From contig NZ_CAMVPN010000003.1 of the NCBI RefSeq assembly GCF_947169325.1, positions 1 through 64,000 of the forward strand: a DNA stretch of 64,000 bases. Reading direction: 5' to 3'. Shown piece by piece: positions 1-64,000 of the stretch. The DNA is from an uncultured Methanobrevibacter sp. (GTDB lineage Archaea; Methanobacteriota; Methanobacteria; Methanobacteriales; Methanobacteriaceae). The position numbers were made by a program, and so were the translations under genes. The notes under the pieces are model-generated. The model did no database searches, was not told where the DNA came from, and worked only from the letters and a program-made list of their open reading frames with translations. How positions within the stretch are numbered: the stretch's first letter is position 1; each line of letters opens with the position of its first letter.

Positions 1-1
1 T

Positions 2-583
2 GGATTCAACTATGATTCCAACTGCTATTTGATTGATAAGAAAATCTTGGTTGACACAGGTGCAGGCCATAACAGGGACTATCTCTTTTCCAAACTCCGC
101 GAAAACGGAGTCGAGCCTGAAGACATTGAATTGATAGTCAATACACACTGTCATTTCGATCATATCGGAGGAAATCATTTTTTCCCTAATGCAAAAATTG
201 CAGTTCACAGGCTTGATGCGATTTCAATCAGAAATGAGGATACTCTTGGAACATCAATGTCTGCCTTTGAAGGCGCTGACAATTCCAGGGTAGACATTGA
301 ACTTGAAGACGGCGATGAGATTGAAGATTTCAGGGTAATACACACTCCGGGCCATACCAGTGGTGGAATATGTCTGTGGGATGGTGAAAACCTAATCAGC
401 GGAGATACTATCTTCGCCGGTGGTGGTGTCGGAAGGATGGATATCGGAGGTGACTACAGCGACATGAAAAGCAGCGTTGAAAAGCTGATGGAATTGGATG
501 TCAAAAACATCTATCCTGGTCACGGTCCGATAGTGGAAAATAATGGAAAAGACCATATAAGATTGTCTTATTCCTATCTATAA
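2..583 (+). CDS. MBL-fold metallo-hydrolase, 5' end cut by window edge
   Basis: Metallo-beta-lactamase-fold hydrolase of the glyoxalase II-like group; the substrate cannot be read from sequence. The metal-binding signature THCHFDH is followed by HTPGHTSGG, SGDTIFAGG and the late YPGHGP histidine, so all expected Zn ligands are present. The ORF track starts at an internal TTG (29), but the frame is open to base 2 and encodes the typical strand NCYLID just before ILVDTG, so the real start lies left of the window. Its stop abuts the convergent stop of the trkA gene with no spacer. Confidence 0.85.
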   Translation, partial: GFNYDSNCYLIDKKILVDTGAGHNRDYLFSKLRENGVEPEDIELIVNTHCHFDHIGGNHFFPNAKIAVHRLDAISIRNEDTLGTSMSAFEGADNSRVDIELEDGDEIEDFRVIHTPGHTSGGICLWDGENLISGDTIFAGGGVGRMDIGGDYSDMKSSVEKLMELDVKNIYPGHGPIVENNGKDHIRLSYSYL

Positions 584-1231
584 TTTCTCTAATTTTTTTG
601 ATACCTTTTGAATGTGGCCTCTTTTTACAAGCAGGGAAACCTTTTCCCCACGGCTTATGATGTTGTTGGCTTGTGGGATTACCAATTTCCCGTTATCGTA
701 AGTGGCGATAATGATGTATTCCTTGGTTGGTGAGATGTCCTTAAATCGTTTTCCGACAACCTTGTCATTTGTTATTGTCATTTCAATGATTTCAGCGTCA
801 CCTTCACCGAGGGTTGTTAGCTTTGATACTCTTGGGTTGGTAACATATTGCGCCAGATCTCTTGCTGCGCTGATTTCAGGACTGATTACTCTGTCAATTC
901 CAACTTCTTTGAACGCTTCCTCGTGATCAGGATTACTTACACGTGCGATAATGGTGTCAACATCATATTTTCTAACCAGAATGCATGAAAGCAGGTTAGC
1001 TTCGTCATTTCCGGTAGTTGCTATGAAATATTTTGCATCTTCAATATCTACTTCTTCAAGCAATTTGGAACTGGTTCCATTTCCGCAAATAACTAGTGCA
1101 TCAAGGTCGGATGCAATTTCAGCACATAATGTTTCGTCGTTTTCAATTAATGTAATGTCAAATCCTTCTTCAATCAATAAATTTGCTAGGGAAAGTCCAA
1201 CACGACCTCCTCCCATAATAATCGCATACAT
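578..1231 (-). CDS. trkA: TrkA, NAD-binding regulatory subunit of potassium uptake
   Basis: Cytoplasmic RCK protein that gates the TrkH potassium channel. The 217 residues hold one RCK_N Rossmann domain (GGGRVG near residue 8, acidic ribose-binding residue in LIENDE near 30) and one RCK_C domain (about 135-215), the single-unit size usual in archaea rather than the doubled bacterial TrkA. It lies 54 bp downstream of trkH on the same strand, so the two form a transport operon. A second RCK gene in the window (5251-6381) is fused to its own pore and is not a partner here. Confidence 0.9.
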   Translation of the reverse strand: MYAIIMGGGRVGLSLANLLIEEGFDITLIENDETLCAEIASDLDALVICGNGTSSKLLEEVDIEDAKYFIATTGNDEANLLSCILVRKYDVDTIIARVSNPDHEEAFKEVGIDRVISPEISAARDLAQYVTNPRVSKLTTLGEGDAEIIEMTITNDKVVGKRFKDISPTKEYIIIATYDNGKLVIPQANNIISRGEKVSLLVKRGHIQKVSKKLEKL

Positions 1232-1285
1232 TAAATCGCCTCACTAACAATGAATAATCAATATTTATTTTTTAATAATATAAAT

Positions 1286-2719
1286 CTATCTTCTGAAAAT
1301 CTCGAAAAATGCTCTTAGTGTAATGAGCACAGGATATATTTCCAGCCTTCCTGTCCACATGTCGAACATGCTGATTATTTTAAGGACAGGATTTAGGGTG
1401 TGGTTGATGATTCCAAGCTCCAGACCGTTGTTTCCCTGAAGGGACATAGCTGCAAACAGGCTTCTGAACGGGTCATAGCCGAACAGGCAGAACATTGCCC
1501 AGGTGAACATGATGAACATCAGGTACAGTGTGATGAAGTTTCCGGATTGGGATATTGCCTTTTCAGGAATCTTGTGTCCTCTAAGTTTTATTGGCACAAC
1601 CCTTCCTTCCGGAGACATGATTTCTCTGATATGCCTGTAAATTCCTTTAAAGAAGGTAATCATCCTGACAAGCTTAATTGCACCTACTGTGGATCCGTTG
1701 GAACCTCCAGTCAGCATCAGGCACATTATGCAGATTATCACGAATGGCGGCCAGTTCGCCATTACCATCGGTGATGCAACGCTCGCTCCTGTTGTTGTAA
1801 TCGCTGAAGTTATTGTAAACAGCAGGTCGATAGGAACGATATTTGAGATGAAATAAAGCATCAGTGTAACGAATGCGATTACGCAGATGATGATTTTAAA
1901 TTGCAGGTCTTCAATCAGGGATTTTCCTTTTGTCCTTATGACCTTATAATGGACTAAAAAGCTTGTTGCACCTAGAATCATCAGGACAATTGAAATGAAA
2001 TAGATTAAATCATCCTGATAGAATCCCATATTGGCGTTTTTGATGCCCATTCCTCCGGTTGAGACAATGTGGAATGTGTTGCAGATGGAATCAAAAGCAG
2101 GCATTCCTGCAAGCATATAGAGGATTATTCCTGCAACGGTATAGATTACATAGATTTCCAAAGTCTTTTTAAGGGTTGTCTTGACACTTGGTTTAATGCG
2201 CTCATCTCTTGCTTCGGAGTGATAGAGTTTTGATGATACTGACCCTGGTTTTGTCAAAACCCCGATGACCATGACGACAACTCCCAAACCACCAATCCAC
2301 TGTTCCAAAGCTCTGAAAAATAATATGCTGTGTGGCAATATTTCAACATCTTCAAACATGGTTATTCCGGTTCCGGTCAATGCTGACATGCTTTCAAAAA
2401 CAGCATCGATTGGAGGCATATGAGTTGCAAGCATAAAGACAAGGCCTCCAATAAAACTGGCCCACAGCCATGCAAAGGATGAAATCATCATCCCGTGCTT
2501 GAGCCTCATTTTTTTATAAGTGGAATTTTCAAAATACTTTAAGAAAAAACATCCAAGCAGCACGGAAATCGTCGCAGGGATAACAAAACTGATGATATCA
2601 AACTCAAAATAAATCAGATCAAAAATCAGAGGAACCAGGCACATCACTCCAATTCCTATCATGATTAATCCGGAGTTTTTTGCAACAATAAGCAAATCAG
2701 TTTTGGTTATATATCTCAT
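1286..2719 (-). CDS. trkH: TrkH-type potassium transporter, membrane subunit
   Basis: Integral membrane K+ translocating subunit of 477 residues. The four pore-loop repeats of the TrkH/KtrB superfamily are visible by their filter glycines: TGTGITMF (about 115), STGGMGIKN (about 220), TTTGASVA (about 311) and QGNNGLELG (about 431). It is followed by trkA on the same strand. The start ATG has no Shine-Dalgarno sequence, while an AT-rich TATA-like element (TTTATATA on the minus strand near 2750) sits about 25-30 bp upstream, so the message is probably leaderless. Confidence 0.92.
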   Translation of the reverse strand: MRYITKTDLLIVAKNSGLIMIGIGVMCLVPLIFDLIYFEFDIISFVIPATISVLLGCFFLKYFENSTYKKMRLKHGMMISSFAWLWASFIGGLVFMLATHMPPIDAVFESMSALTGTGITMFEDVEILPHSILFFRALEQWIGGLGVVVMVIGVLTKPGSVSSKLYHSEARDERIKPSVKTTLKKTLEIYVIYTVAGIILYMLAGMPAFDSICNTFHIVSTGGMGIKNANMGFYQDDLIYFISIVLMILGATSFLVHYKVIRTKGKSLIEDLQFKIIICVIAFVTLMLYFISNIVPIDLLFTITSAITTTGASVASPMVMANWPPFVIICIMCLMLTGGSNGSTVGAIKLVRMITFFKGIYRHIREIMSPEGRVVPIKLRGHKIPEKAISQSGNFITLYLMFIMFTWAMFCLFGYDPFRSLFAAMSLQGNNGLELGIINHTLNPVLKIISMFDMWTGRLEIYPVLITLRAFFEIFRR

Positions 2720-2797
2720 TAATCTAATAATTTGGACAAATATCTATATAAATTTTTAAGTATTATGAATTAGATAGGTAATATTGAAGATGATAAT

Positions 2798-3856
2798 ATG
2801 GACCGTAAGACAATATTGTTATTGGGCGTAAGTGTTCTTATTTTGGTCGTAATGCTGTGGTTTGTAGGTATCGATCAGGTAATATCTGCTTTGAAAATGG
2901 CGAATCCTGTTATAATTGCATTGGCTATAGCTACTCAGGTTTTCACTTACTTTTTATACACTTTGAGATGGCAAATTCTAAATAGGCTGACCGATATGGA
3001 CATTGGATTTAAAAAGTTGCTTCCAATGGTTTTAGTGGGTCTGGCCGTCAATAACATCACTCCATCCGGACGTGGCGGGGGAGAGCCTGTAAGAGCATAT
3101 CTGCTGTCCCAATCAAACGACAATTATCATTTTGAAGATGCATTCGCAACCGTTGTTGCCGACAGGGCTTTGGATACATTTCCTTTCGTCGTGCTTGCGG
3201 CAATCACAATCGCTTCCATGACTCTTTTCTTTGATTTTGACTTATGGCTGATTGTCGTGATGGTTTTGGCAGTAATTGTAATCGTGGCAATACTGATAAT
3301 GCTTATCTACATGTGCATCAATCCAGGATTTGGTCATAGGGTTGACGGTTGGATTATATGTCTTGTCAGACGCTTTTACAAGAAAAATTCCGAAAGTCTG
3401 GAAAACAGGATACATGAAGCCATATTCGGTTTTCAAGAGACCATGAAATTATTAATCTCAAACAAAAGGGGTCTGGCCATTACATTGACATTATCATTTA
3501 TAATTTGGATTTTTGAAATTGTAAGGGTTTATCTGGTATTTTTGGCTTTTGGAGCTAATGTTAATCTTATCGTAATTGGTGAAGTGTTTATTGTAGCCTG
3601 TTTGGTTGGAATGATTCCTCTTCTTCCTGGTGGTCTCGGCGCCATTGACGGTTTGATGATTGTATTTTATTCAGCAGCAGGAATTTCAGCTTCAATAAGT
3701 GCTGCAGCAACAGTCGTTGAAAGATTGATTTCATTTTGGATGACTACCATAATTGGTATGGTGCTGATGCCTTACTACGGGTCTGACGTTTTAGCTAAAA
3801 TTTCATCCAGTTCTCCCGAAGAGCTTAAGGAAGGCGAAGCTGAAAGCGAAGATTGA
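2798..3856 (+). CDS. Flippase-like (LPG synthase TM, UPF0104) membrane protein
   Basis: Polytopic membrane protein of 352 residues in the lysylphosphatidylglycerol-synthase transmembrane/UPF0104 family. The family signature GRGGGEPVRAYLL follows an NNITPS stretch near residue 85, and a second conserved patch (IPLLPGGLGAIDGLM) lies near 275. Bacterial members are fused to an aminoacyl transferase; this one is only the membrane part, as in most archaea, where a lipid or glycolipid flipping role has been proposed but the substrate is unknown. It is transcribed divergently from trkH with a 78-bp shared promoter region. The C-terminus is short and acidic. Confidence 0.8.
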   Translation: MDRKTILLLGVSVLILVVMLWFVGIDQVISALKMANPVIIALAIATQVFTYFLYTLRWQILNRLTDMDIGFKKLLPMVLVGLAVNNITPSGRGGGEPVRAYLLSQSNDNYHFEDAFATVVADRALDTFPFVVLAAITIASMTLFFDFDLWLIVVMVLAVIVIVAILIMLIYMCINPGFGHRVDGWIICLVRRFYKKNSESLENRIHEAIFGFQETMKLLISNKRGLAITLTLSFIIWIFEIVRVYLVFLAFGANVNLIVIGEVFIVACLVGMIPLLPGGLGAIDGLMIVFYSAAGISASISAAATVVERLISFWMTTIIGMVLMPYYGSDVLAKISSSSPEELKEGEAESED

Positions 3857-3872
3857 TATTTTTATATTTTTC

Positions 3873-4210
3873 AGCCGGTCAATGTGATTTAATTTAGCCA
3901 CATTGACATTAACGTTTGCGTTCTGCGATTTTGGTCATGTTTTTCTTTGGGGATATATATCCTAATCTTTTTTTGGATTTGTTTTTGGAAATGCCGGTCG
4001 TTAATGTGGTTTGGCATTGACATTGGGGTTTTCAAATCGCTGCCGTTAATGTCGATTTGTAGTTTAACAGGCGGTTTTGACATTAACGTTTGCGTTTTGC
4101 GATTTTTGTCATGATTTGGTTTTAAAACGTCATCGTTAATGTGGTTTGACATTGACATTTGGGTTTTCAAATCGTTGCCGTTAATGTCATTTGATTGATT
4201 TCAAACGATT
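3873..4210 (+). repeat. Repeat-rich intergenic block built on CGTTAATGTC/GACATTAACG
   Basis: Non-coding stretch between the flippase-like gene and ftr. Two long motifs are each present twice with one to four mismatches: one begins GACATTAACGTTTGCGTT (3904 and 4079), the other begins CGTTAATGTGGTTT and runs about 60 bp (4009 and 4133). A shorter lead motif GCCGGTC occurs at 3873 and 3993. Arms at 4044-4053 and 4079-4088 are perfect 10-bp inverted complements, so hairpins can form. The 93-codon minus-strand ORF here only reads through the repeats. Function unknown. Confidence 0.75.
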
Positions 4211-4324
4211 TGAATTAAATAGAAAACTTTATTTTAATAATGAAATATATCTTTAAATGTTATAGAAATTAGTTTAATTAATAGTTTTTTTAATCTAATT
4301 TTTAACGAAATTAATGGTGAAAAA

Positions 4325-5209
4325 ATGGAAATCAATGGTGTAAAAATACAAGAAACCTTTGCTGAAGGTTTTGGAATTAAAGTATCTAGATTGATTATTA
4401 CTGCAGCTACTAAACATTTAGCTAAAATTGCAGCTACTGAAGCTACAGGATTTGCTACTTCAGTTATCGGATGTCCTGCAGAAGCAGGTATTGACCAATA
4501 TGTTCCTCCAACTGAAACTCCAGATGGAAGACCTGGTTACGCAATCATGATTTGCCACATGTCTAAAAAATCTTTAGGCGGACAAATTATGGATAGGATT
4601 GGACAATGTGTTTTAACTGCTCCTACTGCAGCAGCATTCAATGCTCTTGAAAGTGAAGAATCCTTCCCAACCGGAAAACAACTCAAATTCTTCGGTGACG
4701 GATACGAAACAGAAAAAGAAGTAAACGGCAAAAAAATGCATGTAATTCCTATTATGTCCGGTGACTTCTTAGTGGAAGATGAAATGGGATGTAAAGATGG
4801 AGTAGCTGGTGGAAACTTCTTCATCATGGCTGACAGTCAAATGGCTTCCATTGTTGCTGCTGAAGCAGCTGTTGACGCTATTCACGCTGTTGCTGGTGTA
4901 ATTACTCCGTTCTCTGGTGGTATGGTTGCATCTGGTTCCAAAACAGGTTCCAAATACTCTTTCATGAGTGCATCTACCAACGAAAAAGAATGTGTAACTT
5001 TAAAAGATCAAGTAGAAACTGAATTGCCAGAAAACGTATTCGGAAATATGGAAATCGTTATTGATGGTGTAGATGAAGAATCCGTTAAAGCTGCTATGAA
5101 AGCAGGTATTGAAGCTGCTTGTCAAGTACCTGGTGTTCTTGAAATCGGCGCAGGTAACTACGGTGGAAGCTTAGGTCCTTACCAAATCCACTTACAAGAC
5201 TTATTCTAG
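4325..5209 (+). CDS. ftr: Formylmethanofuran:tetrahydromethanopterin formyltransferase
   Basis: Soluble cytoplasmic enzyme of hydrogenotrophic methanogenesis that moves the formyl group from formylmethanofuran to H4MPT, the second step of CO2 reduction. The 294 residues match the family length and retain hallmark stretches: MEINGV at the start, [27 protein letters not shown] and [14 protein letters not shown] at 4325 is preceded by GGTGA. Codon choice is strongly restricted (GAA, AAA, GCT/GCA), as expected for a highly expressed gene. It stands alone, with a repeat block upstream and a clear terminator downstream. Confidence 0.97.
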
Positions 5210-5238
5210 AGAGTTTCACTCTCTCACTTTCTTTTTTT
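5208..5238 (+). terminator. Intrinsic-type terminator of ftr
   Basis: A 7-bp perfect stem AGAGAGT / ACTCTCT with a TTC loop begins in the ftr stop codon and is followed after a few bases by seven T residues. This is what an archaeal or bacterial intrinsic terminator looks like. Confidence 0.7.
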
Positions 5239-5250
5239 GATAAAACTTGA

Positions 5251-6381
5251 TTATTTGATATTTTTCTTTGTTATCTCAGCCACTTCTTTTTTGGTCAAGT
5301 TTATTCCGAGTATCTCTTCGTGCTTTTCCAATTCATCAATCAGTTTACGGAATGTGGCACGGTCAGGGCCTGAAATGATATGGGAATGGGTATTGTTCAC
5401 GATCCTATACAGATTTTCGATGGCTTCCTTTTGGTCTGTGTTCTTTTCAAGATAATCCCTAAATTGCTTGCCGTCTTTAATGTCCATCGTATTTATCCTT
5501 CGTGTCAAGGGGGTTTCGATTCCAGGCAAGTGGTATTGTATGTTTTCCAGATTGCATCCATGTTTGCTGATTATTTTAAATTCGTCATAAAGTTCATCTA
5601 CAGTATGCCTGACGGTCAATTTCAGGATATGTGGTCTTGTTGATTCGAAATAGAGGTCTTTTCCTCCAATCAATTCCGGAGACACGATTTTATCCGCACC
5701 TGCCTTTCTGAGCCTTGAGTAGTTTTCCTCTTTGCTGGCTCTTGATACAATCCATGCGTCGGGATTGCTTTCACGGATTGTTAAAACTATAAACAGATTG
5801 GTAACGTCATCTCCTGTGCTTATTATCACGCTTCTGCATTTTTCACCTGCCAGCTTTGAAATCAAGTCGTCTTCAGTAGCGTCTTTGTGTATTGTGACTA
5901 CTGAATCGCTGTCCTCAATCTCTTCAAGTAGCTCTTCATTCTTTTCAAACAATATGACGTTCTGATTTCTTTTGGTCAGCTCTTCAAAGACCACTTTTCC
6001 AACCCTTCCGTAACCGCAAAGAATATAATAATCATCCATATTTTCAATTGCCTTCATTTTCATAGCTCCTTTTGAATATTCTCTCATTTTTTCCTGGAAA
6101 TTTGTTATAATAATGTTAAATACATAGGCAAGCAGTGCAACTCCTCCCAATGCAAGTGTTGTTGCAAATATCTTTTGAATTCCGGTGGTTGGGGTAAAGT
6201 CTCCATATCCTACCGTTGCCATGGTAATTACCGAATAATAAATTGAATCAATCAGATTTAAACCCATTATAAAATAAGAACCTACAATTCCATAAATAAA
6301 TAAGGCGACAATCAGTATTATGCCTGTTGTAACATATTTTGTAGGCAATGTCTTTAGAAGTTTTATGGTAATCTTTCTCAT
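5251..6381 (-). CDS. Two-helix RCK potassium channel (MthK/Kch type)
   Basis: Ligand-gated potassium channel subunit of 376 residues. TM1 (about 18-40), a pore loop with the selectivity filter TVGYGD (56-61) and TM2 (about 72-95) are followed by an RCK_N Rossmann domain (GYGRVG at 123-128) and an RCK_C region. After residue 290 is a further charged helical segment of about 85 residues that I do not recognise. An internal Met near 108 (MKMKAIENMDD) is where MthK makes its soluble RCK form, so a second product is conceivable. It is a single-gene unit convergent with ftr. Confidence 0.88.
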   Translation of the reverse strand: MRKITIKLLKTLPTKYVTTGIILIVALFIYGIVGSYFIMGLNLIDSIYYSVITMATVGYGDFTPTTGIQKIFATTLALGGVALLAYVFNIIITNFQEKMREYSKGAMKMKAIENMDDYYILCGYGRVGKVVFEELTKRNQNVILFEKNEELLEEIEDSDSVVTIHKDATEDDLISKLAGEKCRSVIISTGDDVTNLFIVLTIRESNPDAWIVSRASKEENYSRLRKAGADKIVSPELIGGKDLYFESTRPHILKLTVRHTVDELYDEFKIISKHGCNLENIQYHLPGIETPLTRRINTMDIKDGKQFRDYLEKNTDQKEAIENLYRIVNNTHSHIISGPDRATFRKLIDELEKHEEILGINLTKKEVAEITKKNIK

Positions 6382-6451
6382 ATGTATTTCCCTTAAATTA
6401 AGATAATTATATTTATTTTAAATACTCATATTTTAACTTAAAGGTGATTTT

Positions 6452-7993
6452 GTGGACCCGATAGATATGATGGTAACTGATTATAATTGTGAATATTTAG
6501 GTTTATCCCGCTTATGCTTGATGGAATCTGCCGGAAAGTCTCTGGCAGAAGAGGTGGGTAAGATTGCAGTCTATACATTCTCAAAACCTGTCAAGGTTGT
6601 AATTTTTACTGGCTCCGGCGGAAACGGAGGGGACGGCTTTGTTGCAGCACGCTATCTTTTAAACAGAGGCTATGATGTTGACATCTACATGCTGAAGGAG
6701 AATATTCACTCGGCCGAGGCCCGCACAAACTTTGAGATACTGATGAACATGATTCCCCGTCTGTCCCGCCTGAACGTTTACAGTCTAAAGACATTGGATG
6801 ACATTAACGGTTGCGAAGTTGCAAAAAGCCATGATTCAGAGTTCATCATTGTCGACGGGCTTCTGGGAACAGGAATCAGGGGAAGTCTCCAGACCAACAT
6901 CCGAAGGGCCATCGAAATCATAAACGACTCCAAAGGAATCAAAATCAGTGTTGACGTGCCGTCAGGAATGGATCCTCTGACAGGTAATGTGGATGACTTG
7001 GCTGTTGTTCCGGATTATACAATCAGCTTTCACAAAATCAAGACTGGAGTTAGAAACGCCGAAGAGGAAGTAGTAGGGGGACTTGTAACTGCAGACATTG
7101 GAATTCCGATTGAAGCGGAATACTTTATAAGTTACGGTGATTTTTTAAGGATTAAGAACAGAAGCGAGGATTCGCATAAGGGAAACAACGGCAGGATTTT
7201 AGTTGTTGGGGGAAGCAAGGACTATTCAGGCGCTCCAGCTATTGCAGGAATGGCTGCAATCGGTGCAGGTGCAGACCTGGTTTATGTTGCCGCTCCCGAA
7301 AAGGCGGCTGAGGCCATCAAGTCAACCTCTCCGGATTTAATTGTAAAATCCCTTGAGGGAGATAAGCTGACATTGGTGCATTTGGATGAAATTTTTGAAT
7401 TGTCTGAGAAAGTGGATGCGGTTTTAGTCGGTCCGGGCTCAGGAATTGATGAGGAAACCTCAAAGCTCTTCAATGTGCTGGCTGCAAAAATCAAAAAACC
7501 TGTGGTATTTGATGCGGATGCCCTAAAGCAGGTTGAAATGTCATTGGTTAAAAACCGTGAAGATATTATACTGACTCCACATATTTTCGAGTTCAAATCA
7601 TTCTTCAACGTTTCTGATGACTTGAAACTGGACATCGCTTCCTATGATTTCGCCAAGGTCGATGAAAACGTAACCGAGTTTCAAAAAATCACTCGCCGGA
7701 TTAAGGGTTCGGTGATTGTCAAAGGCCACTATGACCTGATTTTGTCAGGCACCAAATTCAGAATCAACAAGTCCGGCAATGCCGGAATGACTGTTGGAGG
7801 CACCGGTGATGCGCTTGCAGGAATAGCTGCAGGTTTGCTCTCACAGGGTCTAAGTGCATTTGATTCTTCATGTCTTGCGGCATTCATCAACGGCCTTGCA
7901 GGCGATGAAGCATTTAATGAGAAAGGAAACGGCTTTTCAGCAACAGATTTGGTTTCATACATCGGCAGTGTGATTAAAGATGGATTATGTTAA
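6452..7993 (+). CDS. nnr: Bifunctional NAD(P)HX epimerase/dehydratase
   Basis: Repairs hydrated NADH/NADPH. The N-terminal YjeF_N epimerase domain (about 1-215; GSGGNGGDGF and DGLLGTGIRG) is fused to a ribokinase-fold ADP-dependent dehydratase domain (about 225-513; GNNGRILVVGGS, PSGMDP earlier, NAGMTVGGTGDALAG late). Length 513 is normal for the fusion. The start is GTG with AGGTGA eight bases upstream. The last 14 bp overlap the start of sfsA, implying translational coupling. Confidence 0.92.
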   Translation: MDPIDMMVTDYNCEYLGLSRLCLMESAGKSLAEEVGKIAVYTFSKPVKVVIFTGSGGNGGDGFVAARYLLNRGYDVDIYMLKENIHSAEARTNFEILMNMIPRLSRLNVYSLKTLDDINGCEVAKSHDSEFIIVDGLLGTGIRGSLQTNIRRAIEIINDSKGIKISVDVPSGMDPLTGNVDDLAVVPDYTISFHKIKTGVRNAEEEVVGGLVTADIGIPIEAEYFISYGDFLRIKNRSEDSHKGNNGRILVVGGSKDYSGAPAIAGMAAIGAGADLVYVAAPEKAAEAIKSTSPDLIVKSLEGDKLTLVHLDEIFELSEKVDAVLVGPGSGIDEETSKLFNVLAAKIKKPVVFDADALKQVEMSLVKNREDIILTPHIFEFKSFFNVSDDLKLDIASYDFAKVDENVTEFQKITRRIKGSVIVKGHYDLILSGTKFRINKSGNAGMTVGGTGDALAGIAAGLLSQGLSAFDSSCLAAFINGLAGDEAFNEKGNGFSATDLVSYIGSVIKDGLC

Positions 7994-8708
7994 GGGGATT
8001 TTCAGGGCAAGGCCGAACAGGTTCATTGCAGAAGTTGAAGTGGAGGGCGAATTGGAAATAGCGCATGTGCCGAATACCGGACGCTGCAAAGAGCTTCTCA
8101 TTGACGGTGCTGCGGTTTGGCTAAAGCCATCCGACAATCCGAACAGAAAGACAAAATATTCTCTGCATTTCGTTGAAAACAAGGGGGTGCTGGTATCACT
8201 TTACTCCCAGCAGGCCAACAGCATTGTATATGATGCAATCATTGACGGCAAAATAAAGGAGCTTGCAGGCTATGATTTTCACCAAAGGGAAAAGACAGTT
8301 GAAAACTCCCGCATAGACATATACCTGGCAAACCGTGAAGACAACTGCTGCGGAATGAACTTTTTAACCGAACCCTGCTATGTTGAAGTCAAAGGAGTCA
8401 CACTGATAGTTGACGGTGAGGCCAGATTTCCGGATGCTCCGACAGAGAGGGGTGCAAAACACATGAAAGAACTGATTAAGCTTAAAAAGGATGGAAACCG
8501 CTGTGCGGTGTTTTTCCTAATTCAGCATCCTGCAGGAAAGTTCTTCAGGCCGAACTGGGAAAACGACCCTAATTTCTCAAAAACATTAAATGAAGCACAT
8601 GAAGCGGGCGTTGAAATACTTGTATATCGCTGCGATAACCGGTTGGATGGAATTGAATTGATTGCTGAACCTTTGGACTTTGATTTGAATCCTCCCGAAG
8701 CAGATTAG
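7980..8708 (+). CDS. sfsA: SfsA homolog
   Basis: SfsA family protein of 242 residues: an N-terminal OB-like part (HVPNTGRCKELL near residue 30) and a C-terminal PD-(D/E)XK-like fold (YVEVKGVTL and ARFPDAPTERGAKH). E. coli SfsA was named for effects on maltose metabolism and binds DNA; the biochemical role in archaea is not established. The family nuclease-like residues E and K in VEVKG are kept. ATG lies inside the nnr coding end, so both genes share one transcript. Confidence 0.88.
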   Translation: MDYVKGIFRARPNRFIAEVEVEGELEIAHVPNTGRCKELLIDGAAVWLKPSDNPNRKTKYSLHFVENKGVLVSLYSQQANSIVYDAIIDGKIKELAGYDFHQREKTVENSRIDIYLANREDNCCGMNFLTEPCYVEVKGVTLIVDGEARFPDAPTERGAKHMKELIKLKKDGNRCAVFFLIQHPAGKFFRPNWENDPNFSKTLNEAHEAGVEILVYRCDNRLDGIELIAEPLDFDLNPPEAD

Positions 8709-8823
8709 AATCTTGAAAAAATTGTCAGTCATTAGTTTTTTAATTTGTCTACATTAAATATATAAGTCATATTTGAGTTAAATTATTAATATCAATAAAT
8801 ATTGATTTTTGGAGATTTTTCTA

Positions 8824-9639
8824 ATGGATTTGAATAGTGAAAAATATTGGGAAACCAGATTCCAGACAGACTGGAAATCAAGGCATGGTGTAGAACAGAC
8901 TGTATTGCACTATGAAACAATAGTGGAGCATTTGCCGGAGTATATCATAGAATCAATCAGGCAAAACTCATACACGATTTGCGATATGGGTTGTGGTTTG
9001 GGCGAAGGAGTGGTGGAACTTCAAAAAACATTTTCCTCTTCCACAGTTTTTGGAATTGATTTCTCCCAAACTGCCGTTGATGAGGCAAATGAGAAATACG
9101 GCTCAGAAAGCCGCAAGTTTATCAAGGGCGACATTCTCAACAATGATAAATATTTTGACGTTATTGTTCTTTCACATGTCATAGAACACTTTAAAAATCC
9201 ATTTGAAATTCTAAAATCCCTTTCACATTATTCCAAATATCTTATTGTTGCAGTCCCATTTAGGGAGAAAAACATGTGCGATGAACATGAATTCAGATTC
9301 GTCTACTCTTCATTTCCCCTTAAAATCGACAACAAATCTTTAATGTTTTATAAGGAAATTCCGCCAATGTTTTTTGAAGCGGGCAATTACACTGTACAGG
9401 AACAGATGCTTGTTGTTTATGCAAATGAGGAGTTATCCGGGGGCCACACTCTTGCAAATTTCCATTCATATTATGATGAAAAGCTTGAGTTGGATGCAAC
9501 AATAAAGAAACTCAAAAAATTCGAGTCAAAACTGAAAAAAACCAATTCCAAATTAAAAAAGGAAAATAATCATTTCAAATCAACCAAAGCCTATAAATTT
9601 TGGCAAGTCTATGCCAATTTGAAGAAAAAGCTCTTCTGA
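8824..9639 (+). CDS. Class I SAM-dependent methyltransferase
   Basis: Rossmann-fold methyltransferase with the SAM motif CDMGCGLGEG near residue 57, GIDFS acidic motif, and HVIEHF near 125. The C-terminal 45 residues are a lysine-rich coiled coil ending in a KAYKFWQVY segment, a tail often seen on cell-surface glycosylation enzymes, including the glycosyltransferase at 18098 here. The track starts at TTG 8809, but ATG 8824 has GGAG at 8811-8814 with ideal spacing and is preferred. Acceptor unknown; surface glycan modification is an inference. It meets the convergent sirtuin gene end to end. Confidence 0.78.
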   Translation: MDLNSEKYWETRFQTDWKSRHGVEQTVLHYETIVEHLPEYIIESIRQNSYTICDMGCGLGEGVVELQKTFSSSTVFGIDFSQTAVDEANEKYGSESRKFIKGDILNNDKYFDVIVLSHVIEHFKNPFEILKSLSHYSKYLIVAVPFREKNMCDEHEFRFVYSSFPLKIDNKSLMFYKEIPPMFFEAGNYTVQEQMLVVYANEELSGGHTLANFHSYYDEKLELDATIKKLKKFESKLKKTNSKLKKENNHFKSTKAYKFWQVYANLKKKLF

Positions 9640-10371
9640 TTATTTTGAAATTTCAATTTGGCTTAAAGTCTCTCCGATAGCGTCGTTAATGACTAAGCTT
9701 GCAATATTGTCATATTGCGTTTCGCTTTTGTTTATCAAAACAAGATTTTTGCCGTTGAAGTAATTAATCAGTCCTGCTGCAGGATACACCACAAGTGAAG
9801 TCCCGCCAATGATTAACGTTTCCGCATTGGAGATGTAATCGATTGCAAAGCTTAACACGGCATTGTTCAACGGCTCTTCATAAAGCACCACATCAGGCTT
9901 CACGATTCCGCCGCATTCACACCTTGGAATGCCGTCACTTTCTAAAATGTAATCTAAACCGTATTCCTTACCGCAGATCTGGCAATAGTTTCTGTGAATG
10001 GATCCGTGAAGTTCTAAAACTTCTCTGCTTCCAGCCTTCTGATGAAGTCCGTCGATGTTTTGTGTTATAACTGCTTTTAATTTGCCTGCCTTTTCAAGAT
10101 TTGCCAGTGCAATATGCGCAGGATTTGGCTCTGCATCCTTGAAAACTAATGTGTCCTTATAATACTCGAAGAATTCTTCGGTATGGTCCAAATAGTAACT
10201 GTGTGAAACAAGGTTTTCAGGTGTGTCTCCATATTTTTCCAGACTCTTGAAGATTCCGCTTTCAGAGCGAAAATCCGGAATTCCACTTTCTGTTGACACG
10301 CCTGCCCCTCCGAAAAACACGATGTTGTCGGAAGAGTCAATTATTTCCTGCAGTTGGTTGATTTTAGACAT
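9640..10371 (-). CDS. SIR2-family NAD-dependent protein deacylase
   Basis: Sirtuin of 243 residues. GAGVSTESGIPDFRS (about 20-34) binds NAD, QNIDGLH carries the Asn-Ile-Asp signature, and the catalytic His lies in ELHGS near 124. The structural Zn site is CxxC (YCQIC) plus CxC (RCECGG), a slightly compact second half. Archaeal sirtuins deacetylate chromatin proteins such as Alba; the target here is unknown. Monocistronic, ending one base from the methyltransferase stop. Confidence 0.92.
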   Translation of the reverse strand: MSKINQLQEIIDSSDNIVFFGGAGVSTESGIPDFRSESGIFKSLEKYGDTPENLVSHSYYLDHTEEFFEYYKDTLVFKDAEPNPAHIALANLEKAGKLKAVITQNIDGLHQKAGSREVLELHGSIHRNYCQICGKEYGLDYILESDGIPRCECGGIVKPDVVLYEEPLNNAVLSFAIDYISNAETLIIGGTSLVVYPAAGLINYFNGKNLVLINKSETQYDNIASLVINDAIGETLSQIEISK

Positions 10372-10528
10372 GATATTGTTTATGTAACTGTTTCGTATTT
10401 ATTTTTTTCCAAGTCAAAATTGTTTTCTCAATGTAAAATTGCTTAAATCTTATTAAATTAATTTTAAAGCATTAAATTGCTCTAAAAGATAACATAATAC
10501 TTTATATTAAATGGAAACATAATATAAT

Positions 10529-11380
10529 GTGTTCACTAGATTATCGCGATGTCTATTGATGCAAATTAAAGAGGTGGTTATTATTCCTGCAAAAAATCAG
10601 GAATTCGACTCACTTCTCAAATTGTCTTCAAGAGCATTTTTAAATGCCTTGATGCGCATAACTGGAGAAAAACCTGGAATTATAGAAGTTCTCCATCAGG
10701 ATGTGTTGACTTCACGGTTAAAAAGAGGGATTCTTGATTTGCCGGTGTTGACACATCATGGGTTTTGTATTAGCTATGAATTTCATTCAATGCCTATTAA
10801 TGACAAAACAGTGCTAAGAAATTACCAATATGCAATAGATTTGAGAGTGGATGTTGAGGTTCCTGTTAAACCACATTTCGTGTCTTTAGATGAGAACAAA
10901 ACTCCAATTCCAATAGTTGAACTCTTTCCAGGTGTCTTTTCTAATCCGGAAGTAACTTTCTTAGCTGATATTGATGGGGAAAAATCTTTAAATAATATTA
11001 ACGATAAATTAGAAAATCAAGTGGAATTGGATGATGATGACGCATATCATCTTGCATTAATGCCGTTTTTTCATCATGAAAAAAGTCGGGAAGAAGTATT
11101 GGAGTATATGTGTCAGTTCATTAACAAAATTGAAATATCTGAGGAGCATAAATACATAATTAAGCTTGTTCAGATATTATCTGTGAAGGCAATATTCACT
11201 GATGAAAAGCAAGAAGAATTTCTGGGAGTGATAAAAATGGAAAGTACTTACATTGATCGCTATGAAAGGAATCTAATCAACAAAGTTGTTGAAGATACTA
11301 AAAGAGATCTTGCGATGAAAATGAAAGCTGATGGTGTCAGTTCAGATTTCATTTTTAAATATTTTGGTTTAATATTGTAA
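10529..11380 (+). CDS. Probable Rpn-like PD-(D/E)XK nuclease
   Basis: A 283-residue protein that resembles the Rpn (recombination-promoting nuclease, formerly transposase_31) group: N-terminal helix, then a LDLPV strand and an ISYEFHS strand that could supply the D and E of a PD-(D/E)XK site, and a C-terminal amphipathic helix ending in a charged segment. The assignment rests on layout, not a full motif; the lysine is not obvious. The start is uncertain: GTG 10529 has no ribosome binding site, ATG 10559 is possible. AT-rich flanks and no functional partner suggest an accessory gene. Confidence 0.5.
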   Translation: MFTRLSRCLLMQIKEVVIIPAKNQEFDSLLKLSSRAFLNALMRITGEKPGIIEVLHQDVLTSRLKRGILDLPVLTHHGFCISYEFHSMPINDKTVLRNYQYAIDLRVDVEVPVKPHFVSLDENKTPIPIVELFPGVFSNPEVTFLADIDGEKSLNNINDKLENQVELDDDDAYHLALMPFFHHEKSREEVLEYMCQFINKIEISEEHKYIIKLVQILSVKAIFTDEKQEEFLGVIKMESTYIDRYERNLINKVVEDTKRDLAMKMKADGVSSDFIFKYFGLIL

Positions 11381-11482
11381 TTTTGGGATTTCATCCCATT
11401 TTTTTATTTTTTTAATATTATTTTAAATATTATTTTTTACATACTATTACTAAGTTGTTATTAAAATTTAGTGAGGAAAGCC

Positions 11483-13126
11483 ATGGAGAATACTAATTCT
11501 AATTTGGATTGGATGGTTTACTGGTCACTTCCAAAGTATAATCCTAGAAACAGCCAGATTAGACTCATCAACCAGATTAATTTTGCAATCGGTGAAGGCT
11601 ATAAAAATATCATTCTTGAAGCGGGAACGGGAATCGGCAAGTCCGCAATCGCAACCACCCTTGCCAATATGTATGAGGATTCCTATATTCTGACAATGAC
11701 AAAGCAGCTTCAGGAGCAATATTTGGATGATTTTTCAGACATGCTTGTCGAAATCAAGGGCAAAGGAAATTATCCGTGCAATTACAATGGGTCCTGCGAT
11801 TTTTGCATTAAGGATGAGTATAACTTAAGAAAATGCGATACCTGTCCTTTTAAATTAGCATTTAAGAGAGCCGTTGATGCTGAAAACGTCATCACCAACT
11901 ATGATTTTCTCTATTACATGGGTGTCGCCAATCAAATGCTGGATTCAAGGGAGCTGCTGATTTTGGATGAGGCACATAATCTTGAACGCAAGATGCTGAT
12001 GCTGTCCACGCACAGCATGAACCGTGAATACATTTCAACAAAGTTCGGTATTGACATATTTGAATCCCTGATGAACAATTCCGTTTCATATAACAGCTTA
12101 AAAAGGGATGCTCATCATTGGATTGAACTGTGTGATGATTTGGTCAAAGTCTGTAAGGAGCGCATCAGGGAAATCGATGGTGAGCATAAAAGAGACGTTC
12201 AGGTTACATTGGATGAATTTGAAGAGGATCCGTCCAAGTTTTCAAGTTCTGATTATATCGAAAAGCAGAGGCTGGAAACGGACATGAAGGCATTTGCAAC
12301 AATCAGTCTGGGATTGGGTGCTGACGATTTGATTATCGATTTGCCTAATCGTGGTGATATCCTGGATGGCAAGATGGATATTTCAGCTGATTTTAAGCCG
12401 TTCTCGGTTTCAGATGATACACAAAACCTGCTTAAGTTAGGAAATGTTCGCATATTTCTGACAGGGACTCTCGGAAACATGGAGAAGTTCTGCCAGTGGA
12501 ACAACATCAACGTTGAGGAGACTTACTATATCTATGAGAAATCTCCATTTGACGTTGCCAAAAGACCAATTTTTCCAGAATTCGTTGCAAGCATGAGTGG
12601 ACAGACTCGTGGAATCCCCAATTGGAAAAATGAGAGAGCCATTAAAAAGATTAAAGAAATTCTAGATAAGCATAAACATGAAAAGGGAGTAATCCATACC
12701 TCAAGCAATGAACAGGCTTTCTGGCTAATTGAGAATTTAAAAGACTATCCGTTAATATTTGTCGGTGGTGAGGATAGAAACATCGTTTTAAAAGAATTTA
12801 CTGAATCCAAAAAGAATTTTGTTCTAATAGGGGCTTCGATAAAGGACGGCGTTGACTTTAAAGGGGATCTGTGCAGATTTCAGATTATCTTTAAGGTTCC
12901 CTATCCTCAGCTGAATGAGCAGGTCAAATACAGAAAGGCTTTGGACAAGTCATGGTATTACTATCAGGCGGTAATGGCCATCATGCAGGCGTATGGTCGT
13001 GGAATACGTGATAATGATGACTGGTGTGTGATGTATATTATAGATTCTGATTTCATCAACCTGTTTGATTTCAACAGAAGCTTTTTCAATGAGTATTTCA
13101 TTGAAGCTGTTCAAAAAAAGAAGTAA
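11483..13126 (+). CDS. XPD/DinG-like superfamily 2 Fe-S DNA helicase
   Basis: ATP-dependent 5'-3' helicase candidate, 547 residues. Walker A is EAGTGIGKS (about 46), followed by a cysteine cluster (C at YPCNYNGSCDFC and RKCDTCPF) expected to hold the 4Fe-4S cluster, then the DEAH box ILDEAHNLE. The C-terminal RecA domain shows GVDFKGD and QAYGRGIRDNDD motif VI. It is shorter than XPD (about 650-700), mainly in the arch region. The track begins at GTG 11471, but ATG 11483 has GTGAGG six bases upstream and is preferred. A role in repair or replication restart is inferred. Confidence 0.85.
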   Translation: MENTNSNLDWMVYWSLPKYNPRNSQIRLINQINFAIGEGYKNIILEAGTGIGKSAIATTLANMYEDSYILTMTKQLQEQYLDDFSDMLVEIKGKGNYPCNYNGSCDFCIKDEYNLRKCDTCPFKLAFKRAVDAENVITNYDFLYYMGVANQMLDSRELLILDEAHNLERKMLMLSTHSMNREYISTKFGIDIFESLMNNSVSYNSLKRDAHHWIELCDDLVKVCKERIREIDGEHKRDVQVTLDEFEEDPSKFSSSDYIEKQRLETDMKAFATISLGLGADDLIIDLPNRGDILDGKMDISADFKPFSVSDDTQNLLKLGNVRIFLTGTLGNMEKFCQWNNINVEETYYIYEKSPFDVAKRPIFPEFVASMSGQTRGIPNWKNERAIKKIKEILDKHKHEKGVIHTSSNEQAFWLIENLKDYPLIFVGGEDRNIVLKEFTESKKNFVLIGASIKDGVDFKGDLCRFQIIFKVPYPQLNEQVKYRKALDKSWYYYQAVMAIMQAYGRGIRDNDDWCVMYIIDSDFINLFDFNRSFFNEYFIEAVQKKK

Positions 13127-13129
13127 AGT

Positions 13130-13147
13130 GATAGCATTAAAGCTATC
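13130..13147. terminator. Bidirectional hairpin between helicase and argG
   Basis: Perfect 6-bp stem GATAGC / GCTATC with an ATTAAA loop fills the 16-bp gap between two convergent genes; short T-rich sequence follows on either strand. Probably a shared terminator. Confidence 0.5.
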
Positions 13148-14321
13148 TGTTTAATTTTTGGAAATTTCTTGCTTGAAGACCGTGGTATTTAATCATACCT
13201 TCAACTTCACTCTGTTCGGTTTCCTTGTCTTCAAATGTAATCTGTTCAATGCTGTGTAAGCTGAATGGAGATTTTCTAACAATTGGATGGATTGAGCCTT
13301 TAAACACTTTCATCACGACTTCTCCGCTTACTCTTTCCTGCATTTTGTCAATTGCTTGGTCGAGGTCTTCTCTTAAAGGTTCCTGCCAGAGAGCTCTGTA
13401 GACCAAATCAGCATAAAGTGTAGACATGTATTCGGCAAATCTTAACTCATCAGTTGTTAGGACTAACTCTTCTAATGCTTGGTGTGCTGCAATTAATAAT
13501 TTTGCACCAGGTGTTTCGTAGATTTCTCTGCTTTTAATACCAATCATTCTGTTTTCAATAGTGTCTACTCTGCCGATTCCATGGGATCCTGCAATTTCAT
13601 TTGATTTTCTGATAATGTCGATTAAAGGCATCATTTCACCATTAATCGCTATAGGAATACCTTCTTCGAATTCGATAGATACTTTTTCAGGTTCATCTTT
13701 AGCATCTTCCCAAGAGGCAGTCCATTCGTAGATGTCTTCCGGAGGTTCGTTTGCAGGGTCTTCCAGAACGTCTCCTTCAATTGCTCTTCCCCATAGGTTT
13801 TCGTCAATACTGTAAATTTTATCATAACTTAACTCAATACCTTTAGATTCAGCATATGCTTTTTCTTCAGTTCTTGTCAAGTTCATTTCTCTGATTGGCG
13901 CAATGATATCTAAATCGGACATTGCATAGATAACTGCTTCAAATCTGAACTGGTCGTTTCCTTTTCCAGTACATCCATGTGCAATGGCAGTTGCTCCTTC
14001 TTTTTCAGCCACTTCTATAAGTTTTTGGGCAATTAATGGTCTTGCAAAAGCAGTACTTAATGGGTATCCTTCATATTCTGCATTTGCTTTGATTCCACGT
14101 GCGATGTATTCGTTTGCAAACTCTTCTTTGGCGTCTATGTTGTAGTGTTTTAATCCACCAATTTTAGCCGCACTGTTTTTTGCTTTTTCCATTTCTTCTT
14201 CGCCTTGTCCTACATCCACGCATGCAGTAATAACTTCTACATTATATTCTTCTTCTAATAATTTAACACATACAGAGGTGTCTAATCCGCCACTGAATGC
14301 TAAAAGTACTTTATCAGTCAT
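13143..14321 (-). CDS. argG: Argininosuccinate synthase
   Basis: Condenses citrulline and aspartate with ATP in arginine biosynthesis. The N-terminal PP-loop [11 protein letters not shown] (about 7-17) binds ATP, and the family blocks [14 protein letters not shown] and [17 protein letters not shown] are intact. Length 392 is typical. ATG is preceded by GGTGA, and a TATA-like AATATAAATA (minus strand, near 14370) gives a transcript starting around 14345. No other arginine genes are nearby. The region upstream contains strong inverted repeats (14419-14521). Confidence 0.96.
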
Positions 14322-14418
14322 TTAATCACCATAATTATTTTGATAAGAATGAAATTATCAAGAGATATTTATATTTTTAATAGTATTTAATGATTTTCGA
14401 AAAATAAGGGCAGAAGAA

Positions 14419-14521
14419 AACTCTTAATTGAGGGAATAATTGAGGTTGAAGTTATATGTGTTTTAAAAAGAAAACCTCAATTAAGAGTTATAAAGAGAAG
14501 AAAGTCTGAACTTTGTTCTCT
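14419..14521 (-). other. Nested inverted repeats between IGHMBP2-like helicase gene and argG
   Basis: AACTCTTAATTGAGG (14419-14433) is perfectly complementary to CCTCAATTAAGAGTT (14475-14489), a 15-bp stem. AATTGAGGTT (14438-14447) is perfectly complementary to 14473-14482, which overlaps the same right arm, so the two stems exclude each other. A third hairpin (14494-14504 with 14511-14521, 10 of 11 pairs) adjoins. The set lies upstream of the likely argG TATA box and just past the helicase stop, so it may be an mRNA 3' structure, an operator or a small RNA. Confidence 0.6.
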
Positions 14522-14566
14522 TGATTATAATGTTGTATGTCATAGTATATAAAAGTTTAGGTATGC

Positions 14567-16489
14567 CTAAATTTTTACCAATAATTTCCTCTCTTCAACA
14601 AAATCAATCAGTCGGGAATATGTTGGGTTGTGCCTTAAAGTATCCTTGTTTCCGATGATGATGAGTTTCCTTTTGGCTCTTGTTATTGCAACATTCAGCC
14701 TTCTTAAATCACTTAAAAAACCGATGTTTCCGTTCTCATTGCTTCTCACAGTTGAGATAATGATGATTTCCTTTTCCCTTCCCTGAAATCCGTCGACGGT
14801 TTTAACCTCAACCGGAGTCCTGTCCTTGATGATTTTGACCTGATCGGCATATGGGCTTATGATTCCTATTTCATCTTCACTCAAACCGTCATTTAAATAA
14901 TCATTAGCCAGTTCAACGGCAATGTCTGCTTCAAGCTCATTGACAATGGATTTTGAATCCTTCAGATGTCTTTCACCGACATTATCGACTGATGAGGTGT
15001 CAACAAAAAGCATTGCGTCTTCTTTTTTGTCTGATTTTATGATGTCGTTGATGGTAATGTCATCAACACTTGAATCGCTTTTAAGGCTGTTGTTGTAGAA
15101 TTCCGCATTCGGAAACTTCATTAAGAGTGAATTCATACGGTACTGGACATTCAGAATCTGTGACTTGAAGGGGTATGTTTTTATTAGCTCTTCGAACAAT
15201 GTCTTTTCAAGCTCATGCGCCTTGTCGCTGATTATTGTCGGAGGAAGCTGCTTGTGGTCTCCCGCAAGAATGAATCTGTGTGCCTTTGCAATAGGAATAA
15301 GAACGCTTGGAATTGTTGCCTGTGAAGCTTCGTCAATGATTGCAACATCGAATTTTGTCCTTGCGATTGACTCCAAAGCCGCCGATGAGTTGGTTGATAA
15401 AATAACATCGCTGGTTTCGATGATGTCTCGAATCATTTTGTTTTCGACTCTTTTGATTTCATCATGAAGCTCGTCAATCTGCTGGTTGTATTCAATCCAC
15501 TGAGCCATTGATTTCATTTTTTCGGCTGAAACTCCACGGTTTCCCTTTCCCTTGGATGCATTGTATAAAATGTCATAGTCTCCCATTCCTCTTCGGTATT
15601 GTGGAGTCGGCTTTGTGTGAACGCTTCTTTTTTCGGCCAAATTGTTGATTTTCTGATGAATCTTTTTGATTTTTTTGTTTAACTTGTGGTTTTCAACCTT
15701 ATATGCCAAAGTTTGTGTAATGTTGTGTTTTGAAACCCTTTGCGGATGGCCCAATCGAGTAAGCTTTAATTTCTTATTTTCCATCAGCCTTTCTAAGATA
15801 TTGTCGACTGCGGCATTGCTTTCAGCAGTCGCCAGCACCTTGTGGTTCTGTCTTGTTTCCTGTGAGATCAGTTCGACTAAAGTTCTGGTTTTTCCGGTTC
15901 CGAACGGACCGTGAATCAGATAGAAGTTTTCACAAGAAAGGGCATTTTCAATGGCTATTTTTTGGGAATCATTTAGTGAAGTGTCAATGTAGTCAATATA
16001 GGGGGTTCTTCGATTTGGCTTCGGGTTTCTGTCAGTCAGCATATATTCCAGTGCATTTTTTCCTTTAAGGCTAAGATGCTTCAGGTTATCCTCCATTCTC
16101 TTGAATGTAACGTCATTGGCATACAAGTCAAGCCTCACTTTTTTTTTAACGACCCATTTTGGAATTCTCTTGTCGAATGCAACCTTGATGAATCTGGCAC
16201 CCTTTTCAGTTACTGTGCCTGTAAAATCGCTTTTCAATGGATTGTCTGTGCTTACCAGCACCATGTCTCCCACTGATATTTCGGTATCTATAATTTCTGA
16301 TCTGCCGAACTGGACAATCTTAAGGCCCAATTCCTCGCCGACATATTTTCCTTTAACCTTGTTGATGGCACGGCCAAGTTCTTCTCTTTTTTGGCCGGAC
16401 ATGTGTGCTATTTCAAATCGCATAAGCTCGATTTCAGCATCCCTTTCATAATTGACCAGTCTTATTAAATTTTTAATATATTTTTTCAA
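14567..16489 (-). CDS. IGHMBP2/SMUBP-2-like SF1B helicase
   Basis: Upf1/IGHMBP2-type helicase acting on nucleic acid 5'-3'. An N-terminal beta-barrel domain (VSVGDMVLVST near 70) precedes Walker A HGPFGTGKT, Walker B DEASQATIPS, motif III GDHKQLPPT, and C-terminal VDGFQGREKEIIII plus RRLNVAITRAKR. The track extends to 16558, but that would overlap the divergent gene at 16535; TTG 16489 (LKKYIKN, about 640 residues) is a more likely start, although its ribosome binding site is weak. Followed by the argG region on the same strand. Confidence 0.85.
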   Translation of the reverse strand: MKKYIKNLIRLVNYERDAEIELMRFEIAHMSGQKREELGRAINKVKGKYVGEELGLKIVQFGRSEIIDTEISVGDMVLVSTDNPLKSDFTGTVTEKGARFIKVAFDKRIPKWVVKKKVRLDLYANDVTFKRMEDNLKHLSLKGKNALEYMLTDRNPKPNRRTPYIDYIDTSLNDSQKIAIENALSCENFYLIHGPFGTGKTRTLVELISQETRQNHKVLATAESNAAVDNILERLMENKKLKLTRLGHPQRVSKHNITQTLAYKVENHKLNKKIKKIHQKINNLAEKRSVHTKPTPQYRRGMGDYDILYNASKGKGNRGVSAEKMKSMAQWIEYNQQIDELHDEIKRVENKMIRDIIETSDVILSTNSSAALESIARTKFDVAIIDEASQATIPSVLIPIAKAHRFILAGDHKQLPPTIISDKAHELEKTLFEELIKTYPFKSQILNVQYRMNSLLMKFPNAEFYNNSLKSDSSVDDITINDIIKSDKKEDAMLFVDTSSVDNVGERHLKDSKSIVNELEADIAVELANDYLNDGLSEDEIGIISPYADQVKIIKDRTPVEVKTVDGFQGREKEIIIISTVRSNENGNIGFLSDLRRLNVAITRAKRKLIIIGNKDTLRHNPTYSRLIDFVEERKLLVKI

Positions 16490-16501
16490 TCTAATCCCTA
16501 A

Positions 16502-16509
16502 TTTATAAA
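16502..16509 (+). promoter_or_regulatory. TATA box for a probable leaderless gene
   Basis: TTTATAAA is centred about 30 bp before ATG 16535, which has no Shine-Dalgarno sequence. Transcription would begin at or next to the start codon. Confidence 0.45.
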
Positions 16510-16534
16510 TAAGAGCGTTAATGTAATTAAATAT

Positions 16535-17275
16535 ATGGAATTTGAAAAAGTCAATCAATGTGAAAACCTGGAATTTGGATATATCTGCGATTTTTCAGGA
16601 GGATATGTCTCCAGGAATAAGAAACTGTTCGAAAATATTGAATTGACTTCTTTAAACAAATTCATTTTGGAAAAATCTGTTTTTGGAACTCCAATTTTCA
16701 AATTGGGTGGCGGCAAGACAAAATTATTGGTATTATCTGGGATTCATGGAAACGAGCTGTCGCCTCAGATTGCAAATCTGAGATTAATGAATGAGCTTGC
16801 AGATAAAAAATTGTCTTCAACATTGTATTTCATTCCTTTTGCCGCTCCAAAGTCTTCAATGAACAGCGAGAGGAATTTCAATTCAATGGATTTGAACCGG
16901 TCAGCTCACATCAGCAATTCCCTGAGCAATCTCATTTTAAGGACAATACTTGATTTGGGGATTGATTTTGTAGGGGACTTTCACTCAACAGGCAGAAATT
17001 CAAATCCTGGTTTCGAGTCAATTTTTTCATCAAAATCACCGACTCCTGAAAGTTTTTTGATGGCCAGTCATATATCACGGGACGTTGGCTCTGAAGTGAT
17101 TGCATTTGATTTTGCGGGGTCATCCTACAAAGGTGCGGTTGAGGATGTTTGCAATTTAAAGGGAATTCCTGCCGTTACATGTGAAGTGCTCTGTCCTTTT
17201 TCAAATGTTAATGATAATGCCATTGAAACTTCATTTAAGCAAATGAAAAGTTTTTTGGATTATTTTGGTGTGTGA
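16535..17275 (+). CDS. Succinylglutamate desuccinylase/aspartoacylase-family zinc hydrolase
   Basis: Zinc-dependent M14-like amidohydrolase of the AstE/AspA group, 246 residues. GIHGNELSPQ (about 70) supplies the His and Glu Zn ligands and GDFHSTGRN (about 150) the second His; CEVLCPFS near 215 fits the catalytic Glu position. The actual acyl-amino-acid substrate is unknown. The gene is divergent from the helicase and is probably translated from a leaderless message. Confidence 0.78.
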   Translation: MEFEKVNQCENLEFGYICDFSGGYVSRNKKLFENIELTSLNKFILEKSVFGTPIFKLGGGKTKLLVLSGIHGNELSPQIANLRLMNELADKKLSSTLYFIPFAAPKSSMNSERNFNSMDLNRSAHISNSLSNLILRTILDLGIDFVGDFHSTGRNSNPGFESIFSSKSPTPESFLMASHISRDVGSEVIAFDFAGSSYKGAVEDVCNLKGIPAVTCEVLCPFSNVNDNAIETSFKQMKSFLDYFGV

Positions 17276-17344
17276 ATACTTTTCAAGCGCTCTCGGATAA
17301 ATCACTTTAAATACTAATGTTATAATTACAATTAAGGTGATTTC

Positions 17345-18070
17345 ATGTCAACTTACAAGGGGCATTCCGTATTTGCATTGATAGTTTCTATAATGTTTTT
17401 TCATAGTCCTCTGTTGATTGCTTTAACGCTGATTGGTGCAAATATTCCTGACTTTGACCATAAATTCAAAAAGGACAATGTCTATAAGTTGATCATTTTA
17501 GGATTGATAGTGTTCATTTCACTTTATATCCTAAAATTACCTTATTATATCGGCCTAATCATCGTATTTTTAGGAGTAACGTTCAATTTTTCCGAGCACA
17601 GAAGCTTCACACATTCCATTTTTGGAGTTTTGACATTAACGGCGGCGGTTTCGCTAATATTAATATGGTCATTTCAGCTGATTGTTGCAGTAACTGACAT
17701 TAACGATTACTATCTGATAATGGCAATATTGACTGTTCTCATAAGCTTTCTATTTTTAAACAAAAATGTGCTGATGCTGTTTCTGCCGGTATTTTTCATT
17801 TCTTTATTTGTTTTTAAAACTGGAAATGTAAATTGCCTTGAAATTGTTTTAAGCCTCTTTTTAGGGGTGTTTTCACATGTTGTTCTTGATTCATTCACTC
17901 CTGCTGGAATTAAAATATTCGCCCCATTGTCTTCAAAAAAGGTTTACAGGAATTTTGGAATAATTTCAATATTTGTTTTAGTCGTTTTAGCTATTGTATA
18001 TCGTGCTCCAATTCTCTTTGAATTATTTGAGCAATATGTGTCCAATTCACTTCTAATCCTTGGCATTTAA
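17345..18070 (+). CDS. YdjM-like membrane-bound metal-dependent hydrolase
   Basis: Polytopic membrane protein of 241 residues in the YdjM/DUF457 family. Family histidine motifs are present: KGHSVFA near residue 5, NIPDFDH near 35, EHRSFTHS near 80 and SHVVLDSFTPAGI near 180. These proteins are called metal-dependent hydrolases from the conserved His/Asp pattern; the reaction is unknown. ATG has GGTGA eight bases upstream. A short gap separates it from the glycosyltransferase that follows. Confidence 0.75.
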   Translation: MSTYKGHSVFALIVSIMFFHSPLLIALTLIGANIPDFDHKFKKDNVYKLIILGLIVFISLYILKLPYYIGLIIVFLGVTFNFSEHRSFTHSIFGVLTLTAAVSLILIWSFQLIVAVTDINDYYLIMAILTVLISFLFLNKNVLMLFLPVFFISLFVFKTGNVNCLEIVLSLFLGVFSHVVLDSFTPAGIKIFAPLSSKKVYRNFGIISIFVLVVLAIVYRAPILFELFEQYVSNSLLILGI

Positions 18071-18097
18071 TAATGAGTAAGTCATATATTAATAATC

Positions 18098-19144
18098 ATG
18101 GTTGAAATTTCAGTTATACTTCCTGTTTACAATAGTGAAGAATATCTAAGGGAGTGTTTGGAAAGCCTTTTGAATCAAACATTCAAGGATATTGAGATAT
18201 TGTGCATTGACGACGGCTCCAGTGACAGCTCTCTTGATATTTTAAAGGAATATGAAAGTGTAGACAGCCGTATAATTGTAATCAGCCATGAAAATATGGG
18301 TGTTGCCGGAACCCGTAACAATGCCCTAAAGTTAATTAAAGGCAATTATGTCTATTTCATGGATTCCGACGACTATCTGGACAAAAATGCATTCAAGAAA
18401 CTGCATGACAATATCACTTCAAACAGTTCGGATTTCTGCATCATGAAAGCTATTTTTGTAAACGGCTCTGAAGAGTATAAGTTTCCTGCATTTGAACTTG
18501 AAAAGGAATTCGGCAAGGTAAACTTCAATAGGTTCACATTTACATATAAGGACGTCAAAAGCCATGTCTTAAATGATTTGTTTGCACCGTGGCTTAAGTT
18601 GTACAGTGCCGATTTTTTAAAATCCAGTGATGAATTTACTTTTCCTGAAATCAAATCCTATTCAGATGCGCCGTTTCATGTAAAAACCATGCTCAAGGCT
18701 TCAGGGATATCATTCGTTCCGGAATATCTGTACTACTATCGTGAAAATGACGATTCCTTGGTTCATTCATCTTCAAACACTATTAATTTTTTCAAACTCT
18801 CTGACATTATCGAAGGTTATCTGAAAGATAATGGCTTTTTCGATGAGTTTAAGGATGAGTTCAACGCATTTAAAGTCGTCAAGCTTGTCTATTATATGGG
18901 CTTTACAGATTCTGAAGAATATTACTCAAAAGCTAAGGATGAGCTGTCAAAAATTGAAATCTCATCTCTGATTGCCGATAAGGACATTGACAGAAGAGAC
19001 ATTGTTTTGGATTCCGATAACTTGAAGGAATGCAAATTGGCTTTGGAACTCTATGACTGCAAAAGACGTGTAAAATCAATGCAGGAGTCCAAAAGCTGGA
19101 AGGTCACAAAGCCTTTAAGGAAATTCACCTCATCACTAAAATAG
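18098..19144 (+). CDS. Family 2 glycosyltransferase
   Basis: GT-A fold glycosyltransferase, 348 residues, cytoplasmic. VILPVYNSEEYL starts the Rossmann half, IDDGSSD and MDSDDYL (DxD metal site near 90) bind the nucleotide sugar. The C-terminal SWKVTKPLRKF tail is common in surface-polysaccharide transferases. The sugar and acceptor are not determinable. Its 3' end overlaps the convergent BASS-family gene by 9 bp. Confidence 0.88.
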   Translation: MVEISVILPVYNSEEYLRECLESLLNQTFKDIEILCIDDGSSDSSLDILKEYESVDSRIIVISHENMGVAGTRNNALKLIKGNYVYFMDSDDYLDKNAFKKLHDNITSNSSDFCIMKAIFVNGSEEYKFPAFELEKEFGKVNFNRFTFTYKDVKSHVLNDLFAPWLKLYSADFLKSSDEFTFPEIKSYSDAPFHVKTMLKASGISFVPEYLYYYRENDDSLVHSSSNTINFFKLSDIIEGYLKDNGFFDEFKDEFNAFKVVKLVYYMGFTDSEEYYSKAKDELSKIEISSLIADKDIDRRDIVLDSDNLKECKLALELYDCKRRVKSMQESKSWKVTKPLRKFTSSLK

Positions 19145-20107
19145 GTTGTTCATGCACACAAAGAACAGTCCTGAATCTTTAACCCACAAACAGAATTTTG
19201 AGACGATGTAAAGGACCGGCAGTTCTATCAGCGGCCCGATTACAAGTGCAATGGCTATCAGTTCGTGGCCAGGAAATGAATTGATTGCAATGGCCAGTGC
19301 CAGTGGGGAATTTCGTGCAAGTGTTGTCATTGTCAGGCTCGCATATTCGGAATATGTAAAATTAATTTTTTCAGACAATAGCAAATCAATTATGACATTA
19401 ACGGCGAAGAATGCGATTAATGGGATGAAAATTGTTACTATTGAGTTTAAGTTTGAAAATAGCAGTGATCCTTGAGATGCAAAAATGCAAAACACTGCAA
19501 TTGCTAAAAACCAGATTTCCCCATTGGAGAATAGTTCTGTAACTTTTTTGCTTGAATCATCATTAAGCAGGAATTTGGTAATCTGTGAAGCTATAAATGG
19601 GATTACTATGATGATTATTATGGAATAGGCAAGTTGAGTATAGTCCATCGAATTTGACGCTGAAAAGAATATTACAAGATAGATTGGAAGCAAAACGATT
19701 TGTAAAATTAGATTCATTGGCAGAATTGATAAGCTAAGCTTCAAGTCTCCCTTTGCAAGTTTTGTGAATACCAGATACCAGTCAGTGCAGGGTGTCAGTA
19801 TCAGCATGAAAAATCCGATGAAAAGGTCGATATTTGACTTGAAAAATATGGAGCCTAGGAAATATCCAAAAAGAGGTGTCCATATGAAATTGATTATGAT
19901 GCTTGTCAGACTGAATTTGACATTTCTGAAACTGTTTTTCAGTTCATTCAACGGAATCTCTAGAAATAGTCCGTAAAGCATCAGACATAGGAAGACTGTT
20001 ATCAGATTGCCAGCATTATCGGCGGTGACATTAACATTGGAAAATATAAGCCCTATGATGACTGCGGAAAATATTATGACTGGCTCTAACTTTTCTTGTA
20101 ACTCCAT
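19136..20107 (-). CDS. BASS/ACR3-like transporter
   Basis: Ten-helix membrane carrier of the bile acid:sodium symporter superfamily, 323 residues. The segment LTPCTDWYLVFTKLAKGD matches the conserved Pro-Cys-Thr region of arsenite permeases (ACR3), and ARNSPLALAIA is the second crossover motif. Arsenite efflux is plausible but no arsR or arsC is adjacent, and other organic-anion transport cannot be excluded. Preceded by a 297-bp AT-rich region shared with the ehb operon promoter. Confidence 0.75.
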   Translation of the reverse strand: MELQEKLEPVIIFSAVIIGLIFSNVNVTADNAGNLITVFLCLMLYGLFLEIPLNELKNSFRNVKFSLTSIIINFIWTPLFGYFLGSIFFKSNIDLFIGFFMLILTPCTDWYLVFTKLAKGDLKLSLSILPMNLILQIVLLPIYLVIFFSASNSMDYTQLAYSIIIIIVIPFIASQITKFLLNDDSSKKVTELFSNGEIWFLAIAVFCIFASQGSLLFSNLNSIVTIFIPLIAFFAVNVIIDLLLSEKINFTYSEYASLTMTTLARNSPLALAIAINSFPGHELIAIALVIGPLIELPVLYIVSKFCLWVKDSGLFFVCMNNLF

Positions 20108-20356
20108 ACTATCACTTTTTAGGTATAACTAAATTTATAATACGTCATATATAATGTTTTTTTATCATCATGATATTCGTTGAATTTTAAATTTAACAAT
20201 TGTTTTATCAGTGTTTTTTATTTTTGACAATAATTTTGTTCATTATATTTCTTTTAGAAAAATTTATATTAACTTATTTTAAATTTGTATGAATTTTTTT
20301 AAAAAAGCATACATTTATAATAAATAATCATGATAAATAATAATATTATTATTTAA

Positions 20357-20380
20357 TGTCAGATTTCTGACATATTTATA
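20357..20380 (+). promoter_or_regulatory. ehb operon promoter with palindromic operator candidate
   Basis: TGTCAGA-TT-TCTGACA (20357-20372) is a perfect palindrome with 7-bp arms directly abutting a TATA-like TATTTATA (20373-20380). ehbA ATG is at 20405 with GGAG at 20393. A protein bound here would compete with TBP/TFB. The rest of the 20108-20356 gap is AT-rich and shows nothing else I can name. Confidence 0.55.
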
Positions 20381-20404
20381 ATCAAATGAAATGGAGCTTG
20401 TTTA

Positions 20405-20719
20405 ATGTTTTTGACTAGAATTGGATATGGAATCGCGTATTTTGTGGTTCTTATCTATGAAATAATTAAATCAACAATTGATGTTTGTTTTAATTCAATT
20501 ATAAGGAGAAATATTGATCCTATTGTTGTTGATATTGAAACAGTTTTAGAGAGGCCTGTTTCTCAAACAATATTGGCAAATAGTATATCTTTAACTCCCG
20601 GTACTTTGTCTGTTGATTTGGACAGTGAAAATAACATTATTAAAGTAGCTGCTATTTCTCCAAGAGAAAAAGAGGATATTATTCCTTTTGAAAAGTATAT
20701 TAAGAAAATGCTTGAATGA
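20405..20719 (+). CDS. ehbA: Energy-converting hydrogenase B subunit A (MrpE-like)
   Basis: First gene of the ehb operon; 104-residue membrane subunit of the MnhE/MrpE type, with one or two N-terminal helices (ILTRIGYGIAYFVVL region), the family TPGTLSVDL motif near 62 and a short soluble C-terminal part. In Mrp antiporters this subunit is part of the ion-translocating module; in Ehb it sits with the other Mrp-like subunits that use the ion gradient. GGAG precedes ATG by eight bases. Confidence 0.88.
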   Translation: MFLTRIGYGIAYFVVLIYEIIKSTIDVCFNSIIRRNIDPIVVDIETVLERPVSQTILANSISLTPGTLSVDLDSENNIIKVAAISPREKEDIIPFEKYIKKMLE

Positions 20720-20752
20720 CCATTTTCTTTTAAAACAATCGAGTGAGATAGT

Positions 20753-21019
20753 ATGGATATATTGTTTATTGCAAAATATGTTTTGGTTATAGCATTAATT
20801 ATCATGATGTTGGCCGCTTTAAGAGCAAGTGCATATAAATCCACTTCAATGGGGCTTTTAGGAAGCTCAGTTGTTGTTGTAGCTTTTGCTATGGCATTGC
20901 TTGTTGGAGGAGACATATATAATCTTGAATTCTTTAAAGATATATCACTAGCTTTAATATTCTTTGGTTTTGTAGGTACTGTTGCTTTCGCTGCTGTTTT
21001 GGGAGGGGAGGATAAATGA
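20753..21019 (+). CDS. ehbB: Energy-converting hydrogenase B subunit B (MrpF-like)
   Basis: Small hydrophobic protein of 88 residues with three predicted helices, resembling MrpF/MnhF in size, helix pattern and place after the MrpE-like gene. It overlaps ehbC by 4 bp (ATGA). Called mainly from operon order together with the fold pattern. Confidence 0.85.
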   Translation: MDILFIAKYVLVIALIIMMLAALRASAYKSTSMGLLGSSVVVVAFAMALLVGGDIYNLEFFKDISLALIFFGFVGTVAFAAVLGGEDK

Positions 21020-21438
21020 TAGAATATATTCAATCAGCTCTTCTTATTATTTCAGCAATCCTGATTATAATTTCAGCAATAGGACTTATTTCATTGTCAG
21101 GCAATACTAAAAACGCAGTATATGGAAGAATCCACATTGTCGGTGTTTTTGATATTGCTTGTATTATTGCTATGATTGGTCTTGGCCAATATTTGCTTGC
21201 GGGAATATACTTCATTATTGCACCGTTTACAGCACATGCAATTGCTAATGCTTATTGGAAAAAAGAAGATAGAGAAAATAATTCAGATCTGGTAACTGTT
21301 GAAGTCGAACCTGATTATGACAATCCGTTTATCCATCCTAGAGATAAGTTCGGATCTTTGGAGAGTGAAGACTCAGAAAAACTTAAGGCTGATGACAGGT
21401 TCTCAGTTGCTACATTGGAAATTGATGAGGGGGAGTAA
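21016..21438 (+). CDS. ehbC: Energy-converting hydrogenase B subunit C (MrpG-like)
   Basis: MnhG/MrpG-type membrane subunit of 140 residues: three N-terminal helices with the family pattern ([18 protein letters not shown] near 24) and a hydrophilic, acidic tail of about 55 residues that is longer than in MrpG. Ion-module subunit of Ehb. Overlaps ehbB at ATGA and ends just before the ribosome binding site of ehbD. Confidence 0.86.
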
Positions 21439-21439
21439 G

Positions 21440-21673
21440 ATGTTGGAATTTGTATTAATGATTATAATTGTTGTAAGTGCGATTCTTGCTCTTATTCAAA
21501 AGGATTTATTGAAGGCTGCGATTTTGACAGGATTTACAGGTGCGGCCGTTGCCGTTTTATTCCAGGTATTGCTGGCACCTGACGTTGCCCTGACTCAAGC
21601 GATAGTCGGTGCGGCGATTGTTCCTGTATTTATTGCTTTGGCTGTTAAAAAAACCCAAAGGAGTGATGGATGA
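21440..21673 (+). CDS. ehbD: Energy-converting hydrogenase B subunit D (MbhD-like)
   Basis: 77-residue membrane protein of the MbhD/DUF4040 type ([17 protein letters not shown] motif), equivalent to part of the C-terminal MrpA region. The track begins at 21299, but that extension overlaps ehbC in another frame; ATG 21440 lies behind GAGGGGGA and is clearly the start. Overlaps ehbE by 1-4 bp. Confidence 0.88.
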
Positions 21674-22059
21674 TGGCACAGACTCAACTGGTGATATTGT
21701 TCACATCCGCTGCACTAATCATTATCGGATTGTATTCAGCGATTTTCATTGACAATATCATAAAGAAAATAATTGGTATCAGTTTCATTGAGGAAGGAGC
21801 CAATCTGTTCATCGTTGCCATCGGATATAAGCCTGGTGGTGTTGTTCCTATTCTAATGCCTGGAATGGACACTTCATGGTTTGCTGCAAATGCCGCATAT
21901 CCTTTGCCTTTCGGTTTGGTACTCACAAGTATCGTAATCGGCGCAAGTACATTGGCTGTGATGCTTGCTTTGGTAATGGTCCTGTACAGAAGATACGGAA
22001 CATTGTCCACCAAAGTGATGCTGGCAGACACATCAAAACAGGAGGAATACAATGAATGA
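21670..22059 (+). CDS. ehbE: Energy-converting hydrogenase B subunit E (NuoK/MrpC-like)
   Basis: MrpC/NuoK-like membrane subunit, 129 residues with three helices. The conserved [18 protein letters not shown] segment near 34 carries the membrane-embedded Glu of helix 2, and [19 protein letters not shown] is helix 3. Start is ATG 21670 or 21673, both behind GGAG. Overlaps ehbF by 8 bp. Confidence 0.9.
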
Positions 22060-23506
22060 ACTAATTCCACTCATGGTTATAGTTCCTTTGATGGCAGGTC
22101 TGCTCATCTCAGCATTTTCAAAGTTCAACAAGGCAACTAAGATTTTCGCATTTGTCGTTGCAATCTGTCTTCCGATTATACCTTTGGCTTCCAATTATGG
22201 ACTTCATTTCTTCGGAGGTTACGAGCCGATAGTGGATAATGTGACAAGCGTGATGTTCCATCCGGCAATTACATATTCATTCACATTCCTGCAACAGATA
22301 TTCATTGCAATGATTGGTATTTTAACATTCCTAGTTGTATTTATCTATCTGACTAAATATAAGGAAATTTCAGGTCCTTACCTGTTCCTGCTATTCTTGG
22401 GTACTGCCGCCGTTACTGCAATGCTTCTTACCGATGATATCTTCCACATGTTCGTGTTCTTTGAGATATTGGCACTGGCACAGGTCGGTATTGTTGCGGC
22501 TTCATCAATCGATTACAGTTATGAAATGGCTTTAAAATACATGATTTTAGGCTCAATTGGATCACCTATCATGCTTTTGGGAATTGGATTCCTCTTGGCA
22601 ATGACAGGCAGCGTAAACGTTACAGACATTGCGGTTGCTGTTCATAACGGTTTGGTTGACATAACTTCTCCAGTATTCTTATTATCACTCGGTTTAATAT
22701 TCTTTGGTTGGCTATATGCATCAGGACTGCCACCATTCCATACTATAAAATCTGGAATTTATTCAAAAGCTGAACCTCATGGAGCAGCATTGCTTCAGTC
22801 ATTTACTGTCATTTCAATGATTTCAATCGTACTCATAATGTTTAGAATCTATTCAACATTGCCTATATTTGAAGTCCTCATAGTCTTCTTCTCTATCTTG
22901 GCTATGATATTAGGTGTTTCTCTTGCACTTACCCAAACTGACTTCAGAAGGATGATTGGATTTTTAGCAGTAGGTGAGCTAGGATTTATAGGTTTGGGTA
23001 TTGGTCTTGGAACCCAGTATGCAATAACTGCTGGTCTTTTCCAGGCACTGAACGAAATTATTATTACTGCATTATTATTCATAGGTTTCGGCGCTATTGT
23101 CAATGCAACTAATGAGGTTGACACCCGAAAGCTTGGAGGCCTTCTGGCATACCATCCGAAAGTCAGCATAATGCTTCTGATTGGAGGTTTGGCCATGGCA
23201 GGTGTTCCTCCTTTAAGTGGGTTCCAATCAAAACTGATGCTTGTTCAGGCTTCATTAAGTTGCGGTTATCCGGAAATATCAATTTTAGCAATTATGGTAA
23301 GTATAGCAACATTCGTGGTATTTGTAAAGACATACTACTCTATGTTCTTAAAACCGAAACCTACTGAACTGAAAGTGGAAAACATGGAAGTTCCAAGGGC
23401 GATGATATTTGCAATGGGAGTACTGTTAATCATTATAGTAGTGCTAGGTATATTCCCTGATGTCGTGACTGCTGGAATTTCTAACTTTGTAGGAGGGATA
23501 TTATGA
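22052..23506 (+). CDS. ehbF: Energy-converting hydrogenase B subunit F (MrpD/NuoN-like antiporter)
   Basis: Large antiporter-type subunit of 484 residues and about 14 helices. The proton_antipo core is clear: FFEILALAQVG (lysine/glutamate channel helix region), KYMILGSIGSP, SGLPPFHTIKSGIYSKAEPHGA and MAGVPPLSGFQSK. It is the only antiporter-size subunit in the operon and therefore the likely main ion channel that drives ferredoxin reduction. Overlaps ehbG by 4 bp. Confidence 0.94.
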   Translation: MNELIPLMVIVPLMAGLLISAFSKFNKATKIFAFVVAICLPIIPLASNYGLHFFGGYEPIVDNVTSVMFHPAITYSFTFLQQIFIAMIGILTFLVVFIYLTKYKEISGPYLFLLFLGTAAVTAMLLTDDIFHMFVFFEILALAQVGIVAASSIDYSYEMALKYMILGSIGSPIMLLGIGFLLAMTGSVNVTDIAVAVHNGLVDITSPVFLLSLGLIFFGWLYASGLPPFHTIKSGIYSKAEPHGAALLQSFTVISMISIVLIMFRIYSTLPIFEVLIVFFSILAMILGVSLALTQTDFRRMIGFLAVGELGFIGLGIGLGTQYAITAGLFQALNEIIITALLFIGFGAIVNATNEVDTRKLGGLLAYHPKVSIMLLIGGLAMAGVPPLSGFQSKLMLVQASLSCGYPEISILAIMVSIATFVVFVKTYYSMFLKPKPTELKVENMEVPRAMIFAMGVLLIIIVVLGIFPDVVTAGISNFVGGIL

Positions 23507-23838
23507 AACTATATGACCAGATATTTAATGTGGTAAAGCAGTTCAGGAAACTGTTTTCACCAGGTCCGGTAACCAATGCAGACGTTTCCGGAAGCATTAC
23601 GGCTGAAATATTTCTAATAGTTTCATTGATATTGTCTGCAATACTGCTAAGGCACGTCAATGTTTTGCTTGCGGGATTGGTTACACTCATCTTGGCAATC
23701 GTATTGATTTCAAATATTCCTCTTATTCCAAAGTTCAAAATCGAACAAGAGGATTCATTGGAAAAAATGATATTTTATGCTGTGGTAACACTCAGCATCA
23801 TTGTGGTATTCTTATACTGGGGTGGTAATCTTGTCTAG
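23503..23838 (+). CDS. ehbG: Energy-converting hydrogenase B subunit G
   Basis: 111-residue membrane protein with three predicted helices and a hydrophilic N-terminus containing SPGPVTNADVSGSITAE. No broad family is recognised by eye; assigned by order within the conserved ehb operon. Translationally coupled at both ends. Confidence 0.82.
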   Translation: MKLYDQIFNVVKQFRKLFSPGPVTNADVSGSITAEIFLIVSLILSAILLRHVNVLLAGLVTLILAIVLISNIPLIPKFKIEQEDSLEKMIFYAVVTLSIIVVFLYWGGNLV

Positions 23839-24112
23839 CAAAGCTACAGTTCGCAATCTTATTGCAGCGGTATTGACTGCAGTGTTTTCAGTCACTTTAA
23901 TTGATGCAATATTCCATTTGCATGATATGATCAATCCTGGTGTAAGCTATATCTATAACGCTTTGGGAACTCAAATAGCGCCGAACATGGTAACTGTGGT
24001 CATTTTCGACTTCAGGGCATATGATACATTAGGCGAATCAATCATATTGTTGACTGCAGGTATTGTGGTTTTACTCATATTCGGAAGAGGATTACTGGGG
24101 GATAAACAATGA
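23831..24112 (+). CDS. ehbH: Energy-converting hydrogenase B subunit H (MbhE/MrpA C-term-like)
   Basis: 93-residue membrane protein with two helices; the segment NVTVVIFDFRAYDTLGE-like (here TVVIFDFRAYDTLGES) is the signature of the MbhE/MrpA C-terminal part that contacts MrpB. The track starts upstream at 23801, but TTG 23831 sits behind GGTGG and gives a normal N-terminus; it overlaps the ehbG stop. Confidence 0.86.
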   Translation: MSSKATVRNLIAAVLTAVFSVTLIDAIFHLHDMINPGVSYIYNALGTQIAPNMVTVVIFDFRAYDTLGESIILLTAGIVVLLIFGRGLLGDKQ

Positions 24113-24585
24113 GTCAGGGTAGTATGATTTTAAAACTTATATCCTTGCCGATTTCAATCATTTTAATCTGTTTGGGTATAATGACTATTCTTGGAGGCCA
24201 TATCACTCCGGGTGGAGGTTTCCAGGGTGGTGCAATGATTGCTAGTGGAATTATATTATCTATCCTTGTTTATGGTTTAGGTAATTCTCCATTGGAATTG
24301 TCTCACGCTTATATTGAAGTGTTCGAATCAATCGGAGCATTAGGATTTATAATATTCGGATTAATAGGTTTGTTTGTAGGAGGATTTTTCCTCTACAATA
24401 TGGGAACAGACTTGTTGAATGTTGTTCCCGCTACAATTCAGACAGTTTTCCACTATCCTGATGTCACCAATGCAGGTATTATTCCATACCTCAATATATT
24501 TGTAGGACTGAAAGTATTTGTAGGACTGTCCTCAATTGTAATAGCATTTGCAGGATTTAAGAAATTTGTTGGGGAGGGTGAATGA
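24109..24585 (+). CDS. ehbI: Energy-converting hydrogenase B subunit I (MrpB-like)
   Basis: MnhB/MrpB-domain membrane subunit of 158 residues with four helices. GGHITPGGGFQGGAMIAS near 28 is the diagnostic MrpB motif. Together with EhbA-E and H it rebuilds the Mrp-type ion module. ATGA overlaps at both ends. Confidence 0.92.
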   Translation: MSQGSMILKLISLPISIILICLGIMTILGGHITPGGGFQGGAMIASGIILSILVYGLGNSPLELSHAYIEVFESIGALGFIIFGLIGLFVGGFFLYNMGTDLLNVVPATIQTVFHYPDVTNAGIIPYLNIFVGLKVFVGLSSIVIAFAGFKKFVGEGE

Positions 24586-24833
24586 TGATATCCTTAGGAC
24601 CAATCATTTTCGGTTTAATATTGGGTTTGATTATTGGATCTCAAATCAAGCTAGATGTCAGTGATGCCAAATTCACTCTGGCCTCATTTGTGATGATATT
24701 AATAGCAGGAATTATTGCAGCATGGCAATTGGGTAATTTCCCATTCTATACAGATTTGCCGATTTCAACTGCATTTTTATCTGCTTTAATAGGAATTTTT
24801 GTAGGCAAACTACTATTTGCAAGGAGTAAATAA
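24582..24833 (+). CDS. ehbJ: Energy-converting hydrogenase B subunit J
   Basis: Small membrane protein of 83 residues with three helices (ISLGPIIFGLILGLIIGSQI first). Recognised from its place between the MrpB-like subunit and the polyferredoxin. Overlaps ehbI by 4 bp and is followed 12 bp later by ehbK. Confidence 0.82.
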   Translation: MMISLGPIIFGLILGLIIGSQIKLDVSDAKFTLASFVMILIAGIIAAWQLGNFPFYTDLPISTAFLSALIGIFVGKLLFARSK

Positions 24834-24845
24834 GGAGTTTTTATC

Positions 24846-26258
24846 ATGTTTTTATCAACTAATACTTGTGACGGAAAAAGGGATTGCATAAAACAGTGTC
24901 CTACAAAAGCCATAAAACTTATCAACGGCAAGGCATTCAGCTGTCTTACCTGTGGAATATGTTATCAAAACTGTCCTAATGCAGCCATATTTGAAAACAG
25001 CTATGGAGGTTATGTTGTAGACAGAGCCAAATGTAACGGCTGTGGAATGTGCATGTACAACTGCCCTACAAACAACATTAGCATTGAGGATGGAATTGTT
25101 TACGGTATATGTTCACGCTGCGGTGTTTGTGTTGAAGCGTGCTCAAGCCATTCCCGTGTGGACGGCTACGAGCTTGAAAAGTCAAAGCAGCTCACATTAA
25201 TCGAGTCATTGAAAATATTGAATCCTCCATTGGATAATGTTCGACACAAAACATCAGACAAATGCAATGAGGTAACAAGGAGTTACTTCGGAACCGACAC
25301 GGAAAAATGTATTTTGTGCGGCAGATGCGAAGAATATTGTCCAACCGGAGCAATTCATGTCAAAATTGACCGTGATGATGGAATTTGTAGGGAGTGCAGG
25401 ATATGCAGCGATGTCTGTCCAAATGAATCAATGAACAAGCATCAGCTGGTTAACAAATCAACCTGTACGCTTTGTCTGAACTGTATGAAGGCATGCCCTA
25501 ATAATGCAATTTCCGTTGATGATTTTGAAATCATTGTTAATAAGATTAATCAAAAACCCGCTGGAAAAATCATATCCTGTCTTAACTGCGGATTATGTGC
25601 TGATTTATGTGAGAACGAATCTCTCAAGAACGTTGACGGCAAACTGAGATATGATCCAACAGCAGACACAGAAAACACTACTCACAAGAAAGCCATTGAT
25701 TCATGTCCAGTTCATACATTAACCGAAGATGATGAAATGTTCATCTATGATGAGTTTGACGATAAGGAACTGCCGACATTGTCAGGATTTTGTGTATCAT
25801 GTGGAAAATGTTTCCAGGTCTGTGATGAAGTTGGAGCCCGTCAGCTCATGACAGCAAGCTGGGACGGCAGCGTTTCAGATGACTGCATTTCATGTGGAAT
25901 ATGTTCGGAAGTATGTCAGGAAGATGCGATTACATTATACAGGGGAACAATAGCAGTTGACCTTGACAAATGCATATTATGCGAAAACTGTGCGGTTCAC
26001 TGTCCTGTTGATGCGATTCCTAAATCCACAACATATAAAAATGAAATTGTTGGTGGATTCAACTTCATCGAACAGGAATTATGTATGCATTGCGGATTAT
26101 GCCATAAGACATGTCCATATGAAGCAATTGATGAGATTGACGGTAACTTCGTTGTAAATGATGAAAAATGTACCTATTGTGGAGCATGTAAAAATGCATG
26201 TCCTGCAAGGGCATTCCTATTCGAGAGAAATTTTAAAGATTCAATAGAGGGTATTTAA
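24846..26258 (+). CDS. ehbK: Energy-converting hydrogenase B subunit K (polyferredoxin)
   Basis: Cytoplasmic electron wire of 470 residues. I count twelve complete CxxCxxCxxxC motifs (from CLTCGICYQNC to CTYCGACKNAC) plus an incomplete N-terminal one (CDGKRDCIKQC), enough for about a dozen 4Fe-4S clusters. It should carry electrons between the NiFe module and low-potential ferredoxin-dependent oxidoreductases. Start ATG with AAGGAG upstream; ehbL begins at the next base after its stop. Confidence 0.94.
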   Translation: MFLSTNTCDGKRDCIKQCPTKAIKLINGKAFSCLTCGICYQNCPNAAIFENSYGGYVVDRAKCNGCGMCMYNCPTNNISIEDGIVYGICSRCGVCVEACSSHSRVDGYELEKSKQLTLIESLKILNPPLDNVRHKTSDKCNEVTRSYFGTDTEKCILCGRCEEYCPTGAIHVKIDRDDGICRECRICSDVCPNESMNKHQLVNKSTCTLCLNCMKACPNNAISVDDFEIIVNKINQKPAGKIISCLNCGLCADLCENESLKNVDGKLRYDPTADTENTTHKKAIDSCPVHTLTEDDEMFIYDEFDDKELPTLSGFCVSCGKCFQVCDEVGARQLMTASWDGSVSDDCISCGICSEVCQEDAITLYRGTIAVDLDKCILCENCAVHCPVDAIPKSTTYKNEIVGGFNFIEQELCMHCGLCHKTCPYEAIDEIDGNFVVNDEKCTYCGACKNACPARAFLFERNFKDSIEGI

Positions 26259-26750
26259 ATGAGGAGTATGCTTAGAGTAGCTTTGGAAGGAGCTTTTACT
26301 AACTTTAAAAGAATCTTTTTTGCAGCAGACAGAGTTACAGACATGGAGCTTAGAAGACAGATTTCAACCCTTTCTGTAGAAGTTGATGACAGGGTTGATG
26401 AAAAGGCGTGCATAGGATGTGCAGGCTGCGCCAATGTCTGTCCGACAGGTGCAATTGAGATGAAGCAATTGGCAAGTCCTGTTAAAATCGCTGAAGGATG
26501 GACTAAGACTGAAGTACCTGAAATTAATCTTGAAAAATGTGTTGTATGTTATTATTGTCATGACTTCTGTCCAATATATACATTTTATGGTCAAAAGGGA
26601 ACAGTTCATCCAAGCTGTGTCGGTGACCAGGAAGTTAATGTGGAGGAATTCATTGAACAGCCATTTAAAATTTCAGAAGACAAGCTTAAGTTTATTGCAC
26701 AGTACTTGTCAGATACAACAATACTGAAAAATAAGGAGGAAGGTGATTAG
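26259..26750 (+). CDS. ehbL: Energy-converting hydrogenase B subunit L (2[4Fe-4S] ferredoxin)
   Basis: 163-residue iron-sulfur subunit of NuoI type with two motifs, CIGCAGCANVCP (about 47) and CVVCYYCHDFCP (about 90). It bridges the NiFe small subunit and the polyferredoxin. Immediately follows ehbK and precedes ehbM with no gap. Confidence 0.92.
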   Translation: MRSMLRVALEGAFTNFKRIFFAADRVTDMELRRQISTLSVEVDDRVDEKACIGCAGCANVCPTGAIEMKQLASPVKIAEGWTKTEVPEINLEKCVVCYYCHDFCPIYTFYGQKGTVHPSCVGDQEVNVEEFIEQPFKISEDKLKFIAQYLSDTTILKNKEEGD

Positions 26751-27197
26751 ATGGGTATTAAATCATTTTCAAGAGCAAGAGCAATACACGTCATGCTGGT
26801 ATATACAGGCGGATGCAATGGATGCGATATTGAAATTGTAAATTCAATATTATCACCAAGATTTGACGCTGAACAATATAACGTGTTCTTGACATGGAAT
26901 CCTCGTGAAGCGGATGTGCTGGTTGTCACAGGACCGGTTACACACCTGAACAGGAAACCTCTGGAAGCCATTTATGAGGCCATTCCTAATCCTAAATTAG
27001 TTGTAGCTGCAGGAAGCTGTGCATTGATGGGTGGAGTATACAAAAACTGTCATGGTGATATTCCATCAGAAGAAATTGAAGGACCAGTTGAAAATATTAT
27101 ACCAGTGAATGCAAAGATTCCGGGATGTGCCGTAAGGCCTCAGGATGTCCTGGCAGGAGTTGTATCACTGTTACCTATATTATTGGATGCGGATTAA
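26751..27197 (+). CDS. ehbM: Energy-converting hydrogenase B small subunit M
   Basis: NuoB-like hydrogenase small subunit of 148 residues with the proximal cluster ligands: GGCNGCDIE (two Cys), [10 protein letters not shown] and PGCAVRP. Accepts electrons from the NiFe site in EhbN and passes them to EhbL. Confidence 0.95.
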
Positions 27198-27210
27198 AGA
27201 GGGGAATTAA

Positions 27211-28338
27211 ATGGATGAAAAAGTACCAAGAAGCAATATTATAGAAACTGAAATTCCAATGGGTACAGTTCACCCTGCTGCATTGGAACCATATAGGGTA
27301 AGATTTTTCGTTGAAGATGAAATAGTTCAGGAAGCGGAAATTACCATTGGTGTAAACCACCGTGGAATCGAAAGGATCATGGAAGGCCTTCCTGTTGAAA
27401 AGGCAAATTCCCTCACAGAAAAAATCTGTGGAATATGTTCCAATTCACATATATGGAATTCCTGCAGAACCGCAGAAATTGGACTAGGCATCGAAATTCC
27501 TGAAAGAGCCACCTACATTCGTGTCATAATGGGCGAACTTGAACGTTTGCATTCACACTTCTTATATCTGGCGCATGGCTGTGAAGTGTTGTCTCACGAG
27601 ACATTTTCAATGAGGGTATTCTATTTAAGAGAAATCGTCATGGAACTGCTTGCAATGATTGGAGGTAACAGGGTTCAATACGGCTGTTCAGTTTTAGGCG
27701 GAGTAAGGCCAAGATGTGACGTTGATGAAGCAAAGCTTTTAAGGCTAAAAAATGACATGGATGCAGTAGAGGAAGGCCTTACAGGTTTTGTGGAAAGGTT
27801 CCTTGCAGATTCTGTTGTACAGTCAAGGATTACAGGAATCGGTGTCCTGCCGCAAAAGCAGGCAATTGAGCTGGCCGTAACCGGACCGACTCTCAGGGCT
27901 ACTGGTGTTGCAAGGGATTTGAGAACAACAATGTTTGAATACGATAACTTTGATTTCAATGTCATAACCCAGCCGGATGGCGATGTAAGGTCAAACCTTG
28001 TAATGAGGGCTTTAGAATCATTCGAGTCTATCAAAATCATTCGTCAGGCAATTGCCAATATTCCTGAAGGAAAAGTGGTCAACAGGGATTGGGAAATGTT
28101 TGACACTGACATGAATGAGAGTTATATTGAAGTTCCAAGAGGAACTCTTTATCATTCATATGCACTGGAAAGCGGAAGAGTAAGGCACTGTATTATAAGA
28201 ACTCCTTCAATGGCAAACATTGGAGCAATGCAATATGCATGTATTGGAGATCAAATTACTGATGCCCAATTATGTATTGTACAATGTGACCCATGTTTTA
28301 CATGTACAGACAGAGCAATAGAGATAATCAGGAGATAG
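27211..28338 (+). CDS. ehbN: Energy-converting hydrogenase B large subunit N (NiFe)
   Basis: Catalytic NiFe subunit of 375 residues, group 4. The Ni-binding motifs are both intact: [11 protein letters not shown] near 70 and [10 protein letters not shown] near the C-terminus, confirming an active hydrogenase rather than a NuoD relative. No long C-terminal peptide follows the second motif beyond AIEIIRR, so maturation by a protease such as HycI is not evident. Activates H2 for ferredoxin reduction. Confidence 0.95.
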
Positions 28339-28341
28339 AAA

Positions 28342-29340
28342 ATGTTTGGAAATACATTAATTAATGCAATTCTTGTAGGCGCAATAACAGTGATTTTCTG
28401 TTTTTTAATTTCAACATTACTGCCAGGTATCGAAAGAAAATATATACATGCAAGAATTCAGCAAAGGATTGGGCCAGTTGTGATTGCTCCTGGAATCATG
28501 GCTCCAATAAAATTCATGTTTAAGGAAAATGTTAAGGTAGAATCTCCTGTTCCGGGATTATATAAGGCATTGCCGATAATATGTTTCATTGCAGTTACAT
28601 GTTTATTAATAGCTTTAACTCCTCAGGCTTTTGCAATTCCTGCTCTTTCAAGCCTTGTGGCTATTGTAGGATTTTTGAAAGTTGAAGAGATATGTTATGT
28701 ATTGATGGGAGCTTTATCCAAATCAGTAATGTCAGTTAGAATGCCGTTTCCGGATCAAATCAAAGGGGCCGCTCACAATAATGCGGTCAGGTCATTTGTT
28801 GAGGACATAAGTTCTAGAAGATCATTGAGAATGATTACTTACGGGTCATTTCCATTATATTTGGCATTGTTTGCACCTGTAACTCAGGCAAGAAGCATTT
28901 TCCTATCAGATATAGTTGCATTTCAACAGCTTAATGGGCCGTTCCTGTTTACAGTGTCCGGAGCCATTGCTGCGATTGTATTCTTCATAGGTTACATGAT
29001 TATATTAAATGAATATCCGTTCTCAATCATTAAGGCAAAATGTGATGTTATTGAAGGACCATACATGGAGTATGCTTCAAAATACAGGGCCATTGTGTAT
29101 TTGACAAGAGGATTTTTCATGATGGTGCTTGGCGTGCTGTTTTCAGTTTTATTTCTGGGTATTCCGCCAGTAATTACATCCTGGAGCATTTTGATTAACA
29201 TTATAGTAGCATTGATATTCGTATTTATGATGGGAATCTTCTCAGCATTTAGTCCGGTATTTACAAACAGGCAGCTGTTGCCGACAATACTTGGAACAAC
29301 CCTGCTTGGAGTATTAGCCATCGTGCTTGGATTATTATGA
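28342..29340 (+). CDS. ehbO: Energy-converting hydrogenase B subunit O (NuoH-like)
   Basis: Membrane anchor of 332 residues and about eight helices, NuoH/HycD family. [15 protein letters not shown] near 30 is the conserved cytoplasmic loop that docks the NiFe module, and [17 protein letters not shown] is the second. It links the redox and ion modules. Three bases after ehbN; followed by ehbP with GAGGTGA spanning its stop. Confidence 0.94.
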
Positions 29341-29350
29341 GGTGATTTAT

Positions 29351-29605
29351 TTGAAATTTGTTATGAGGCCATATCACATGGTAAGTCTTGGAGGATACAT
29401 TGTTGAATGGGATTTTCCTTACAGAAATCTCATAGTCGTAAATAAAACCTCTGAACCGATTAAAATAGAAATCCCAGTGTTTCATGAAGAATGGATTGAA
29501 GAACATAGGGATTTGGGTCTTGAAGTTATTCCTGTAACTAAAGATGACAATTATTTGAGCATGTGGAAAAGGGCACATGCGGAACTAGACAAAATCAGGC
29601 CATAA
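29351..29605 (+). CDS. ehbP: Energy-converting hydrogenase B subunit P
   Basis: Small soluble subunit of about 84 residues ([23 protein letters not shown]), without metal motifs, known only from ehb operons. The track begins at 29327 inside ehbO; TTG 29351 with GAGGTGA five bases upstream is the likely start. Function in the complex is not known. Confidence 0.85.
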
Positions 29606-29607
29606 AA

Positions 29608-30267
29608 ATGAAGGATTATACATTAACAATTAAATCTGATGAGAAAAAAGGAGTATTGGATGACATTACCGATGTCATCACCGCTCACGGTGCTAACATT
29701 AGCTATGTCCATCTTTTCGTTGAAAAGAACAACATGGGTTCCATTAATCTGGAGCTTGAACATGTGGAAGACATTGACGATTTGATTGACGATTTGAATA
29801 ACATTGAAGAAATCAAATCCGTTGAGCTTCATGGTTCTCAATTGGATATTTATGGTAAGCGTATAATCATTGTAGGTGGCGGAGCACAGGTGTCACAGGT
29901 TGCTATGGGTGCAATAACCGAAGCCGACAGACACAACATCCGTGGAGAACGTATCAGTATTGATACTATTCCTTTGGTTGGCGAAAAGGCCTTGGCGGAA
30001 GCCATTGAAGCCATTTCAAGGCTCCCTCGTGTAAGTGCTTTGGTTCTTGCAGGTTCACTTATGGGTGGTGAGATTACCGAAGCCGTTCGCAAGGTCAAAG
30101 ATGAAAGTAATCTCATCGTAATTTGTCTCAACATGCCTGGAAGCGTAACCAAGTATGCTGATTTGATAATTACAGACCCAATCCAGGCTGGAGTTTTGGC
30201 GGTGATGTCTATTGCCGATACTGCCGTTTTTGATATTAAAAGGCTTGGTGACAATATCAAGTTTTAA
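29608..30267 (+). CDS. ehbQ: Energy-converting hydrogenase B subunit Q, ACT-domain protein
   Basis: 219-residue soluble protein ending the operon. An N-terminal ACT domain (about 1-78; [27 protein letters not shown]) is joined to a DUF5612-like domain with [20 protein letters not shown] and two aspartate-rich helices. ACT domains bind amino acids, so a regulatory rather than electron-transfer role is likely. The track extension to 29563 overlaps ehbP and is not used; ATG 29608 lies two bases past the ehbP stop. Confidence 0.85.
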
Positions 30268-30310
30268 ATTCACGTTTATGGACATATAGTTTGGAGTTAT
30301 TTAACTTCAA

Positions 30311-30345
30311 GAGTGAATAAGGATTGATTTAATCCTTATTTACTC
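30311..30345. terminator. Bidirectional terminator hairpin after ehbQ
   Basis: A 14-bp stem (GAGTGAATAAGGAT with ATCCTTATTTACTC, one G-T pair) and a 7-nt loop separate ehbQ from the convergent Cas4-like gene. Short T-rich sequence follows on the plus strand. Confidence 0.65.
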
Positions 30346-30350
30346 AAATC

Positions 30351-31145
30351 TTATTCTTTAAAGCAAATATCTTTGTATTCACAAAGTTCACATTTTCTAG
30401 GATTTTTTCTTACTTTTGGAAGTTTTTTATTGTCAGTGATTTCTTTAACTTCCCTCATCACGTCAAACAATCCTTTTCTGATATTGACGTCCATTACAAC
30501 AGGTCGTCTGTCGCCGATTTTTTCATAGTCGATGAAACCGACAAATACTTCCGTTTCAAATTCCTCTTCGAGAAGTATTGCATAGGCCACAAGTTCTATT
30601 GCATCCTGGTCCCAGACGCCTTTTACCGGAGGATTTGAGCTTTTGATGGCAACAGGATAGTATTTCCCGTCGGCTATTTCGACCTTGTCACACATTCCTA
30701 TCAGTTCAAGCTGAGGGTCTTTCAGGAGGTAGGAGTACATGCAGTTTGGAAAGAACATGTCGATTATTTCAAAGGCGTTTTTGTCAAGTATTGTCATTGC
30801 CTGTTTGATTTTCAATGCTTTAATCTTGATGTTGAAGTATGTGTCATCAATGATTTGATTGATTTGGGATGCTTCAAGGCCCAGATCCATTGACTTGATT
30901 GCATTGGCACTGCTTTCGATATATGAGTCAATTGTCTGTGAGAGAATCTGCTCTATTTGGACAAGTGTCATGTCCTTTTTGATCTTTCGCATATTTTTCT
31001 GGATTAAATCGCTCACGTCAATCTTAAGTTTTTTAAGCTCGATTGCAAGTTGAAAATCATTGTTTTCGCTCATGTCCACATGGGTTTGGATGTATAGCTT
31101 CATAGGACAGTACATATGTGTTTTTATTGAAGAAACGTTTATCAT
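30351..31145 (-). CDS. Cas4/RecB-like Fe-S protein with altered active site
   Basis: 264-residue Cas4-like (DUF83) protein. The Fe-S cysteines are there: HMYCP at residue 13 and KCELCEYKDIC at the C-terminus. The RecB nuclease core shows GMCDKVEI (Asp) but the following strand is YYPVAIKSS, where the family has Glu-x-Lys; the Glu is Ala (codon GCC). The helix with Gln is DAIELVAYAILL. It may therefore bind DNA without cutting. No CRISPR array or other cas gene is in the window, so this is a solo Cas4-like gene. Confidence 0.75.
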   Translation of the reverse strand: MINVSSIKTHMYCPMKLYIQTHVDMSENNDFQLAIELKKLKIDVSDLIQKNMRKIKKDMTLVQIEQILSQTIDSYIESSANAIKSMDLGLEASQINQIIDDTYFNIKIKALKIKQAMTILDKNAFEIIDMFFPNCMYSYLLKDPQLELIGMCDKVEIADGKYYPVAIKSSNPPVKGVWDQDAIELVAYAILLEEEFETEVFVGFIDYEKIGDRRPVVMDVNIRKGLFDVMREVKEITDNKKLPKVRKNPRKCELCEYKDICFKE

Positions 31146-31229
31146 TTTATAACCTCTTAAATTGTGTAATATTACTTAGTACTTGGTAATATAAATAATT
31201 AGAAGTTATAAATGCCGTAAATTTCTTAA

Positions 31230-31271
31230 AATAAAATAAAAAAAGCAAATAGCTAACAATTTAGCTATTTG
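31230..31271 (-). terminator. Terminator of the SNF transporter gene
   Basis: On the minus strand a perfect 10-bp hairpin TAGCTATTTG pairing with its complement (31246-31255 and 31262-31271) follows the transporter stop codon and is succeeded by C and a run of seven T residues. Confidence 0.7.
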
Positions 31272-31280
31272 AAGTCAATT

Positions 31281-32759
31281 TTACACGTCGTAATAATTTT
31301 TGTTTATTGCAGGCAATTTTGCAAATATGAAAGGAACTACAATAACAACTATAGTTAATATCAGCATGATTGTTGTGCTGAGGCTGTCTGCAGTAGTTAT
31401 TGTTGAGTATACTCCTTGAATCCAAAGGCCGAAAATACAGATTGGCAGGATGTATTTGATGACTGTTTTCCAGGTTTTGCCCACTTTGATTGATGAATTG
31501 TCATTCAATGTTTTGATTAAATCATCGAATTTGTAAATCCATCCGAATATTATGCATTCAAGAAGAATTGCAAAGAGCAGTGCGAAGTTGTTCAGGTATG
31601 CGTCGAACACTCCAAGTATTGTACTTCCAGCACCGGTTGCAAATATTGTGGATATGAAAAATCCGACAATGCAAACTACGGTTGCAGTCTTTTTACGCTC
31701 AATGAGAAACTTCTCAGAGATTGAATAGCAGACTCCTTCAAGAAGCGCAATGACGGATGTGATTCCTGCAAACAGTATGCACAGGAAGAATAGCGGTCCG
31801 ACAATGTATCCGACACTTCCCATTGTATTGAATACTTGTGGAAATACGACAAATGCTAGGCCGGTTCCTTCAGTTACCAGTTCATTGAATGGAATTCCGG
31901 TACTCAATGCCATGAATCCTAAAATGGAAAAGATTCCTATTGAATTGAACACTTCAAAACCGGAGTTTGAAAATGCAACGATTATTGCATTGTCCACCAG
32001 TTTGGAGCCTTCAGGCAGGTAGCTTGCATATGTCATTGCAATCGCCATACCCAAACTTAAGGAAAATACAATCTGTCCAAATGCCGCCAACCAAACATCC
32101 AAGTTGGTCAATGCACTCCAATCCGGTGTGAAAATCTGTGTATATCCAATTGAGGCACCAGGTAATGTTAATGAGAATGCAACAATGCCCACAACAATTG
32201 CACAAAGCAATGGGAGCAGGATTTTACTGACATTACCGATTCCGTCATTCAAGTCTCTTTTGATAATGAACCATGCTAAAAACCAAATAACAAATACTGA
32301 TGCAAGCACTGCCGGAACGATTGTAAATATTCCTGACATTGAATCTGTTGCCTGAAGGACATTGTTTGCAAAGTACAAATCAGGGTTTGCTCCCCATGCC
32401 TTTGTCAGGCTTAAAACAATATAAATCAGATCCCATCCGACAACACAGACATAGTATGTTGTTATTAAAAATACGACTAATAGTATAAACCATGCGACAG
32501 GTTCCAATTTTTTACTGACTGAGAACAGTATTCTTGCAAGTGACTTTTTGAACTTGAATCCGACGGCATATTCCACTAGAACAAATGAGATTCCCAAAAG
32601 AAATAGTGAAACGATGTATGGTATCATGAATGATCCTCCACCGTTGGAGTATAAGACATTAGGGAAACGCCAGATGTTTCCAAGCCCAACCGCAGAACCG
32701 ATCATTGCCATCATAAATGCGAGATTACTGTTCCATTCTGATTTTTGAGTTTCGGTCAT
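31281..32759 (-). CDS. Sodium-dependent transporter, SNF/NSS family
   Basis: Na+ symporter of 492 residues with about 12 helices, LeuT-type fold. WNSNLAFMMAMIGSAVGLGNIWRFP begins helix 1 and contains the GNIWRFP unwound segment that binds Na+ and substrate; helix 6 region is LGMAIAMTYASYLP. Substrate is probably an amino acid. ATG has no ribosome binding site; a 10-bp inverted repeat lies four bases upstream. Monocistronic with its own terminator. Confidence 0.92.
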   Translation of the reverse strand: MTETQKSEWNSNLAFMMAMIGSAVGLGNIWRFPNVLYSNGGGSFMIPYIVSLFLLGISFVLVEYAVGFKFKKSLARILFSVSKKLEPVAWFILLVVFLITTYYVCVVGWDLIYIVLSLTKAWGANPDLYFANNVLQATDSMSGIFTIVPAVLASVFVIWFLAWFIIKRDLNDGIGNVSKILLPLLCAIVVGIVAFSLTLPGASIGYTQIFTPDWSALTNLDVWLAAFGQIVFSLSLGMAIAMTYASYLPEGSKLVDNAIIVAFSNSGFEVFNSIGIFSILGFMALSTGIPFNELVTEGTGLAFVVFPQVFNTMGSVGYIVGPLFFLCILFAGITSVIALLEGVCYSISEKFLIERKKTATVVCIVGFFISTIFATGAGSTILGVFDAYLNNFALLFAILLECIIFGWIYKFDDLIKTLNDNSSIKVGKTWKTVIKYILPICIFGLWIQGVYSTITTADSLSTTIMLILTIVVIVVPFIFAKLPAINKNYYDV

Positions 32760-32762
32760 TTT

Positions 32763-32796
32763 ATCACATAAATTTTAATGGTTTTATTTATGTGAT
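32763..32796 (-). promoter_or_regulatory. Inverted repeat immediately upstream of the SNF transporter start
   Basis: ATCACATAAA (32763-32772) and TTTATGTGAT (32787-32796) form perfect 10-bp arms around 14 bp. The element lies between start codon and promoter, so it is an operator or an mRNA hairpin near the start. Confidence 0.45.
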
Positions 32797-32862
32797 TTAT
32801 GTTTAAATAATATTTCCTTATTATGAAACACGAGGTTTTAAAAAATAGATATGGGTGCTAAA

Positions 32863-33180
32863 TTATTTGCGTTTTTTCCTTGGAGTGGGAAGCGCTTCAT
32901 ACATCGCTTCCACCAGTTCCTTTAGAAACTCCTTGTTTTCCACATCATCAACAAGCAGCATTTCCTTTGCACCCTCGTAGGGCAGTTCCCAATCCGCTTC
33001 AGGCATCATTGATTGGGCTACTTTCACGGGTTTAACGAGAAAACGGTCGTCATAAATGCCTCCAATAATCTTTCCCCGGTAATATAGGATGTATTCTCCC
33101 ATCATTGCCCTGTAGGTTATGTCTTCCAAATCGGACAGCTGTTCCAATATATATTCTAGATACTCTTCACTTGATGTCAT
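32863..33180 (-). CDS. TfoX N-terminal domain protein
   Basis: 105-residue protein made only of the TfoX/Sxy N-terminal domain: LSDLEDITYRAMMGEYILYYRGKIIG is the family core (R-x-M-x-G-E-Y). In bacteria TfoX regulates competence, but stand-alone N-domains are widespread and their role is not known. The basic tail ends TPRKKRK. It follows the nucleotidyltransferase gene by 23 bp and is probably co-transcribed. Confidence 0.82.
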   Translation of the reverse strand: MTSSEEYLEYILEQLSDLEDITYRAMMGEYILYYRGKIIGGIYDDRFLVKPVKVAQSMMPEADWELPYEGAKEMLLVDDVENKEFLKELVEAMYEALPTPRKKRK

Positions 33181-33203
33181 GAGAATTTCCTCTGCGGATT
33201 TGT

Positions 33204-34277
33204 TTATGCGGGACTTTCCTTAAGCTTTAGATACTCGTCAATGGCTTCACGAGTGGTTCCAACAACCAGACGGTAATGTGAATCCTTGCCATTGACAATG
33301 ACCTTTTCAACTTTTCCTTTGGCTATCACGTGTTCGCCGTCAATGACTTCACCGGCATAGGTGTGGGTAAATGAGACGACTTCATCCAAAGGCACATCAA
33401 CGCCATCAAGAACTTCAACATTCTCTATAGTATACAGTGACGGATTGTCGAATGCTCCAAGTGCGCTTACGATGTCGGCTTCGATTTGAGCTATTCCCTG
33501 AGGTTCATACACTGTATCTCCCCAAACACCTTCGATTTCTTCGTAATCCTTGGTGGCCAGAATGTCAAATAGGGTTCCGTTTATTGTTCCTCTGTTTGCC
33601 TTTCTGTTTTCATACCATCTGAATTCCTCTTTTGTAAGGCTTGCATCGCTCATTCTTTTGTTGTATACAAAGTCCCAGTAATCGTTGGTGATTCCCTGAA
33701 CGGTAATGTCCTTGTCCACTTCTTCGATATGGACTTCCTTGCCCCGATACTTCTTAAAGGTTTCAATTGCCCTTCTGTGGTTGTCCAGACCATAAACTAC
33801 AAAATCAAGGTCACTTACGTCATCCTTTTGAAGACCAGGTAGGATGGAACCTGAAATTCCAAGATGGTCATATGGAATGTCTGCCATGAAATGGAAGAAA
33901 TCGGCAACGTCCATCAGTTTTGAAATCAGTTCGGGATTTTTGACTTCTCCACCGCTTTCAAAGGTCTTTTTAAGGCCTAAAAGCCTGTCTTCAGGTTTGA
34001 TGATTCTTTCAACCTTATCAAGCGGCACGCCCATCATTTCAACATTGGTGACGTCACAGAAATACAGATAATCGGGATGATTTTCACGCAGATAGGTATA
34101 TGCTTCCTCAGATCCTACTTTTCTGTATCTCCTGCCGTCCTTTTCACGGTCTCCTTCAGGATCCGGAATGTATCTTAAAAATGAAATGACTCTGTCTTCA
34201 GGGTGAATGTAATTGGTTGATGCGAAATACAAGTCATCGCTTGTGTAGATAAAATCTCTTGTTCTTACTTGCTTCAT
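33204..34277 (-). CDS. Archaeal nucleotidyltransferase-fold protein (COG1665-like)
   Basis: 357-residue protein with a central polymerase-beta type nucleotidyltransferase motif, GISGSILPGLQKDDVSDLDFVVYG (shown here as GISGS...SDLDFVV, about residue 145-168). The N-terminal 120 residues and C-terminal 130 residues are specific to an archaeal family often labelled DNA polymerase subunit beta. The substrate is unknown. Forms a likely pair with the TfoX-N gene downstream. Confidence 0.75.
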   Translation of the reverse strand: MKQVRTRDFIYTSDDLYFASTNYIHPEDRVISFLRYIPDPEGDREKDGRRYRKVGSEEAYTYLRENHPDYLYFCDVTNVEMMGVPLDKVERIIKPEDRLLGLKKTFESGGEVKNPELISKLMDVADFFHFMADIPYDHLGISGSILPGLQKDDVSDLDFVVYGLDNHRRAIETFKKYRGKEVHIEEVDKDITVQGITNDYWDFVYNKRMSDASLTKEEFRWYENRKANRGTINGTLFDILATKDYEEIEGVWGDTVYEPQGIAQIEADIVSALGAFDNPSLYTIENVEVLDGVDVPLDEVVSFTHTYAGEVIDGEHVIAKGKVEKVIVNGKDSHYRLVVGTTREAIDEYLKLKESPA

Positions 34278-34311
34278 AATTTAACTCCTAATTTAAATTT
34301 TGTTTTCTTCA

Positions 34312-35121
34312 TTAATTAATATTGTCAGAATAATAAAACAGGCTATATGAGTCCAGGATGAAAAATAGTGCAAAGGCTTCTGCCAATGCGGAAATTATGC
34401 TTCCTATAACAAAATAGTATTCCAATGTTCTCATAATGATTAGCACTGCTGAAAATACCAGAAAATTCAAAATGACGAAATTCAAGTATTTTTTAATGCC
34501 TTTGCTTTTGATGATTTTTGAAAGCTTTACAAAATTCACGGATTCCTTAACGTCTCCAGTTTCCTTTAGTCTGATTTTGGCAAATGAACAGTATGAAAAG
34601 CATATTGCAAAAAGGATTATGAATATAATCAATGTGGCAATCACTGAGGATGCCAGATGATGATATGAATCTGGGGACAGCAGACTAAGCAATTTAGGCA
34701 ATGTCACCGTATCGAGTTTAGAATCTATATATGTCACGCTGTCCATGATGGAGGATATGTTGTGGTAAATACCCAAAGCCAGGGACAGGATTATTGTGCC
34801 TCCTATTGCGAGCATATAATAATAAATTTCTATCATTTCGTCCTTAAATCCCGCTTTTGCGGTTGTTGTAAGTGAAACTTCCCTTATGTCAAATGAACTG
34901 TATATGTAATGATAAACAATGGCTATGCAGATTCCAAGAATGGCAATGTCTATCACAAAAGTTATCAATACTGTTAGGGGCGTCAAATTTCCAATTTCAA
35001 TTTGATTAACAATTGAATTAACAATTTCAGATATGAAAAAGAGAAATGTGACTAAAATGAATCCCTTATATGCTCTGAATGGCAAATAAAATGCTTTTTT
35101 AATAATTTTCCAAGTATGCAT
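34312..35121 (-). CDS. DUF4013-like polytopic membrane protein
   Basis: 269-residue integral membrane protein with about six helices, long hydrophobic stretches and few charges. The layout resembles DUF4013-type proteins that are common in Methanobrevibacter; this is a resemblance, not a motif match. No function can be given. Divergent from the secreted Ig-like gene at 35274. Confidence 0.6.
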   Translation of the reverse strand: MHTWKIIKKAFYLPFRAYKGFILVTFLFFISEIVNSIVNQIEIGNLTPLTVLITFVIDIAILGICIAIVYHYIYSSFDIREVSLTTTAKAGFKDEMIEIYYYMLAIGGTIILSLALGIYHNISSIMDSVTYIDSKLDTVTLPKLLSLLSPDSYHHLASSVIATLIIFIILFAICFSYCSFAKIRLKETGDVKESVNFVKLSKIIKSKGIKKYLNFVILNFLVFSAVLIIMRTLEYYFVIGSIISALAEAFALFFILDSYSLFYYSDNIN

Positions 35122-35273
35122 AAAATCATTTATTACTTTGTAATTTGTTAAGTATTATCTTTTTCGGCGATTTTAAGAGGCATATCATATGTGAATATAA
35201 AAAGGATTCATAATGATTAAATACTTTTTTCAACACAATTCATATTAAACATGTTTTTTTGGGAGGAATAATT

Positions 35274-36134
35274 TTGTTTAAAAGGAAATTCGTTGTTCTT
35301 TTAATGATTTTTGTTACATTATTGGTCGTTTTTCCAGTAAGTGCGGCTGATAATTTGACATCTGCAAATAATGATTATCTAACAGTCAGCGATGATTTGA
35401 ACTCTGATTTAGAGCTTTCAAATCAGTTGGATGACGTCAAGCTCGAAAAGCCTGGCACTGAGGATAATTTAACCGCAGCAAGCGGAGATTCTGATGAGGG
35501 TCCTGTTGGGGAAAATAACGTAACTTATGTGATGTTGGGTACTGATATTAATGCCAATAACTTCACACAATATGCCGTTGACTTCAAGGCAGGCGAACGT
35601 GGCGGAAACTTCAATCTTGTTTTGGTTGATGTCTACCAAAGGGGATTAGCTAACAAGACAGTCAAAATAGGTTTCAACGGCCATGTTCAGGATGTTGTCA
35701 CTGGGGCTAACGGTCAGGCTCACATGCAGGTCAATCTGGCAAGCTCAGATAAATACACGTTCGTTGCAATGTTTATGGGGGATGACAGCTACAAGGCAGT
35801 AATGAAGGTCTACACTTTTAAAATCAACAAAAAGCCTATTTCAATTTCCGCCAATGCCAAAACATTCAAATCAAAGGCAAAAACCAAAAAGTACACAGTG
35901 ATTTTGAAAACTAAAAAATGCTCATCATCTGATGGAAAGGTTTACTTGAACAGCGGCAAAAAGGTCACTTTAAAATTGAACGGCAAGACCTATTCTGCAA
36001 AGACAGACAAAAAGGGCAAGGCCACATTCAACCTTAAAATAACCAAGAAAAAGAAATTTAAGGCTACAGTCAAATTTGCCGGCGACAACACTTACAAATC
36101 CGCCACCAAAACAGCATACATAACAATCAAATAG
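35274..36134 (+). CDS. Small secreted Ig-like (adhesin-type) protein
   Basis: 286-residue surface protein with a signal peptide (MFKRKFVVLL... cut near VSAAD, about residue 23), an acidic low-complexity spacer (25-80), one beta-sandwich domain (about 85-185) and a lysine-rich C-terminal Ig-like repeat ending TKTAYITIK. The C-terminal repeat is of the same type as those at the ends of the large adhesins here. The track starts at 35259; TTG 35274 lies seven bases after GGGAGG and gives a proper signal peptide. Confidence 0.78.
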   Translation: MFKRKFVVLLMIFVTLLVVFPVSAADNLTSANNDYLTVSDDLNSDLELSNQLDDVKLEKPGTEDNLTAASGDSDEGPVGENNVTYVMLGTDINANNFTQYAVDFKAGERGGNFNLVLVDVYQRGLANKTVKIGFNGHVQDVVTGANGQAHMQVNLASSDKYTFVAMFMGDDSYKAVMKVYTFKINKKPISISANAKTFKSKAKTKKYTVILKTKKCSSSDGKVYLNSGKKVTLKLNGKTYSAKTDKKGKATFNLKITKKKKFKATVKFAGDNTYKSATKTAYITIK

Positions 36135-36200
36135 TGGGATTATTCCCACCCAATTAATTTTTTACGATACTTTTTTTAATACCTTTTACTAAATATTAAT

Positions 36201-36226
36201 AGGTATTGTGGCTTTTTGACCACTTA
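36201..36226 (+). promoter_or_regulatory. Conserved leader element shared with position 58064
   Basis: A 26-bp element containing GTGG-CTTTTTGA-CCAC lies 32 bp before the DUF366 start. The same element with one substitution occurs at 58064-58089 before a 24-codon ORF. Both are in presumed 5' leaders. An operator or a short RNA hairpin are equally possible. Confidence 0.5.
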
Positions 36227-36257
36227 TTTTTTTACAACATTAACGTTAGGTTTTATC

Positions 36258-36851
36258 ATGACTATTACTCATAAGCATATCGATGAAATTTTTGAATATG
36301 ATGGAAGCCAGATTAATCCGTCCTGGGCATTTCAGGAGTTTGGAATTTACGGATCATCCGTCATAACATGGATTGGGCCGGTCAACATCACTCCGGATAA
36401 TTTAAAGGACTTTGCAGATGTGGGTCTTGAAATCAAGTCAAACAATATGGTCAATTTCATCTGCGAATTCTTTGACCAGCAGCCTCCGAACATGAGAATC
36501 GCCTATTTAAGGCAAAGGCTTCTTGTGATGATTTTCAGGGAAATACTCACAGAATATGGAGTCAAATCAGAAAGGGAAGGGGATGACATATTCGTTAATG
36601 GGGGAAAACTCTCAATTTCCATTGCTTCTGTCTCATTGAGCTCTGCAAAAATACATTTCGCCCTCAATCTTGAGGATAAGGGAACTCCTGGGGATGTTGA
36701 AACAATAGGATTATTCGATATCAGAGTTAATGATAAACAGATATTTACGAATGACAATTTATTGGAACTAATCAATAAAACTGTTGAAAGGTTCATTGAT
36801 GAACTGGAAACAATAGAAAAGGATATAAGTAAAACAAAGGTGTTATTATGA
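36258..36851 (+). CDS. DUF366 family protein in a preQ0/archaeosine cluster
   Basis: About 197-residue DUF366 (COG2029) protein, first gene of a three-gene unit with queD and queE and overlapping queD by 4 bp. Its constant association with deazaguanine genes suggests a role in preQ0 or archaeosine synthesis, but no reaction is known. The track begins at 36216; ATG 36258 follows GTTAGG and is preferred. No cofactor motif is visible. Confidence 0.75.
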
Positions 36852-37366
36852 AAATTTTAGTCAACGGTATGCAGGCCAATTTAAGATTCTCTTCAGCCCA
36901 TGTGATTCCGGGACACGAATCCTGCGGATATATTCATGGACATTCTTATTTTGTGGATGTGGAAATAGAAGGTGAACGTTCAGGTGATTTCGAATTCGTA
37001 GTGGACTTTAAGGATGTGAAAGGATTCACTAAGGCAATCTGCGATGAACTGGACCACAGGCTATTGATTCCTGTCTACAACAATTTAATTGATTTTAAGG
37101 ATTTTGACAAGCAGTCAGATTCAATTTTTGACCTGAAAAAGAAACATTCAGTTCACTTCAAAATCGACGGTAAAGGATATTCCCTGCCTGCAGTCGACTG
37201 TGTCTTCCTGCCGCTTCCATACACTTCTGCTGAAGAGCTGTCAAAGTTTTTCGCAGAGACTTTAGCCAAAAAGCTAGCTGAAACCTATGACAATTTGCAG
37301 TCAGTTTCAGTATGCGTTAATGAAGGAATCGGTCAGGGAGCAGTGTATAAGAAGGATTTCGAATGA
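36848..37366 (+). CDS. queD: QueD, 6-carboxytetrahydropterin synthase
   Basis: Zinc enzyme converting 7,8-dihydroneopterin triphosphate to 6-carboxy-tetrahydropterin in preQ0 synthesis, the precursor of archaeosine in t[14 protein letters not shown] supplies one His ligand, [10 protein letters not shown] the other two, and the Cys in ESCGYIH is the catalytic thiol; the late NEGIGQGA gives the catalytic Glu. An insertion of about 25 residues ([19 protein letters not shown]) enlarges it to 172 residues, as in other archaeal members. Coupled by ATGA to genes on both sides. Confidence 0.9.
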
Positions 37367-38061
37367 AAGCGCCAGTCATTGAAATATTTTCATCCTTTCA
37401 AGGGGAAGGCCTTCTGATAGGCGAAAGGCAGATCTTTGTGAGATTTGCAGGATGTAACTTGAATTGCAATTATTGTGATACCAATGATAGTAAATCAACC
37501 GAATCAGGAAAGCTGATGACTCCAAGCCAAGTCACAGAGGAAATCAATAAATTATTGACTCCTGATTGCCGGACCATTTCATTTACTGGAGGTGAACCTA
37601 GCTTATATCCTGACTTCATATCTGAAATTTCAAAGAATTTCAATTTAAAGATTATGCTAGAGACAAATGGAACTTTGCCGGACAATATAGATTCAATAGA
37701 AAAATTGGACATCGTATCTCTTGACATTAAATTGCCGGAGCATTTCGACGGCGATTTTGATGAGGAAATTTTTCTAAATGAGATTAAATCACTAAATTTA
37801 TTAATGGCGAAGTGTATAAATGTATATTGTAAAGTAGTTATATTGCCTTCAACAAAAATAAATTCATTTAAAGAGGTAGTTGAAAAATTATCCGAAAATA
37901 TTTCAAACAAAAGCAACCTTAAAATTATTATCCAACCATCTAGTCCTCTAGATGAATGGAAGGACATTAATTTTAGATTATTTAATTTTTCTGAAATTGT
38001 TGGGCAATATTTTGAAGTTTCCACCATTCCTCAAATCCATAAGATTCTGGATATTGAGTGA
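37363..38061 (+). CDS. queE: QueE, 7-carboxy-7-deazaguanine synthase
   Basis: Radical SAM enzyme that contracts the pterin ring to 7-carboxy-7-deazaguanine. The cluster motif CNLNCNYC (CX3CX2C, near residue 29) follows FVRFAG and [20 protein letters not shown] is the SAM-binding GGE motif. Length 232 is normal. Third gene of the preQ0 unit, overlapping queD by 4 bp. Confidence 0.93.
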
Positions 38062-38123
38062 ATTTTGTTTTTGATATATTGATTTTATTTTTTTGAAGCG
38101 TAATTGTAAATTGAGGTGTATAT

Positions 38124-39059
38124 ATGAAAGATAAAACATCCATTAACAGAAAATCAAATACCGGTGCAGTTGAACGTGAAACCAAAGTTCATGATAAGGA
38201 AGGAGACATAATGGCTATTGCATCAAGAGATGTAATTTCAATCCCACCTACCAAACCTATTAAAGACACTGCAAAAGTAATGATGGAACATGAATTTAGA
38301 AGATTACCAATCACAGATCCAGGTTCAGGCAAGTTGTTAGGTATCGTAACAGTAATGGATATATTAGATTTCTTTGGTGGAGGAAAAAAATTCAACATTA
38401 TTGAGAAAAAATACCAAGATAACTTCTTGGCAGCTATCAACGAACCTATTAAAGAAATCATGACTCGTGATTTGATAACTTTATCTAATAAGGCATCTAT
38501 TGGGGAAACTATCCAAACTATGTTAGACAATCAATTAGGTGCTATACCTCTTGTTGATGCTGATGGAAAACTTGCAGGTATCGTAACTGAAAGGGACATT
38601 GCATTATCTTTAGCAGGCATTTCTGGAAAAGAAACCGTGCAAGATTACATGAGTCCTAAAGTATTCAGCACCACTCCTGGAACACCAATCGGAGATGCAT
38701 GCAAAATCATGGTAAGAAATGGTTTAAGAAGAATTCCGGTCATTGGTGGGGAAGCTGACATTTCCAAAGCAGCTAAAAAGCTATTGGGTATTATAACCTC
38801 TACTGATGTTATAAGATTTTTAAATGCAAAAGAATTATTTGATAATTTAAATTCCAATTTGGCAACTGATGTCTTAAAAACAACAATTACCGATATTATG
38901 GTCAAGGAACCAGTAACTGTCGAACCTAACATGACTATCGGAGAGTTATGTGACCTTTTCGCAGAAAAGAATATTGGTGGAGTTCCTGTTGTTAAAGACG
39001 ATAAAGTAATGGGAATCATTACTGAAAGAGATATTTTAAACGCAGTTAAAAGAATTTAA
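38124..39059 (+). CDS. Four-CBS-domain protein (first of tandem pair)
   Basis: 311 residues made of four CBS repeats (about 30-85, 105-160, 170-240, 255-310), each with the pattern ...RRLPI...GIVT..DI. A basic N-terminal arm precedes them. CBS pairs bind adenine nucleotides or SAM, so this is a probable cellular energy or ligand sensor with unknown partner. Restricted codon use suggests strong expression. Followed 26 bp later by a second four-CBS gene. Confidence 0.88.
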   Translation: MKDKTSINRKSNTGAVERETKVHDKEGDIMAIASRDVISIPPTKPIKDTAKVMMEHEFRRLPITDPGSGKLLGIVTVMDILDFFGGGKKFNIIEKKYQDNFLAAINEPIKEIMTRDLITLSNKASIGETIQTMLDNQLGAIPLVDADGKLAGIVTERDIALSLAGISGKETVQDYMSPKVFSTTPGTPIGDACKIMVRNGLRRIPVIGGEADISKAAKKLLGIITSTDVIRFLNAKELFDNLNSNLATDVLKTTITDIMVKEPVTVEPNMTIGELCDLFAEKNIGGVPVVKDDKVMGIITERDILNAVKRI

Positions 39060-39085
39060 ATACTAAATAATAAGGAGATGATAAT

Positions 39086-39889
39086 ATGCAAATTAAGAAT
39101 TTGATGTCTGAGGATTTAATCACTGTAGACAAAGATCAAAATCTTTCTGATGCGTTAAAATTGTTACGCAAACACAACGTTTCACGTTTGCCAGTAACCA
39201 ACAATAAAGAATTAGTCGGTATTATTTCAGAAAGGGACATAGCTAACAAGCTCGGTTCTTCAAAATATGAAAGCATGCCTGCATCAAGACTTCATATTTC
39301 ATCTGTAATGGTTAAAGATGTACTTACAGTTCCACAGACAATGCAATTGGAAGAGGTTGCAAAATTGATGCTTGACAACGGCATAGGTTCAGTTCCTGTA
39401 ATGGACGACGACAACAAGATGGTCGGTATCGTATCAAAAGCTGATTTTGTAACACTTGCAACAGGAATTGCATTTGACAAGATAACTGTAAAGGAAATAA
39501 TGTCTAAAGACGTAATCTATGCATCTTCAGCTGAAAGGTTGGTCCATGCAAGGAGATTGATGCTTGAAGCCCATGTCGGAAGATTGCCTGTCATTGATGA
39601 AGATGAACTTGTTGGAATGATTACCTCTAAAGATTTGATGAGGGCTTTCATAGACTTTAGAAAAAAAGTCCCTGAAAAGTATCAAAAATCTCAAATCAAG
39701 GAGGTTTTGGTCGAAGACATTATGTCACACAACCCAACTGTTGTGTCTAAAGACATGTCAATCACTGAAGTGTCTGAAATCATGATTGAAACAGGCTACA
39801 ACGGATTGCCTGTTGTTGAAGGCTCTCAGGTGATTGGTATTATCACACAAACAGATATTTTAAGACTGATTGAAAAATTAGAATCTTAA
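39086..39889 (+). CDS. Four-CBS-domain protein (second of tandem pair)
   Basis: 267-residue protein of four CBS repeats starting directly at residue 1 (MQIKNLMSEDLITVDKD). It differs too much from the first CBS protein to be a recent duplicate. AAGGAGATGATAAT precedes ATG. The shared transcript ends at a strong hairpin terminator. Nucleotide sensing is inferred. Confidence 0.88.
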   Translation: MQIKNLMSEDLITVDKDQNLSDALKLLRKHNVSRLPVTNNKELVGIISERDIANKLGSSKYESMPASRLHISSVMVKDVLTVPQTMQLEEVAKLMLDNGIGSVPVMDDDNKMVGIVSKADFVTLATGIAFDKITVKEIMSKDVIYASSAERLVHARRLMLEAHVGRLPVIDEDELVGMITSKDLMRAFIDFRKKVPEKYQKSQIKEVLVEDIMSHNPTVVSKDMSITEVSEIMIETGYNGLPVVEGSQVIGIITQTDILRLIEKLES

Positions 39890-39893
39890 AAAC

Positions 39894-39924
39894 GTATAGT
39901 TGCTACAACTATACTCTTTTTTTT
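39894..39924 (+). terminator. Strong intrinsic-type terminator after the CBS pair
   Basis: Perfect 9-bp stem GTATAGTTG / CAACTATAC with a CTA loop, then TC and eight T residues. It closes the CBS operon. Confidence 0.8.
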
Positions 39925-39949
39925 ATTTTTAGGGGGTTTAAAAATTACA

Positions 39950-40747
39950 TTGATTTCATTTTTAGGTCCTAAAGGAACTTTCACCCACGAAGCAGCCAAC
40001 ATGCTGGGCGATGACTTAATACCTTACTGCACAATTCCCGCAGTCATGGAAAGCGTCGTCAATGATGAATGTTCATTAGGGGTTGTTCCGATAGAAAACT
40101 CCATTGAAGGGCCGGTAGGCATCACTCTTGATTCGCTGGCACACAAGTACGATTTGAAAATCTATAAGGAAATAATCATTCCCATAAATCAGAATCTCAT
40201 AGTCAATCCGGGAACTAAAAAGGAAGATATCGAAGAGGTATACTCCCACGCCCAGGCATTGGCCCAATGCAGGGATTTTCTAAATGGCATGGATGTGCAT
40301 CTTCATTATGCGGTAAGCACGGCAAGAGCTGCCAAGGACATTATTGGCGATAAGTCCAAAGCGGCAATCGGGAACAAAAAGATTGTCGAATTGTATGATT
40401 TGGAGGTTCTTGAAGCCAGCATTCAGGACATGGACAATAATGAGACCAGATTTGTGGTATTGTCCAAGGACAATCATGAAATGACTGGCAGGGACAAAAC
40501 ATCAATAATCTTTTCCATCTATGAGGATAAGCCGGGCCAGCTGTATAAGATTTTGGGAATTTTCGAGAAAAACAACATTAACCTGACAAAAATCGAGTCC
40601 CGACCATCTAAAAAAGGTTTGGGAAAATATCTATTCTTCGTTGACTTTAATGGCCATATTGGTGAGGAATCCATTCAGAATATCTTGAAAGAGATTGAAG
40701 AAAATACCTATTTTTTAAAAGTTTTAGGTTCATATCCTGAATTTTAG
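39950..40747 (+). CDS. pheA: Prephenate dehydratase
   Basis: Makes phenylpyruvate for phenylalanine synthesis. Periplasmic-binding-like catalytic lobes (LGPKGTFTHEAA, VPIENSIEGPVG, NNETRFVVLS with the catalytic Thr) precede a C-terminal ACT domain (about 185-265; GQLYKILGIFEKNNINLTKIESRP) that binds Phe for feedback inhibition. 265 residues, monofunctional. The start is TTG; AGGGGG lies about 13 bases upstream, a long spacing, but no better start exists. Confidence 0.93.
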   Translation: MISFLGPKGTFTHEAANMLGDDLIPYCTIPAVMESVVNDECSLGVVPIENSIEGPVGITLDSLAHKYDLKIYKEIIIPINQNLIVNPGTKKEDIEEVYSHAQALAQCRDFLNGMDVHLHYAVSTARAAKDIIGDKSKAAIGNKKIVELYDLEVLEASIQDMDNNETRFVVLSKDNHEMTGRDKTSIIFSIYEDKPGQLYKILGIFEKNNINLTKIESRPSKKGLGKYLFFVDFNGHIGEESIQNILKEIEENTYFLKVLGSYPEF

Positions 40748-40808
40748 GTAAACTTTAAATTAATGTTTATATATAATTATTCATGTACAAATTCAGGGAG
40801 GGTAGGTA

Positions 40809-41543
40809 ATGTCAGATGAAAGAGAAAAACTTCTAAATGTCATGAGAAATTTAGAGTCTGATTATAAATCAGGTAAAATATCTGCAGAAAAATACAGTTA
40901 TTTTAGATCTAAATATGAAGATAAGTTAAATTCAATAGATGCTAAGGCTGCTACAAGAAGAATTAGATCTATGCAAGGCAAACCATCTAATGACACTAAA
41001 AAAGCCAAATTGCATAAAAAACCTACCAAAAATAAGAAGAAAGAAGAACAGGACTTGGTTCAAAAATATATTATTAATCCTAAGAAGGATGATTCCAGAT
41101 ACAATAAAAAGAAAAAATCTTCAGTAGACAGTGGAACATTCAAATTATTGCTACTGCTGATATTGGTTGTTGGTTTTACTGCTGGAATAGCTTACGGTAT
41201 TTTTAATTTGGACTTTGGATCTTTGTCCGATACTGAAACTGTAGCGATTGTTAGTGACACTGCATTCCCTGAAATTAAAGAGGTTGTCACAGTCAATAAG
41301 ACAGCTACAAATAGTAGTAATTATGGTAATTATAGTTATTATGATGATTACGATGATTCTGATGAGATAGAGACTACTACGGAAACAACTACGACCACAT
41401 ATACTGATTCATCCAGTTCGGATAGCTCTCAGAACAGTGGTAATGGCCAACAAGGCTCAGACACTTCACAATCAGGTTCCTCTAATACTGGAGGAGGTAG
41501 TTCTCAATCCGGAAGTGAAGGTGGACGTAGTAATGAAGGGTAA
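40809..41543 (+). CDS. Single-pass membrane protein with Ser/Thr-rich tail
   Basis: 244 residues, not recognised as a family. An N-terminal helical SHOCT-like segment (MSDEREKLLNVMRNLESDYKSG) and a lysine-rich cytosolic region (about 60-105) lead to one membrane helix (about 112-135), then an extracellular Tyr/Asp patch and a tail almost wholly Ser, Thr, Gly, Gln, probably glycosylated. Start has GGGAGGG upstream. Followed 24 bp later by a secreted protein gene. Confidence 0.65.
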   Translation: MSDEREKLLNVMRNLESDYKSGKISAEKYSYFRSKYEDKLNSIDAKAATRRIRSMQGKPSNDTKKAKLHKKPTKNKKKEEQDLVQKYIINPKKDDSRYNKKKKSSVDSGTFKLLLLLILVVGFTAGIAYGIFNLDFGSLSDTETVAIVSDTAFPEIKEVVTVNKTATNSSNYGNYSYYDDYDDSDEIETTTETTTTTYTDSSSSDSSQNSGNGQQGSDTSQSGSSNTGGGSSQSGSEGGRSNEG

Positions 41544-41566
41544 TTCCTTCTAGTGTCAGAGGTGAT

Positions 41567-42121
41567 ATGATGAAAAATAGTTTTTTAAAAGGAAGCATTA
41601 TAACAATCATACTTTTATTATTTTTAATTTCTGCTACATCTGTAGCTAGTGCTGATAGTAATGATAATTCTGATTTAAGTATATTGTCTCTATCCAAAGG
41701 AGGAATCACTATTCAATATCCTTCCAATTGGGGCAATTCACAGTCAACATCCAACTACTCCGTAATGGCAATTTCCAAGATTGATTCCATTGATTCATTT
41801 GGTGTTGGCCAGGTCAATATTCAAGTTGAGAAAAACTCATATGAAGGAGATTTCTACACTTTTGTAAATGAAACTTATGACAAAATGCAAAAGGATCCTT
41901 CATTTCAGTTAGTTTCATCCGGAGGAGTTTCCATTGGGGGAATGGATGCGGTGGAATACATCTACACTTCCAGCCAAAGTGATGTTGAAAAAGAGCATAA
42001 GGCAGTCTGGTTTGAAAAAGGCGGTCAGGCTTATGTCATAATGTACAGCGCTCCGATTGATCAGTTTGAAGATAATTTGTATGTCTTTGATTATGTACTG
42101 TCAGGAATACAAATTACTTAA
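41567..42121 (+). CDS. Secreted PsbP-like protein
   Basis: 184-residue protein with a signal peptide (hydrophobic 10-28, cut near VASAD) and a single PsbP/DUF1795-like domain recognised from GGITIQYPSNWG and the alternating strands that follow. In methanogens this domain is common on surface proteins; ligand unknown. It may form a unit with the preceding Ser/Thr-tail protein. Confidence 0.65.
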   Translation: MMKNSFLKGSIITIILLLFLISATSVASADSNDNSDLSILSLSKGGITIQYPSNWGNSQSTSNYSVMAISKIDSIDSFGVGQVNIQVEKNSYEGDFYTFVNETYDKMQKDPSFQLVSSGGVSIGGMDAVEYIYTSSQSDVEKEHKAVWFEKGGQAYVIMYSAPIDQFEDNLYVFDYVLSGIQIT

Positions 42122-42142
42122 TTTCTTTTTTTAGGTGTTATG

Positions 42143-42655
42143 ATGATTATTTTATGTGTTACAGGTAGCGTCGCTGCTAGCGAAGCTATCAAATTGACCC
42201 GTGAATTTAGAAGAAATGATGTTGAAGTTAAATGCTTCATGAGTGAGGCGGCCTGTGAACTTATTCATCCCAATTCCATGGAGTTTGCAACCGGAAACAG
42301 TGTAGTCACAGAACTGACAGGTGAAATTGAGCATGTCAAATACTCTCAGGAAGATTTGATATTGGTAGCACCGGCTACAGCAAATACAATCTCTAAATTT
42401 GCATATAAGATAGCCGATAATCCGATTTCCACCCTTTTAATCACTGCATATGGCCACGACACTCCAATCGTTTTTGTCCCATCCATGCATGATTCAATGT
42501 ATAAGGCCATAAAAGACAATATTGAAAAAATAAAAGAGGAAGGCTCAGCAACATTCATCAAGCCTCGCATGGATGAGGGAAAAGCCAAATTCCCATCCAA
42601 AGAGGACATTGTACTGGAATCTTTAAGGACAATTAATTTGCATAAAAAGGAATGA
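42143..42655 (+). CDS. coaBC: CoaBC N-terminal half (phosphopantothenoylcysteine decarboxylase), frameshifted
   Basis: Flavin-dependent decarboxylase half of the bifunctional CoaBC of coenzyme A synthesis. ILCVTGSVAASEAIKL is the FMN loop, APATANTISKFAYKIADN the PASANT-type motif and VPSMHDSMY the substrate-recognition loop (usually PAMN). The frame ends at TGA 42653, but the ligase half continues in the next frame; removing one A from the AAAAA run at 42644-42648 would join them as one protein of about 385 residues. ATG 42140 or 42143, with AGGTG upstream. Confidence 0.85.
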   Translation: MIILCVTGSVAASEAIKLTREFRRNDVEVKCFMSEAACELIHPNSMEFATGNSVVTELTGEIEHVKYSQEDLILVAPATANTISKFAYKIADNPISTLLITAYGHDTPIVFVPSMHDSMYKAIKDNIEKIKEEGSATFIKPRMDEGKAKFPSKEDIVLESLRTINLHKKE

Positions 42656-42677
42656 TACTATTAAAGGGAAAAAAGTT

Positions 42678-43295
42678 TTGATAAGTCTGGGAGGGACTTA
42701 TGAGCCAATCGATTCTGTAAGGGGGATTACAAACAAGTCTTCCGGAAAAATGGGTTTGGAGCTTGCAAAAGAAGCATACATTCGCGGTGCCGATTTGAAA
42801 TTGGTTGTAGCTAATGTCAGTGTTGATATTCCTTCTGTTTTTGATGTTGTTCATGTTGAAACAAGTAGCGAGATGAATGATGTTATTCTGGATTTGATTT
42901 CTGACTATGACATTTTCATTTCAACAGCTGCGGTGTCAGACTTTGAGTTCAGGCAAAAGTCCGACAAGAAGCTTGATTCAAGCAGTTCTCTTTTTTTGAA
43001 TCTCAAGCCTACTACCAAAATCATTCGCCAAATCAAGAAGATCAATCCAGATATATTCCTTGTTGGCTTTAAGGCTGAATTCAACATTTCACGTGATGAT
43101 ATAATTTGCTGCGCCAGAAAGCAGATTGCCGATGCCGGAACAGATCTGGTTGTTGCCAATGACATATCCAAATGTCACTTCGGTTCTGATGAGAATGAGG
43201 TCTTAATCGTCGATGATGAGGTGCTGTCAGTGCCGTTGGCTTCAAAAAAGGAAATTGCAAAAACTATTATTGACGTAATTTCAAAAAAGATTTAA
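42678..43295 (+). CDS. coaBC: CoaBC C-terminal half (phosphopantothenate-cysteine ligase), frameshifted
   Basis: Ligase half of CoaBC, joining CTP-activated 4'-phosphopantothenate with cysteine. GGTYEPIDSVRGITNKSSG and AAVSDF near the N-terminus and LKPTTKI plus VGFKAE later are the family motifs. The usual beginning KGKKVLISLGG is encoded, but codon 42678 is only an internal TTG in it and no ribosome binding site fits, so it lacks an independent start. Reading frame is +1 relative to the CoaC half. Confidence 0.85.
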   Translation: MISLGGTYEPIDSVRGITNKSSGKMGLELAKEAYIRGADLKLVVANVSVDIPSVFDVVHVETSSEMNDVILDLISDYDIFISTAAVSDFEFRQKSDKKLDSSSSLFLNLKPTTKIIRQIKKINPDIFLVGFKAEFNISRDDIICCARKQIADAGTDLVVANDISKCHFGSDENEVLIVDDEVLSVPLASKKEIAKTIIDVISKKI

Positions 43296-43713
43296 GTCTA
43301 CCTATATGTCTCACCGATAATTGTTTAGTTTGAATATTCACTCGTCTTATTTTAATTATTTCTTAATTTATTTTTATATTGACATTAACGGTTGCCATTT
43401 TAATGAACTATATAATTAAAATAAAGGTAGGTTCAAGAGGAGCAGTATCTGATTTTCACCAAATTTTTTTAGGTCATACTAAATTACTTTGAAATTGTTT
43501 TATTTTTGGCATGTCACATCGTTTAAATTTGATTTTGAAATTGTAATTACATGTCAAGGGCAATATTGTTTTTACTATGTATGGCAACATCATATAATAA
43601 TTGAGTTTCAAACATATTTGCATATGCAATAATAAGCTCAGAATAGTAATACTTTTTTAAATAAAATAAGCAAATTAATCTTTGAAAAAAATTCTTTTAA
43701 AAATAGTTATTTC

Positions 43714-43808
43714 AATAAAATAAGTTCATGCCTTTAGGCTTTAGTTAAATGGAGTGATTAATAGAGTGAATCAACCTAAAGGACGTTTCAATGAACTTTT
43801 ATTTTATT
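43714..43808. repeat. MITE-like imperfect inverted repeat
   Basis: Outer arms (43714-43729 and 43791-43808, sharing AGTTCAT/ATGAACT with an A-T-rich extension and a 2-nt bulge) enclose inner perfect arms CCTTTAGG (43731-43738) and CCTAAAGG (43775-43782). Total about 95 bp with no ORF. Confidence 0.5.
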
Positions 43809-43857
43809 TGCATTAGCATATTTTATATTTTATTTTCTAGTATAAAAAGGTATTGGA

Positions 43858-44055
43858 GTAATACTTTTTGGCAATTTTTGTAGTAATTTTTTACTTTTCT
43901 TAGAAGTATTTTTTTGTTGATTTTCTCTCAAAAATCAAGTGATTTTTTCAAAAATTTTTCCTTGATGGACATTGCATTATTGTCTTTTTTGTATAGGTTT
44001 TGTTTTGCAATTTGGTTAATTTTAAAAATTTAATCTTAGGTTTTCCTTTGATATT
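43858..44055 (+). repeat. Dispersed intergenic repeat, copy A
   Basis: AT-rich element with the shared core GATTTTTGTAGTAATTTTTT-like start (here CAATTTTTGTAGTAATTTTTT), an AAAAATTTTT centre and CATTATTG-CTTTTTTGTA near the end. About 80 per cent identical by eye to copies at 48662 and 51490. It lies past the 3' end of the protease-bearing adhesin gene. Confidence 0.75.
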
Positions 44056-44418
44056 TGGTAGATTTTGATTTAACATTTTAATTGCCTTTAGTTTTTAGGG
44101 GTTGTGTTGTAGAATCATTAAATATTTGTTCTATTTGATGAAATTTTCAAGTATTTTGAATCATATAATTTCTGAGGTAGTGATATTCAGTAGAGCGTTG
44201 ATTGGATATTTTTTTACTAATGCTCCAACAAACATTCTTGTTTTTCATAAGATAAAATTTCAAATAAATCTAAAGGCTTTGTTTTTAGAATATCTAATTA
44301 ATTTTAATTATTTTTAGGATATATTTATTAATGGCTGGAAAATTACTGAAATAAAAGATTTTGGGTACTGAATTTGAATCAAACTATTGTCTAAAAATAA
44401 AAAGAATAACTCTTTTCA

Positions 44419-47400
44419 TTATTTGATTTTAATTTTAGTGTTTTTAGTTACTTTGTAGTAGTAGTTGTTTCCTTTATAGGTAATTGCTGCTTTGTAAGTT
44501 CCTTTTTTAGTTAGCTTAGTAATTTTAAAGGTTGCTTTGCCTTTGCTGTTGGTTTTTACTTTGTATGTTTTACCTTTAACTTTTAAGGTTACTATTGCTT
44601 TTTTCATTGCTTTTTTGCTGTTTTTCAGGATTATTGTGTATTTTTTGATTTTTGTAGTTCTTTTGAATGTTTTTGATTTGGCGATTATTTTTGTTTTCTC
44701 TTTATTGATGGTAATTTTGATAGTTTTACTTGTTGGACTGTAATTACTATTTACAATTTTAATTACCATGTTTTTTTTACCGGCTTTTGCAGTTTTTAGG
44801 ATTTTTGCAGTTAATTTTATTGAAGCAGATCCCTTTTTGATGGTGGAAGTTCCAATTTTTTTGCTGTTTAGTGTAAATGTTACTTTGATTCCATCAGTTA
44901 TACTTTTGAAGTTAACTTTGTAGGTTCCGCCGTAATTAATCGTATATGCCGCATTTTTTGCATTAATTGTAATGTGTTTTTTATTTACAGTGAAATTAAC
45001 GGGAATTTCTGCTCTTATGATGTTATTGTCAATGTATGTAATATTGGCATTGTAAGTTCCAGCATTTAATTTAGGAATAACAAGTGTTGCGATTCCATCT
45101 TTTACATCAGCATAATATTCAACATTATTAACTCTAACAACCACTTTACCACTGTTCAATGGGTATATGGTGCTGCTATTTACCTGAACTTTGATGTTGA
45201 CTGAATTACCGTAAACAACATCTTTAGCTTCAAGAATACTCATGCTTACTGTATCGTTTACCAATGGAACATCATTTGTAACATTATCTAAAGTTATTTT
45301 AGCACCTATGTTAACATCAATGCAATTTTCACCATTGCCTATGAATTCAGAATTGCTGATAATCATGTCGGTTTGGGTTTTAATTGCACTGCCTTCAGTT
45401 GCATTGTTGTCAATGAATTTAGAGTTGTCTATGGTTGTTTTACCATTATTGTAGATTGCTCCACCATAAGTAGCATTGCCATTAAAGAATTTAATGTTTT
45501 TCAAGGTTACATTGTTTGCTTGAATGTTGAATATTCTTGCAAGTCCTGCTCCGTTGATTGTGTGTCCTTTTCCATCAATTGTGAAGTTGTCTTTGCTGAT
45601 TGTGATTCCATTTTCAAATTTCTTATCGATATCTGTATATGTATAATCATTTGCTAATTCAAGATAATTTCCATGGTTTTCGATTTGATGGGAAAGCATT
45701 GTGAATGTTTCATTGTTAAGCACTGTGAATGCTTTGATGCATGCTACCTGCAGGGCGGTTTCTTTGGTATTATATGGATCATAATTATAGAGGTCAGTCC
45801 AGTTTTCACCGTCAAAGCTTATAAATGAAATGTTTTCGCTGTAAAATTTATTGACATAGTTTATCCCTTCACAGATTGGGACGCTGGCATTCTGGTGATT
45901 GATTTGGAATTCTATTTCAAAAACATCACCAATTTCCAATGGAATGAACTCTCCGAGTTCAATTGTCCAGTATCCTGATTTTGAAAATCCTGATTTGCTT
46001 AACTTTAAATCATTGTTGACGTAGACTGATAAATTCCAAAAGCTATCTTCCTTGAAATATGTGGATGCTCCGGCTAAAAGTTCATTGTTTGTTGCATTGA
46101 ATCTGTTTTTATACCATACTGTATTATTTTGGGTATTGATGAAATCATTTTGTGCCTGGTCGTACTGGTAATTTTTCTCATATTTTATTGTACTGTTGAA
46201 TATAATCACGGATGTTCCTAAAAAGTAGGAATTTGGAGGACAGGAAGTATCATAATATGAAACATAGAAATAACCGTCTTCTCCCCAGTCATGGCCCCAA
46301 CTGTTTTTACAAATCCATGCTCCTAGTCCTGGAGCATTAGGTATTTCCATTGTATCATTCCAACCTACAATAACAATTTCGTGATTGGAATAAATGGATT
46401 CATTGTAATACTGCTTAACAGAATTTGTTGAATAGATATCGGATACTGCTCCTCCATATTTCATTATAGCTTTTTTAATTTCATCATTGTCTGTGAAGTT
46501 ATCCCTTTTAAGGTTTAAAATATTTTGAACGTGCAATACACTATCAAACAAATTTGAATATCGGCTAATCTCAATATATGGGTCATCCTCTTCTAAAACG
46601 GGACCTAGCCAACTTACAAGGTAACCTGTGTGTGTATTGGGATATCCTCCATAATTTGGTTCATAAATCCAACCGAATGGTGATGTGTTACTTGCAATGT
46701 TTTTCATGTTGTTTTCTGAAAGGTCCAGTAATAAGTTATGTGCTTTTAAGACATTTGACTCTAATCCTCCAATTGCTGCAAAAGCCCAGCAGTTACCCTC
46801 ATCATCCTGGTTCTTAACGGAAGTAGTCTGGTTTAAGTCAACTAAATTGTAATATGGGGGGATGTAATCAGTATCAGCATAATTGCCTATGAAAAATGTG
46901 TAATTTCTGCTGATAATTATTAGATTATCCTTATCATATGAAATGTAATTGACATATACGGTTTTATTGTCTTTTGCTGAATTATTCTCATAATTATTTT
47001 TTGAAAAATCTTGAGTTGATTTGGAAACGATATAAATTGCGCTGCCATAACCGCTGGCATTATTATTTTTAAATGTATTGTTTTCAATTACCACATTTCG
47101 CATATCTGTTAGATATATTGCAGATCCAAAATCACCAGTATTTGATGAGAGTAGTGAGTTTATCAACTTTAAATCTCCATTTTGGTGAAAATAAGCTCCA
47201 TTGATGCTTGATGAATTTGTTATGGTCAGATTATCGAATGTTGAATTACAATAGCTGATGAATATTCCCGCACCATATTTTGATTTAGCATTAACTATTG
47301 ATATATTAAATCCAATTAATGAGTGGGAATCGCTACAATATATTGCTCCACCTCTTGATGTTGAAGAGCAATTGATAAACTCAGTTGAGGTGATGTTTAT

Positions 47401-48558
47401 TAGAAATGGATAATCAAATACATTTTCAAATAATATTGCACCTCCCCTATCGGCTTGGGAATTATGAAACTTACAATCGTTGAAATTGATGTTTCCATAA
47501 GAGATATAAATGGACCCTCCAGTTTGCTTTGCTTTTGAATTATAAAATGTACAATTGTTAACAGTGAAATTTAAAAGGTCGTAAGTTGTATAACATATTG
47601 ATCCACCTCTTTTCCCTGCAGTATTGTTTATAAATTCGCAATTGGATATATAAAGATTGCCTATAAATGTATAGACTGATCCGTAAGTAGATGTGCCGGT
47701 ATTGTTAATGAATTCACAACCCTCAATTGAAGCATCTGCCTTATTTACACGAATACATGGTGTGCTTTTTGCGGTATTGTTCACGAATTTGGAATTGATT
47801 ATATTGATTGGCGATTTTTCACAAGTCAATACTCCTGAAGCAGATCCTACTTTGTTGTTGATAAATTCGCAGTTGGAAATGGTGAGGTTTGATTTGGATG
47901 CATAAATTATTCCATAAGTTATATATGAATCTGATTCGACATTTTCGTTGTCAATGATTTTTGAGTCTTTAATATTCACTGTGCTGTAATATGCTTCTAA
48001 AATGCCTGCATCTAAAAGGGTGTTATTGTAAAATGTACAATTCACCAGATTGATATTGCTGCTGTCACTGTAGCCGTTGTAAATCATTCCTGTTGGGAAG
48101 TCTTTAGAGTAGTTATATTTGAAATCTTTGAAAATGACATTCGATAAGGTCATGTTTTCAGGAGCATAGATTTTGATGTTTTTCAGGGTAAGATTCTTGA
48201 ATGATACAAATCCGGTTATATGGATAGTGCTTCCGTTACCGTTGATGATAGTATTTGATGTGTCTTCACCGATAAATGTAATGTTTCTGTGTTCGGATTC
48301 CTGTTTATAGTCATATTCCCCATCTGTCAAGTAAATGATTGAATCATTTTTAAGGTCATTGTCTGTCAATTCTTTGTGGGGAGCATCAACAGATGTGATG
48401 TCTTCAGTGTTGTTAACATTTAGAATAGTATTGTCAGAAATTGTATTTCTGCTGTCTATTTCAATTAAATCAGTATTATTATCACTTGCGCTTGTTGCAG
48501 GGATAATAAACAATAAAAATATTAGAAGCGTTATAAGAAAATATTTATTTTTTAACAT
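44419..48558 (-). CDS. Giant adhesin-like protein with papain-type protease domain
   Basis: About 1379 residues, secreted. Signal peptide (MLKNKYFLITLLIF..., cut near ATSAS), then a right-handed beta-helix of polymorphic NxxFxNN / GGxIY repeats (about 80-550). A C1 peptidase follows: oxyanion Gln and catalytic Cys in NQDDEGNCWAF (about 590), His in NHEIVIVGW (about 730), Asn in KNSWGHDWG (about 750), all intact. A lectin-like beta domain (about 840-980), a short second beta-helix and lysine-rich Ig-like repeats end the chain. ATG 48558 is preferred to TTG 48576. The last 370 residues match the neighbouring adhesin. Confidence 0.88.
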   Translation of the reverse strand: MLKNKYFLITLLIFLLFIIPATSASDNNTDLIEIDSRNTISDNTILNVNNTEDITSVDAPHKELTDNDLKNDSIIYLTDGEYDYKQESEHRNITFIGEDTSNTIINGNGSTIHITGFVSFKNLTLKNIKIYAPENMTLSNVIFKDFKYNYSKDFPTGMIYNGYSDSSNINLVNCTFYNNTLLDAGILEAYYSTVNIKDSKIIDNENVESDSYITYGIIYASKSNLTISNCEFINNKVGSASGVLTCEKSPINIINSKFVNNTAKSTPCIRVNKADASIEGCEFINNTGTSTYGSVYTFIGNLYISNCEFINNTAGKRGGSICYTTYDLLNFTVNNCTFYNSKAKQTGGSIYISYGNINFNDCKFHNSQADRGGAILFENVFDYPFLINITSTEFINCSSTSRGGAIYCSDSHSLIGFNISIVNAKSKYGAGIFISYCNSTFDNLTITNSSSINGAYFHQNGDLKLINSLLSSNTGDFGSAIYLTDMRNVVIENNTFKNNNASGYGSAIYIVSKSTQDFSKNNYENNSAKDNKTVYVNYISYDKDNLIIISRNYTFFIGNYADTDYIPPYYNLVDLNQTTSVKNQDDEGNCWAFAAIGGLESNVLKAHNLLLDLSENNMKNIASNTSPFGWIYEPNYGGYPNTHTGYLVSWLGPVLEEDDPYIEISRYSNLFDSVLHVQNILNLKRDNFTDNDEIKKAIMKYGGAVSDIYSTNSVKQYYNESIYSNHEIVIVGWNDTMEIPNAPGLGAWICKNSWGHDWGEDGYFYVSYYDTSCPPNSYFLGTSVIIFNSTIKYEKNYQYDQAQNDFINTQNNTVWYKNRFNATNNELLAGASTYFKEDSFWNLSVYVNNDLKLSKSGFSKSGYWTIELGEFIPLEIGDVFEIEFQINHQNASVPICEGINYVNKFYSENISFISFDGENWTDLYNYDPYNTKETALQVACIKAFTVLNNETFTMLSHQIENHGNYLELANDYTYTDIDKKFENGITISKDNFTIDGKGHTINGAGLARIFNIQANNVTLKNIKFFNGNATYGGAIYNNGKTTIDNSKFIDNNATEGSAIKTQTDMIISNSEFIGNGENCIDVNIGAKITLDNVTNDVPLVNDTVSMSILEAKDVVYGNSVNIKVQVNSSTIYPLNSGKVVVRVNNVEYYADVKDGIATLVIPKLNAGTYNANITYIDNNIIRAEIPVNFTVNKKHITINAKNAAYTINYGGTYKVNFKSITDGIKVTFTLNSKKIGTSTIKKGSASIKLTAKILKTAKAGKKNMVIKIVNSNYSPTSKTIKITINKEKTKIIAKSKTFKRTTKIKKYTIILKNSKKAMKKAIVTLKVKGKTYKVKTNSKGKATFKITKLTKKGTYKAAITYKGNNYYYKVTKNTKIKIK

Positions 48559-48576
48559 AATTTCACATTTCCACAA

Positions 48577-49381
48577 TATTATGTAGTTATTCTTAATATT
48601 TAGTATATTGGGGTATAATAGTTGAATTAAGTTGCACTGTGATGAATAAAAACTATTAGAAAGTGAGGTTGCAAAAGTTTGATATATTTTGATAAGTATC
48701 TAAGTAATACTTTTTCGCGATTTTTGTAGTAATTTTTTATAGTTCTCAGAGCTATTTTTTTGCTGATTATCACTTGCAAATTAGGTGGTTTTTTTAAAAA
48801 TTTTTCTTTCATTGACAATGCATTATTGCCTTTTTTGTACTAGTCTTATTTTACGATTTGATTAATTTTAAAAATTTTATCTTATGTTTTCTTTTAATAT
48901 TCTTTTGATTTCAATTTAAGAGTTTATAGGTTATTGGTTTGAATAGTTTTACTTGTAAAATTCATGATTGTCTTTTTTATCTGATGGGATTTTCAAATGA
49001 TATGCTCTTTGTAATTTTTGATGTTCTGATATTTATTGAAGTATTGTGGTGATACATTTTGGGCTATTGGTTGATATTATTTCTTTTTGGCAATGGCATG
49101 AAAAATTAAATGCCATTTAATCTTTTGATTTTTATTTAATTGTATAAAATGGCTCTGTACAAAGTTATCATGATGAACTATACTTCAATTCTTTATTACT
49201 AATTTAATAAAGTTCGGTCCTAAATTGTCATATGGGGTCTTAGTAAAATCCTTGGATGAGGATAGTTTGTAAAGTCTGAGAGTCCTGATTTGAATAATAT
49301 ATGATAAACATGACAAATATGTAATTATTAGATAATAATTTAAATGAGCATATCTAAATTTAATAAGTAAGAGGTAATATT
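48577..49381. other. AT-rich intergenic region between adhesin and small ORF
   Basis: About 800 bp holding copy B of the dispersed repeat (48662-48900). The 63-codon minus-strand ORF at 48627 merely reads the repeat. A stretch at 49197-49270 looks mildly coding (26 codons ending in DEDSL) but has no start or partner. Otherwise A/T runs. Confidence 0.55.
48662..48900 (+). repeat. Dispersed intergenic repeat, copy B
   Basis: Longest copy; begins AGTGAGGTTGCAAAAG like copy C and extends through GATTAATTTTAAAAATTT like copy A. It lies about 100 bp upstream of the protease-bearing adhesin gene, so copies A and B bracket that gene as direct repeats. Confidence 0.75.
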
Positions 49382-49684
49382 ATGGTGAAAATGGAAATTG
49401 AATTAACAGATGAGCAATTTGAAAGGTTTGAAATTTTAAAGTCAAAAGGGGTTGATGTTGGTCAGGCTATTGACCTTCTTTTTGGAATTCAAGGTGAGAT
49501 TATCTCTCAAGTTGAAGAACAAGAAAATGAAAAGAATTTATTAGAAAAAATATCTGATACAAATTATGACGTGGAAATAAAACAGCAATTGCTGAAGAAA
49601 AATTATCAGAAAGACAAAACCTCTGACAGAGCAATACGGGACACCAAACAGAATTTAAAATGGTCTAAATTTTTTGAATTATAG
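49382..49684 (+). CDS. Small unknown acidic/basic helical protein
   Basis: 100-residue protein not recognised. MEIELTDEQFERFEILKSKGVDVGQAIDLLFGI resembles a helix-turn-helix or ribbon-helix start with a hydrophobic helix, followed by a charged helical region. GAGGTAATATT precedes ATG, and codon use is normal for the genome, so it is probably real. It stands isolated in the island. Confidence 0.55.
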   Translation: MVKMEIELTDEQFERFEILKSKGVDVGQAIDLLFGIQGEIISQVEEQENEKNLLEKISDTNYDVEIKQQLLKKNYQKDKTSDRAIRDTKQNLKWSKFFEL

Positions 49685-49750
49685 ATTTCAACATGCAATA
49701 TTATAATTTAACAGTCTAAATTGTTATAGTATAATATTAATAGTTACTAA

Positions 49751-49879
49751 ATTATTAGGGCTGATTTAAAAAATCAGTTTCAAAAAACTTTAGATGAAAT
49801 GTTTAAAGAGGGAACCGTTGATAAAATCGCTGAAAAGTATAATGCTTACAACATTCCTGAAGGATTAATCCGTAAATGA
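49751..49879 (+). pseudogene. Remnant of a family 3 solute-binding protein (C-terminal end)
   Basis: The frame from 49751 encodes about 42 residues including FKEGTVDKIAEKYNAY and PEGLIRK before TGA, closely resembling the last helix of amino-acid-binding ABC transporter lipoproteins (DGTvdkIaeKY). No start codon or upstream domain exists; a stop lies at 49748. It is below the ORF-track size limit. Evidence for deletion of a former transporter gene. Confidence 0.6.
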
Positions 49880-49970
49880 ATTATGGGTGAATAAATTCCA
49901 TTTATAATCAATGGAATTTCATTGAACAATGAACTATGATTAAACAATAAATATATTACTTGGAAGTTCT

Positions 49971-51047
49971 ATGATTGACAGATTAAAAAATAACCTATGC
50001 AATGATAAAAAAATAGCAATAATATTGACAGTTTTGTTCATATTCAATATTCTACTTTTCATTAACCTATTTGGATATATGACTATTGTAAAACATGTAG
50101 ATATTTCAGTAGTGCATGAGATTGGCACCATTATCTCAGCAATTATCATTTTAGGATTTATTTCAACCAGGCTTCCAAAATTTAAAAAGATTACTGACGG
50201 ATCCATTTATGAAATCGCTTATCTGGTAATTATCGGTTTGTTGAGCATTACAGTTTCTTATTTTAACAAATCTACAAATGGGGAGTCGTTATGGGCTCCA
50301 TTTTTAGAGATGTTTAGGATGCTGTCCGTTATATTGATTTTAACATACATAGCTACCAAATCCAAAAGTTTCATGGCTATAGTTAGGGGAGATATTTCAA
50401 GAAAAGCAATAATATGGCAGATTATTATATTTGCAGTCCTTGGAATTTTGTCATCATATTTCACTTTAAACATTAACGGAATCCCTGGCAATGCAAGAAC
50501 CTTGGTTGTGATGATTGCAGCATTATTCGGTGGGCCTTATGTTGGAGTTCCGGTCGGACTCATATCTGGCGTTTGGAGATACTTCATGGGAGGACCTACT
50601 GCACTTCCATGTGCCGTTACAACAATACTATGTGGTATTATAGGGGGATTAATCTATAAATGGAGCGATGGAAGATTTTTAAATCCATTCAACGGTGCAC
50701 TGCTGATGCTTCTCTATAGTGGATTTGACATGTTTATAATATCAGTTTCAAGTTCCGGAGGACAGGGATTAATCATTGCCAATGCGCTTTATGCTCCAAT
50801 GACTTTCACAGCTGTGCTGGGAATTATATTGTTTTCCATGTTTTTAATTGAGAAAAAAGAGGAAGTTTCAACAGAACTTGAAAAGGAAATTTGGGAAAAC
50901 ACACAAAACATTTCAACAAATATGGATATTATTGATGTGCATACAGATAGAATAATTGAGTTGTCGCAGGAATTAGAGGAATATAAAAATAAAACTCTTC
51001 GTTTAGAAAAGGAACTGCAAGAAATTAAAAATGATAAAAATAAATAG
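49971..51047 (+). CDS. LytS-type 5TM receptor domain protein without kinase
   Basis: 358 residues. After an N-terminal hydrophobic part of about four helices comes the 5TMR-LYT receptor domain (about 150-290) with its signature ARTLVVMIAALFGGPYVG, PVGLISGVWRYFMGGP and a conserved Cys pair region. Bacterial LytS carries GAF and histidine-kinase domains next; here there is only a coiled coil (about 295-358). Signal output must be through another protein or absent. Start ATG lacks a strong ribosome binding site. Followed by a YgjV-like gene 6 bp later. Confidence 0.75.
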   Translation: MIDRLKNNLCNDKKIAIILTVLFIFNILLFINLFGYMTIVKHVDISVVHEIGTIISAIIILGFISTRLPKFKKITDGSIYEIAYLVIIGLLSITVSYFNKSTNGESLWAPFLEMFRMLSVILILTYIATKSKSFMAIVRGDISRKAIIWQIIIFAVLGILSSYFTLNINGIPGNARTLVVMIAALFGGPYVGVPVGLISGVWRYFMGGPTALPCAVTTILCGIIGGLIYKWSDGRFLNPFNGALLMLLYSGFDMFIISVSSSGGQGLIIANALYAPMTFTAVLGIILFSMFLIEKKEEVSTELEKEIWENTQNISTNMDIIDVHTDRIIELSQELEEYKNKTLRLEKELQEIKNDKNK

Positions 51048-51053
51048 GTATAT

Positions 51054-51455
51054 ATGTATCTGCCATGGAACATTATTGCTGGAAACCTTATTTCATTGTT
51101 TGCCGGAATTTTTGTAATATTTAGCTTATGGGTAAATGATGATAAAAAAGCATATAAATACCAAATACTAAATGCTTTTATACTGATTATCGCATCATTT
51201 TTCTTTAATTCATACGTCGGCATGGTAGTCATGGCAATGGTTACAATAAGGCTATGTATGGTTTATAAAGATAGGTTTTCCATCAGATGGGCGATATTTT
51301 TCGTTGTATTGTCTACTGTTATAGGTTTTGCGGTAAATAACTTAGGGCTTGTTGGTTTGATTCCAATAATTGCAACAGTTCAAATCACAGGGTGTATTTC
51401 TTTCTTCAAATTAGTTCGCAATCATGGAATAATTGATGAAGGTGTGGGAGTATAA
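51054..51455 (+). CDS. YgjV-like small membrane protein
   Basis: 133 residues, four or five helices, resembling the YgjV family (WNIIAGNLISLFAGIFVIFSLW at the start, repeated helix pairs). Function unknown. Six bases after the LytS-type gene, hence co-transcribed and possibly its partner. Confidence 0.6.
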   Translation: MYLPWNIIAGNLISLFAGIFVIFSLWVNDDKKAYKYQILNAFILIIASFFFNSYVGMVVMAMVTIRLCMVYKDRFSIRWAIFFVVLSTVIGFAVNNLGLVGLIPIIATVQITGCISFFKLVRNHGIIDEGVGV

Positions 51456-51489
51456 TTAATGGACTATAATAAGTATATCGAGTCTTAGA

Positions 51490-51680
51490 TAGTGAGGTAG
51501 CAAAAGATTAATCTACTTTGATATCTATCTAAATAATATTTTTTTTGCGATTTTTGTAGTAATTTTTTACTTTTCTTAGAAGTATTTTTTTCAGTGATTA
51601 TCACTTGCAAAATAGGTGATTTTTTTTAAAAATTTTTCTTGCATTTACAATGTATTATTGCCTTTTTTGTAAACAATCAT
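51490..51680 (+). repeat. Dispersed intergenic repeat, copy C
   Basis: Begins AGTGAGGTAGCAAAAG and shares the GCGATTTTTGTAGTAATT core, TTATCACTTGCAAA, the AAAAATTTTTCTT centre and TATTATTGCCTTTTTTGTA with copy B. It lies between the YgjV-like gene and the 3' end of the second adhesin. Confidence 0.75.
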
Positions 51681-51753
51681 ATCCATTTTATAATGATCCT
51701 AATTGGGGATATTGTGAAAATAAAAAAAGAATGGCAGTAGATGCGCGTTGCAC

Positions 51754-54700
51754 CTATCTGATTTTAATTTTAACAGTTTTGGTTACTTTGTTGTAGTAAG
51801 AGCCGCCGTTATATTTAATAACTGCTTTGAAAGTTCCTTTTTTAGTTAATTTGGTAATTTTAAATGTTGCCTTGCCTTTGCTGTTGGTTTTGGTAGTGTA
51901 TGTTTTACCTTTAACTTTTAAGGTAACTTTTGCTTTTTTCATTGCTTTGTTTTTGCTGTTTTTCAAGGTTATTGTGTATTTTTTGGTTTTTGTTGTTCTT
52001 TTGAATGTTTTTGCTTTAGCAGTCATTTTTGTTTTTTCCTTATTTATGGTAATCTTAACAGTTTTACTAACAGGTGAGTAATTTTCACTGTTGATTTTAA
52101 TAATAAGGTTTTTGGTACCTGCTTTAGCAGTTTTTAAGATGCTTGTAGTTAACTTTATTGAAGCGACTCCATTTTTGATGGTGGATGTTGCGATGTCTTT
52201 GCCGTTTAATGTAAATGTTACATTAACTCCATCAGTCACATTCACGAAATCAACATTGTATGTTCCACCATAGTTGATGACATACGCAGCATTTTTCGCA
52301 TTTATTGTAACATTTTTTAGATTTACGGTGAAATTAACAGGAATTTCAGCTCTTGTGATGTTATCGTCAATGTATGTAACATTGGCAGTGTTGGATCCAG
52401 CATCCAGGTTTGGAATAACAAGTTCTGCGATTCCTTCTTTTACCTCAGCGATATATTCGACATTATTGACTTTAACAGCCACTTTACCACTGTTCAATGG
52501 AGCTATGGCGCTGCTGTTTACCTGAACTTTAATGTTGATGTCATCGCCGTAGGTAACATCTTCAGCTTCAAGAATCTCCAGGCTTATTGTATCGTTTACC
52601 AATGGTTTATCACTTGAAACGTTGTTTAAGGTTAATCTGGCATCTTCATCAACGAATATGCAGTTTTCACCGTTGCCGATGAATTCGGAATCGCTGATGA
52701 TCATATCGCTCTCGGTTTCAATTGCTCCGCCGGATTCTATTGCGGTGTTGTTTTCCAGTAAAGTATTTTTTATTGTTAATGCTTCATAATTATAGATTGC
52801 TCCACCATATTTTGCATTGTTGTCTGTAAATTGGGAGTCTGTTATAGTTGTTTCACCGTCATTGTCCACTGCTCCACCATTTTCTTTTGCAGTGTTGCTT
52901 GCAAATTTGGAGAGTGTTATTGTCATGTCACTTTCAAAGTTGTAGACTGCTCCACCATTGTACTCGGCGGTGTTTTGTGTGAAGTTGGCGTTTGTTATTT
53001 CAATTTCACCATTATCAGTATTGATTGCTCCACCGAATCTTGCGGTGTTCTGTGTGAAGTTGGCGTTTGTTATTTCAATTTCACCATTATCAGTATTGAT
53101 TGCTCCACCGTATCTTGCGGTGTTTTGTGTGAAGCCTGTGTCTGTTACGGTTGTTTTTCCATAATCGTTATAGATTGCTCCGCCCAGTCTTGATGCAGTG
53201 TTGTTTGCAAATTGGCTATTTTCAATATTTGCTTCACCTCTGTCATTATCGATTGCTCCACCATATGCGGCATTGTTGTTTTCCAGTCTGCAATTATCCA
53301 TATCAAGGTAATATCTGTTTTCGATTGCCCCGCCGTATCTTGCGCTGTTTAGGGTGAAGTTGGTGTTTGTTATCTCCATTTCACCGTTGTCATTGTTGAT
53401 TGCTCCACCATATTCCTTTGCAGTGTTGTTTGCAAATTGGGAGTCTTTTATATTTATTTCATTGTCATAATGACTGATGACTCCACCATATTTTGCGCTG
53501 TTGTTTGCAAATAAAGAGTTAAAAATTTCCATATTTCCTGTGTTGTAGATTACTCCACCGTTGTAGTCCGCAGCATTGCATGTGAACTCGTCATCTGTTA
53601 GGGTTAGGCTGCCTCCTTCATTACGGATTACTCCTCCATATTTTGCAGTGTTTTGTGCAAAATGGGTGTTTGCTATATAGATGCTAACAACTTCCCCATT
53701 ATAGATTGCTCCTCCTTCGAATGCCCTGTTTTGTGCAAAGCTGGAGTTGTCTATATCTAATTGGGACACATCAGCATAGATGGCCCCTCCGGTCGGAGCA
53801 TTGTTTTGTGTAAATGAAGTATTCACAACACTTGCAATACTAGTTTTAACATATAGTGCACCGCCTTTTTCACTTGCTGTATTGTTTGTGAAATTACAGT
53901 TGATAACAGCCAGATTATTGTTTGTATAAATTGCTCCACCATTTTCAGCGTGATTGTTCTTGAATGAAACTTCTTCAATAATGCCATCGCCGCCGGCAGC
54001 TATTGCACCGCCGTTAATTGCAGAATTGTCAATAAATTCCACATTGAATATTATGTTTTCAAAGCCTTCAAAGAAATTAACTCCTCCGCCTGTAGGAGCA
54101 TTATTGTTGATGAAATTGCCGTTGAAGGTTATGTTGTGAGGAGTTTGTCTGTAGTTTATGCCCCCACCATTTAACGCTGCAGTATTGTTTATAAAATCAC
54201 ATGTGAATGTGCTATTTGTTGACACATCCTTGAATGTTATTGCCCCACCGTTTCCAACAGAGGCATCAACTTTTCCTAAAGCGCTGTTGTTTGTGAAATA
54301 ACAGGTAAAGTTATTGTTATTGGTGGTATTGTAGAAAAATATTGCCCCTCCACATGATTTGGCAACATTGAATGTGAAGTTTGAGTCGAATTTATTGTCA
54401 TTTGCCTTTTTGTAAAAAAAGATTGCACCGCCGTAGAGTGCGTAATTGTTTGTGAAAATGCTTTCAAAACTATTGTTTTCAGCCAAACTGTTGAAAAATA
54501 TTGCTCCTCCACTGGCTTTTCTTGCACTATTATTATAAAAGTCGGCAGAAATTATGTTATTGGAAGATTTAGCTTGGAAGCATAATGCTCCACCAGTTCT
54601 TTCAGTCGCATTACCTTCAAAATAGCCGGCAATTATTACACTATCAGTTTCATTGTTAAAGAATATTGCACCACCTCGGACAGCACAGTTATTAATAAAA

Positions 54701-56019
54701 ATGGAGTTGATTTCACAATTTGAAATATTGCCATCAGTTCCTTGCCAGTAAATCGCACCTCCATCGGATTCTGCTGTATTGCTGGAGAATTTACAGATAG
54801 TTACTTTCCCAGCAGTTCCTTGCCAGTAGACTGCACCGCCATCGGATTCTGCTGTATTGTTGGTAAAGTGAGAGTCGTTAACTGTTCCATTAAATGCATT
54901 CCAGTAGACTGCACCACCATTGTCTGCTTGGTTATTGGCGAAGCTAGAGTTGTTTGTTATTCCATTATATGCATACCAGTATATTGCACCACCATTGTCT
55001 GCTTGGTTGTTAGTGAAATTACAATTGGTTAGTGTACTATTACTTCCTTCCCAATAGACTGCACCACCATTATCTGCCTGATTGTTCATGAAATTACAGT
55101 TGTTTGCTAATCCATGTCTTTTTTGCCAGCTGATTGCACCACCATTGGACCCTGTGTTGTTTATGAACTCGGAGCTGTTCACGATTCCATTTTCTCCTTC
55201 CCAATAGACTGCACCACCGTCGTTTCCATTATTTTTAATGAAACTGCTATTATTTACAGAACCCTCAAGAGCATTGAGGTCCCAGAAAAGTGCACCACCA
55301 TTAATTGAGGTGTTATTTGCAAAATTGGAGTTGTTAATTGTTCCATTATATGCATTCCAGTAAACTGCGCCCCCTCTTTGTGATCCTTGGTTGTTGATGA
55401 AGTTACAGTTGTTTATTGTTCCATTAGCAGAATTTGAATCCCATTGGACTGCACCGCCACTAAATTTTGTTGCGGTGTTGTTTATGAAATTGGAGTCGTT
55501 TATTGTTCCATTAACTCCGCACCAGAAGACTGCACCTCCCCTTAGTTTTGCATAGTTGTTGGTGAAGTTACAGTTGTTTATTGTTCCATTAGCTCCATAC
55601 CAGCAGATTGCACCGCCATTATCAGTAGCATTACCATTTATGAAGTTAATATTTTTTAATGTAACGGTGTTTGCCGTAATATTGAATATTCTTGCAAGTC
55701 CTGCTCCATTGATTGTGTGTCCTTGTCCGTCAACATTAAAATTGGCCTTGTCAATCACGATTCCAGTTGTATAATTGGAATCCTTTTCAGGATTATAAGT
55801 GTAATCTTTTGTTAATTGTATTGTGCTTGTTGTTGAGTTGGTAATTTCTGCATTTAAAGTTGAAAAATCGCTAATCTCATTTTCGCCATTGGATATTTCT
55901 TCAGTATTTATGTCGGTTTGCGCTACTATTTCATCAGATGCATTATCTGCTGCACTTATGCAAGATAAACTGATTAAAGCAAATAAAATCATCGCAGCTA
56001 TTATGACTTTATGTTTAAT
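51754..56019 (-). CDS. Giant adhesin-like beta-helix surface protein
   Basis: About 1421 residues. The chain is a beta-helix of some 35 repeats of about 23-25 residues in three styles: GGAVYW..NGTINNSNF (about 90-430), GGAIFF..NxF (430-680) and GGAIYNDNGE-ITN (680-1060), followed by lysine-rich Ig-like repeats. Extracellular binding to other microbes or surfaces is inferred. The track starts at ATG 55992, which gives a signal peptide lacking basic residues; an ATT codon at 56019 lies six bases after GGAGGG and yields KHKVIIAAMILFALISLSC, a complete signal. Initiation at ATT is therefore suspected. Confidence 0.85.
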   Translation of the reverse strand: MKHKVIIAAMILFALISLSCISAADNASDEIVAQTDINTEEISNGENEISDFSTLNAEITNSTTSTIQLTKDYTYNPEKDSNYTTGIVIDKANFNVDGQGHTINGAGLARIFNITANTVTLKNINFINGNATDNGGAICWYGANGTINNCNFTNNYAKLRGGAVFWCGVNGTINDSNFINNTATKFSGGAVQWDSNSANGTINNCNFINNQGSQRGGAVYWNAYNGTINNSNFANNTSINGGALFWDLNALEGSVNNSSFIKNNGNDGGAVYWEGENGIVNSSEFINNTGSNGGAISWQKRHGLANNCNFMNNQADNGGAVYWEGSNSTLTNCNFTNNQADNGGAIYWYAYNGITNNSSFANNQADNGGAVYWNAFNGTVNDSHFTNNTAESDGGAVYWQGTAGKVTICKFSSNTAESDGGAIYWQGTDGNISNCEINSIFINNCAVRGGAIFFNNETDSVIIAGYFEGNATERTGGALCFQAKSSNNIISADFYNNSARKASGGAIFFNSLAENNSFESIFTNNYALYGGAIFFYKKANDNKFDSNFTFNVAKSCGGAIFFYNTTNNNNFTCYFTNNSALGKVDASVGNGGAITFKDVSTNSTFTCDFINNTAALNGGGINYRQTPHNITFNGNFINNNAPTGGGVNFFEGFENIIFNVEFIDNSAINGGAIAAGGDGIIEEVSFKNNHAENGGAIYTNNNLAVINCNFTNNTASEKGGALYVKTSIASVVNTSFTQNNAPTGGAIYADVSQLDIDNSSFAQNRAFEGGAIYNGEVVSIYIANTHFAQNTAKYGGVIRNEGGSLTLTDDEFTCNAADYNGGVIYNTGNMEIFNSLFANNSAKYGGVISHYDNEINIKDSQFANNTAKEYGGAINNDNGEMEITNTNFTLNSARYGGAIENRYYLDMDNCRLENNNAAYGGAIDNDRGEANIENSQFANNTASRLGGAIYNDYGKTTVTDTGFTQNTARYGGAINTDNGEIEITNANFTQNTARFGGAINTDNGEIEITNANFTQNTAEYNGGAVYNFESDMTITLSKFASNTAKENGGAVDNDGETTITDSQFTDNNAKYGGAIYNYEALTIKNTLLENNTAIESGGAIETESDMIISDSEFIGNGENCIFVDEDARLTLNNVSSDKPLVNDTISLEILEAEDVTYGDDINIKVQVNSSAIAPLNSGKVAVKVNNVEYIAEVKEGIAELVIPNLDAGSNTANVTYIDDNITRAEIPVNFTVNLKNVTINAKNAAYVINYGGTYNVDFVNVTDGVNVTFTLNGKDIATSTIKNGVASIKLTTSILKTAKAGTKNLIIKINSENYSPVSKTVKITINKEKTKMTAKAKTFKRTTKTKKYTITLKNSKNKAMKKAKVTLKVKGKTYTTKTNSKGKATFKITKLTKKGTFKAVIKYNGGSYYNKVTKTVKIKIR
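52967..53116 (-). repeat. 75-bp near-perfect tandem duplication within the adhesin gene
   Basis: Two consecutive 75-bp units (52967-53041, 53042-53116) differ at only two or three positions and encode the repeat TDNGEIEITNANFTQNTAR. The divergence of other repeats shows that this duplication is recent. Confidence 0.9.
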
Positions 56020-56110
56020 AATAATCCCTCCTATTCAATAAAAAGTAAATATAATGTTGTGTTTATTTAAAAAGCATTTAAGATTATCCTTTGCAAACTA
56101 TGCCCTTTTT

Positions 56111-56752
56111 TTAAAAATTTTTTTCTACTAGAAAGGCAATATGGTCTTTTTCGTATGGTTCCAGTTTCACTTTTTCAATAATCTTAAAGCCTTTCTCTTT
56201 CAGTTTCTTCTCCTGTTCCTTGAATACCTTTTTAGGCTTTTGCACTACATCTATACTTCTGGCCTTTATCATTAAAAGACCCATGCCGTTATCCTTTGCA
56301 AACAGGTTCATGTTTTTCATAAACAGTTCGCTTTGTGTTGGCTGGGCGACATCACAGTATACCAGGTCAGTTTTTTCCACAATGTTGAGATATCCTTTAG
56401 GTTTTGTTGCATCACCTAAAATCGGAGCAATATTAAGTCTTTGTCTTGAGAGTTGGACCAGTTTTTTAGCTGTTGTAGGTGAAAATTCAACTGCATAAAT
56501 TCTTCCATTGATTACGATATCTGAAATGTGTGAAACTGTTGTTCCGGTTGAAGCGCCAAGGTACAGCACTTTTGAAGTGTCCTCAAGTTTCAGATTTTCC
56601 AATCCATTTAAAAGAGCTGCTGCCAATTTGGACCTTCTGGGATTCCATATCCTGTACTCGTCATCCTCTTTGATTAGCTCTTCTCCATAAACTGAAATTC
56701 CAGGAGTCAAATTCTTGGTGGCCACATTACCGTCTTTAAAATAAACATTCAT
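56111..56752 (-). CDS. flpA: Fibrillarin-like rRNA/tRNA 2'-O-methyltransferase
   Basis: Catalytic protein of archaeal C/D-box RNPs, 213 residues. VLYLGASTGTTVSH (about 63-76) binds SAM, EFSPTTAKK and DVAQPTQ carry the catalytic and substrate positions of fibrillarin, and LLMIKARSIDV the late Lys. It lacks the eukaryotic Gly/Arg tail. Directly follows nop5 by 3 bp on the same strand. Confidence 0.95.
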   Translation of the reverse strand: MNVYFKDGNVATKNLTPGISVYGEELIKEDDEYRIWNPRRSKLAAALLNGLENLKLEDTSKVLYLGASTGTTVSHISDIVINGRIYAVEFSPTTAKKLVQLSRQRLNIAPILGDATKPKGYLNIVEKTDLVYCDVAQPTQSELFMKNMNLFAKDNGMGLLMIKARSIDVVQKPKKVFKEQEKKLKEKGFKIIEKVKLEPYEKDHIAFLVEKNF

Positions 56753-56755
56753 GTC

Positions 56756-57907
56756 CTATCTCCTTTTCTTTCTTTTTTTGCCTTTTCGCTTCTTGTTTTT
56801 GGATTTTCCCTTTTCTTCATTTCGTTTTTTGGTTGTCTTTGTTGGAAACGGATTGTTCTTTTCTATCTCTTCAGCTTTCTGGATAAAATCATCATAAGCG
56901 TTTTCATCAAAAGTCTTGGTAAAAACGTCCCTTCTCACGGCCAGTGATATTTTTCCTGCAAGCATTCTTGCAATCTTTCCACGATTCCACCATTTTGCTC
57001 CCCTTACCTGTGGGTGCTGGTATATCAAACCGTATTTTGGAGGTCTGTCTCCGCTTTTCAAATGCCTGAACAATGCCTTTTCGGCACCCATAATCTGAAC
57101 TGTGCTTGAAGGATAAATTGCAAGGCGTTTAAGACCTCCTGCATGTGAAATTAATTTTGCACCAAGAGATGATCCGACCAACAGCCTTAAATTCGGTGCA
57201 ATGTCCTCCATTTTGCTGTCAATGTATGCTTCAATTTCCTTTCTTGTTTTTTGAAGTTCATAAATGGATTTTGCATATGTGTTCATTATCTCCAAATCCT
57301 TGGCGTTAATGTCATCTTCTAAGTCTAAAACGTTTTCGGGGAATGCTTCAGGTTTTGCTTCAATGATCTTTTCCTTGGTTTCATTTTGCGAAATCAGTCT
57401 AATGTATGTTTCATTGCTTTTGATGACGTCCATTTCAGGGAAATAAAGTGCATACCATTCCCTGATTCTTTCGATTAATTTGGATATGGTCTCGTCAATC
57501 TCGTCAATTGAATTGATTGCCTGAATCAGGTGCTTGTCTTCGCTTGCAGATTCCTTTTTAATCTTATAAATTGCCAGTCTTTGATATATGTCTGCAATAT
57601 CTTCGCCATCCAATTCGAACTCTTCATAGTTGCTTCTCAGGTATTCTCCGCCCTGGTTTGGTGTTTGTATTTTTATTTTATCGTTATTGTAGTCGGATAA
57701 TCTTTTGTTTGATTCGATTATAATATTGTCATAATCATTTGACAACTCTTTGATTAGTTCATCTTCTTCCAAGACTATTTTCTTATCGTCGATTTCAGCC
57801 AATCTGTTTATTATTTCAATTTCTGGAAATAATTTTTTAGAAATAAGTTCATTTTCACTATTAAAAGCATAAAATCCTTTAATACTGTAAGTTATATAGC
57901 ATTCCAT
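56756..57907 (-). CDS. Nop5 (Nop56/58) C/D-box RNP core protein
   Basis: 383-residue scaffold of C/D-box RNPs: N-terminal fibrillarin-binding domain, a coiled coil (about 120-240), the NOP domain with SLGAKLISHAGGLKRLAIYPSSTVQIMGAEKALFRHL (quoted in part: GGLKRLAIYPSSTVQ) and KYGLIYQHPQV, and a Lys/Arg-rich tail KKRKGKKRKKRR. Transcribed with flpA. The region upstream to 58655 is the unusual small-ORF stretch. Confidence 0.95.
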   Translation of the reverse strand: MECYITYSIKGFYAFNSENELISKKLFPEIEIINRLAEIDDKKIVLEEDELIKELSNDYDNIIIESNKRLSDYNNDKIKIQTPNQGGEYLRSNYEEFELDGEDIADIYQRLAIYKIKKESASEDKHLIQAINSIDEIDETISKLIERIREWYALYFPEMDVIKSNETYIRLISQNETKEKIIEAKPEAFPENVLDLEDDINAKDLEIMNTYAKSIYELQKTRKEIEAYIDSKMEDIAPNLRLLVGSSLGAKLISHAGGLKRLAIYPSSTVQIMGAEKALFRHLKSGDRPPKYGLIYQHPQVRGAKWWNRGKIARMLAGKISLAVRRDVFTKTFDENAYDDFIQKAEEIEKNNPFPTKTTKKRNEEKGKSKNKKRKGKKRKKRR

Positions 57908-58063
57908 GCAATAATTTATTCATTTTATTTCTAATAAGTATTTTTAATTTAAGGTAAATTTTACAGATTTGATGCAATTTTCTAATTCTATACAATATAA
58001 CATGTTAAAATTGAATTTACAGATTAAAATTCTAGTTATTTTATATGTTAAGTAGTTTAATAA

Positions 58064-58089
58064 AGGTATTGTGGGTTTTTGACCACTTA
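58064..58089 (+). promoter_or_regulatory. Conserved leader element, second copy
   Basis: 25 of 26 bases match the element at 36201-36226, including GTGG and CCAC arms around TTTTTGA. It lies 37 bp before the ATG of a 24-codon ORF and about 25 bp past a TATA-like TTTTATAT (58038). Confidence 0.5.
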
Positions 58090-58125
58090 GGTTTAAAATA
58101 TCTTAATTCAACACAGGTGATTTTA

Positions 58126-58200
58126 ATGAAAAAGGATTGGAAAATGTTTTTAGAAGTAACTTTAGAAATCGTTAAAATCATTGTTATGATTTTAAAATAA
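58126..58200 (+). CDS. Predicted 24-residue hydrophobic small protein
   Basis: ATG 58126 has AGGTGA six bases upstream. The product is a short basic N-terminus (MKKDWKMF) and an amphipathic-to-hydrophobic helix rich in Ile, Val and Leu ending VMILK, resembling single-helix membrane peptides and type I toxins in form only. Too short for the ORF track. It precedes two tandem RNA or micropeptide units. Confidence 0.5.
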   Translation: MKKDWKMFLEVTLEIVKIIVMILK

Positions 58201-58309
58201 CTGATTTTTAGGGCGGTATTTAGTTGTTGAATGTAAAGGAAAGAGTTTTGGTATTTTCTCTCTAGTGGGGTTCTTACCACAATTATGCTCAGAGGAGATG
58301 TAAATAAAA

Positions 58310-58420
58310 TTTATATATGTGCTGTAATAAATAGTAATTTGTGAGAAAATCTCATGTGTTGAATTAAATTAATGGGGTTAGAATCATGTATTCTAGCTCT
58401 ATTCCTTTAAACTTGTTTTA
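58310..58420 (+). ncRNA. Tandem unit 1: promoter plus small RNA or 12-codon ORF
   Basis: TATA TTTATATAT (58310-58318) is followed at about 25 bp by a GAGA-AAA-TCTC hairpin, then ATG 58372 with an ORF MGLESCILALFL ending TAA 58410. The same DNA forms an AGAAT/ATTCT hairpin. The unit is repeated 170 bp downstream. Peptide and RNA readings cannot be separated by eye; no ribosome binding site precedes the ATG. Confidence 0.5.
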
Positions 58421-58480
58421 ATTTCATTTTATATTCTTATTATATGTATTTTTCATTGAAAATTATTAGTTGGTTAACGT

Positions 58481-58592
58481 TTATATATCTCTTGGGAGAT
58501 ATATTACTTTGAGATTTAATCTCGTGAATTGTATTGAATTAATGGGGTTAGAATCATTGATTCTAGCTCTATTTCTTTAAAATCTTTTTTTT
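58481..58592 (+). ncRNA. Tandem unit 2: promoter plus small RNA or 12-codon ORF
   Basis: TTTATATAT lies in a perfect palindrome ATATATCTC-TTGG-GAGATATAT (58483-58504), an operator candidate over the TATA box. Then come GAGAT-TTA-ATCTC, ATG 58542 with MGLESLILALFL and TAA 58580, an AGAATC/GATTCT hairpin inside the ORF and a run of eight T at 58585-58592. About 85-nt transcript predicted. Differs from unit 1 mainly outside the core. Confidence 0.5.
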
Positions 58593-58655
58593 AATAAATT
58601 TTCAATTATCTTGTTTTCAAAGTATTTTTAGGATGAAGTTTAAATTATAAATTGT

Positions 58656-59195
58656 ATGTCAAATGAAGGTTTAGATGATTTAAGATATGAGCTGGAACTT
58701 AAGAATGCTGAAATTGATGAGCTTATGATGGATCTTCAAAACAAGATTGAGGAAATCAACAAGCTGAAGCTGTATGCAACAAAATTGAAATACGAAAAGA
58801 AAAATCTTGAAGACAAATTGGATACCAAGATAGACTATGACAAGTCCCAAATGAAGGAACTGGATGACTTGACTGAAAAATTAAGGGAAAAAGATGCAAT
58901 CATTGAAGATAAGCAGGATCAGGTTAAATATTTAAGATCCCTGATTGACGATTACAGACAACAGCTAAGTCAAAACACCGAAAACCTTGAAGTTCAGCTT
59001 AAGAAAATCACCAAAACCTATGAAAATCTGCTTGAGCAGAAGGATGCAATTATCAAAAAGCAGGATGAAGAAATATCCAATCTAATCAAATCCAAAGAAG
59101 AAATTGTAAAATCAAATAAGACAAATGTCATTAGTTTGAAATTGCAAAATGAGAAGTATCAGGAAATCATTGATAAATTAACAAAAACTAATTAA
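58656..59195 (+). CDS. Coiled-coil protein
   Basis: 179 residues, almost entirely heptad-patterned helix rich in Lys, Glu, Leu and Asp; no domain recognised. Could be a cytoskeletal or structural adaptor. The ATG has no clear ribosome binding site. Followed 24 bp later by pyrD, possibly on one transcript but with no functional link visible. Confidence 0.65.
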   Translation: MSNEGLDDLRYELELKNAEIDELMMDLQNKIEEINKLKLYATKLKYEKKNLEDKLDTKIDYDKSQMKELDDLTEKLREKDAIIEDKQDQVKYLRSLIDDYRQQLSQNTENLEVQLKKITKTYENLLEQKDAIIKKQDEEISNLIKSKEEIVKSNKTNVISLKLQNEKYQEIIDKLTKTN

Positions 59196-59219
59196 ACAAT
59201 TAATTACAAAGTTGATATT

Positions 59220-60131
59220 ATGTTAAAAACAAATGTTTGTGGGGTAGAATTCAGAAATCCATTGATGTTGGCTGCGGGCATTATGGGAAGTAATGCATCA
59301 TCCATGAATTGGATTTTAAAATCAGGCGCTGGAGGAGTAGTTTCAAAATCATTTTCACTAAATCCTCATCCGGGTTATCCAAATCCGACAACTGTTGCGG
59401 TTGAAGGTGGCATTTTAAATGCAATCGGACTTTCAAATCCCGGTGTCGATAACTTTAAAGAAGAGCTTAAAAAAATTGAAAGACAGAACAATGTGGTCAT
59501 AGCTTCAATATACGGGGCAACTCCAGATGAGTTCTCCGCATTGGTTGGTGAAGTTCAGGATTATGTCGACATGATTGAACTTAACATTTCATGTCCTCAT
59601 GCGATGGAAGGATTCGGAGCATCAATTGGTCAGGACTGCAATTTAAGCCACACTATAGTATCAGCTTCCAAGGATGCAAGTGATGTTCCAATCATTGCGA
59701 AACTGACTCCGAATGTTACTGACATCACTGAAATCGCAAAAACCTGTGAGGATGCAGGTGCTGACGCATTATCTCTCATCAACACCCTGGGTCCGGGCAT
59801 GAAGATTAACATTGATGTTGCCCGTCCTGTATTGTTCCATAAATCCGGGGGAATGAGCGGTCGTGCAATCAAGCCGATTGCAATAAGCAATGTCTATTCC
59901 GTTTATGAAGCGGTTGACATTCCATTGATTGGCGTTGGCGGAATATACAATTTTGAAGATGTGGTTGAATTTATTTTTGCAGGTGCAAGGGCAGTTCAGA
60001 TAGGCACTGCAATCATGGATGAGGGTGTCAATGTATTCGATGACATTAACAGCGGCCTTGAGAAGTTCATGGCTGAAAAGGGATATTCATCCATTGATGA
60101 GATGGTAGGACTTGCACACAGGGAGTTGTAA
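59220..60131 (+). CDS. pyrD: Dihydroorotate dehydrogenase, catalytic subunit
   Basis: FMN-dependent class 1B dihydroorotate dehydrogenase, 303 residues, pyrimidine synthesis. NPLMLAAGIMGSN at the start, ELNISCPHAMEGF with the catalytic Cys, KLTPNVTDI, SLINTLGPGMKIN and GVGGIYNFEDVVEFIFAGARAVQIGTA (phosphate-binding, partly quoted) are intact. Two bases before pyrK. Confidence 0.95.
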   Translation: MLKTNVCGVEFRNPLMLAAGIMGSNASSMNWILKSGAGGVVSKSFSLNPHPGYPNPTTVAVEGGILNAIGLSNPGVDNFKEELKKIERQNNVVIASIYGATPDEFSALVGEVQDYVDMIELNISCPHAMEGFGASIGQDCNLSHTIVSASKDASDVPIIAKLTPNVTDITEIAKTCEDAGADALSLINTLGPGMKINIDVARPVLFHKSGGMSGRAIKPIAISNVYSVYEAVDIPLIGVGGIYNFEDVVEFIFAGARAVQIGTAIMDEGVNVFDDINSGLEKFMAEKGYSSIDEMVGLAHREL

Positions 60132-60133
60132 AC

Positions 60134-60934
60134 ATGATTAATGAGCCAAAAATAGTTGAAATCAAAGAAATTATCGATGAAACTCCTACAATTAAGACTT
60201 TTAAATTTGATTGGGATTTTGAAACACTCGGAAAACCAAACCCCGGTGAATTTCTGATGGTTTGGAATTTCAGAAATGAAAAGCCGATGTCCATAGCTCA
60301 GATTAACGATAACGAATTGGCAATTACAGTCAAAAACATCGGTGAGTTCACATCTCAATTGCACAACCTGAAAATCGGTGATGTAATTGGTGTCAGGGGA
60401 AGCTACGGCAATGGCTTTGACAATTCATTTGAAGGCAAAAACATCATAGCCATTGGTGGAGGAGTCGGAATGGCTCCAATAAATGCAATTGCCAGTGATT
60501 TGGCTGCCAAAGGCAATAACGTCAGTGTAATATCTGCCGCTCAGACTAAAGATGAACTTTTATATGGTGGGCATTTGGAAAAGCTTGGTGTTAATGTGCA
60601 CTACTGTACCGATGATGGAAGTTTCGGATTTGAAGGATTTGCAACAAATTGTCTTAGTGATTTGCTTGAAGATTCGACTTACGATTATGGATTTGTCTGC
60701 GGTCCTGAGATAATGATGAAAGGTATCTTTGATATTCTTGAAGCATCATCAATACCTGCCCAATATTCCCTTGAAAGATATATGAAATGCGCTCTTGGAG
60801 TGTGTGGTCAGTGCTGTGTTGACAGTGAGGGTTGGAGAATTTGTGTAGAAGGGCCTGTTTTTGAAAATGACAAAATAAAACAGATTACCGAGTTTGGAAA
60901 ATATAGGCGTGACGCTTCTGGTGTGAAATACTAA
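60134..60934 (+). CDS. pyrK: Dihydroorotate dehydrogenase electron-transfer subunit
   Basis: FAD and [2Fe-2S] subunit passing electrons from PyrD to NAD, 266 residues. GGGVGMAPINAIAS is the FAD/NAD site; KCALGVCGQCC and the later ICVEGPVF hold the four cluster cysteines. Co-transcribed with pyrD. Confidence 0.93.
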   Translation: MINEPKIVEIKEIIDETPTIKTFKFDWDFETLGKPNPGEFLMVWNFRNEKPMSIAQINDNELAITVKNIGEFTSQLHNLKIGDVIGVRGSYGNGFDNSFEGKNIIAIGGGVGMAPINAIASDLAAKGNNVSVISAAQTKDELLYGGHLEKLGVNVHYCTDDGSFGFEGFATNCLSDLLEDSTYDYGFVCGPEIMMKGIFDILEASSIPAQYSLERYMKCALGVCGQCCVDSEGWRICVEGPVFENDKIKQITEFGKYRRDASGVKY

Positions 60935-60950
60935 ACTAAGTGGGATTATT

Positions 60951-61955
60951 ATGGGAGTAGACATTAAAAATTACTTGAATCCACCGGTACTGCTGGTAAT
61001 ATTCTTATTGGTAATCTCAGCAATGTTTGTATTCCCTGTTTTAAACATGATTCTTTTGGGAGCCATTCTTGCATATCTTGTCAGGCCGGTTGCCAATAGG
61101 ATACAATCAAAACTGAAATTTTCATCAGTTTCCATCATATTGGCGATGATTGTCGTTCTGATACCTCTGATACTGCTTGTGGTGTATGTTTGCTATGAAA
61201 CTTCTTCTGTGATAACTTCCCTGCTTGCAAGCAACTATTATTTTGATATAGATCAGGTCATTTCACAATTGCCGATAGAAACAGCTTCCATTAATGATTC
61301 AATTAACTCTTCCATTACAGAAATCGGAAGATACGTATTGCAGTATACAGTTAAATTTTTAAGCAAATTCGTGAATATCACTTTGGACCTGTTCATTCTG
61401 ATTTGTTCAGTATTCTATTTTGTTCGTGATGGCGATAAGTGCTTGATGTTTGTTCGTGACTTTATTCCGGATGATTCCAAGCAATTCTTTGACAACACTG
61501 TCGAATCCGTTCAGGATGTGCTTAAAAGCATATTTTATGGACACTTTTTAACTTCAGTTATCATCGGCATTTTTGGAGCTATAGGATACTCCCTTTTAGG
61601 ATTTCCATTCGGAATATTTTTAGGTGTGCTGACAGGTATTCTGCAGCTGATTCCGATATTCGGGCCTTGGCCGATATATTGGATATTGTTTTTCAGCGAC
61701 CTGTATGCGGGCAACTATCCAAGAGCCGTTGTAGTGTTGCTTTTCGGATTTTTCCTGAGTACCGTGGACATGTACATAAGGCCTGCCCTGTCAAGCCATT
61801 ATGCCGAAATACATCCGTTTATCCTGCTTATCGGATTTTTATCAGGGCCTCTGGTTTACGGGGTTGTAGGATTTATAATAGGGCCTCTGATTTTAGGAAT
61901 AACCTACACTGTTTTGGATTGCTATAGAAAAGAATATCTTCTTGGAGATGAATGA
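60951..61955 (+). CDS. AI-2E family transporter
   Basis: 334-residue polytopic permease of the AI-2E (UPF0118) family, about eight helices: hydrophobic pairs at 10-65, a soluble loop (80-140), and the conserved IPIFGPWPIYW and HPFILLIGFLSGPLVYG segments. Members export autoinducer, antiport Na+ or act as flippases; the substrate here is unknown. Ends two bases before polB1. Confidence 0.8.
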   Translation: MGVDIKNYLNPPVLLVIFLLVISAMFVFPVLNMILLGAILAYLVRPVANRIQSKLKFSSVSIILAMIVVLIPLILLVVYVCYETSSVITSLLASNYYFDIDQVISQLPIETASINDSINSSITEIGRYVLQYTVKFLSKFVNITLDLFILICSVFYFVRDGDKCLMFVRDFIPDDSKQFFDNTVESVQDVLKSIFYGHFLTSVIIGIFGAIGYSLLGFPFGIFLGVLTGILQLIPIFGPWPIYWILFFSDLYAGNYPRAVVVLLFGFFLSTVDMYIRPALSSHYAEIHPFILLIGFLSGPLVYGVVGFIIGPLILGITYTVLDCYRKEYLLGDE

Positions 61956-63746
61956 ATGCAGAGAAATGTTGTTATTTTGGACATTGATTACGTTACTTAT
62001 GAGGAAAGGCCGGTCATCAGACTGTTTTCAAAGGATGGGGACCAGAACATAGTTCTGCTCGATGACACATTTGAGCCGTACCTCTACGTAATGTCTGATG
62101 ATTTGGACGAATGCATGGATGAAATTAATGAAAACATTGATGTCGTCAATGTTGAGAAGGTAACAAAAAAGGATTTCCAGATAGAAACCGATTTCATCAA
62201 GGTCACATTCAAGCATCCTCAGGATTTGGCTAAAAACAGGGATGCCCTAAGGGATTTGGAAAGCGTGATTCAGATAAGGGAATTCGACATTCCATTCTAC
62301 AGAAGGTATCTAATGGACCGTGATGTGATTCCGATGACCGAAGTGGTGGCCATCGGTGAAGAGGTCGACTCATTTTTAACCCTTGACAGCAAGAAGCAGG
62401 ATCTCACAATCATCAAGTTGACTGAAGATTTAAAGAGGGTTGAAGAATACCCTCAAAAGTTCAGAATTTTAAGTTTCGATTTGGAAGTCAGAAACCCTCA
62501 TGGAATGCCCAATTCCGAAGAGGATGAAATAATCATGATTGGGGTTGCCAGCAATTTCGGCGTCAATCAGGTCATTTCAACAAAAACCAATTCTGAAGAT
62601 AAGGATGATTTTGTAAATCAGGTCTCATCGGAAAGAGAAATGATTCAGGAATTTGTGAAGATAATCAAGGACAACAATGTAGACATTATCGTCGGTTACA
62701 ACTCAGACAATTTCGATTTCCCATATCTTAAGGATAGGGCCAAGCTTTTGGCTGTTGATTTGGACATTGGAATGGATGAATCTGAGGTCAAGTATATCAG
62801 AAGAGGCTATGCCAATGCCGCTTCTCTTAAAGGGCTGATCCATGTAGATTTGTATCTTGTGATGAGACGGTACATGTCTCTTGAGAGATATACATTGGAA
62901 CGTGTATATTATGAACTGTTCGGCGAAGAGAAAATCGACGTTCCCGGAGAAAAGATTTGGGAGTACTGGGATAACGGCGGCGAAGAGCTGGACAACCTGT
63001 TTGATTACTCCCTTGACGATGTAATCTCCACATTAAAGATTGCCGAACAGACATTACCACTTAACTTAGAGCTTACACGTATCATAGGCCAGCCATTATT
63101 TGACGTTTCACGTATGGCAACAGGTCAGCAGGCAGAATGGTTTTTAGTAAAGCAGGCTTATTTTGACGGTGAAGTAGTTCCAAACAAACAGGGTTCAAAC
63201 TTCGCAGACCGTGCAAACGCTGAAGACAATGAAGGCGGATACGTCAAGGAGCCTGAAACAGGCCTTCATGAAAATCTGGTCCAGTTCGACTTCAGAAGCC
63301 TGTATCCAAGTATCATTATTTCAAAAAACATATCTCCGGATGTCATGTATCTGGGCGATGTCGATAACGAGGAGGAGTATAACATTTCTCCTGAACATGG
63401 AATCAAATTTATGAAATCCCCTCAAGGATTTATCCCATCCGTTATTGATAAGATTCTGCAGGAACGTTTCAGAATCAAACGGGAAATGAAGGCATCAACC
63501 AATCCTCAGGAGAAAAAGGCACTGGACGTACAGCAGCAGGCAATTAAAAGACTTGCAAACACTATGTATGGTATCTATGGATTTCCACGCTTCAGATGGT
63601 ATTCATTCGAATGCGCAAAGGCCATCACTTCCTGGGGAAGGCAGTATATTAAATCCTCTATAAAAAAAGCTGAAGAATTCGGATTTTACACAATATATGC
63701 TGATACTGATGGTTTTTATGCGAAATACAAAAAAGAAAAAGAATAA
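61956..63746 (+). CDS. polB1: Split family B DNA polymerase, large fragment PolB1
   Basis: 596 residues. The 3'-5' exonuclease ([33 protein letters not shown]) is complete; polymerase motif A is [16 protein letters not shown] and motif [19 protein letters not shown]. The gene stops right after motif [17 protein letters not shown], leaving the thumb to a separate subunit (PolB2). This split is known in Methanothermobacter, where the two parts form one enzyme, so the end is natural and not a truncation. PolB2 is not in the window. Confidence 0.93.
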
Positions 63747-63764
63747 GAGAAAATTAATTCTCTT
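63745..63764. terminator. Hairpin between polB1 and the convergent surface-protein gene
   Basis: AAGAGAA / TTCTCTT stem of 7 bp with an AATTAA loop, followed by T-rich sequence on the plus strand. Likely a bidirectional terminator. Confidence 0.55.
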
Positions 63765-63769
63765 TAATT

Positions 63770-64000
63770 TTATTTAGTTATTTTTATACTTGATGTAGCA
63801 GATTTCGCTGTTACATATTTATTTCCTGATGTTACAACAACTTTGTGGGTTCCAACCTTTAAGGATTTCACATTAAGCTGCGCGATTCCTTTTGTACTGG
63901 TTTTTACAGTGTATATTTTGTAAGATTTGCCAGTATAAACTTTGATTTTCACTTTAACTCCTTGGACTGCAGTTTTGGTTTTTGTGTTTTTCACAGTAAC
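63770..64000 (-). CDS. C-terminal end of an Ig-like adhesin-type protein (cut by window edge)
   Basis: The last 76 or more residues of a gene reading in from the right edge; the frame is open to base 64000 and the GTG at 63994 in the track is internal. VKIKVYTGKSYKIYTVKTSTKG and ending SSIKITK match lysine-rich Ig-like repeats at the ends of the large surface proteins here. Probably a third large adhesin. Confidence 0.7.
   Translation of the reverse strand, partial: VTVKNTKTKTAVQGVKVKIKVYTGKSYKIYTVKTSTKGIAQLNVKSLKVGTHKVVVTSGNKYVTAKSATSSIKITK

Follow-up and report, generated by a model that had tools for sequence, protein, structure and literature searches.

A cluster of short repeats and small open reading frames beside the nop5 gene of an uncultured Methanobrevibacter species raises the question of which of its parts encodes a peptide and whether the repeated units act on it. 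The whole stretch of 64,000 nucleotides that was analysed is called the window here; positions refer to the window and, where nothing else is said, to its plus strand. A repeat search delineated two units of 115 nt each (58305-58419 and 58475-58589), which are 77% identical, start 170 nt apart and each comprise a TATA-like box and two hairpins, the first small and the second larger. Hairpin 1 is formed by TGAGA/TCTCA (58342-58354) in unit 1 and by GAGATT/AATCTC (around 58511-58523) in unit 2. A run of eight T (58585-58592) closes unit 2, and the T-run of unit 1 is weak (CTTGTTTT). A preliminary description, made from the letters alone, had listed the tandem units with their 170 nt spacing, the TATA-like boxes, the GAGA/TCTC-type hairpins and the T8 after the second unit, together with a 12-codon ORF in each unit (MGLESCILALFL in unit 1, MGLESLILALFL in unit 2) and an upstream 24-codon ORF with a ribosome binding site, and all of these can be read in the sequence. 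Its proposal of tandem small RNAs or a hydrophobic-peptide locus of the type I toxin form came close, but it set the two parts as alternatives and placed the peptide in the 12-codon ORFs.

These 12-codon ORFs coincide with hairpin 2, the larger hairpin of the units, the MGLESCILALFL ORF being hairpin 2 of unit 1. In most of 29 loci, an ATG is absent at hairpin 2 or the ORF has a different length, and the hairpin persists. The similar 12-residue readings in both units of the window would favour two functional hydrophobic peptides, but with the ATG or the length lost in most homologs and the hairpin kept, this reading is refuted by the comparison and we give it hardly any credence. Judged from the homologs, the 12-codon ORFs are not conserved genes but the 3′ hairpin of the small RNAs, and the conserved peptide is that of the 24-codon ORF upstream. 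The preliminary description had counted homologs that keep neither hairpin nor ORF as evidence against its reading; the relatives keep both the hairpins and the 24-codon ORF.

This ORF (MKKDWKMFLEVTLEIVKIIVMILK, 58126-58200) is preceded by the SD sequence AGGTGA (58115-58120) and is a candidate for a membrane-active toxin peptide, with profile matches in two genera. In the 14 loci first compared it has exactly 24 codons without exception and starts with ATG, TTG or GTG; pN/pS is 0.54 in frame versus 0.70 and 1.84 in the other two frames. Nine of the ten pairs within the nearest group of the window give a pN/pS of 0.19 to 0.59, and the remaining pair gives 0.92; variation is lowest at codon position 2. 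Comparison of the loci marks the 24-codon ORF as protein-coding and under purifying selection. The C-terminal half of the peptide is strongly hydrophobic, and in most loci a lysine is found at or beside the end. In the second genus, the peptide occurs in forms of 24-25 residues and of 39 residues. With 24-25 or 39 residues, the peptides have the form of type I toxins (below 60 residues, hydrophobic, usually cationic-ended), a class of small peptides whose antitoxins may be cis- or trans-encoded (PMC8309996). Neither the peptide nor the RNA elements matched entries of Pfam, NCBIfam, PADLOC or Rfam. In the 39-residue peptides of loci L143, L144, L145 and L152, a DILKYS-type segment is present twice, which suggests an internal duplication; other extended 39-residue forms are encoded at L136 and L154.

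Altogether, 30 homologous loci were collected from 24 genomes of two Methanobrevibacter-type genera. DNA and peptide searches, with reading of the loci, placed the element in 13 genomes of the window's genus (the window's included) at several genomic positions, for example with nop5 and a coiled-coil gene as its neighbours, or with argB and the gene of an acyl-CoA synthetase. The genome searches used a pattern and the shorter covariance models R2 and R3. By the pattern search a second locus of genome G021 was obtained, the second genus was reached by a covariance model of the 3′ element (see below) and peptide profiles, and the G064 locus was added by the final model search. Three loci are present in G085, which we take to be M. 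ruminantium M1, a rumen methanogen that is in culture and fully sequenced; they lie near 873.4, 990.7 and 996.8 kb of its chromosome. Profile and model searches gave no match in G007, presumably M. smithii; viral contigs contained no match to the element, and other copies in the window's own genome are short chance matches only.

Several matches were set aside. The pattern matches L084, L085, L088, L092 and L094 (Bacteroidota, Chitinophagales, Cyanobacteria) were left out as presumed chance hits; by a rough estimate, a few matches of this kind are expected by chance. A peptide match in G000 (contig C36) was rejected since none of the other elements occur there, and weak peptide matches in G092 (contig C266) and G082 were likewise rejected for lack of the element. 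L153 (G092, contig C235) was left out as well: its ORF is hydrophobic, but an mRNA element could not be recognized convincingly. Its short ORF (MKFDSHDFVYIFIELLKIILSFFI) follows a purine-rich GGGGG run, and L153 is a possible decayed or divergent member of the family. In G021, L083 and L114 (contigs C134 and C47) are contig ends overlapping inside one locus and apparently represent a single locus split by assembly.

The peptide mRNA presumably starts from a TATA-type promoter (TTTATATGTT, 58040-58049), a TATA-like box that in most loci lies 26-32 nt upstream of a conserved element, the presumed 5′ end of the transcript (58070-58092). Downstream of the ORF, a conserved 3′UTR element (GTTGAATGYAAAGG...AGTGG...CCACA, 58226-58281) was recognized in three alignments (A1-A3) and by covariance-model matches. 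Across the loci, the first approximately 20 nt of the mRNA pair with the end of this element. In the window, TGTGG (58070-58074) pairs with CCACA (58277-58281) and CCACT (58083-58087) with AGTGG (58264-58268). The pairs include UGUAGG/CCUACA, UGUGG/CCACA (window), UGAAGG/CCUUCA and GGAGG/CCUCC; further pairs are CCACU/AGUGG, CCUCU/AGAGG, GCCACCU/AGGUGGC and CUUGCC/GGCAAG, and GAAAGC/GCUUUC was read by eye in G064. Cognate ends beat permuted ends (0 of 100,000 permutations overall, 0 and 1 of 100,000 within the two genera), and the comparison shows the 5′ and 3′ ends of the predicted mRNA to co-vary as a long-range helix. For the window's genus, a pseudoknot of the 3′ element (AAUGC:GCAUU together with GAG:CUC, AAG:CUU or GGG:CCC) is plausible. 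A T-run that could serve as terminator was not found behind the peptide mRNA.

Two other parts of the window may be mentioned here. The 5′ end of the peptide mRNA recurs once, as a solo copy (GGTATTGTGGCTTTTTGACCACTTA; 31 nt, 91%) at 36196-36228, followed by T7 and upstream of an ORF of about 200 aa starting at 36260. Its GTGG/CCAC could form a local hairpin, and the copy may represent a remnant or else a leader element that is shared. The minus strand (51754-55992) encodes a 1412-residue secreted-type, adhesin-like repeat protein with many GGA-containing repeats.

A link between the units and the peptide is given by an inverted repeat, which is absent from the preliminary description and was seen in the repeat search: positions 58346-58367 of unit 1 are complementary at 20 of 22 positions (91%) to 58103-58124, the leader region around the SD sequence of the peptide ORF. 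With this complementarity, the question became whether the units regulate the 24-codon ORF. In 300 dinucleotide shuffles of leader and unit, the best 22-nt match reached a maximum of 18 of 22 positions. The predicted antisense RNA of unit 1 (58342-58407), with its TATA-like box TTTATATATG at 58310-58319, consists of hairpin 1, the overlapping antisense stretch and hairpin 2 (58371-58407), and its duplex with its own leader (-22.1 kcal/mol) is the best among 14 leaders.

In every locus, a small RNA-like unit lies 3′ of the peptide ORF on the same strand. Its usual order is TATA-like box, hairpin 1, a linker that varies, hairpin 2 and a T-rich end, and in most loci the TATA-like box precedes hairpin 1 by about 30 nt. 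Linker and leader both vary between loci, yet match each other within a locus. Exact cognate matches comprise 13-14 nt in G037, G040 and G020, 17 nt in one locus of M. ruminantium M1 (G085b) and 15 nt in G097; in G092 and G099 a 14-nt exact match includes the SD. Over 30 loci, the cognate duplexes have a mean of -26.6 kcal/mol, compared with -14.0 (SD 0.73) upon random re-pairing, and none of 200,000 permutations was as low. Of the 30 small RNAs, 26 pair best with their own leader, and 25 of the 30 leaders pair best with their own small RNA. The outcome is the same in 16 non-redundant loci, and the longest Watson-Crick run has a mean length of 11.3 nt in cognates and of 6.6 nt otherwise. The three M. 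ruminantium M1 paralogs prefer their own partner (-21.1, -28.4 and -28.6 versus -10.6 to -16.3), as does each paralog in the two-locus genomes G089, G096 and G098; in one of the two G021 loci, the own leader takes rank 10 and is not the preferred one. The pairing is centred on positions -22 to -7 and in most loci extends across the start codon; at least three of the four SD bases are paired in 22 of 29. Random 62-mers drawn from the same locus reach -23.9 kcal/mol with the leaders at the 5th percentile, a value that only 60% of the cognates beat, and the ensemble is therefore more convincing than any single locus. As the comparison shows, cognate RNA-RNA complementarity is kept through sequence change. 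The units are thus predicted to be antisense RNAs, and antisense control of the peptide is strongly supported.

Unit 2 (58480-58592) has its TATA-like box (TTTATATATC) at 58480, followed by hairpin 1 (58510-58524), a linker, hairpin 2 (58541-58577) and the T8, but its duplex with the leader of the locus reaches only -12.8 kcal/mol, which corresponds to background. Inspection by eye shows a linker similar to the one in G037, a sister locus. Unit 2 is best read as a likely orphan or old-specificity antitoxin that lost, or never had, a match to the leader. An extra antitoxin-like unit without a match to its own leader is also present in G018 (L016/L045), here upstream of the peptide promoter; good pairing of this unit with leaders of other species was computed. 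In G024, G047 and G005, antitoxin-type hairpins are kept and the peptide is absent, and in G035, G043 and G011 the nop5 site is empty. Among the loci found, every intact peptide locus is accompanied by a downstream unit. Such one-way loss fits a toxin-antitoxin module, for which it is no proof.

In our opinion, the locus is quite probably a type I toxin-antitoxin-like module, and the peptide is likely its toxin. From the TATA promoter, an mRNA of about 210 nt would be made for a 24-residue hydrophobic, lysine-capped, putatively helical peptide, which probably acts on the membrane. As with the hok and aapA mRNAs, pairing between its two ends likely makes this mRNA compact, stable or a poor template for translation. 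A separate small RNA, built of hairpin 1, antisense stretch, hairpin 2 and T-run behind its own TATA box, would be produced just downstream from the same strand and pair with the leader over the ribosome-binding site and often as far as the start codon, whereby translation may be blocked. Two separate transcripts, the translation block, membrane activity and toxicity are what we infer.

The separate small RNA has to be weighed against one long transcript, in which the 'small RNA' would be the 3′ part of the mRNA, masking the ribosome-binding site in cis until released by processing. The layout allows such a transcript with intramolecular pairing, as the strand is the same, the spacing short and a strong T-run lacking after the 3′ element of the mRNA. 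The TATA-like boxes in front of hairpin 1 in most loci, together with extra units unmatched to their own leader (unit 2 of the window, the upstream unit of G018), speak against it, and we regard a single transcript as quite unlikely. Chance similarity among functionless AT-rich repeats and ORFs has practically no probability left: weak complementarity is indeed common in random windows because the region is AT-rich, but the permutation tests, purifying selection and conservation in two genera already refute it. A type III system (repeat RNA and RNase) was rejected as no nuclease gene lies beside the RNA units.

The toxicity of the peptide is a question of its own. All of the RNA evidence would be equally compatible with a small membrane protein that is not toxic, acts as a regulator or subunit partner and has its expression adjusted by the antisense RNA, and type I peptides and small membrane proteins are alike in sequence. 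However, patchy presence, variable genomic position, several loci per genome and toxin-less hairpin remnants fit toxin-antitoxin modules better than housekeeping regulators, and we therefore consider a non-toxic protein unlikely.

In type I systems such as tisB/istR and zor/orz, the antitoxin RNA is encoded beside, not overlapping, the toxin gene, complementarity to the leader is partial, and orz RNAs can be duplicated. Those genes are divergent, whereas the present ones are tandem and co-directional. With hok/sok and aapA/isoA of Bacteria, the locus shares a short hydrophobic peptide, an antisense RNA against the toxin mRNA and 5′-3′ pairing of the mRNA; full-length hok and aapA3 mRNAs are silenced by a 5′-3′ long-distance interaction (PMC6733600). 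In contrast to them, where the antitoxin is encoded on the opposite strand and overlaps the mRNA, a separate same-strand unit lies downstream here, the promoters are archaeal TATA promoters, and no sequence relation was found. The defining complementarity of a type I antitoxin RNA to the toxin mRNA was computed for cognate pairs in 30 loci; the antitoxin units lie downstream on the same strand in all loci and not on the opposite strand. The type I search of TADB 3.0 considers opposite strands only and toxins of 30-500 aa, which is a search rule and not a defining feature, and would therefore miss the present layout and size. CreTA, an RNA addiction module of haloarchaea in which the RNA toxin CreT is transcriptionally repressed by CreA with Cascade (PMC8501985, PMC9458426), is likewise RNA-based and archaeal. 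It differs in that here a peptide coding sequence is conserved and the RNA is predicted to pair with the leader and ribosome-binding site of an mRNA, so that a toxin made of RNA and a CRISPR-like guide as antitoxin do not describe the present locus. In Methanosarcina mazei, the small RNA sRNA162 binds an mRNA 5′UTR, possibly over a small ORF (PMC3510493), but it regulates metabolism genes, lies opposite its cis target and is not described as part of a toxin-antitoxin system.

According to a 2025 paper on a cyanobacterial case, all earlier type I systems came from Proteobacteria, Firmicutes and Tenericutes (PMC12390103), and an archaeal one was not found in the open-licence papers searched. On balance we favour the view that the loci form the first archaeal type I toxin-antitoxin family, with a same-strand tandem antitoxin RNA, a specificity re-invented in nearly every lineage, and duplicated units that serve as orphan or old-specificity antitoxins and by way of which the specificity changes. 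Since three copies reside in the cultured, fully sequenced M. ruminantium M1, the question is testable at once. The family also provides clean natural data on how RNA-RNA specificity co-evolves, and its peptides may become a lead against methane-producing archaea.
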